A stretch of DNA of 29,134 nt, from positions 1-29,134 of IMG/VR virus record IMGVR_UViG_3300005511_000051; one strand, written 5' to 3'. A program made the translations under genes and the position numbers. How positions within the stretch are numbered: position 1 is the first letter of the stretch; the number at the start of each line of letters is the position of its first letter. Under the pieces are notes generated by a model. That model worked only from the letters and a program-made list of their open reading frames with translations. It searched no databases and was not told the origin of the DNA. This DNA is from a virus. This document shows, piece by piece, positions 1 through 29,134 of the stretch.

Positions 1-90
1 GAATGCCTCGCCCAGCTTCTCGGCTTCACTGTCGCGAAGATCGAGGATGAGGCGCCCACCGTTGCGCGCTTCCTCTCGGCCGCGGAGTGA
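1..90 (+). CDS. C-terminal end of an unidentified protein (partial)
   Basis: An open frame runs from the first base to a TGA at 88-90 and encodes the last 29 residues of a protein whose start lies outside the window. The visible tail, ending FLSAAE, has no recognisable motif. The next gene's GTG start lies 4 bases after this stop, and its GGAG ribosome site (84-87) lies inside the end of this frame, so the two are probably in the same operon. The reading frame is supported only by that arrangement and by ordinary amino-acid composition. No function is proposed. Confidence 0.55.
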   Translation, partial: ECLAQLLGFTVAKIEDEAPTVARFLSAAE

Positions 91-94
91 GCCA

Positions 95-652
95 GTGACC
101 GATCTAGGCACATTTACTGGCGAACCTGAAGAATGGCGCAGCATCTGCGATATGCCCGAATATGAAGTGAGCAGCCTTGGGAGAATTAGGCGCGTCAGAT
201 CGCTGATAAATAAGAAGCTTTATGAGCCCCTTACGCCACGACCAGGTCCATACGGGTACCCGAACTACTTATTTAAGTTCGGCAAGAAGAAATGGAGAAG
301 AAACATACACCCTTTGGTTTGCAGGGCTTTCCATGGCCCTAAGCCAACCCCAAAGCACGGGGTAGCACACAACGACGGCTCAAGGGATAACAATAGGGCG
401 TCTAACCTACGGTGGGTTACGCAAGTCGAAAACTCCCTAGATTCGATCAGACACGGAACCTCTACGAGAGGTGAACGAAACGCATTCTCTAAGCTCAATA
501 AAGATTCCGTCTTAGAAATTCGCAGAGAGTATCGCAGTTCTGGAAACGCAGAACGCAACAAGCAATTGATGGCTAAATTTGGGATCAGCAGGGCTACCTT
601 GTGTAACGTTGCTAACCGAAAATCATGGAGTTGGCTTAGCGATGAAGATTGA
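95..652 (+). CDS. NUMOD4/HNH homing-type endonuclease
   Basis: A predicted free-standing HNH endonuclease of 185 residues from the GTG at 95. That start is chosen because GGAG lies 7 bases upstream and it keeps the whole NUMOD4 motif; an ATG at 47 would overlap the previous gene. The N-terminus carries a NUMOD4-like segment (EEWRSI then PEYEVSSLGRIRR). An HNH_3-like core follows, with HPLVCRAFHG, VAHNDGSRDNNRASNLRWVT and a conserved GERNAFSKL. The C-terminus (LNKDSVLEIRREY then KFGISRATLCNV) reads as a helix-turn-helix DNA-binding segment. Such enzymes are mobile and usually nick or cut related phage genomes. The gene looks clearly AT-richer than the genes after it, which suggests recent arrival. 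Domain call is firm; activity is inferred. Confidence 0.88.
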   Translation: MTDLGTFTGEPEEWRSICDMPEYEVSSLGRIRRVRSLINKKLYEPLTPRPGPYGYPNYLFKFGKKKWRRNIHPLVCRAFHGPKPTPKHGVAHNDGSRDNNRASNLRWVTQVENSLDSIRHGTSTRGERNAFSKLNKDSVLEIRREYRSSGNAERNKQLMAKFGISRATLCNVANRKSWSWLSDED

Positions 653-791
653 TATTGGGACAATACGCGGCGCGAATAACCCATCTCAAGTTTTGAACGA
701 GAACCGCGCCTACAACTGGCGGCTCTTTGCTTGGTTCCTCGCTGCCTGTTCGGTTCAGGCTCTTGGCTGGCTGGGATGGATGGCACGATGA
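642..791 (+). CDS. Small single-pass membrane protein
   Basis: A 49-residue frame beginning at ATG 642, inside the last 11 bases of the HNH gene, with TGGAG at 626-630 as a possible ribosome site. The longer in-frame start at 579 would be buried deep in the HNH gene and is less likely. Residues from about 25 to the end (LFAWFLAACSVQALGWLGW) form one hydrophobic segment, so an inner-membrane location is likely. Its stop overlaps the next start as ATGA. No family was recognised; small membrane proteins are common fillers in phage early operons. Confidence 0.55.
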   Translation: MKIDIGTIRGANNPSQVLNENRAYNWRLFAWFLAACSVQALGWLGWMAR

Positions 792-976
792 GCAACCTCG
801 TTGAAACACTCCGCAATGCCGCCATTCACGCCCGCCAGATGGCTGACGAGTACCGCCGTGAAGGCAATTCAAAGCGGGCAGACGAACGTGACGCAGACGC
901 CGATCACTACGAGCTGAAGGCCTGGCAGGAAGAATGGCGCATCGCTCACCAAACCCCAAGGAGGGCAGCAGCATGA
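788..976 (+). CDS. Small charged hypothetical protein
   Basis: A 62-residue protein starting at ATG 788, which overlaps the previous stop by four bases (ATGA). It ends in the same ATGA overlap with the exonuclease gene. It is mainly helical and highly charged (EYRREGNSKRADERDADADHYELKAWQEE) with no membrane segment or known domain. Translational coupling on both sides is the main support for it being a real gene. Function unknown; it could be a small accessory partner of the recombination module that follows. Confidence 0.6.
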   Translation: MSNLVETLRNAAIHARQMADEYRREGNSKRADERDADADHYELKAWQEEWRIAHQTPRRAAA

Positions 977-1650
977 CCTACCTTTATCTGGACATTGAGA
1001 CTATCCCGGCGCAGTCGGACGACATCAAAGCCCGCATTGCCGCCAACGTCAAGCCACCGGCCGCGATGAAGAAGGCCGACACGATAGCCGCTTGGGAGAA
1101 GGAGCAGAAGGCTGCAGCCGTCGAGGAAGCCATTTCCAAGACCGGCCTTAACGCCGCCTTCGGCCATATCTGCTGCATCGGGTTTGCTTTCGATGATGGC
1201 CCCGTTTCATCGCAGACGGCGCAGGTGTGGACAGAAGAGAGGGACATAATCCAGTCCTTCTTCGAATACGTCAACGCCACCATCGGAAACCGCTTCCCCG
1301 TCATCGTCGGCCACAACGTCGCAGGCTTCGATATCCGCTTTATCTGGCAGCGCTCTATCGCTCTCGGCATTCGAGTGCCGGCATGGATGCCGCGTGATCC
1401 CAAGCCGTGGGGCAACGACGTGTTCGACACTATGACGGCATGGGCCGGCGCCCGCGACACGATCAGCATGGACAATCTGAGCGCCGCTCTCGGCCTGCCA
1501 GGCAAGGGCGAAATCGACGGGTCCATGATTGGACAGATGTTCGCAGACGGCAAGCACAAGGAAATCGCAGCCTATTGCCGGGAAGACATCGAGCGCACCC
1601 GCGCCATTCACCGGAAGATGCTCGTAGCGTTCGGGGAGATCGCAGCATGA
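973..1650 (+). CDS. DEDD-type 3'-5' exonuclease
   Basis: A predicted 225-residue DnaQ/PolB-proofreading-like exonuclease that would remove nucleotides from DNA 3' ends using two metal ions. The three Exo motifs are visible: Exo I YLDIET at residues 5-10 (D7, E9), Exo II VGHNVAGFD at 112-120 (D120), and Exo III YCREDI at 201-206 (Y201, D205), which gives the DEDDy arrangement. The length fits a stand-alone exonuclease domain. The gene is coupled by ATGA overlaps to the genes before and after. Together with the annealing-like protein and SSB downstream it forms a likely phage recombination or repair module. Fold call is secure; the exact substrate is inferred. Confidence 0.88.
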   Translation: MTYLYLDIETIPAQSDDIKARIAANVKPPAAMKKADTIAAWEKEQKAAAVEEAISKTGLNAAFGHICCIGFAFDDGPVSSQTAQVWTEERDIIQSFFEYVNATIGNRFPVIVGHNVAGFDIRFIWQRSIALGIRVPAWMPRDPKPWGNDVFDTMTAWAGARDTISMDNLSAALGLPGKGEIDGSMIGQMFADGKHKEIAAYCREDIERTRAIHRKMLVAFGEIAA

Positions 1651-2414
1651 CCGAGAAAACAGCACTATGGGATAAGCTGGGGAAGACAGACCCGGCGCAC
1701 ACAAAGCAGTTCCAGCGAGGCGGCGGCTTCCGTGGAACGGCAATCAAGCCAATGTGGTCATACCGTCGCATGACGGAAGAGTTCGGCGCCTGTGGCGTCG
1801 GCTGGGGCATCAATGAGCCTTCGTTTCAGGTCGTGCCCGTTGGCGAAGAAATCCTCGTCTATTGCACCGTGTCCATTTGGCACGGAAGCCGCGACCAGAT
1901 CGTTTTCGGCGTCGGCGGTGACAAGGTTGCCGGGAAGAACAAGAACGGCCTGCAACTGGACGACGAGGCCTTCAAGAAGGCTTTCACGGATGGCGTGACC
2001 AACGCACTGAAACTGATCGGCGTCGGCGCGGACGTTCACATGGGCATGTTTGACGATAACAAGTACGTCAACACGATCGCCAAGGAATTCGAGGCTGAGA
2101 AGGCCGGCGAGAAAAAGCCGGAACCGAAGCCTATCAGCGCCGCCGAGCAGAAGCGCCAGTTGGCTGCGATCGATCAAGACTTGCTCGACTGCGAATCAAT
2201 CCTTGCCGTCAATACCTGCGCCAAAACCTGGGCGTCCATCATGGAGCGTGACGGATGGTCGCGAGACTACCGCGAAGCAGCTCGCCCGAAATTCCAGGCG
2301 CGGCGAGATCAGTTGCAGGCGACCGAAGACACAGCCAACGCCATTCAAGAGCAATTCCCAGGCTCGACGGTCGTTTCAGACGCCGAAGCCTCACGCCATC
2401 CGCTGAACGCCTAG
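1647..2414 (+). CDS. Putative single-strand annealing recombination protein (Rad52/Erf-like)
   Basis: A 255-residue protein starting at ATG 1647 in an ATGA overlap with the exonuclease. The central part has the pattern AFKKAFTDGVTNALKLIGVG followed by ADVHMGMFDDNKYV (about residues 110-145). This pattern is widespread in phage proteins annotated as Rad52/22- or Erf-like annealing proteins, and it lies after a conserved aromatic segment (MWSYRRMTEEFG, GWGI). The C-terminal third is charged and Gln-rich and probably flexible. The exonuclease just upstream and the SSB 13 bases downstream support a role in annealing single strands during phage recombination or replication. The family call rests on motif memory and context, so it is moderate. 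Confidence 0.6.
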   Translation: MTEKTALWDKLGKTDPAHTKQFQRGGGFRGTAIKPMWSYRRMTEEFGACGVGWGINEPSFQVVPVGEEILVYCTVSIWHGSRDQIVFGVGGDKVAGKNKNGLQLDDEAFKKAFTDGVTNALKLIGVGADVHMGMFDDNKYVNTIAKEFEAEKAGEKKPEPKPISAAEQKRQLAAIDQDLLDCESILAVNTCAKTWASIMERDGWSRDYREAARPKFQARRDQLQATEDTANAIQEQFPGSTVVSDAEASRHPLNA

Positions 2415-2427
2415 AAGGACCGACACC

Positions 2428-2832
2428 ATGAAAGCCATCACTCTTGCAGGAACAGTCGGAAAAGACGCGGTTATGCGGCGCACTCAGGGCGGGGAGCCAG
2501 TTCTAGGCTTCTCCGTCGCTGTTGATGACGGATACGGCGAGAACAAGACCACGATGTGGTTTGACATCGCCCTGTGGGGAAAGCGCGGGGATTCCCTCGC
2601 GAAATACCTGACGAAGGGAACGAAGGTCTGCGTTACCGGCGAGTTCGGCCAGCGCCACCACGAAGGCAAGACCTATTTCACCTGCCGCGCGTCCGATATC
2701 ACCCTCATGGGCGGCGGGGATAAGCCAGCGGCACAGCCAGCCACCGAGCGCCGGGATAGCTACGGCAATCAGCCGGCGAACTTCCGCAGCGATCTTCAGG
2801 ATGACATCCCGTTCATGTGCGAGTGGCGCTGA
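2428..2832 (+). CDS. ssb: Single-stranded DNA-binding protein
   Basis: A 134-residue SSB with an OB-fold over roughly residues 1-95 (MKAITLAGTVGKDA, TTMWFDIALWGKRGDSLAKYL, KGTKVCVTGEFG, KTYFTCRASDITLMG), then a short Gln/Pro linker. It would coat single-stranded DNA in recombination or replication. The partner-binding tip normally ends the protein as DDDIPF. Here DDIPF (residues 125-129) is followed by five more residues, MCEWR, so the tip is not terminal. GAAGGA lies about 8 bases before the ATG. The stop overlaps the next start as TGATG. Confidence 0.93.
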   Translation: MKAITLAGTVGKDAVMRRTQGGEPVLGFSVAVDDGYGENKTTMWFDIALWGKRGDSLAKYLTKGTKVCVTGEFGQRHHEGKTYFTCRASDITLMGGGDKPAAQPATERRDSYGNQPANFRSDLQDDIPFMCEWR

Positions 2833-3263
2833 TGGCGAAAACCGAACACGCGCCAATCTACGTCATGCGCCGCGGCGATGCGCTTTACCCAGAGATGCAA
2901 GCCGACGCAGAGATGATCCGCAAGATGCAGCCGGGGGAGCGTATCCGCGTCGATCTCCGCACCGGCCGATCGCCTGCCCGCCTGCGGTTTTATTGGAGTT
3001 TCCTCGCGAAGGTAGTCCAGGCAACAGAGTGCACTGGCTCACCGGAAGTGTTGCACGACCTGGTGAAGGTTCACACGGGATACGTAAACCCTGTGATGTT
3101 TCGGGGCCATACGTACCTGTTCCCCGCCAGCATCGCGTTTTCCTCCATGACGGAGGAAACGTTCGACAAATTTTGCGAGGCCGCAATTCGGTTCATCGCG
3201 GAAAATTACGGCGTCACGCCAGAAGATGTCTTCCCCGATCAGAAGGAGCGCCGCTGTGCTTAA
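2832..3263 (+). CDS. Conserved phage protein, possibly DUF1367-like
   Basis: A 143-residue protein from ATG 2832, which shares a base with the ssb stop; an in-frame GTG at 2817 is an alternative but would lie inside ssb. The middle has SPARLRFYWSFLAKVVQAT, then LHDLVKVHTGYV, then MTEETFDKFCEAAIRFIAENYG. This arrangement (basic helix, hydrophobic helix, a GYV turn, closing helix) resembles small phage proteins found beside recombination genes, often grouped as DUF1367. Its place directly after ssb suggests a DNA-metabolism accessory. I do not recognise a catalytic motif, so the family name is tentative. Confidence 0.55.
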   Translation: MAKTEHAPIYVMRRGDALYPEMQADAEMIRKMQPGERIRVDLRTGRSPARLRFYWSFLAKVVQATECTGSPEVLHDLVKVHTGYVNPVMFRGHTYLFPASIAFSSMTEETFDKFCEAAIRFIAENYGVTPEDVFPDQKERRCA

Positions 3264-4008
3264 ATACGACCTTTCCGGAAAACGATTCTCAAGATGGACG
3301 GCAGTCTATCATGTTTCTCACGGCATATGGGAGTGCAAGTGCGATTGCGGCACAACGTCAAAGGTAAATGGCAAGAACCTGCGATACGGCAACAGCAAGA
3401 GCTGTGGCTGCTTGAGAGTTGACATCGGGGCGACAAAGAACAGGACGCACGGTCATACTGCGAACAGGGAATACTCTCCAGAATATAACGCCTACCGGAA
3501 CATGCTCCGCAGATGCTTTGAAAAAACAAACGAAAAGTACCCCCAATATGGAGGGCGGGGTATTTCTGTATGTGATCGTTGGAATGCCTCTTTTGATAAC
3601 TTCTTTGCCGACATGGGCAAAAAACCTAGCCCACTTCACAGTTTGGACAGGGTGGACGTTAACGAGGGCTATAGCCCTGGAAATTGCCGATGGGCCACAC
3701 CAAAGGAACAAGCCAGAAACAAGACATGCAACGTTATCGTATCACTCGGCTCTGAGCAAATAACGCTTGCGGAAGCATGCGAACGACTCGGCTTAAAATA
3801 TGGGACTATCCATAATCGGATGAACAGGTACGGGATGACGTTCGATGAGGCGTTGAACGTCCCATCCCGCCTCAAGCTCAGCAAAGAACAGATACAGGAA
3901 ATTATCAACACGACACCATACCGTGGCGTGACTGTGGACCTGTCGAAGAAATTCGGCGTTTCCAACGTCCGTATTGGTCAGATTATGAGGGGAAGGGCTG
4001 CAGCATGA
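3256..4008 (+). CDS. Homing-endonuclease-like protein with zinc ribbon and GGRGI core
   Basis: A 250-residue protein starting at GTG 3256; AAGGAG at 3243-3248 lies 7 bases upstream, which decides the start. An N-terminal zinc ribbon (CKCDCG, then SCGC; C27, C29, C31, C50, C52) is followed by the conserved phage nuclease-like core: YNAYRNMLRRC, YGGRGISVCDRW, SFDNFFADMG, SLDRVDVNEGYSPGNCRWAT and KEQARNK. The C-terminus holds two helix-turn-helix-like stretches (ITLAEACERLGLKYGTIHNR and VDLSKKFGVSNVRIGQIMRGR). The family is common in phages and usually labelled HNH or homing endonuclease. The gene looks AT-richer than its neighbours and overlaps the previous gene by 8 bases. It is probably a mobile endonuclease. 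Confidence 0.75.
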   Translation: MLKYDLSGKRFSRWTAVYHVSHGIWECKCDCGTTSKVNGKNLRYGNSKSCGCLRVDIGATKNRTHGHTANREYSPEYNAYRNMLRRCFEKTNEKYPQYGGRGISVCDRWNASFDNFFADMGKKPSPLHSLDRVDVNEGYSPGNCRWATPKEQARNKTCNVIVSLGSEQITLAEACERLGLKYGTIHNRMNRYGMTFDEALNVPSRLKLSKEQIQEIINTTPYRGVTVDLSKKFGVSNVRIGQIMRGRAAA

Positions 4009-4247
4009 CCGTTCAAGACCGCATGGCCCGTCACCCCCAGATGCGAGCTAGCACCCTCGCCTATCTGCAGAAACGAGACGCCCTCCTCGCCCAGCTTCAA
4101 CGCGAGATCCGAGAACAGGCAGAAGCGGACAGAGCAGTAAACAGCTTTCGCGACGAGATCGGATATCAGCCTGGCATGTCGGCCCTCCTGTTGATTGCGG
4201 GTCGGTTGAAGGTTCTCGCGTTGAAGGCGAAGGAGATTTTGAACTGA
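4005..4247 (+). CDS. Small helical hypothetical protein
   Basis: An 80-residue protein translated from an ATGA overlap with the preceding gene. It is almost entirely helical and charged (LAYLQKRDALLAQLQREIREQAEAD) and could form a short coiled coil around residues 15-50. It has no cysteine cluster, signal or membrane segment. The stop overlaps the next start as TGATG. The family was not recognised; composition and coupling support a real gene of unknown role. Confidence 0.6.
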   Translation: MTVQDRMARHPQMRASTLAYLQKRDALLAQLQREIREQAEADRAVNSFRDEIGYQPGMSALLLIAGRLKVLALKAKEILN

Positions 4248-4411
4248 TGGTGGACCGTTTCGTCGTATCCTCCGCTTGCATTGCCGCCGTTCTGTTCATG
4301 TTTGTCAGGCTGATCGAAGGCGGGAGCACATTCGACACCGTTATGCGGTGTCTAACGATGATCACCTATTCGTATTACGCTTATTCCGTCCTGCGTCGTG
4401 GGGTGCAGTGA
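4247..4411 (+). CDS. Tiny membrane protein, two predicted helices
   Basis: A 54-residue frame from ATG 4247 to TGA 4409-4411, with one-base stop/start overlaps (TGATG) on both sides. The first hydrophobic stretch covers about residues 6-21 (VVSSACIAAVLFMFV). A second, weaker one covers about 36-49 (LTMITYSYYAYSV). A short loop containing EGGSTFD lies between them, and the C-terminus is basic (LRRG). It probably sits in the inner membrane. No family was recognised. It could be an accessory or lysogenic membrane peptide; a holin role is less likely because it lies in the early operon. Confidence 0.55.
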   Translation: MVDRFVVSSACIAAVLFMFVRLIEGGSTFDTVMRCLTMITYSYYAYSVLRRGVQ

Positions 4412-4614
4412 TGGCCGTTGCACTCAAATACGCTGTGATCTGGATACCGATATGCGGCTTTCTTTCGGTCGCCGCCGTCTCCTGTGGAAAGTACCACACC
4501 GAAGCCGAACGCTTCCAGCATGAGGAATGGCTGATACGCCAAGAGCACTGTGTAAAGCGCGGTGGGATGTTGGAGCGCACTTGGGGAAATTGGACGTGCG
4601 AGGTGACGCCCTAA
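4411..4614 (+). CDS. Small membrane-anchored or exported protein
   Basis: A 67-residue protein from ATG 4411. Residues 7-25 form a hydrophobic segment (YAVIWIPICGFLSVAAVSC) with one lysine before it. The AVSC end resembles a lipobox, but position -3 is Ala rather than Leu, so lipidation is uncertain. The remaining 42 residues are polar and contain two more cysteines (EHCVKRGG, NWTCEV) that could pair outside the cytoplasm. It is coupled to its neighbours by TGATG and TAATG overlaps. Function unknown. Confidence 0.55.
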   Translation: MAVALKYAVIWIPICGFLSVAAVSCGKYHTEAERFQHEEWLIRQEHCVKRGGMLERTWGNWTCEVTP

Positions 4615-4943
4615 TGGCCGATCGCATCGAGTTCTCCAAGAAGACACGCGGCCTAGCCTTCATCCGCTGCGGCGGAAAGTGCGAAAAATGCGAGATGAAG
4701 CTGAAGGTCTCCGAGGGAGAGTATGACCACATCATTCCCTTTTGGGTCAGCCGGGATTCCTCGCTCGATAACTGCCAGGTGCTTTGCAATCCATGCCATC
4801 GCGGCGTTGGGGCAAAGACCGCAGACGATCAGCGCACCATTTCAAAGATCAAGCGGGTGAAGGCCAAGCACGAAGGAACCTTCCCCGCTTCCAAGTCTAA
4901 ACTGCGCAGCCGAGGCTTCGCAAGCACGAGGTATCAGCCATGA
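4614..4943 (+). CDS. HNH endonuclease
   Basis: A compact 109-residue HNH nuclease. Zinc-binding pairs C23xxC26 and C58xxC61 frame the catalytic region YDHIIPF (D38, H39), DNCQVLC (N53) and CHRG (H62), followed by the KTADD segment typical of HNH proteins of this class. It would cut or nick double-stranded DNA using one metal ion. Unlike the larger homing enzymes in this window it has no NUMOD or AP2 DNA-binding extension, and its base composition matches its neighbours. It may therefore be a resident early gene rather than a recent mobile arrival. It starts in a TAATG overlap and ends in an ATGA overlap. Confidence 0.88.
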   Translation: MADRIEFSKKTRGLAFIRCGGKCEKCEMKLKVSEGEYDHIIPFWVSRDSSLDNCQVLCNPCHRGVGAKTADDQRTISKIKRVKAKHEGTFPASKSKLRSRGFASTRYQP

Positions 4944-5062
4944 CCCGCGCTGTATTCTTCCTCGCCCTCCTGCTGGCGTCGTGCCAGTCGTATCAGCCGC
5001 CCGGTTCCGATTTGTGGATGTCCATCACCCCCGCCAAGCAGGCAGAAGGAACCCACCCATGA
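4940..5062 (+). CDS. 40-residue lipoprotein
   Basis: A very short frame from ATG 4940 (ATGA overlap with the HNH stop) to TGA 5060-5062 (ATGA overlap with the next start). It encodes MTRAVFFLALLLASC and then a proline-containing polar tail. The N-terminus is a textbook lipoprotein signal: one Arg, a hydrophobic run, and the lipobox LASC with Cys15 as the predicted lipidated residue. The mature peptide would be about 26 residues. It resembles an Rz1-type outer-membrane lipoprotein in size, but it lies in the early operon, away from the endolysin and spanin pair. Role unknown. Confidence 0.6.
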   Translation: MTRAVFFLALLLASCQSYQPPGSDLWMSITPAKQAEGTHP

Positions 5063-5520
5063 CCGCCAAACACCTCTTGGACCAGATAGTGCGCGGCCTC
5101 GATGGGGTGACGCCGGGACCGTATGACGTATGGGTCGAACCGACGCCGACCGTCTACGAGGCAATCGCGGAGTTTGAAGCCCAGGCACGCGCAAGCGAGC
5201 CATTCGCGGGAGCCGTCTATCTCTTGAACGCTGGCGGCAAGTGCCCCGCCACAACTGGGTGTGGACCGTCCAGCGCTGCCAACGCGGCCCACTTCGCACG
5301 CTGTTCGCCGGAAGCCATGCGCGAGATCGCCGCTTATGTCCGAGACCTAGAGGAACGGCTGGCGAAGGCTGCCGAGGCGCTGGAGAAATTCACGGGTCAT
5401 TACGAGCCTTGGATGGATCGATGGGCTGATGATGCGGAATCGTCCACTTTCTCGCGCCACACGTTCGGCCAACTCCGCAGCGCCCGCGCCATAATTTCCC
5501 AGATCAGGAGTGAGAAATGA
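5059..5520 (+). CDS. Ea22-like hypothetical phage protein
   Basis: A 153-residue protein from ATG 5059. The layout is that of the Ea22-like group of phage early proteins: an N-terminal TPGPYDVWVEP segment, then SAANAAHFARCSPEAMREIAAY, then a charged coiled coil DLEERLAKAAEALEKF. The C-terminal part (FGQLRSARAIISQI) is helical. These proteins are abundant in phage early regions and their function is not established. Start and stop are both in ATGA overlaps. The grouping is by pattern and not certain. Confidence 0.6.
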   Translation: MTAKHLLDQIVRGLDGVTPGPYDVWVEPTPTVYEAIAEFEAQARASEPFAGAVYLLNAGGKCPATTGCGPSSAANAAHFARCSPEAMREIAAYVRDLEERLAKAAEALEKFTGHYEPWMDRWADDAESSTFSRHTFGQLRSARAIISQIRSEK

Positions 5521-5852
5521 GCAAGGCAATAACCGAGGCGATGATCCGTGACGCGTTTAACCAACATAAAAAGACGTCACTTAAGGCCCTCGCTTCCTAC
5601 TATGATTTTGCGGCTGGATACGAAGCCGCCCTCTCCGTTCAGATAGAGGGGGGAGACAAGGGAGACGCTGGCCGCAAACTCAGCCTCTGGTTCTTCCGTG
5701 ATCTATCCGGTGAGCAACGCGGCAAGTTGTTCGGGTTGTTCGGCCTGACAGACGCGCAGAAGGATACCAACCACGGCTATCAGGCCATGGCGCTTGCGCA
5801 TGTTGTTCGCCTCCTCGCCCCTTCCGCTTCCATAGAGGGAGAGACGCCATGA
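5517..5852 (+). CDS. Hypothetical protein
   Basis: A 111-residue protein coupled by ATGA overlaps on both sides. The N-terminus AMIRDAFNQHKK and the aromatic segment ASYYDFAAGYEAALS look like a small helical domain. The second half (LSLWFFRDLSGEQRGKLFGLFGLTD, MALAHVVRLLAP) is also helical and moderately hydrophobic but has no clear membrane segment. The family was not recognised. Normal composition for the early operon and tight coupling support it as real. Confidence 0.6.
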   Translation: MSKAITEAMIRDAFNQHKKTSLKALASYYDFAAGYEAALSVQIEGGDKGDAGRKLSLWFFRDLSGEQRGKLFGLFGLTDAQKDTNHGYQAMALAHVVRLLAPSASIEGETP

Positions 5853-6064
5853 GCGACCAACGGAGAAACCTACACCCGCACGCTGAAGCTCGCTTGGCGA
5901 TGGCGCTATGGGGCGATGAATACGGCGCCCAGAGAGGCGGTTCTATGGATTTCTGGGATGCATTGTCAGCGACCCGCAAGGCGCTGTGTGTGAGAGTCGT
6001 TGACGATGTTCTTGCCGCTCACGCTGCCAATGGCCGCGCCCTTGGTGATGGAGGTGGGGAATGA
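5849..6064 (+). CDS. Hypothetical protein
   Basis: A 71-residue protein starting in an ATGA overlap and ending in another. Visible features are HPHAEARLAMALWGDEY near the start, a central FWDALSATRKALC, and the helix VRVVDDVLAAHAANGRAL followed by a glycine-rich tail. No signal, zinc site or membrane helix is present. The family was not recognised. It belongs to the run of small genes just before the integrase. Confidence 0.5.
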   Translation: MSDQRRNLHPHAEARLAMALWGDEYGAQRGGSMDFWDALSATRKALCVRVVDDVLAAHAANGRALGDGGGE

Positions 6065-6144
6065 CAGCCCTTGACGAAGCCATATCGCCCGCCACAGCCG
6101 TTGCCAAGCTCCAGGCTGCAACCTTGGAAAGGATAGGTGGATGA
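6061..6144 (+). CDS. 27-residue peptide, possible leader or very small gene
   Basis: An ATG at 6061 overlaps the previous stop, and the frame ends at 6142-6144 in another ATGA overlap. It encodes only 27 residues (MTALDEAISPATAVAKLQ and on to GG). It fills the gap exactly and keeps the chain of coupled translation unbroken, which is the main argument for it. It may act mainly to pass ribosomes to the next gene. A chance frame cannot be excluded. Confidence 0.35.
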   Translation: MTALDEAISPATAVAKLQAATLERIGG

Positions 6145-6317
6145 CAGCGCCAGCAGCTATCAAGAAATCCGACCTGACGCGCGTTGCAGCCGTGGCGAAG
6201 GCTGAAGGCATTTGCATCGAAGTCGAGATGGGCGGGGCGCTGCTGCGGTTTTTCCCAAATATCCCCACCCAAACAATTCAGAAGCCCATTGCGCCGAAGG
6301 GCGGGGTTCGTCTTTAA
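6141..6317 (+). CDS. Small protein just upstream of integrase
   Basis: A 58-residue protein from ATG 6141. It opens with a helix (AAIKKSDLTRVAAVAKAEG), then two short strands (ICIEVEM, ALLRFF) and a polar tail. This helix-strand-strand layout, directly before a phage integrase and overlapping its start (TAATG), is frequent in alphaproteobacterial prophages as I recall them. Position and size would allow a recombination directionality role. No classical excisionase helix-turn-helix is visible, so that is only a possibility. Confidence 0.55.
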   Translation: MTAPAAIKKSDLTRVAAVAKAEGICIEVEMGGALLRFFPNIPTQTIQKPIAPKGGVRL

Positions 6318-7420
6318 TGAAAGACATGCCCCGCAAATTGCCTCTCAACGTCACGATGGAACGAAGCCGCCATGGAACGGTGGTGTTCTACTATCGTGTC
6401 GACAAAGGCCCTCGCACCCGCATTCATGGCGTTCCGAACACGCCAGAGTTCGAAGCAGCATACAAGGCCATCGTGGCGGGGACGCCGATCGTCAAGGCTC
6501 GCGACAAGGCGGACACTAAAACTCTCAAGTGGCTGATCGAACGATACATGGAATCGGCCGGATGGAAGAACCTGTCTGACGCCACCCGGAAACAGCGCGG
6601 GAATCTTTTCAAACAGGCGATCGCCAATTCAGGGAATGCCGACTACCGGGATATATCCGGCCAAGATGTCAGGAACGCGATCGATGCCAGGGGAGACACC
6701 CCAGCGCAAGCGAATTGCTACCTCAAGGCCCTTCGAGGGCTTTTTGAATGGGCGCTGAAAAACAACCACGTCGATATTGACCCCACGCATGGCGTCGAGC
6801 GAATAGGTTACAAGAGCGACGGATTTGCCGCTTGGGATGCTTCTGACGTTCGCCAGTTCTGCCATAAGTGGAAGGTAGGGACAAAGCCGCGGCTGGCTAT
6901 TGAGCTTCTTCTCTGCTCTGGCCTGCGCCGGTCTGATGTCGTTCGCGCCGGTCGCCAGCATATGAGCGGCAACACATTCTCAATCAGGACGGTGAAGACA
7001 GGGACGGAGATAAGCGTCGAGTTCTCCGACCGTCTCATAGACGTGATCAATGCCACCGATACCGGCGAATTGCATTTCCTTGTGAGCAGCTACGGAACGC
7101 CGTTCACAGTCGAAAGCTTTGGGAATTGGTTCCGTGACTGCTGCCGTGACGCTGGCATAAAAAAGAGCGCTCATGGCGTCCGGAAGTTTGTTGCGACCAT
7201 GGCGGCGAACAGCGGCGCATCGGCTCATGAGCTGATGGCACAGTTCGGATGGTCGAACGTTCGGCAAGCCGAGGTCTACACAAAAAAGGCAGACCGGAAG
7301 CGGCTTGGCGTGTCCGCGTCCAGGATGGCAGCGGAACAGATGGAGAAGGAACTTTCCCCGCACCCGAATTCCAGTGCGGGGGATGTGTCAAAAAAATCAA
7401 TAAAAACAAAGCCTGAATAA
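6317..7420 (+). CDS. int: Tyrosine-family phage integrase
   Basis: A 367-residue site-specific recombinase that would integrate the phage at attB and, with a partner, excise it. The start ATG 6317 overlaps the preceding stop. Residues about 65-155 form the core-binding (SAM-like) domain (LKWLIERYME, LKALRGLFEWAL). The catalytic domain holds R204 in SGLRRSD, K227 in VKTG, H286 and R289 in HGVRK, W312 in FGWSN in place of the second His, and the nucleophile Y321 in AEVYTKK. The last 25 residues are a poorly structured Ser/Lys tail. The gene closes the early operon and is followed by repeated CCCGCACC elements that may belong to attP. Confidence 0.95.
   Translation: MKDMPRKLPLNVTMERSRHGTVVFYYRVDKGPRTRIHGVPNTPEFEAAYKAIVAGTPIVKARDKADTKTLKWLIERYMESAGWKNLSDATRKQRGNLFKQAIANSGNADYRDISGQDVRNAIDARGDTPAQANCYLKALRGLFEWALKNNHVDIDPTHGVERIGYKSDGFAAWDASDVRQFCHKWKVGTKPRLAIELLLCSGLRRSDVVRAGRQHMSGNTFSIRTVKTGTEISVEFSDRLIDVINATDTGELHFLVSSYGTPFTVESFGNWFRDCCRDAGIKKSAHGVRKFVATMAANSGASAHELMAQFGWSNVRQAEVYTKKADRKRLGVSASRMAAEQMEKELSPHPNSSAGDVSKKSIKTKPE
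7356..7381 (+). repeat. Inverted repeat inside the 3' end of int
   Basis: CCCCGCAC at 7356-7363 is matched by its exact reverse complement GTGCGGGG at 7374-7381 around a 10-base loop. The hairpin lies in codons encoding the non-conserved C-terminal tail of the integrase. No T-run follows on either strand, so it is not a standard terminator. It contains one copy of the CCCGCACC word repeated downstream and could be a recombinase or accessory-protein site. Confidence 0.5.
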
Positions 7421-7563
7421 TGTTGTGGTGCCCCATGCCGATGTGGCATAATGGTTTATTATCAAGCAGTTAGAGTCCCCGCACCTGCCTCTACGTGCCC
7501 ATTGTTATTACTTACTAACCCGTTTCGGTGCCCGCACCTAAATCAGCAAGGAGAAGCGCCTGC
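7421..7563 (+). other. Candidate attP region after integrase
   Basis: The 143-base gap between int and the next gene holds two more copies of CCCGCACC (7478-7485 and 7531-7538; the first copy is at 7357-7364 in int). It also holds two copies of GGTGCCC (7427-7433 and 7527-7533) and two short palindromes: ATGCC-GATGT-GGCAT (7435-7449) and ATAAT-GGTTT-ATTAT (7448-7462). Phage attP sites commonly lie directly beside int and carry such arm and core repeats. The stretch GAGTCCCCGCACC (7473-7485) vaguely resembles the T-arm and acceptor end of a tRNA or tmRNA gene, a usual attB target. The attP assignment is inference. Confidence 0.4.
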
Positions 7564-8022
7564 ATGGCTGACCCCCGCGCCGAAAATTGGCTAAAGAATC
7601 TGCCCGATTTGGTCGAGACAGAAACGGGGTGGGAGCTTCGCGGGTTCGTCCCACTCGCGACCTCATGGAACTATCCAAGGGTCAAGGATAAGAAGGCTTT
7701 CATTTATGCCTTCAGCCACAAAGATATTACAAAGATTGGACGCTCGTCCTGTCCAGAGAAGAGGCTGGAGAGCATTAAGTGGCAATGGAAGGCTCCAGAC
7801 CTCAAACTGGTAACGGCTGCTGAAGTCCCCTACGCGGGGTCAATCTATGCTGAACGCATGATGCATATCGAATTCGAAGATCGGGAACTCGCCAGAGAGT
7901 GGTTTCATTTACCGCCTCAAGAGTTCATAGACTTTCTGCCATTCGTCGTGATCGGCGCTAGGCTGTATGACGAGGCATGCAGGAAATGGTTTGAGTATCG
8001 GCATCCAAACGGTGAGAGCTAG
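7564..8022 (+). CDS. GIY-YIG-like (T5orf172/Mug113-type) protein
   Basis: A 152-residue protein; ATG 7564 is preferred because AAGGAG (7548-7553) lies 10 bases upstream. The core KKAFIYAFSHKDITKIGRS gives the Y and KIG elements of the GIY-YIG fold. It is followed by a conserved Arg/Lys helix (CPEKRLESIKW), a glutamate in AERMMHIEF, and DRELAREWFHL. This matches the compact T5orf172/Mug113 branch of GIY-YIG domains, thought to act on DNA. The gene is separately transcribed or follows int. It looks AT-richer than the early operon and lies beside the putative attP, a usual place for accessory genes. Confidence 0.68.
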   Translation: MADPRAENWLKNLPDLVETETGWELRGFVPLATSWNYPRVKDKKAFIYAFSHKDITKIGRSSCPEKRLESIKWQWKAPDLKLVTAAEVPYAGSIYAERMMHIEFEDRELAREWFHLPPQEFIDFLPFVVIGARLYDEACRKWFEYRHPNGES

Positions 8023-8226
8023 GCACACAGACGTTCTACAAGCGTTCCCCACCTCGTGCCATAGAAGGTGAAAGGAGAGAGGGTAGACGCACGGCCCTGA
8101 AGTCGTCTAGGAACTGAGGGCTATTCAGGTAAGAATTTGGGGTAACATGCGGCTGCAGGCCGCGCTTGATGTTGAGTGCCGAAGGGGCTATCAGCGATCG
8201 AAACACAGTAAACCGGGGGCTAAACC
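8023..8226. other. 204-base non-coding gap before the methyltransferase
   Basis: I see no convincing gene here. It contains a purine-rich GGTGAAAGGAGAGAGGG stretch (from about 8067) with no start codon at the right distance. It also has a small hairpin GCGGC-TGCAG-GCCGC at 8149-8163. A weak promoter-like pair lies at 8166-8171 and 8189-8194, reported separately. Confidence 0.5.
8166..8194 (+). promoter_or_regulatory. Weak sigma-70-like promoter for the methyltransferase
   Basis: TTGATG (8166-8171) is separated by 17 bases from TATCAG (8189-8194), giving four matches of six in each box. The expected transcript would start about 25 bases before the GTG start at 8227. It is the only promoter-like pair found in this gap, but the match is modest. 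Confidence 0.25.
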
Positions 8227-8904
8227 GTGTCAGACAAGCAATTTAAATATATATCAAACGATCCAGATTATCGTCATCTCACAGACCGCGATCGCTTCAA
8301 AGCTCTTTACAACGAGGTCGGAACTGTCGAGGCAAACTTGCAGGTCAAATGGCGCGAAGAATGGATGTCCCGGTTTAGCCCTAAGGCTAACGCCACGATA
8401 CTAGAGCTTGGCGCTCACAACGGTCCTAACCTCATTCACTACGCCAGGCTGGGGCACCATGTTACCGGCGTGGAGATTTCGGACACATTGAAAGCTACCT
8501 TTGAACGCCATGCCAGAGCCGAACCTACCGAGGTGCAAAAGAGGATGGTTTGGGTGAGCGGCTGGATCGAAGAGTTTAAGCCGCGCCGAAAGTATGACTA
8601 CGTTCTACTTACTGAAGTTTTGGAGCATGTCGCTGACCCCCTTCCCATAATCCAGAAGTCGGCGGAATGCGTGACCAACAACGGTATCATATACATAACG
8701 AGCCCAAGCACGCTTTGGGGGAACAACACCCATGTTCGCGGCGTACCGCCGTTAGAACTAGAAAACTGGCTGGAGATTGCTGGCCTCACCCCAATCTACA
8801 ATATTGACGTTGATGGTCGAACATTCTGTGAGGCAAAGTTGAAGCATCCAGCAAAGGAGAGCCTGTGGGAGAAAATCAGGGGCTTCTGGCGCCACCGAGG
8901 CTAA
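8227..8904 (+). CDS. Class I SAM-dependent methyltransferase
   Basis: A 225-residue protein from GTG 8227. The Rossmann-type SAM site is clear: motif I ILELGAHNGPN (E60 to G66), motif II GVEIS with acidic E83, and the post-core YDYVLLTEVLEHVADPL typical of UbiG-like Methyltransf_11/23 enzymes. A closing strand with YITSPS follows. It lacks the NPPY-type motif of adenine DNA methylases and the Pro-Cys motif of cytosine ones. A small molecule, sugar or lipid substrate is therefore more likely than DNA. It looks AT-richer than the virion genes and sits between int and the lysis end of the late block, a typical accessory (moron) position. Substrate unknown. Confidence 0.85.
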   Translation: MSDKQFKYISNDPDYRHLTDRDRFKALYNEVGTVEANLQVKWREEWMSRFSPKANATILELGAHNGPNLIHYARLGHHVTGVEISDTLKATFERHARAEPTEVQKRMVWVSGWIEEFKPRRKYDYVLLTEVLEHVADPLPIIQKSAECVTNNGIIYITSPSTLWGNNTHVRGVPPLELENWLEIAGLTPIYNIDVDGRTFCEAKLKHPAKESLWEKIRGFWRHRG

Positions 8905-9026
8905 GCCACGTCGCGAGACCCTCGCATGCCAACTGCGATCGGCGTTTCCCAGGTGGGGGCGTCACTCGGCAATGGAACTTGGCAAGAGAGGCGATTCGCC
9001 GGTTCGCAGCAAGATTAAGCCGCAGG

Positions 9027-9656
9027 TCAAGCCGCCGTAACATTGGTTAAATGAATGCCTGTTGTTGTCGTGACAGCCATAACGGCCCTAACACCCGCAA
9101 ACCCGGCGGCAGTAATGTCAGTGTCAGTTGCAGATATCCGCACTACACCGTCAATGCTAGCCGAGATAGCAGATCCCACCATGGTGAGCCGAACTACCTT
9201 AGAGCCTGATGTAAACGTTGTGGCGTAGCTCGATCCAAGCTGCGTGGCCACGCCAGCGATGATTTTAAACATCGAAAAGTTTCCGGATGTTTGCGACCAC
9301 CGAACGGTGTAATACGTGTTCGCTCCTGCCGAGGCCCGGCCAAAGACCCCTACGTTATCTCCTGAAACAGTAGACAGGAAATCAAACGTGCCCTCGACAT
9401 AGTAGTCAGCGGACGGTGGGACGGCTGAGTTTCGATATATGGCGGCGCCAGAAGCACTGTATAGCCTGTTATTATTTATTGCGCTATTCGGTGAAGGCAC
9501 ATTGCCAAACTGCGCAGACCACACTCCACCTATTTCCGGAGTGTGATTGATGATCAAAACCCCATTGGTGTCTGTGAACGTGTCGCTCAAAAAGGGGCCG
9601 GTTCCGGAGCCGATGATGCCGATGCCGACACCTATGCCGAGTCCCAAACCGGTCAT
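9027..9656 (-). CDS. ConA-like lectin/jellyroll virion-associated protein
   Basis: A 209-residue protein at the far end of the late block; AGGAA lies 7 bases before its start at 9656. The N-terminus is a glycine-rich stretch (MTGLGLGIGVGIGIIGSG). A beta-sandwich pattern follows: FLSDTFTDTNG, TPEIGGVW, YYVEGTFDFLS, VGVFGRASA, YYTVRWSQTS, VVRLTMVGSAISASIDGVV and GFAGVRAVM. This is the layout of ConA-like/LamG jellyroll domains that bind sugars. It may be an appended receptor-binding or capsid-decoration protein. The region looks AT-richer than the portal and coat genes. Fold call moderate, virion location inferred from gene order. Confidence 0.62.
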   Translation of the reverse strand: MTGLGLGIGVGIGIIGSGTGPFLSDTFTDTNGVLIINHTPEIGGVWSAQFGNVPSPNSAINNNRLYSASGAAIYRNSAVPPSADYYVEGTFDFLSTVSGDNVGVFGRASAGANTYYTVRWSQTSGNFSMFKIIAGVATQLGSSYATTFTSGSKVVRLTMVGSAISASIDGVVRISATDTDITAAGFAGVRAVMAVTTTTGIHLTNVTAA

Positions 9657-9665
9657 ATTAGGTTC

Positions 9666-9938
9666 CTATTCTTTCGCGGTGTAGGCGTCGATCAGCTTGC
9701 GAGCCTTTCCTAGCACATACCAGGATGAAGCCGAGCTGATGCACCAAGCGGCAATGAGGTTGTCTGTCGTCTCTGGCCATTCGAGGAGATGGAGGACGAC
9801 ATGCCCGAAAATATAGCCGCCGACGATCGCGACGACGGTTCGCCTGATGAAGCCTGTTCTAGATCTGGGAGGATCAAATACAAGCGCCAGGAGGGCGCCC
9901 GATAGGACGCCGACGACCTTAGCGACGACGCCTTCCAT
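9666..9938 (-). CDS. Small membrane protein, holin candidate
   Basis: A 90-residue protein with about three hydrophobic segments: VVGVLSGALLALVF, VVAIVGGYIFGHVVLHLL, and a weaker one around NLIAAWCISSASSWYVLG. It has basic residues between the first two and a charged C-terminus. Size, topology and position in the lysis part of the late block fit a class I-like holin, which would open the inner membrane for the endolysin. Its start overlaps the stop of the next upstream gene. The family was not recognised with certainty; the 163-residue neighbour is the other holin candidate. Confidence 0.6.
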   Translation of the reverse strand: MEGVVAKVVGVLSGALLALVFDPPRSRTGFIRRTVVAIVGGYIFGHVVLHLLEWPETTDNLIAAWCISSASSWYVLGKARKLIDAYTAKE

Positions 9939-10429
9939 TATTTTCTGACTTTGTGGAACGGCTGCGTTTGACGAGAACGCCGTAAAGCCAGGTCAGAGCG
10001 ATGAAGATGAGGATGCCAATCCCAATCAGAATGTCCCTCATTCGCTCTTGCCCTATCCAAAATTGATGTCGCGCCAATCAATAGGAGCGCGACCCAATTC
10101 AGGATTTCGAGCGCGACAATGTACACCCATTGGTCAACGATAATATTTGATAGTCGAAATAGACTGATGAGTACGGAAAGCTGGAAAATCCGATAAATTC
10201 CGGATATCTCCCATTTCTCAACTCCGAAGAAATAGACGGCCAAACACACGGCACTATCACAGGCCAGTGTGAAGGCTGGAGCGTGCGGAAGGCCATATCT
10301 GGCATAGGCTGTCGAGACAACGAAGGAAGCCGCCCCGCAGGCCAGCCAGAGCCACGCGCGGGGAAGCCTTGACGAGATCAGGCCGGTGATGAGAAGGCCG
10401 ATCAGCAGGGCAAGCTGAAACTCGTTCAT
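9938..10429 (-). CDS. Polytopic membrane protein of the lysis region
   Basis: A 163-residue protein with about five membrane helices. Segments include LALLIGLLITGLIS, AWLWLACGAASFVVSTAY, FTLACDSAVCLAVYFFGV, IFQLSVLISLF and VALEILNWVALLLIGATSI. A hydrophilic His/Arg-rich tail follows. It is coupled to the 90-residue membrane gene by a one-base stop/start overlap. Its position after the spanins suggests an accessory lysis or superinfection function, but no family was recognised. Confidence 0.6.
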   Translation of the reverse strand: MNEFQLALLIGLLITGLISSRLPRAWLWLACGAASFVVSTAYARYGLPHAPAFTLACDSAVCLAVYFFGVEKWEISGIYRIFQLSVLISLFRLSNIIVDQWVYIVALEILNWVALLLIGATSILDRARANEGHSDWDWHPHLHRSDLALRRSRQTQPFHKVRK

Positions 10430-10430
10430 A

Positions 10431-10754
10431 TCAACGATCCCCGCCGCCTAAGATAGACACACCCCCGACGGACGAAGGCGGGATGACATCGACGCCAGCA
10501 TCCTGGCAAATCTTCGTCTGCTTGGCGTGGAGATCGGCCGCGGCGTTGGCAGCCTTAGCAACCAGCCCCGGAATCGCCCGCGCTTCTGCGATGATCTGCT
10601 TCGCGGCAATGGCCTTTGTCACCATCCCCAATTCGACGCCGTCTTCCGTGATGCTGGCGAGACGCTGGGAAGCGAGGTAGGCTTTCGTCAGGTACTTATC
10701 GATATCGGCCTGCGCCTGCACGCCTGCGTTAACTGTTTCTTCAATGGTAGGCAT
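10431..10754 (-). CDS. Helical hypothetical protein
   Basis: A 107-residue, mainly helical protein (VNAGVQAQADIDKYLTKAY, AIAAKQIIAEARAIPGLVAKAANAAADLHAKQT) ending in a flexible PPSSVGGVSILGGGDR tail. It has no membrane segment or signal. It lies between the o-spanin-like gene and the membrane proteins, one base from the next gene's start. Alanine-rich helices of this size recur in phage late regions without a known role. Confidence 0.55.
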   Translation of the reverse strand: MPTIEETVNAGVQAQADIDKYLTKAYLASQRLASITEDGVELGMVTKAIAAKQIIAEARAIPGLVAKAANAAADLHAKQTKICQDAGVDVIPPSSVGGVSILGGGDR

Positions 10755-10772
10755 AAGCAGTCCTTTCGGTGG

Positions 10773-10985
10773 TTATTTCGCGCAGCCCTTCTGGGCCTGA
10801 CAGGTTTTGTTATGGCTGGCGACCTCGTTTGCAAAAGGCCGATCGTTGGCTATGATGAATGAACGGGTTGCGGCCGAAGGATGAAGCAGCTCGAAGCCGG
10901 AGCCGTCAGCGACAGATGCCGTCTTCGTACAGGCCGCCAAGCTCCCGGCACAAAGCACCGTCATCAAGATTGCGAATCTCCGCAT
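10773..10985 (-). CDS. Rz1-like outer-membrane spanin lipoprotein
   Basis: A 70-residue lipoprotein with two Arg, a hydrophobic signal and the lipobox SLAAC (C19). It overlaps the 3' end of the Rz-like gene by 80 bases in another frame, the arrangement typical of Rz/Rz1 spanin pairs. It would sit in the outer membrane and contact the inner-membrane partner to fuse the two membranes at lysis. Unlike lambda Rz1 it is not proline-rich, and it has two further cysteines near the C-terminus (TCQAQKGC). The call depends mainly on the lipobox and the overlap. Confidence 0.68.
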   Translation of the reverse strand: MRRFAILMTVLCAGSLAACTKTASVADGSGFELLHPSAATRSFIIANDRPFANEVASHNKTCQAQKGCAK

Positions 10986-11169
10986 TGGTTTTGCTCCGCG
11001 TTTCGATGTTTTTCATTGCCTGCTGGAGGATGGCCGCACGTTCCATCTCCCTGCCCGCGTCACGAGCTGCGGGGATGACCCATAGGGCGTTGACCGCCTG
11101 CATGATGAGGAAGACAGCGAGGCCACCAAAGACGGCCCCTGCGATGGCGGATGCGCGGGAGAAGATCAT
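10906..11169 (-). CDS. Rz-like inner-membrane spanin
   Basis: An 87-residue protein from ATG 11169, chosen because it overlaps the endolysin stop (ATGA) and places a membrane helix right at the N-terminus (AIAGAVFGGLAVFLIMQAV). A charged, coiled-coil-like helix follows (RDAGREMERAAILQQAMKNIETRSK), then a tail with two cysteines (ALCRELGG, DGICR). This is the topology of an i-spanin: N-in membrane anchor with a periplasmic helix reaching towards the outer-membrane lipoprotein. The longer upstream frame would run into the endolysin gene. Confidence 0.72.
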   Translation of the reverse strand: MIFSRASAIAGAVFGGLAVFLIMQAVNALWVIPAARDAGREMERAAILQQAMKNIETRSKTNAEIRNLDDGALCRELGGLYEDGICR

Positions 11170-11849
11170 GACCGCACCTTGCGATAGATGCCGTAGACCG
11201 TGAGGGCCACGATAATGCCTGCCACAGTCATCCGCGCCCAATCCCCGCTGGATAGCTCGCTCTGCTGCTTCGTCACGGCGTCGATGATGTCAGGAACAGA
11301 AGGAGCGATCGAAGTGACAGCGCCGCCAGCGCCCGTGCCGACGATGACAGCCACGTCCTTCTTTGCTACCGTCTTCTGAACCGGCGCATTGGACGAGGAA
11401 ACGAATTCGCCCTTGGCCCAAAGGCCAGCTTCAGCCGATCGGCGGTTGACAAGGCCCTTGACCTTCTTGCCGCCTGCGTTCACCCACTTCATCAGCTCGC
11501 CGGGAACCGCGTCGTAATCGCCGGCATTGAGCTTTTTCAGAAGCGTGGACTTGTGCAGCGCTCCGGTGTTAAAGTCGAAGGAGACGAGAACGGCAAACTG
11601 GTTGTCCGTGAGCGGGACTTTCACAAGTCGTTCAACGCGCTCTTCGAATTTCCGCAGATCCGACTTGAGGATTTCTTCCGCCTCGACAAGGTTGATCCGC
11701 ATGCCAGGCTTGACGTTCGGGATGCCCGCCGCACTCGTATGGCCGTAGCCAACCGTCCAGATCCCGGCCACATCCTTGTAGGAGATAAGCTCGCAGCCTT
11801 CCCATTGCTTGACGAGCGAAAGCCCCGCCGCGCTGATACGTCGTGTCAT
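11166..11849 (-). CDS. GH24 phage lysozyme (endolysin)
   Basis: A 227-residue peptidoglycan muramidase that cleaves the MurNAc-GlcNAc bond at host lysis. The T4/P22-type catalytic triad is present with exact family spacing: E17 in KQWEG, D26 in YKDVAG and T32 in WTVGYGHT. RSAEAGLWAKGEF closes the domain near residue 150. About 75 residues follow, containing a linker and a C-terminal membrane helix (VAGIIVALTVYGIY) with a basic end, so the enzyme may be held at the membrane. There is no N-terminal SAR signal, so release should need a holin. AAGGA precedes the start. Confidence 0.92.
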   Translation of the reverse strand: MTRRISAAGLSLVKQWEGCELISYKDVAGIWTVGYGHTSAAGIPNVKPGMRINLVEAEEILKSDLRKFEERVERLVKVPLTDNQFAVLVSFDFNTGALHKSTLLKKLNAGDYDAVPGELMKWVNAGGKKVKGLVNRRSAEAGLWAKGEFVSSSNAPVQKTVAKKDVAVIVGTGAGGAVTSIAPSVPDIIDAVTKQQSELSSGDWARMTVAGIIVALTVYGIYRKVRS

Positions 11850-11877
11850 GTGATTTCCTTTTGGTGGAATGGAAAGG

Positions 11878-11894
11878 CCCGCAGTGCTTGCGGG
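11878..11894 (-). terminator. Possible weak terminator between tailspike and endolysin
   Basis: On the - strand a 6-base-pair hairpin (CCCGCA / TGCGGG, loop of 5) lies in the 54-base gap after the tailspike stop and is followed by CCTTTCC. The T-run is poor, so termination would be partial at best. It could instead tune translation of the lysis genes. Confidence 0.3.
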
Positions 11895-11903
11895 GGGAAG
11901 CGT

Positions 11904-14099
11904 CTAAGCCGTCTTGAGCGCTACCCATTTTGTATTGTCGGAACCGCTCTCGTATTTCTGCCAGCCAAACCCAGGCGTTCCGATGTCATTCGCGATGCTG
12001 CGAACGAACCAGCCGCGGGGATACCAGCCTGTTGTGGGCATGGCTGTTGATGCCGTCAGCGGCGTAAACAGCATCTTGCGGAAAAAGCTGTCTTTCGGGT
12101 TTGAGCCGACGCTGCGATAGTTGAACGCCTCAGGCCATACGATGAAATGGCCGATGCCAAGGTTTGAGGCGCTGTAGCCCTCTGCGGCCGGCTGGCACTC
12201 CATCGTATTGTCTCGCGCATTGCTGGCGTCATACATCATGTTCAGAGCCGTTGGCGCGATCGGCGCGTAACAGTTCCGGAAGATGTTGTCTGAGAGCGTC
12301 CAGCCATACGCCCGCGACGTGTCCACCCCAAGACATACAGACGACCAATCGGACCCGGAAGGCTGTGTCCACGAGCCGTCAAACGCCGATCGGCGGAGAG
12401 GCTGCTTTAGAAACGTGTCGCAATCGAACGTGTTGCCGCGCACTGCAACGTCAATGTGCTGTCCCTCGCTGAGGTTGTGCCCGATCCCCTGTAGAACGTC
12501 GGTGATGACGTTGCCGGAGATCACAACGCCGGTAAACCTCAGGTCGTCAATGCTCGATGCAATAGCCCGAAGGTAAATGCCAGCCCCAGACCGAAAGCCG
12601 GATACAGTGTTTCCAGAGACGGCGGCATTAAAAACGTCGCCGCACAGCGCAATCCCGGCCGGGAAGAACGCCGATTCCGTCACAACCGGGTCAATCCAAC
12701 CGTTCCACGTATAGTATTCCCCGAAGCCCCAAGCGGAATGAGGCACGCCAGATTTAAGCGACCTGGTGACGACGTTCCCGCTGACGACTATGTTTCTCGT
12801 TCCAACGGTTCTTTCAGCCGGCGAGCCGTACCCGTCATTAATGCCGTCGCGAGCATACGAGCCGCCCCAAGGCCTGTCGCCGTCCATGATGTCGTTGATT
12901 CTCGTCAGTGCGGCATTCGGGTGTCCAAGATGACCGCCTTCAAAGAGAGGGCTATCAAATGAAACATGAACTTCACCGATATTGGGATAGAGCGCGTCGA
13001 GTTCCCCCCAAGTCAGGGCGTTCATGTTCGGGGAGTAAACGACGCCTTCTCCGACCGTAAGGGCGCCGACATAGGCAGGCAGGTCAGGCCAAGCCGGGAC
13101 TTCGCCGCCATCAATCCAGCTCATTGTGTTGTCGACATGATTGCCGGTGACTACGATATTGACCATTGAACCCGCGCCTTCCGGAGCGGTGCGGCCGCCG
13201 ATGCCGATTCCGTTGCCATGCCCGCGGATGACATGATTTCCCGTAATTGTCGCCCGGTTGGCGCCGAGACAGCTAATGCCCTTCGCGTCCATGACAATGT
13301 TGTTCGAGATAACAATTGCTTCACGAACAGGACGCGGGGCCACACCCGCGGAAATGCTGTGGACGGCTATCGCGTCATCGGCCACCCAGCGCAGGCGGTT
13401 GTCGGTAACCGTGACAATAGGCGTACCAACCGCACGAATGCCATCGGATGTGGCCTTTCGGATACGGTTTCCACGAGCGGTAAACTCACCGCAATGGGTT
13501 GCAACTGCCGGCGATCCGGTAAGCGAGTGGAAATCGCAGTTCTCGACCTCGACGCGATCGACGTTGTAAGCCTGGACGCCGCCCATGAATCGGGCCGTCG
13601 TTGATTTCTTGTGGTCCCACACGCCGAAGAATGTCAGATTGCTTACGGCGAAATAGTCGCGTGTATAGGCTGTTCCGATGGCCTCAAGGATTGACCCTGC
13701 CCCAATCAGGCACGAGCCCTTGTGCCCGTTATCGGGAAAAACTTCGTCTGGGATCTGATCAATCATGAGTACCGCCGCATTGCGGCTATCCCCTATCAAC
13801 TGGAACCACGATCCTGCATCCACGGTAGGAAGGTATCGCTTTCCTTGCCGAGCAAAACGGTAGTTTCCTGGAGGGATGAACACCGGCAGCCTGTTGACCG
13901 CCATCCAATCGGAAGCGGCTTGCAGTGCCTGGACCCAATCGAACCCGCAAAAGCCATGCGATGACTGGTCATAAAACCCGTCCGCGCAAGCATCCGGATC
14001 ACTGGTAAAGTCGTAGATCGTCTTTCGCTGTTCGAAATACGGGCTCATCAGCCGACTGCCGTTTAGCTTGCCGCCTCGTATGTTAGAGTGAAAATGCAT
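11904..14099 (-). CDS. Right-handed beta-helix tailspike (pectate-lyase-like fold)
   Basis: A receptor-binding tailspike of up to 731 residues, probably a surface polysaccharide depolymerase. After an N-terminal part containing WVQALQAASDWM and PVFIPPGNYRF (the usual entry to the pectate-lyase superfamily), the body shows many beta-helix rungs with the (V/I)(S/T)xN signature: VTDNRL, ISNNIVM, ITGNHVI, VTGNHVD, VSGNVVT, VSGNTVS, ISGNVIT, VRGNTFD, LSDNIFR. The C-terminal 80 residues form a separate Trp-rich domain. The long start (14099) overlaps the fibre gene by 37 bases. ATG 14048 (MSPYFEQRK) lies after that gene's stop and is an equal candidate; neither has a strong ribosome site. The sugar target cannot be read from sequence. 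Confidence 0.88.
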   Translation of the reverse strand: MHFHSNIRGGKLNGSRLMSPYFEQRKTIYDFTSDPDACADGFYDQSSHGFCGFDWVQALQAASDWMAVNRLPVFIPPGNYRFARQGKRYLPTVDAGSWFQLIGDSRNAAVLMIDQIPDEVFPDNGHKGSCLIGAGSILEAIGTAYTRDYFAVSNLTFFGVWDHKKSTTARFMGGVQAYNVDRVEVENCDFHSLTGSPAVATHCGEFTARGNRIRKATSDGIRAVGTPIVTVTDNRLRWVADDAIAVHSISAGVAPRPVREAIVISNNIVMDAKGISCLGANRATITGNHVIRGHGNGIGIGGRTAPEGAGSMVNIVVTGNHVDNTMSWIDGGEVPAWPDLPAYVGALTVGEGVVYSPNMNALTWGELDALYPNIGEVHVSFDSPLFEGGHLGHPNAALTRINDIMDGDRPWGGSYARDGINDGYGSPAERTVGTRNIVVSGNVVTRSLKSGVPHSAWGFGEYYTWNGWIDPVVTESAFFPAGIALCGDVFNAAVSGNTVSGFRSGAGIYLRAIASSIDDLRFTGVVISGNVITDVLQGIGHNLSEGQHIDVAVRGNTFDCDTFLKQPLRRSAFDGSWTQPSGSDWSSVCLGVDTSRAYGWTLSDNIFRNCYAPIAPTALNMMYDASNARDNTMECQPAAEGYSASNLGIGHFIVWPEAFNYRSVGSNPKDSFFRKMLFTPLTASTAMPTTGWYPRGWFVRSIANDIGTPGFGWQKYESGSDNTKWVALKTA

Positions 14100-14923
14100 G
14101 TCTGCTGCGTCCCTGACGGAGCACTTCCTGTAGCCAGCACCGCTCTGGCCATACCTGATCCAGTAGTGACAAACCGCACGTAAGACACATTATCCTGAAG
14201 ATTGGGATTAATGACAGTGTAACCGGCCCCTACAGTAAGACCGGCGAACTCCATAGGGGATGTCCACTGGAAATTTGCTGCGGTTACGGATGCGAATGGA
14301 AGTCCTGTGACGCGCAATTCTCCGCTTGCGGTAGTATGGGTAAACGTCGTCGTGATTAACATGCACGACACCGTTACTTGTTTGCCTATCTTAATGTATC
14401 GCCCCTGCTGGTTTGAATAAACGACGTTCAAATTGCCGGGGGTTGCAAAGGTAATAACAGGCGTCCACGTTCCCTCCGTAATGCCTATGTCAGACCGGGC
14501 ACTGGCCGCCGTCGTCCTCTGGACAAATAGACAGCGCCAGTTGCCGGAGCCGAGGGAAACGAAAGCAGCAGTATCGCCCGCAACCGTTGTAATGTTCTCA
14601 GCTCGGGGGAGAATCAGGGACGTGGCGTTATGGGTGAGCGTCAGTGCACCATCAAATTTCAGAAACTTGAACATCCCAGACTTCAGCGTGCCAAACGCCG
14701 TGATCGTCGTCGTGCCGGAAACCGTGATATAGGTTCCATCGACGGTGGAAAGGTCCGTCGTCCCGGCTGATGCAATGGTGTCGGTATCTGTCCAATTCGC
14801 CACGTCGGCCATAAGCTGGCGAAACGCACCGTCAAAATTTGATACTTGATTCGTTCCCTGAATCCCGATCCCACTAATCGTGGTGTTGGACGATGCAGTG
14901 CTGCTGTAATCCTTGATGGACAT
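14063..14923 (-). CDS. Tail fibre-like structural protein
   Basis: A 286-residue protein whose N-terminus has the phage tail-fibre opening (MSIKDYSSTASSNTTISGIGI, then FDGAFRQLMADVANW). It continues as Thr/Ser/Gly-rich beta structure (TTITAFGTLKSGMFKFLKF, GDTAAFVSLGSGNWRCLF) and a C-terminal beta domain (GTWTPVITFATPG, YIKIGKQVTVSC). Such proteins often link a tailspike or fibre to the virion or act as short fibres. AAGGA lies 9 bases before the start. It precedes the tailspike and overlaps its longest possible start. Confidence 0.75.
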   Translation of the reverse strand: MSIKDYSSTASSNTTISGIGIQGTNQVSNFDGAFRQLMADVANWTDTDTIASAGTTDLSTVDGTYITVSGTTTITAFGTLKSGMFKFLKFDGALTLTHNATSLILPRAENITTVAGDTAAFVSLGSGNWRCLFVQRTTAASARSDIGITEGTWTPVITFATPGNLNVVYSNQQGRYIKIGKQVTVSCMLITTTFTHTTASGELRVTGLPFASVTAANFQWTSPMEFAGLTVGAGYTVINPNLQDNVSYVRFVTTGSGMARAVLATGSAPSGTQQTCIFTLTYEAAS

Positions 14924-14935
14924 GCATTTTTTCCT

Positions 14936-16351
14936 TTAGTAAAGGCCCACGGAACCCTGGTCGACTGCGTTCCTGAATTGCTCGCTGCTGTTGTAGGCGT
15001 TGCGCCCGTTATCGTTCAGTTGGCCTCTGCTGATGCGGCCAGAGTTGCCCTTTGAGCCCTCGCGGCTTGGTGCTTTCGGATATCCGGTGACCATCGTGTT
15101 CAACTTGCCGGTCATCAGGGAATTGCCGAGAGCCGCGCCGAGAAGGCCGCCGAGCGGGCCGAGAGCCAGACTGCCAAGCAAGCCGCCGCCGATGCCGCCG
15201 AGCGCACCCTTGGCAAAGTTGCCTGCCTTCACCCCAAAACCGCTGTTAAACGGCTGTTGCGCGAGATTCGCCCGCTGCGCTGCAAACTGCTGCTGCTCCT
15301 GCGGAGAGAGAAGACCGCCGCTGAATTGCTGCGCTGGCTGGCTGGCTGGCTGCTGCGCGATCGGCTGGGAGACCATTTCAGGGGCTTCAACCTGCGCAAC
15401 TTCCGGCGCCTGGACTTGTGGCTGCTGCTGTGGCTGTTGCTGCGTCCAATTGGGGATCGACGCCATGGGATCAACGCCAGCTTGAAGGCTCTGCTTCTGA
15501 GCGTTCAGGCCGTCAATCATCCGCTGATAGGCCACGTCTTCTGACAGGAGGCCCGCTTGCTGCGGCGCGACCTTCCCTGCCCCGTATGATGCATATTGCT
15601 CTGCGAGAAGACCCGGCGCCGCTTGCGGTTGGCCCTGTCGCAGCGTATCGAGCGCGACCTGCGCCTCTGTCGGCTGTGCGACAGGCTGATATGCGGACAT
15701 CAGTCCCGGCTGCCCCAATTCTTCGCGTTGGACAAGACCGGGAACAGGAGAGTTGATGGCGCTGAGAATGCCCCCCGGCTGCGCAGACTGCGGAAGGTCA
15801 TCCGGCGATGTCGGGCGCGGAACATAAGCCCCAGGCATGCCTTCTGCGGCTAGGCTGTACTCCCCGACCGGCTGCAGGTTTGGCGCCGTGCCGTGAGCGT
15901 GCACATTTTTCCCGACGCCAAGCAAGGTTGCCCCGCGCTCGATCATTGGATTGATCCAGCCGGTCAGGTTGCTTTTTGACGAGTAATTCGGGTTTGCGTA
16001 GTTGAGAGCGCCGCCAATCGTCGTCGGTTCGCCCGCTGCGCGTCCTGCGATGTGATCTGCAACGAGGTTCTTTGTCGCCGTCGATGCGCGAGGCGTGTTT
16101 TGCACCGAACCATATGGATCGAGGCTCGACGGGCCGGTGATCTTGGAAAACTGCCGGTTCTGGTTGAGAACGCCCGTTGCGCTCGACGGAAAGACGCCCG
16201 ACGCCATGCGGTTAGTGACGGTATCAACGACGCCACGCACCATCCGGTCATACTCTGCCGGATTTCTGTTTGCGAGAGAACGCGGGACTTCTGTTTCGAC
16301 AACTCTTGCGATATAGTCGATGTCCTGCTGCGTCAGATTGACGTTAGCCAT
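14936..16351 (-). CDS. SleB-like virion peptidoglycan hydrolase with glycine-zipper tail
   Basis: A 471-residue protein from ATG 16351. Residues about 10-125 resemble the SleB/CwlJ (Hydrolase_2) domain: IARVVETEVP with a likely catalytic Glu (E19 or E21), GVVDTVTNRMASGVFP, GVLNQNRQFSKI and a closing GGALNYANP. A long Pro/Gln-rich, probably disordered middle follows. A glycine-zipper hydrophobic stretch comes next at about 377-412 (KGALGGIGGGLLGSLALG and on), then a polar tail. It lies among ejection proteins, so it probably rides in the virion, cuts the cell wall during DNA entry, and may insert into the membrane. Domain call fairly good; entry role inferred. Confidence 0.72.
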   Translation of the reverse strand: MANVNLTQQDIDYIARVVETEVPRSLANRNPAEYDRMVRGVVDTVTNRMASGVFPSSATGVLNQNRQFSKITGPSSLDPYGSVQNTPRASTATKNLVADHIAGRAAGEPTTIGGALNYANPNYSSKSNLTGWINPMIERGATLLGVGKNVHAHGTAPNLQPVGEYSLAAEGMPGAYVPRPTSPDDLPQSAQPGGILSAINSPVPGLVQREELGQPGLMSAYQPVAQPTEAQVALDTLRQGQPQAAPGLLAEQYASYGAGKVAPQQAGLLSEDVAYQRMIDGLNAQKQSLQAGVDPMASIPNWTQQQPQQQPQVQAPEVAQVEAPEMVSQPIAQQPASQPAQQFSGGLLSPQEQQQFAAQRANLAQQPFNSGFGVKAGNFAKGALGGIGGGLLGSLALGPLGGLLGAALGNSLMTGKLNTMVTGYPKAPSREGSKGNSGRISRGQLNDNGRNAYNSSEQFRNAVDQGSVGLY

Positions 16352-16377
16352 ACTTCTCACCAGATTTTGAGGGACGC

Positions 16378-16533
16378 TTGAACGACGAACCGAAGGGCCT
16401 TAGCGCCACCGATGCAATTCTCTATGCCGTGGTCGGCGCCGTGCTGTCGTATTTCTTCTTTACGCCGATCAGTTCAACAGTCACTGAGGCTGTAAGGCCA
16501 ACGATTGAACGGGCGCTTGGAGAGCGCGAGTAA
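16378..16533 (+). CDS. Hidden 51-residue membrane protein, TTG start, opposite to late genes
   Basis: A frame starting with TTG at 16378, with GAGG (16369-16372) 5 bases upstream, ends at TAA 16531-16533. It encodes LNDEPKGLSATDAILYAVVG followed by AVLSYFFFTPISSTVTEAVR and RPTIERALGERE. The layout is a charged N-terminus, one strong membrane helix (about residues 12-30) and an amphipathic C-terminus. It occupies the gap between two - strand genes and overlaps the end of the 685-residue ejection protein by 53 bases antisense. The orderly protein-like composition and ribosome site argue for a real gene that standard length cut-offs would miss. Function unknown. Confidence 0.5.
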   Translation: MNDEPKGLSATDAILYAVVGAVLSYFFFTPISSTVTEAVRPTIERALGERE

Positions 16534-18538
16534 CGATAGCCTGGACGGCGTTTGAACGCTGGATGGCCGTCATCTTCGCAGACTCAAGCCGCGACAATTC
16601 CTGCGCTACCTGCCGCACCTTGTCGGGGCTCGCCGCCATGAGCTTTTGAGCGATGCTGTCTGCAACTTCGGGCGTGAACCCGCCAAGCATGCGCAGCCGT
16701 GAACCTACCCACTGAAGGATTGCCGTGACCGGCCCTGACGTGACGGCTGTCTTTGCCGCATTGAAGCCTTCCTGAAGTCCACCAGTTTCCATCATGTCTG
16801 CGAGCTGCGCAGCCGTGGTCGAATTGCCCTTGACGGCTTCATACGTGCTGCGCTTCTTCGCTTCGGCAAAGACAGCCTGTCGGAACGTCTTGAACTGCTC
16901 GTCATTGTCAAACAGCGACCGGAGGTTCTTGTACTGCTGGCGATTGCTGAAGAATTTCAGGATGGCGTTCTGCGTGAAATTCCGCTGATCGATCGCATTG
17001 CGGATCCACTCCGCGGCGCCGGCGCGTGCGGCTTCTTTCTCGGCGGCACCCATTCCCGCCATCTGCCTGCGAACTGCTTCAGGGGAGAGCTTCATGGCGT
17101 CTCGCCCGAATTCAAGGGCTTTGTCTAGGGACTGTTGACCGCCCCAGGCTTTGCGTGCCTGTGCGTAAGCCGGGTTTACACGGTCAATCTCAGCCAGCAT
17201 CTTGTTTTTGAGGTTGGTGATAATCCGAGCGTCATTCGTGGCCTTCTTCGTGATGCTGTCCGTTCCGGAATCGATCATGTCGTCCATCGCCCGCTTGATG
17301 TAATCCCACCCACGGGTATCAGGGACGCGAACAGCCGTCGCGCTCTTGCCGTCCTTGGCAACGTTGATGAAAAGCTGCTGAAACGGAACCTGTTCGTTCG
17401 CTGCCAGTTTCTCGGCCTCAGCAAGCGCGGTCTTTCCGGCTGGGGTCTGCAGGATACCTTCAAGGGTCTCCGAATAGTGCACCGGCGTCCTGTAAGCCTG
17501 ATCGTAAAGCGGCTTGGCGAGGCGCTGGGCAGTTGCGGCAATATCTTCCTTTGCAGCCATATAGCCGTCAGGATCAGCAAGCGTGCGCCCGACAACAGCC
17601 TTCAGCCGGTCGCCCTGCCCCATCTGGCGAAGCGTCAATTGCGTTGAAATCCTGTCGGCGCCCTTGCCGGGAATGTTCGAAGCCGTGCGCAGGAGGTTGC
17701 GTGTAGTCTTCCCGCCCACGTCAGCCAGTGACAGCCCGCCGTCTTCCATGCGGCGAGCCGCTTGCTCGACCGTCATTCCGGAGTTTGAAAGACGTTCGGC
17801 AATCTTCTGGCTGGCATATTTGCCGGGATTGATCCGCGCCGACACAGCGTCAACGACAGGCTTCGCCGCAGCCCTTGCGCCAGCGACAACAGCCGGGATC
17901 GCGCCGCCGATCAAAGCACCAGCCGCCGCGCCACCAGCGGCGCCGGAGAGGCGGTCTGACGTTCCCTCGCCAGATCCGAAGCCATACGCGCCGCCATAAG
18001 CGGCTCCTTCGGCCGCACCAGCGCCCACCTTGGCGCCGAGGCCAGCCGTAGCAGGAAGGCGACCGAGCAGCGTAACGCCGTTCTTCGCCAGCCCAAGACC
18101 TTGCGTCACGCCACCGGCAATCCGGCCGGCCGTCGAAGCCTTCGGGTCAGCCATATCGCGCTGATCCTGGATGATGCGCTGAACGCGAAGATTGCGGTCA
18201 TAGTCGCCAAAATCGCCGCCGATTCCAGTCAGGGCACCCCCAGCCGCCGCCAACTCGTCGGCAAAGCCGAATGACATCATGTCAGCAGCACCACGGCCGA
18301 AGCTGTCAAGTTCACGCGCGAAGCCGCCCTTGTTCTCCGGCGATGCGTTCTGCGTGATCTGCGAAAGCTCGCTGCGAAGCTGCCTCGATGCCTCTTCTTC
18401 AGGCGGCGCGGCGGCTTGCGGCTGAACGCCGATCGACTGCGCGATTTCATCAACCGCATCTGCCTGTTGGTCTGGCGTCATGGTGAGGAATTCATCACCC
18501 ACCCGAACGCGCTTACCTTCGATGACGACTACCGGCAT
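16481..18538 (-). CDS. Large internal virion / DNA ejection protein
   Basis: A 685-residue Ala/Gly-rich protein in the position of P22 gp16. After a short N-terminal module (VVVIEGKRVRVGDEFLTMTPDQQ) comes a region of glycine-rich hydrophobic stretches (LAAAGGALTGIGGDFG, GAAGGAAAGALIGGAIPAVV), then a long helical body with many Gln, Arg and Lys (LKNKMLAEIDRVNPAYAQARKAW). Such proteins are carried in the head and released into the cell envelope to form a path for DNA. Its start overlaps the stop of the upstream gene. The role is inferred from position and composition; sequence similarity to gp16 was not tested. Confidence 0.65.
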   Translation of the reverse strand: MPVVVIEGKRVRVGDEFLTMTPDQQADAVDEIAQSIGVQPQAAAPPEEEASRQLRSELSQITQNASPENKGGFARELDSFGRGAADMMSFGFADELAAAGGALTGIGGDFGDYDRNLRVQRIIQDQRDMADPKASTAGRIAGGVTQGLGLAKNGVTLLGRLPATAGLGAKVGAGAAEGAAYGGAYGFGSGEGTSDRLSGAAGGAAAGALIGGAIPAVVAGARAAAKPVVDAVSARINPGKYASQKIAERLSNSGMTVEQAARRMEDGGLSLADVGGKTTRNLLRTASNIPGKGADRISTQLTLRQMGQGDRLKAVVGRTLADPDGYMAAKEDIAATAQRLAKPLYDQAYRTPVHYSETLEGILQTPAGKTALAEAEKLAANEQVPFQQLFINVAKDGKSATAVRVPDTRGWDYIKRAMDDMIDSGTDSITKKATNDARIITNLKNKMLAEIDRVNPAYAQARKAWGGQQSLDKALEFGRDAMKLSPEAVRRQMAGMGAAEKEAARAGAAEWIRNAIDQRNFTQNAILKFFSNRQQYKNLRSLFDNDEQFKTFRQAVFAEAKKRSTYEAVKGNSTTAAQLADMMETGGLQEGFNAAKTAVTSGPVTAILQWVGSRLRMLGGFTPEVADSIAQKLMAASPDKVRQVAQELSRLESAKMTAIQRSNAVQAIVTRALQAPVQSLALQPQ

Positions 18539-19539
18539 TATGGTTCCACCGTGAACGTCAGACCGCTTTTGGTGCGGCCGATGTTGTTCTGCTGGGTCTG
18601 GCCCGCGCCTGGCTTGTAGAAGTCGCCACCGCGCAGGGAATCGGCGCGCTGTTTGTTGAACTCAAGCCGACGCTGTGCCATTTCCTTCGCGCGTCGCAAG
18701 ATCGGCTCGCGCACCTCGCGCGGCATGTTTGCCGAGCCCTGGAGGTCAAGCAATATCTGCCGCTCGCCTTCCGTTGGCGCCCCGCCGAAGATGGCCTTCA
18801 ACTGCGTTAGGGCGTTGCCGACAACGGCGTTGTCAAAATTCTTCGTCGCAGCCGAGCTTTCCGGCGATGAGATGCGATCCGGCACCACCATATCGGGCAG
18901 GTTGTTTCCGGCCCAAGCACGGGCTCCGGCCAGCATTCCGGAATTGGCCTTGTCGGAAAGCGTCATGGCTTCATCGAGCGCCTTGATAGCGTTTTCGTTC
19001 ACCGCCACCATGTCGTCAGCTTCGAGAATTGCCTTTTTGTCGACAGCGGTGAGCGACGTTTGATCCTCGCGCGGCATTTTCCCGGTGAGGACATAGCTTT
19101 GATAGGCTGGGTTATCCGGCGTTAGACCGATCTGCGCCGCTGCGGCTTGTCGAGCCGTGTAATCGTTGGACTGGTCGTTAGGCTTTTTTGCCTGTCCGAG
19201 CGGGTTGAATGTCCCGCTGTTGTTGTCCGCGAATCCATACGTACCATCTGGAAGCGTCTGGAATGACCTGTCTGGCTTCATCGGCGCCTGCGATTGCACA
19301 TGCGTCTGATAGGCATCGAGCGGCGAAAGAGTGCCGGCCTCGACAGCCGCCGCCAGTTCCGGGTTCATCTTCCGCAGGAAATCGAGCGTCCTGTTCCGCT
19401 GCTTCGACGCGGCCATGGCGTTGCCGAAGCCCATCAAGCCGCCTGCGGCCTGCTCTGAGCCTGTGCGCCCGCCGAGAAGACCAGCAGACGCCGCGAGGAG
19501 CGCACCGGAATTGTCGGACAGCCAGTTATTGAAAGGCAT
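18538..19539 (-). CDS. Internal virion / DNA ejection-associated protein
   Basis: A 333-residue protein. ATG 19539 is chosen over a longer upstream frame because AGGAGG lies 5 bases before it. The N-terminus carries a small hydrophobic Gly/Ala stretch (GALLAASAGLLGG, AAGGLMGFGNAMAA). Polar, helical segments follow (KKAILEADDMVAVNENAIKA) and a C-terminal helix rich in Arg and Glu (EPILRRAKEMAQRRLEFNKQ). It sits between two other presumed ejection proteins, like P22 gp20. The family was not recognised from motifs alone; the call rests on gene order and composition. Confidence 0.55.
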   Translation of the reverse strand: MPFNNWLSDNSGALLAASAGLLGGRTGSEQAAGGLMGFGNAMAASKQRNRTLDFLRKMNPELAAAVEAGTLSPLDAYQTHVQSQAPMKPDRSFQTLPDGTYGFADNNSGTFNPLGQAKKPNDQSNDYTARQAAAAQIGLTPDNPAYQSYVLTGKMPREDQTSLTAVDKKAILEADDMVAVNENAIKALDEAMTLSDKANSGMLAGARAWAGNNLPDMVVPDRISSPESSAATKNFDNAVVGNALTQLKAIFGGAPTEGERQILLDLQGSANMPREVREPILRRAKEMAQRRLEFNKQRADSLRGGDFYKPGAGQTQQNNIGRTKSGLTFTVEP

Positions 19540-19554
19540 ACTTGCCTCCTTGAG

Positions 19555-19583
19555 TTGATATCCAACAATCGCCGTAGTACAAA
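19555..19583 (+). promoter_or_regulatory. Sigma-70-like promoter of the HNH-AP2 gene
   Basis: TTGATA (19555-19560) and TACAAA (19578-19583) are separated by exactly 17 bases and point towards the HNH-AP2 gene, away from the surrounding late operon. The predicted transcript would begin at about 19590, right at the foot of the hairpin at 19591-19619. Confidence 0.5.
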
Positions 19584-19590
19584 TAGCGAA

Positions 19591-19619
19591 CCCGCCAAGT
19601 GCGCTAACACTGTGGCGGG
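19591..19619 (+). promoter_or_regulatory. Strong hairpin in the leader of the HNH-AP2 gene
   Basis: CCCGCCA (19591-19597) pairs exactly with TGGCGGG (19613-19619). An inner AGTG/CACT pairing with a one-base bulge extends it around a 6-base loop. It lies between the predicted promoter and the ribosome site, so it would be the very 5' end of the mRNA. It may protect the transcript, stop read-through from outside, or control expression. Confidence 0.5.
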
Positions 19620-19652
19620 CTCTAACCAAGCCCCACCTATAAGGAGGTCGAG

Positions 19653-20234
19653 ATGGCTGAACTGACATTTTCAGAAATTTCAAAGATTCTCAAGTACGAG
19701 CCGGAGACCGGGAAGCTGTTTTGGCTACCGAGGCCGGTCGAGATGTTCCGCGCTGATTCAGCATTTTATGGTGGCACAGAGGTTTCGGCGAAAGCTTGGA
19801 ATGCAAAGAACGCCGGGAGAGAGGTCACCCGTAGCACCTCGCTAGGATACATAACCCCAAGGATCATGGGGAAAAACTACGCAGGACACCGGATAGCTTG
19901 GCTACTGCATTACGGAACTTGGCCGAAAAACCACATTGATCATATCAACGGTATCAAGTCCGATAACCGCATAGAGAACCTTCGCGACGTTCCACGGGGG
20001 AAGAATATGCGAAACATGCGGCTCCAGAAGAGGAATAAGACAGGAACTCCGGGAGTGGGATGGTGCAACATCTACAACAAGTGGAAAGTTCGTATTGGGA
20101 TGGGCGGGGGCAAGTCCCATTTCGTCGGTTATTTTCTAGACTTTAATGCTGCTGTCGCCGCCCGAAAGAAAGCCGAGGCAATTTATGGCTACCACACAAA
20201 CCACGGCCGATTTCAGCTAGAGGAAACTTCCTAG
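19653..20234 (+). CDS. HNH-AP2 homing endonuclease
   Basis: A 193-residue free-standing homing endonuclease with AAGGAGG 5 bases before its ATG. The HNH core is GHRIAWLLHYGTWP, then HIDHINGIKSDNRIENLR (His, Asp-His, Asn), then GKNMRNMRLQKRNKTG. The C-terminal AP2-like DNA-binding domain follows: GVGWCNIYNKWKVRIGMGGG, SHFVGYFLDFNAAVAARKKA, and a tail YGYHTNHGRF. It is transcribed opposite to the virion genes around it and its last 18 bases overlap the end of the next - strand gene. It looks AT-richer than its neighbours. It is an inserted mobile gene that would cut phages lacking it and spread into them. Confidence 0.92.
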   Translation: MAELTFSEISKILKYEPETGKLFWLPRPVEMFRADSAFYGGTEVSAKAWNAKNAGREVTRSTSLGYITPRIMGKNYAGHRIAWLLHYGTWPKNHIDHINGIKSDNRIENLRDVPRGKNMRNMRLQKRNKTGTPGVGWCNIYNKWKVRIGMGGGKSHFVGYFLDFNAAVAARKKAEAIYGYHTNHGRFQLEETS

Positions 20235-21404
20235 CAATCCGGCGCCGCCTGTTGCGTATCCCATCGCTTGGAGAAATGGATTCTGACCCGGCTGCGATTG
20301 CGTCTGCGTTCCGCCCATCTGACCGGCGCCCGACGCAATGGCATTGAGACGGCCGAGCTGATCCCACGGCTTGTTCTGCTTCTCGTTGAAGATGCGCAGC
20401 TTGTCGTTCATCTTGCGGGTTGCCAGATCCTCGTTCATCGAACCGATCTTCATCAAGTCGTTGGCCGGTTGCTGCATGCCGCTGTAGGCCGTGCCGAGAT
20501 TGGCAAGAGCGTTCTGGCCCATGCCGTAAAGGTTTTGCGCCGCGCCCGTCCGGTTGGTAAGACCCGTCTGGCCCATGTTGAACAGGTTGCCTTGCGCGTT
20601 TTGCAAGTTGCCCATGGCCTGCTGACCGATGCCGGCCACACCCTGATTGGCGTTCATCTGCGTGCCAATGCCGGTCTGGCCCATGTTGAACAGGTTGCTG
20701 TTCGCGGCATCCCTGCGGTTCTGCCAGTTCTGGTATTCGCCGCCCACCATGCGCGAAGTCAGGTCGCCCACTTCGCTTGCAAGGTTGCCCTGATGGACGC
20801 CGCCGCCATAACGGCCGGCGCCGCCCGCGCTCATGTTGACGGAATCGCGAGCCGCGCCCTGCGCCTGCCTCAAGACATCCTGAAACGCCGGATTGGCATT
20901 GATATCAAAGCTGGAATTCGCCGTGTTCTGCGTGTTCTGAAGCGCGGACTGCTGGTAGGAGTTGAACGGGTTGGACGCGAGAGCTTGCAAGCCACCCTGC
21001 GCCGATCGCATTGCATCGTTATATCCGCCGTTGGCAAGAATGTTGCCAAGGCCGCTCATAACCCCTTGCTGTCCTTCAGTCAGGCCAGTGCCGTTCATCA
21101 CGCCTTGAAGAACGTCAGCCGACTGGCGCTGATCGTCGGTATAGCCGCCCTGGTTGATGACATCCTGATACTGACCGGAAAGGCCCTTCCCCGCCAGATT
21201 GGCATTTGCGCCGCTCTGGATGAAGTTCATCCCCTTCTGGGTCTGCTGATCCCAAGGCGTGACGGTCGATCCGGTGTAGATGTCACCGCCAACGCCCTTT
21301 TTGTAGAGCTTTTGGGCGTCGGAAAGCGCCAGCTTGAGCGCCGGCTGCGATGCCTTCCACGGCTCAGACGTTGCCTGTGTGGTTTGCTGCTTATCGCCAC
21401 CCAT
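20217..21404 (-). CDS. Asn/Gln/Gly-rich internal virion protein
   Basis: A 395-residue protein from ATG 21404; the longer upstream frame overlaps the GNAT-like gene and is unlikely. It is rich in Asn, Gln, Gly and Ala and contains a repeated motif: NLFNMGQTG at residues 237-245 and 273-281, and NLYGMGQNA at 291-299. A hydrophobic Gly-rich C-terminus (AMGYATGGAGLLGSFL) closes it. By position it matches P22 gp7-like ejection proteins, first of the three internal proteins. No ribosome site is strong. The function is inferred from order and composition. Confidence 0.6.
   Translation of the reverse strand: MGGDKQQTTQATSEPWKASQPALKLALSDAQKLYKKGVGGDIYTGSTVTPWDQQTQKGMNFIQSGANANLAGKGLSGQYQDVINQGGYTDDQRQSADVLQGVMNGTGLTEGQQGVMSGLGNILANGGYNDAMRSAQGGLQALASNPFNSYQQSALQNTQNTANSSFDINANPAFQDVLRQAQGAARDSVNMSAGGAGRYGGGVHQGNLASEVGDLTSRMVGGEYQNWQNRRDAANSNLFNMGQTGIGTQMNANQGVAGIGQQAMGNLQNAQGNLFNMGQTGLTNRTGAAQNLYGMGQNALANLGTAYSGMQQPANDLMKIGSMNEDLATRKMNDKLRIFNEKQNKPWDQLGRLNAIASGAGQMGGTQTQSQPGQNPFLQAMGYATGGAGLLGSFL
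20566..20590 (-). repeat. 25-base direct repeat, copy 1
   Basis: This 25-base segment is identical to 20674-20698, exactly 108 bases (36 codons) away in the same frame. It encodes the repeated NLFNMGQT motif of the internal virion protein. The perfect nucleotide identity suggests a recent duplication or conversion inside the gene. Confidence 0.7.
20674..20698 (-). repeat. 25-base direct repeat, copy 2
   Basis: This is the partner of the repeat at 20566-20590. Both copies begin GTCTGGCC on the + strand and end GGTTGC. Confidence 0.7.
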
Positions 21405-21405
21405 C

Positions 21406-21810
21406 TTAGATTTCCACTTCAAACGTAGTACGGAGTTTCCGTGCCTTCGGGAAAATTCGAGACCAGCCTTCACGGCCTTCTGAAACGAAGCTCTTTGCCC
21501 CGCCGTCTTTCGCCATTTTGGTGATGAATTTCGTTGCCTCTGGGAGCCATTCGGCCATCCGCTCGCCTGCAATACCGAGGCAGCGCATCACTTGCTTTCC
21601 TGACCAGTTCTGAAACTGCATGATGAGCGCCGCGATGACCGCGCCGTTATCTACGACAACCACCAGGAACGCATTCCCAGACCGGCACATCTGCCAAAGG
21701 CTTCCGCTGGACAGATCGCCGCCGTTGCGGTCACATGCCTCTTGCAATCGATCTGCGATCAACGGCCAAATTCCGTCCACCTCTGCCGAGGTCGCAATGC
21801 CGATGTTCAT
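21406..21810 (-). CDS. GNAT-like protein of the tail module
   Basis: A 134-residue protein with a compact alpha/beta layout like small GNAT acyltransferases: IGIATSAEVDGIWPLIADRL at the start, NAFLVVVVDNGAVIAALIMQF in the middle and KFITKMAKDGGAKSFVSEG near the end. The acetyl-CoA loop (R/QxxGxG/A) is not well formed, so catalysis is doubtful. Proteins of this kind recur between the tail hub and ejection genes of P22-like and other podoviruses. It overlaps the upstream gene by four bases (ATGA). Confidence 0.6.
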   Translation of the reverse strand: MNIGIATSAEVDGIWPLIADRLQEACDRNGGDLSSGSLWQMCRSGNAFLVVVVDNGAVIAALIMQFQNWSGKQVMRCLGIAGERMAEWLPEATKFITKMAKDGGAKSFVSEGREGWSRIFPKARKLRTTFEVEI

Positions 21811-22163
21811 TGGCGCGAAGACAGCGCAAAGTTCATGATGTAGATCAGCGTTACATAAACGCTCGAATTGCCGACGACTCGGATTTCGTCACCCGTCCGA
21901 AGCCGCAAGGGTATGTTCTCAACGATCTCGGTCGCGTCGTTAGCAACCGACTTTTGCCAGACGAGGGCTTCCGTTGTCGTAGACGCCCGATACCAGTACA
22001 GTTGACAAACCACAGCGCCGCCGTTGTCATTGCAGAATGCAAAGCTCCCCAGCGTCAGCGTGTCGTCTGCCATCGTGTCGCCAACTTTGATCTTGGTTGT
22101 GTTCGCGAGCGTCTGGCAGACCGGGATTTCTACGTTGCCTGAATAGTTACCTGTCACCGCCAT
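21807..22163 (-). CDS. Small beta-rich virion protein
   Basis: A 118-residue protein made almost wholly of beta strands: NVEIPVCQTLANTTKIKVGD, VVCQLYWYRAST, IPLRLRTGDEIRVVG and VYVTLIYIMNFAL. This looks like a small beta-sandwich decoration or joining protein. It begins one base from the gp10-like gene's stop and overlaps the GNAT-like gene by ATGA. No specific family was recognised. Confidence 0.6.
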   Translation of the reverse strand: MAVTGNYSGNVEIPVCQTLANTTKIKVGDTMADDTLTLGSFAFCNDNGGAVVCQLYWYRASTTTEALVWQKSVANDATEIVENIPLRLRTGDEIRVVGNSSVYVTLIYIMNFALSSRQ

Positions 22164-23614
22164 TATTGTTCACCACTCTGCTGTGCGTTGACATTCACCG
22201 CACTGGCGATGCTCCAAGTGGTTGCCTCCGGGATGATCAGGCGAAACTTGTGCAGCCGGCCATCAGAGCGGAATGGCACGAGGCCGGCGCGGTTGGCTGT
22301 GTTGGCAGTCGAGAATGTCACGGTATCGCCGTGATAAGCCTGCACACCATCAGCGAGAGTGAACGTGGTTGCGTCCGTGATGACGCGGGCGCCGTTGACG
22401 AAGGCTCGCGTCATGCCGTCGATCTCGACTTCTGCGGTGTCGATAGTCGCTTGCAAATTCGGGCCGGTGAAATAGGCCAGCTTGTTGTCGCTTGTGAATG
22501 TAGCAAACGTCGGACGGCCACCGGAAAACAGGCGGCTATCAAAAGGCTCTACGGCGTCGTCAATCGTTGCATAGAGCAGATCGAGGCCATCCCATGTGAT
22601 CGCTGGGGTAGCCAGCGCCACCATTTCCCCAACCTGAATGTCGGTTGTGCACCAGCGGTCCAGCTGCCAGTCATAGCCAAGACGCCGAAACGTGCCGCCC
22701 GCTGTCCGATATTTCCACCAGACGATTTTTTCGAACGGGTCAGCAACGCCCTGCACGTCGGCAAGATAGTTCTGATCGATCTGTTCAAGGAACCAATCGT
22801 CTACCCGCTCTGCGCCGATCGGCTGGCGATTGACGCCACCAAAGAACCCATCTTCAGAGAGATAGAAAAACTGTCCCGGTCCGATCGAAACAATCGACCG
22901 CGGCGCAAGCGTCCCCTGCTTCGGATTGAGCACGGTGCGCGTGAAGGTAAATCCGGACGATGGTGCGAACGGGAAAAACTGCATCCCAGAGCGCTGAATG
23001 ACCGTAAAGCCGCCCTGATCGCCAAAGCCGCCCATCACTTCATCGCCTTCGGGAAGCTCCTGCACGTCTGCGCCGTTCTTGCCGATCGTCCACGCCGTGA
23101 TGTTGTTCAAGGCGCTCCAGCGGATGGTCTTTTCACCGGACGCTCCGGCCAAATACCCAAGCACAAGGAAATCACCTGAAACCCACGAGTATTTTGCGTT
23201 CGGCGGACTGCCAGCGAGCGCGGCAAATGTGCCCCCAGCCTCGATGTCATAGACCTGAATGGGATTGGCTATATTGTGCGCGACAAGCTGGTTTCCAAAG
23301 CGCGTAAATGTCCATGAATCATTCAGAGGAACGGCAAATGGGGCGCCGGCGCCGCTGATGTCTGTCCATGTGTAGTTCGTGGTGTCCAGTTCGTAGAGGC
23401 GCGTTTCCGTCCCGGCGATGACTTTATAAACCCCGGCAGAATTGCGGACATAGACGGCACCACGGCATTCCGATGCGAGCGCTGCGCTGATCTCCGTCAA
23501 ACCTGGCATCGGCCCCCAGCCATTGGCGACCGGGAGAGCGTTGACGACATTGCTGCTTGAGGAGATCTCAAACGGGCTTTTATCCGGCTCGAATGGGGAA
23601 AATGGGATCAGCAT
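22163..23614 (-). CDS. P22 gp10-like tail hub / packaged-DNA stabilisation protein
   Basis: A 483-residue protein from ATG 23614, which shares a base with the adaptor's stop (TGATG). An ATG at 23632 is less likely. It opens LIPFSPFEPDKSPFEIS and then VANGWGPMPGLTEIS, followed by a beta-propeller-like series (YVRNSAGVYKVIAGTETRLYEL, FGNQLVAHN, QVYDIEAGGTF, DFLVLGYLA, TIRWSALNNITAW). The C-terminal half continues as beta structure (FYLSEDGFFGGVNRQPIG, WWKYRTAGGTF). It should sit below the gp4-like adaptor and close the portal channel after DNA packaging. A second copy of its residues about 29-88 lies at 24252-24443. Confidence 0.8.
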   Translation of the reverse strand: MLIPFSPFEPDKSPFEISSSSNVVNALPVANGWGPMPGLTEISAALASECRGAVYVRNSAGVYKVIAGTETRLYELDTTNYTWTDISGAGAPFAVPLNDSWTFTRFGNQLVAHNIANPIQVYDIEAGGTFAALAGSPPNAKYSWVSGDFLVLGYLAGASGEKTIRWSALNNITAWTIGKNGADVQELPEGDEVMGGFGDQGGFTVIQRSGMQFFPFAPSSGFTFTRTVLNPKQGTLAPRSIVSIGPGQFFYLSEDGFFGGVNRQPIGAERVDDWFLEQIDQNYLADVQGVADPFEKIVWWKYRTAGGTFRRLGYDWQLDRWCTTDIQVGEMVALATPAITWDGLDLLYATIDDAVEPFDSRLFSGGRPTFATFTSDNKLAYFTGPNLQATIDTAEVEIDGMTRAFVNGARVITDATTFTLADGVQAYHGDTVTFSTANTANRAGLVPFRSDGRLHKFRLIIPEATTWSIASAVNVNAQQSGEQ

Positions 23615-24255
23615 CAGACCAGATAATCCCATCCCGTGAAGTCACGCCCGATGCCAACCAGGGCCGGGTCAGTCGTCAGCTGGCTGCGCTTCTTCTGCGC
23701 AATGGTGCTGCGAACTTCGGTCGTGAACTCGTCCAGCATCCCCTTCCACATCGCCCCGCCTTGCAGGTCTTTCGTGTATACGGCGCCCCAGACGATCGAA
23801 GCAGCCATGTAGAGGTCTGGATTGTTGGTGAGAAATTCGTTCGTCGGCGCTGCATCGGAGAGCGCAAAGCGGCCCTGATAGACGAAACGGAAGGAATAGG
23901 CCTGATCGCAGGGACGATCGAGCTTGATGTTCGTGCCCTCGATAGCCCAAAGGCCGGGAAGGCCGCTGATGGTCTCCGTCGTGAATGTGCCGAGAGCGCG
24001 AGGAGCAACGAAATATTCGGTATTGCCGTCCGTAACATAGAGGTCTTGCGGCTCGACCATTGACAGCGCCGAAATGCTGATGGAAGCACTATCAACGACG
24101 CCGGTCAGCGTGGTCGTGGTCGCAACCACCTCCAGCAGGCGGTTCAGACGCGCCTCGCCAAGAGTGATGAAGTCGGCAGCACTGCCGGAAACGTCCGATC
24201 GGGCCATCCAGTCGGCAATTGCGGTTTTCAGTTCGCTGTAGGTTGCGATACTCAT
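23614..24255 (-). CDS. P22 gp4-like head-to-tail adaptor
   Basis: A 213-residue protein from ATG 24255 (MSIATYSELKTAIADWMARSDV), an opening typical of phage adaptor proteins annotated near P22-type tail hubs. A helical first third (ADFITLGEARLNRLLEVV) is followed by beta strands (YVTDGNTEYFVAPRALGTF, IKLDRPCDQAYSFRFVYQGRF) and a helical end (MWKGMLDEFTTEVRSTIAQ). It would form the ring between portal and tail hub. The start lies in an ATGA overlap with the short duplicate gene just upstream. Confidence 0.75.
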   Translation of the reverse strand: MSIATYSELKTAIADWMARSDVSGSAADFITLGEARLNRLLEVVATTTTLTGVVDSASISISALSMVEPQDLYVTDGNTEYFVAPRALGTFTTETISGLPGLWAIEGTNIKLDRPCDQAYSFRFVYQGRFALSDAAPTNEFLTNNPDLYMAASIVWGAVYTKDLQGGAMWKGMLDEFTTEVRSTIAQKKRSQLTTDPALVGIGRDFTGWDYLV

Positions 24256-24443
24256 TTCGACATGTCCGTCCATGAATAATCGGTCGTGTCCAGCTCATAG
24301 AGAGCCGTTTCCGTCCCGGCGATAACTCTGTAATTCCCGGCTGCAGCGCGAACGTAGACGACGCCCAAACACTCTGAAGGGAGGGAATTGGAGATTTCCG
24401 TAAGGCCAGGCGTCGGTTCCCAGCCGTCTGCAACAGCGCTCAT
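24252..24443 (-). CDS. Short duplicate of the gp10-like N-terminus
   Basis: A 63-residue frame coupled by ATGA overlaps to the glycosyltransferase before it and the adaptor after it. From VADGWEPTPGLTEIS to YSWTDMS it aligns without gaps to residues 29-88 of the gp10-like protein encoded downstream; I count 43 of 60 positions identical. The first 28 residues and the remaining 395 of gp10 are missing. It is therefore a partial duplication, or a leftover of a second tail hub gene after mosaic exchange. It has intact start and stop, so it may be expressed as a small separate domain. Confidence 0.75.
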   Translation of the reverse strand: MSAVADGWEPTPGLTEISNSLPSECLGVVYVRAAAGNYRVIAGTETALYELDTTDYSWTDMSK

Positions 24444-25123
24444 TTCGCCTCCATGCAGCCGCCTGGCTGCCTCATCATGAAACGATGCAGATTTCCGCGG
24501 TAAGCGGTCGTGCTGGAGTGATGATCAATGTCGAGATCCGGAATCAGCGCGATTTCGCCGCCAGCCTCGCGCCAACGCTTCGAAAACGCGTAGTCCTCGC
24601 CGTACCAGACGCCATCAATGACGCCATGATTGAAGAGATCGACGGTCGGGCTGTATCGGACGCCGAATATCAGCTCCGGATGCGCCTTCATGAAGCGATC
24701 AACCGCCGCCTTGGTGATTTTCAGGAACCCGGCCGGGACGCGATCAGCCAGAAAGCACCCATCAGCCCGAAGGCGAGGGTAGCCATCGGCGTTCGTCTGC
24801 CATGTTCCCATGTATCGTTCGTCATCGGTCTTGAACCGATATGTTCCGGCGACAACATCGCCGTCAGTCTCGATGAGCGTCAGGAGGTCTTGCGGCTTCC
24901 ACGACACGTCGTAATCGATGAAGACAATCACATCCGCATTGGCATCAAGTGCCTTTCGCAGCATGGTTGCCCGTGCATAGCTGATGTACGGGCAACCACG
25001 TTCTTCAACCGCGCCCTCTTCCCATCCTGCCGCTTGGATGAGCGGTAGTGAACCTTCCAGCGCCGCGACAAACGGCGCTGTGGGCCCATTGAGAGACGGG
25101 ACGCAGAAAACGACCTTGCTCAA
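24440..25123 (-). CDS. GT-A family glycosyltransferase
   Basis: A 227-residue GT2-like glycosyltransferase. It opens with a Rossmann-like strand (VVFCVPSLNGP), then YISYARATMLRKAL and the metal/nucleotide-sugar DxD motif FIDYD (D70, D72), then DGDVVAGTYRFK. The acceptor half has VPAGFLKITK, an acidic GEDYAF (E176, D177) and DLDIDHHSS. There is no membrane segment, so it acts in the cytoplasm. It lies inside the head-tail block, so it may glycosylate a virion protein or modify host sugars late in infection. The fold is clear; acceptor and sugar are unknown. Confidence 0.82.
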   Translation of the reverse strand: MSKVVFCVPSLNGPTAPFVAALEGSLPLIQAAGWEEGAVEERGCPYISYARATMLRKALDANADVIVFIDYDVSWKPQDLLTLIETDGDVVAGTYRFKTDDERYMGTWQTNADGYPRLRADGCFLADRVPAGFLKITKAAVDRFMKAHPELIFGVRYSPTVDLFNHGVIDGVWYGEDYAFSKRWREAGGEIALIPDLDIDHHSSTTAYRGNLHRFMMRQPGGCMEAK

Positions 25124-25353
25124 GCGGAGCCTTTCCAGACGCCGATTGCGGTCAAGGTGTTCATGATTTCGATGACTGCGGCCTTCAGAGCGGTATCAAC
25201 CGCCGTCGAGGATGCAGTGCCGACGAGCGACGTTGCCTGCGTTGCGCCGGAGCGCTGCACGATCGGCGTGACGCCGTAGAGGCTGACAAGGTCAGTGGTG
25301 GATTGGCCGACCGATACTCCGGTGCCATTTCCATCCGAAAGCTGCTGTACCAT
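25120..25353 (-). CDS. Small head protein (decoration or head-fibre-like)
   Basis: A 77-residue protein from ATG 25353, chosen because AAGGA lies 9 bases upstream. It has the pattern seen in small phage head proteins placed right after the coat gene: GTGVSVGQSTTDLVSLYGVTP, IVQRSGATQATS, then a helix AVIEIMNTLTAIGVWKG. It probably decorates the capsid. It overlaps the glycosyltransferase start by ATGA. It follows a terminator-like hairpin, so its level may be lower than that of the coat protein. Confidence 0.65.
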   Translation of the reverse strand: MVQQLSDGNGTGVSVGQSTTDLVSLYGVTPIVQRSGATQATSLVGTASSTAVDTALKAAVIEIMNTLTAIGVWKGSA

Positions 25354-25382
25354 GATTAGAATCCTTCTGGATTTGATGGAGG

Positions 25383-25405
25383 AAATAGAAAGGGGCCGAA
25401 GCCCC
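25383..25405 (-). terminator. Rho-independent terminator just after the coat gene
   Basis: On the - strand GGGGC-TTCG-GCCCC (25405 down to 25392) forms a 5-base-pair stem with a stable UUCG loop, followed directly by TTTCTATTT. It lies 6 bases after the coat stop and 38 bases before the next start. This would reduce transcription into the tail genes relative to the coat. Confidence 0.6.
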
Positions 25406-25411
25406 AATCAA

Positions 25412-26665
25412 TCAGGCCGTGCCGGAGAAGCGCGTTGCCAGACGCGGGTCGATCGCGCGGCGTCCATAGAGGACATCGAGACGCCATTTCGACGTATCGT
25501 TGATGCCGTCGTAGACCGGGATCACGCGAATGCTGATGCCCTTGTAGGATTTGCGCGAACCGTTGTAGGCGGCTTGCGGCATTTCCATCGGGACCATCGC
25601 CAGGGCGAAGGCATTCTTGTGGTAGGACACGTTCTGGCGATAGGTCGTTTCCGTGCCGGAGGCGGGGCCGATGATGGTGATAACGGCATCGTTGGCAGGA
25701 ACCGCATTCACAGTCTGGTGAGGACCAGAGGTGATGATCGGCGGGGAAATCGTCAGGTTTGTGTCTGCAGCCGCGCTGGCGTTGGTCGTCACGTCGGAGA
25801 TGACGGTGAACTGCTGCAGGATGGCCGTCGCCCGCTTGGTCTTGGGGTTCACCATGTAAACGTCGGCAATGGTGAAGACCTGGCCCGCCTTGATGGTCTT
25901 GGAAGCATCCCACCCATCGGTGATGAGCGTCTGGGTCCAGGTATCCTTGGCGGTATCGTAGGTGACGTTCTGGCTTGCACCATCCACCAGCGGCGTGGTG
26001 TTGTCCACCGTGCCGTAGGTCTGACCCGGCATGACCTGCGTCATCATGACATCAGCGCCGCCGATGTTGCCGAGATTGCCCTGACGATAGGCGCCGCGAG
26101 CGTCGTTGGCGATGTAGAGGCCGGTCAGGTTGCCGAGCATGCGGGCATGGTCGGTCGGGTTCAGGACGGCGTATCGGCTATCCACCGGCACGGCCATTTC
26201 GTTCAGGCGCTCCTGCGAGCGGTAGAAGTCATCGAACGAATTCACGTCCGTATTCGGCGTGCCGACGTAGTTGTATACGGCCGGGAGGAAGGTGTTCATG
26301 CAGTCGTAGGTGATTTCGTTCACCAGGCTGGACATTGCCGGCTTGATGACTCGCTCGGAAAGGTCAGAGATCTTCAGCGTCAGGTCCGTGGACGAGAACG
26401 AGAAGTCGATACCCTTCTGCTGGTCAACGGTGAGCGTCACCTTGCCTTCGATGACATCCTGCAGGTCCATCGTCGCGCCGGAGCGGACGGTGAAGTCAGC
26501 AGGGCGACGGATCGAGATGGTCGCGCCCTTCTTGTAGCCGTTGACGGTGGAATCGTATTCGTCTTCAAACGCGCGGTGGAAGGTGTTGAGTACCCCAAGC
26601 TCGTTTTCGAGGATGACAAGCGCCTCTTTGGCGATGATGTCCGCAGTCAAAGTCGTGTTAGACAT
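25412..26665 (-). CDS. Major capsid protein, P22 coat-like
   Basis: A 417-residue coat protein, close to the 430 residues of P22 gp5. The opening TTLTADIIAKEALVILENEL and the segment RRPADFTVRSGATMDLQDV, then EGKVTLTVDQQKGIDFSFSS, are typical of this family. The SERVIKPAMSSLVNEI helix and NPTDHARMLGNL follow. The C-terminal half carries an inserted domain and ends RLDVLYGRRAIDPRLATRFSGTA. It builds the icosahedral shell with the scaffold upstream. AAGGA lies about 10 bases before the ATG; a terminator hairpin follows the gene. Confidence 0.9.
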   Translation of the reverse strand: MSNTTLTADIIAKEALVILENELGVLNTFHRAFEDEYDSTVNGYKKGATISIRRPADFTVRSGATMDLQDVIEGKVTLTVDQQKGIDFSFSSTDLTLKISDLSERVIKPAMSSLVNEITYDCMNTFLPAVYNYVGTPNTDVNSFDDFYRSQERLNEMAVPVDSRYAVLNPTDHARMLGNLTGLYIANDARGAYRQGNLGNIGGADVMMTQVMPGQTYGTVDNTTPLVDGASQNVTYDTAKDTWTQTLITDGWDASKTIKAGQVFTIADVYMVNPKTKRATAILQQFTVISDVTTNASAAADTNLTISPPIITSGPHQTVNAVPANDAVITIIGPASGTETTYRQNVSYHKNAFALAMVPMEMPQAAYNGSRKSYKGISIRVIPVYDGINDTSKWRLDVLYGRRAIDPRLATRFSGTA

Positions 26666-26706
26666 GATAATGGTCCTTGAAGCGGCCTAAGCCGAATGTG
26701 GGAGGA

Positions 26707-27627
26707 TCAGCGCTTCGCCTTGGCGAGTTGCTGATGACGGTGGGCGGCATATTCCTCCATCGACATGCTCTCGATGCTCTTCCTTGCTGACGGGTTGGCC
26801 TTGGAATCGACCTTCGCCAGTGGCTTCACGCTCGATGGTGCTGTCTTTGGGGGAGCGGCCTGTTTTGCCAGGGTCTGTTGGCCGAGATAGGCAAGATAGA
26901 GGGTCTTGTAGATCGTCGGGTTGTAGGCGCTTTTCAGCTCCTCAATTCCGAGACCGAGACCGCTCACGGCAAACTCCGTAATCTTGTTGTCCAACTCAGG
27001 CGTCCAGCCCTTGATTTCCTTTTCGGCAAACGCCCGCGTTTCCCGCAGTCGGTTGGCAGTTTCCTGCTCCGCTTGTGCGCTCCGCTGTGCTTGCTGTTCG
27101 TTGAGGTAGCTGGCGATCTTTTCGCGCGTTGCCGACAGTTGCTGAAACTGCCGCCAAGCCGACTGAGCGCCGATGAAGTCTCTTTCCTCGTATTCGTCCC
27201 AGTTGATATTCTGGAACTGCTCAAGCTGGTTATCGTGGAGCATAAGAGCCGCACGCGCCTGAAGCACTTCCTGGGAGACGTTGAACTGCGCTTCCGCTTC
27301 AGCCTGTCGGGCCTCGACGGACTTGCGCATTTCCGCGACTTCCTGGGTCTTGCGGGTGTAGTCCGACTGCATAAGGAAGCCGTCTTTGAGATCAGCCGGG
27401 ATTTTGTGCTTCTTCCCGTTGAACTCGACTTCGACAAGTTCGGGCTCCGGTTCGGTGCCTTCCTCGCCTTCGGCTTCATCTCCTTCTGTTTCGGTCCCGT
27501 CGCCTTCGTCGTCGCCCTCATTTTCGAGGGTGTTCAACTCCGGTTCGTCGGTCTCAATTTCGGGCTGCTGCGTCTCGATTGCAGGCTTGGCCTGTTCTTC
27601 GGCAATAGCCGTCATGCCCTCGTCCAT
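26707..27627 (-). CDS. Scaffolding protein, P22 gp8-like
   Basis: A 306-residue scaffold with CAGGAG 6 bases before its ATG. The first 65 residues are extremely acidic (TLENEGDDEGDGTETEGDEA). A short strand segment VEVEFNGKKHKIPADLKDG follows, then a long helical and coiled-coil body rich in Gln, Glu and Arg (QEVAEMRKSVEARQAEAEAQ). The end is a small basic helix-turn-helix (SMEEYAAHRHQQLAKAKR), like the coat-binding end of P22 gp8. It directs coat assembly and leaves before DNA packaging. Length matches P22 gp8 (303 residues). Confidence 0.85.
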   Translation of the reverse strand: MDEGMTAIAEEQAKPAIETQQPEIETDEPELNTLENEGDDEGDGTETEGDEAEGEEGTEPEPELVEVEFNGKKHKIPADLKDGFLMQSDYTRKTQEVAEMRKSVEARQAEAEAQFNVSQEVLQARAALMLHDNQLEQFQNINWDEYEERDFIGAQSAWRQFQQLSATREKIASYLNEQQAQRSAQAEQETANRLRETRAFAEKEIKGWTPELDNKITEFAVSGLGLGIEELKSAYNPTIYKTLYLAYLGQQTLAKQAAPPKTAPSSVKPLAKVDSKANPSARKSIESMSMEEYAAHRHQQLAKAKR

Positions 27628-27676
27628 GAAGGTTCACTCCTGTTTCAGGTTGGTGAGGTTGCAGTGGGTGCGCCGC

Positions 27677-29134
27677 TTACCCTTGGCGCGTGGGATTTGT
27701 CTGCGAAGCCTGCGAGGCTCGCTGCTGTGCCGTGATGACGTGGCCGGCTACCTTGGCCTCCGCGTCCGTCGCAATCTTCATGCGATCGGTCTGGATATCG
27801 CCCTCGACCTGCATGCGCTTGGTTTCGGCGTTGAACTGGTCAACGGATTTATCAGCCTTCAGCGCCTCGACTTCCTGCGTGAGCTGTTGAATGGCCTGCT
27901 GGCCCTGCTCGATCATCTGCTGCACTTCAGGCGGCAAGCCCTTCTGCTGATTTGCAGGGTTCATCGCCTCGAAACGCTTGGCGATCTCATCAGCACCGGG
28001 CCAATCGAAGTTCTTCGCCATGATGTCTGCAATGAACGGTGCTGCCTGCGGGAATGCCCTGACAAGCTCCGTCATCTGTGTTGCCGCTTCTTCGCGACGG
28101 GTCGTGAACGACGGACCAGACGAGACAACCAGGTCATACTTGCCGGCCGTCAGGTCGTGGATAGCCAAAAGCACTTCGCCCTGGTCATCCTTCAACGGCT
28201 GGCCGTCTGGGCCGATCTGCTCTGCAGGCTCCTGCCCGTTGACCTTCACGGCCTGCTGGCTGCCGTCCTCACCTACCACGCGAACGATGCGCTCTCCCGA
28301 ATACACATGCGGGATAAGCTCCAGCAGAATGCGGCCGGTATGGCGGATGGCGCGGGAAAGGTTGTCGATGAAGTGGAATGTCGCAACGTCGCCCTCGCGC
28401 TGACGGGCCATGATGGCCTTGCCGCTGGTCTCGTTCGAACGGGCGCCGAGCGAGGCATCGTAAATGCCGATGATTGCCTTCATATCGTCGGAGGCGTTCA
28501 ACGCTTCCTGAAGCGATCCAGCAGCGGGACCAACGTCGAGCGGCTGGCGAGTAGGTGGCTCTCGATCGTATTCAAGATAGGCGTGACTGTCCGTGTTTGC
28601 CGTCGCCCAGCGCGATGCATCGCTATCGAACGTGCCCTTGGGACCAATCCACGGCACACGCGGCGCCAGCGCAACAAGCTCCGTCGCCGTCGTGCGCCAA
28701 TAGTTGTACATCCGCTGTGCGTCGATCGCGTTGTGAATGAGGCTGCGGAAATAGCGCTTGCCCTCGACCACGATCTCATCCCCATAAACCGGGACAATCG
28801 GGATGTAGCAGCCGGGGAAGTCGTTCACCTCCAGCACGTCAGCGCCGGTCATAATGATCTGGCGCACCTTGTAGGACTTGGTGGCGCGCTCACCGACGAT
28901 CTCGATCGCGCCAGCCTCAGCCAGGACAGCCAATTCAGGATCGGCCTCGAAATCCTCGCGGGCGATGACCGCGCCATTCGAGAGCTTGACAATCTCCTTC
29001 TCGACCTGCTCGCGCGTCCACCATTCGGCAATCATGACCGTTTCGTCATCGAGCCAGTCATCGGCATTCGACCAGGCGTCGTTGTCGAAGTCTACGCAGA
29101 CAGGTTCGCCGCCCTTGTTCTTCTTCTTCTTGTA
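27677..29134 (-). CDS. Portal protein, P22-like (5' end outside the window)
   Basis: The frame stays open to the window edge at 29134, so 485 residues of the portal's C-terminal part are visible. An ATG at 29035 is internal: the codons before it (KGGEPVCVDFDNDAW, DDWLDDETV) continue the protein. Portal signatures include FRSLIHNAIDAQRMYNYWRT, VPWIGPKGTFDSD, ALNASDDMKAIIGIYDASLG and a conserved SGKAIMARQREGDVATFHF. The C-terminal region is Gln-rich and helical (QMIEQGQQAIQQLTQEVEAL), fitting the barrel helix. It forms the dodecameric ring through which DNA is packaged. The terminase genes should lie just upstream, beyond the window. Confidence 0.9.
   Translation of the reverse strand, partial: YKKKKNKGGEPVCVDFDNDAWSNADDWLDDETVMIAEWWTREQVEKEIVKLSNGAVIAREDFEADPELAVLAEAGAIEIVGERATKSYKVRQIIMTGADVLEVNDFPGCYIPIVPVYGDEIVVEGKRYFRSLIHNAIDAQRMYNYWRTTATELVALAPRVPWIGPKGTFDSDASRWATANTDSHAYLEYDREPPTRQPLDVGPAAGSLQEALNASDDMKAIIGIYDASLGARSNETSGKAIMARQREGDVATFHFIDNLSRAIRHTGRILLELIPHVYSGERIVRVVGEDGSQQAVKVNGQEPAEQIGPDGQPLKDDQGEVLLAIHDLTAGKYDLVVSSGPSFTTRREEAATQMTELVRAFPQAAPFIADIMAKNFDWPGADEIAKRFEAMNPANQQKGLPPEVQQMIEQGQQAIQQLTQEVEALKADKSVDQFNAETKRMQVEGDIQTDRMKIATDAEAKVAGHVITAQQRASQASQTNPTRQG

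Follow-up and report, generated by a model that had tools for sequence, protein, structure and literature searches.

A tail-hub gene fragment between the glycosyltransferase-like and adaptor genes of a podophage related to Rhizobium phages: a probable recombination scar carried as a translated passenger

Gene fragments left behind by illegitimate recombination are known from mosaic phage genomes. Relaxed homologous recombination has been described separately (PMC3945230). In phage SU10, the nozzle protein, which is seated on the adaptor, is composed of a platform domain and a seven-bladed propeller (PMC9509320). Cistrons joined by an ATGA overlap showed strong termination-reinitiation coupling in nine out of nine tests in H. 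volcanii, and most of five such pairs from E. coli were coupled as well, with bioBF uncoupled despite its overlap (PMC6728339).

Here, we describe a 63-codon piece of tail-hub gene that lies between two ATGA overlaps in the window, the entire DNA of 29,134 bases that makes up a single IMG/VR virus record. This record represents a temperate-type podophage related to Rhizobium phages, its closest records being Rhizobium phages and Rhizobiaceae prophages. Like the gene fragments of mosaic phages, the piece is partial, sits at a gene border, is private to one genome, and is flanked by a short repeat. Unlike them, it is an intact ORF with an apparently acquired ribosome-binding site, and it splits a coupled gene pair.

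The parent hub gene and its neighbors

The structural genes of the window lie on the minus strand in the order portal, scaffold, capsid, small ORF, glycosyltransferase-like gene, 63-codon ORF, adaptor, and tail hub. The glycosyltransferase-like gene (24440..25123, minus strand, 227 aa) matches PHROG 1574 and, below the cutoff, Pfam Glycos_transf_2 (E 0.004). It is followed, beyond the 63-codon ORF, by a head-tail adaptor gene of the SU10_adaptor family (23614..24255, minus strand; Pfam PF24175, E 8e-21; PHROG 2941). An ORF listing that starts the adaptor at 24273 is merely the longest reading of this frame; homology to other adaptors begins at 24255.

The full-length tail-hub gene (22163..23614, minus strand) belongs to PHROG 3287 (E 3e-93), and its protein has no Pfam match and no sequence match in the PDB. 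Position 23614 is the likelier start, because relatives begin there. The AlphaFold model of the hub (mean pLDDT 90.6, with 35 homologues in the alignment) is matched by Foldseek to the solved tail structures of Pseudomonas phage Pa223 (E 6e-28), Vibrio phage VP1 (1e-24), SU10 (1e-17), and P22 (1e-13). Judged by this predicted fold and by its place after the portal, capsid, and adaptor genes, the parent gene is a tail hub of the gp10/nozzle type, which shares its fold and PHROG 3287 with P22 gp10, the SU10 gp17 nozzle, and the Pa223 and VP1 hubs. As in SU10-type tails, it comes after an SU10-type adaptor gene.

The 63-codon ORF and the junction that it interrupts

The 63-codon ORF (24252..24443, minus strand, ATG start, 63 aa), whose predicted product includes VIAGTETALYELDTTDYSWTDMSK as an example peptide, is related to the N-terminal part of the hub. 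In a BLASTP alignment, its residues 4-62 pair with residues 35-93 of the 489-aa hub ORF without a gap (43/59 identities, 50 positives, E 4e-28), which corresponds to hub residues 29-87 when counted from the start at 23614. The homologous segment of the hub gene, located by tblastn and BLASTP, lies at 23354..23530 (minus strand), and the DNA of the two is 68% identical across 177 bp. PHROG 3287 is recovered independently by the full hub and by the fragment (E 4e-9, profile positions 36-95 of 524), and this homology supports placing the fragment in the hub family. The preliminary description of an ungapped, partial copy of a gp10-like hub is borne out by these alignments, down to its numbering of the hub residues, and the codon coordinates agree with its placement of both gene ends in ATGA overlaps: the fragment ATG (24443-24441) overlaps the TGA (24442-24440) of the upstream glycosyltransferase-like gene, and the fragment TGA (24254-24252) overlaps the adaptor ATG (24255-24253), forming the ATGA at 24255-24252.

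Only 60 of the 524 profile positions of PHROG 3287 are present in the fragment. Compared with known hubs, it is missing the beginning of the platform domain and every subsequent blade, and with neither platform nor propeller complete it would by itself be unable to form a hexameric hub. In the hub model, the copied segment comprises two N-terminal strands followed by four consecutive ones (58-62, 68-73, 78-81, and 88-90), a predicted extent of about one propeller blade; its left end cuts inside the N-terminal strands, away from a domain border. Modeled alone with AlphaFold, the fragment forms a four-stranded beta sheet (pLDDT 79) with its first eight residues disordered and a pLDDT of about 85-91 over residues 25-60, although this is no proof of independent folding, because the underlying alignment consisted of hub segments.

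The glycosyltransferase-like gene directly adjoins the adaptor gene in 36 related loci, spread over 28 contigs; the gap there ranges from -26 to +12 bp, against 187 bp in the window. The fragment is hence an insertion of 188 bp between these two genes, and the uninterrupted junction of the relatives is the absence at the same place that identifies a scar. At the two ends of the inserted block lies the 9-bp direct repeat CGAAATGAG, which occurs just twice in the window, on the same strand and with a spacing of 188 bp (left copy 24439..24447, right copy 24251..24259, both minus strand); the right copy includes the fragment stop and the adaptor start. Since exact 9-bp repeats are common by chance (five families in 1.26 kb) and ATGA is shared by definition, we regard the repeat as supportive rather than as proof. 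The hub homology of the fragment ends after residue 93, where every comparable relative with a printed flank continues with Gly (mostly GPSAPY) and the fragment has Lys-stop, contributed by the repeat. At the same border, two relatives (L081 and L106) carry other small, unrelated ORFs, so this junction accepts insertions. In L081, L106, L032-L034, and L137, the flanking genes are spaced more widely; the intervening ORFs were considered as further hub pieces and rejected, being unrelated to the hub.

The arrangement is confined to this record in all material searched, which comprised viral contigs (four protein queries and one alignment query) and genome contigs. No further stand-alone copy was found among 113 distinct hub N-terminal DNA segments; every other segment belongs to a long hub ORF or to one truncated where its contig stops. 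Among 395 host-family genomes there was likewise no stand-alone copy; 25 of them have a match, in hub-length frames (at least 484 aa) in all cases save one, a 32-residue remnant with a stop (G379), which is also the one short match, besides that of the window, not explained by a hub gene running off its contig. Five matches were obtained by tblastn in phage records, the best of which falls inside a full hub gene, a near-identity DNA search with the region returned no database match, and a literature search of partial coverage revealed no described stand-alone hub fragment. The closest relative of the region (L004) has no fragment, and another gene occupies the position preceding its adaptor.

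Translation, origin, and possible roles of the fragment

The fragment is preceded by a Shine-Dalgarno core, GGAGG, at 24447..24451 (minus strand; duplex -9.3 kcal/mol), while the adaptor's own site in the window reaches -5.5 kcal/mol. In relatives with the gene pair, the adaptor site is GGAGG or GGGGG (-8.4 to -9.3 kcal/mol) and lies within the end of the glycosyltransferase-like gene. The insert thus appears to have taken over the ribosome-binding site of the adaptor. The combination of a stop/start overlap with a weak independent downstream site is that of ATGA-coupled cistrons (PMC6728339), here with an overlap at each end of the fragment, and adaptor translation is expected to be coupled to that of the fragment. 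In contrast to the described pairs, the upstream cistron is a degenerate piece of a structural gene rather than a partner subunit, and coupling is deduced from the arrangement. A point against coupling is that a site of -5.5 kcal/mol may suffice alone, given that some relatives have an adaptor site of just -5.6 to -6.7 kcal/mol.

We consider it probable that the ORF is a scar of illegitimate recombination kept as a translated passenger. Such an event would have brought about 177 bp of hub gene, donated by an ancestor of this phage or by a related phage, into the ATGA overlap that joined the glycosyltransferase-like and adaptor genes; the 188 bp gained have CGAAATGAG at either end. With the left repeat, the previous ribosome-binding site and start codon would have been retained and would now initiate the fragment, and the right repeat would provide the fragment stop together with the adaptor start. 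Most translation of the adaptor would then come from ribosomes that terminate on the fragment and reinitiate at the ATGA, and selection for adaptor translation would preserve the reading frame of the fragment regardless of any activity of the peptide, which we take to be the most likely reason for its open state. Translation of the fragment itself, as claimed in the preliminary description, is probable. Two observations speak against a mere passenger: no codon interrupts its frame and amino acid changes are not in clear excess, which selection on the peptide would produce as well, and its length and phase fit the reading frame, an outcome that chance would give about 1 time in 9.

The scar is a known kind of event in an instructive arrangement. 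As an example of the birth of a small phage gene, dated by its context, it suggests that an insert at a stop/start overlap can inherit a ribosome-binding site and join the translation chain, such that its frame is protected before the peptide has a use. If the adaptor truly depends on the fragment, this would constitute a route from recombination debris to a fixed gene; if the adaptor is independent of it, the fragment would be an ordinary scar.

The divergence of the fragment bears on its source. Its identity is 75% with the hub of L004 and 73% with both its own hub and that of a prophage (G220); the own and L004 hubs are 80% identical to each other. In trees built from the 59 codons, the fragment and its own hub form no supported clade, and the free tree is better by 5.3 and 7.5 lnL, although the own-hub clade is not rejected (p-AU 0.32 and 0.25). 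Either the source was another phage's hub allele or the copy is old, as far as these identities can indicate; synonymous sites, at a pS of 0.66, are too near saturation to date it. Being no nearer to its own hub than to that of another phage, the fragment fits the scar between two hub alleles that had been proposed at the outset, and it is, as also proposed, no fresh tandem copy.

The same observations would accommodate a recent neutral scar, in which a hub piece from an unsampled related phage is too young to have decayed and both coupling and peptide are irrelevant. Divergence from the resident hub at the between-phage level, the unsupported clade with that hub, and the closely related L004 contig without the insertion all agree with this scenario. 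We nevertheless find it rather unlikely, as each end coincides exactly with an ATGA overlap and the frame, phase, and ribosome-binding site all match, and because the adaptor is essential in related tails, translation into it would hardly be neutral.

A functional mini-protein, a free propeller-blade peptide with a part in tail assembly or a modulating effect on it, seems improbable to us. Such a peptide might, for instance, bind subunits of the hub or the adaptor while the tail is being built, or it might regulate the assembly of the hub or act there as a decoy. Besides the strong ribosome-binding site, the open frame, and the predicted sheet, the case for it includes constraint: pN (0.20) is well under pS, and of 12 columns invariant in all 28 aligned homologues, W and G positions included, the fragment by definition keeps 11. 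The dN/dS check suggested in the preliminary description accordingly gave a low Jukes-Cantor value of about 0.15, similar to that of full-length hub pairs, but with a single copy it cannot decide between function and scar, and it is no proof of peptide function: the bulk of the divergence may have accumulated inside full-length genes, before the insertion took place. At columns conserved at 90%, moreover, the fragment differs at 4 of 31 (N37D, G40E, M42T, and I92M), whereas full-length hubs differ at 0.7 on average, and its protein end branch (0.30) is the longest of the close group (median of all rows 0.054). A relative-rate count gives 8 unique amino acid changes for the fragment against 4 for the hub, and 13 against 9 at third positions, an excess that is not significant in one copy of 59 codons. 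Together, these values favor neither reading clearly and lean slightly toward relaxed constraint. The left end inside the hub strands and the absence of the fragment from every relative searched also argue against a dedicated peptide, and the earlier suggestion of a small domain retained across phages does not hold among the hub N-termini and host-family genomes covered here. A passenger maintained through translation of the adaptor would leave the frame open irrespective of the peptide.

A metagenomic or draft-assembly chimera that joined a hub piece of another strain at this site is very improbable, since, although the insertion is seen in a single IMG/VR record only, the block copies none of the hubs retrieved, with a DNA identity of 70% at best, and a chimera would not be expected to join both ends in frame with perfect stop/start overlaps.

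Variable positions in related phages and other features of the record

The stretch between the capsid and adaptor genes is a variable slot (24440-25407 in the window, L004:4549-5304, L003:4169-5791, and L032:4200-5358). It is occupied by the glycosyltransferase-like gene here and in many relatives, by a different gene of 251 aa in L004 (named by eye), by a methyltransferase-like gene in L032-L034 and L137 (that of L032 named by eye), and by an HNH endonuclease and small genes in Rhizobium phage RHph_N3_2.

Hub genes themselves also vary in length. The 614-aa hub of L053 (1692-3533) contains an extra domain of ~110 residues near residue 100, directly past the segment that the fragment copies. 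An internal duplication was suspected in this hub and ruled out, as self-comparison gives a domain insertion only; insertions appear to be tolerated in the loop that follows the first blade of the hub. Two hubs of 600 aa (L078:5741-7540 and L079:5741-7540) have an insertion in the C-terminal third, in the region of profile positions 344-385.

The portal gene of the window (27677-29035, minus strand) is cut by the record end and covers positions 219-660 of the 681 in the portal profile; the record is therefore incomplete or was opened within this gene. An integrase is encoded at 6212-7420. Three ORFs resemble HNH homing-type endonucleases, at 47-652 (plus strand; HNH_3 and NUMOD4 matches), 3226-4008 (plus strand), and 19653-20234, the last lying on the plus strand amid genes of the minus-strand structural operon. 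A recombination/replication-type cluster at 934-2832 (plus strand) comprises a PolB-like 3'-5' exonuclease, an ORF with a match to an exonuclease-labelled PHROG, and a single-strand binding protein.
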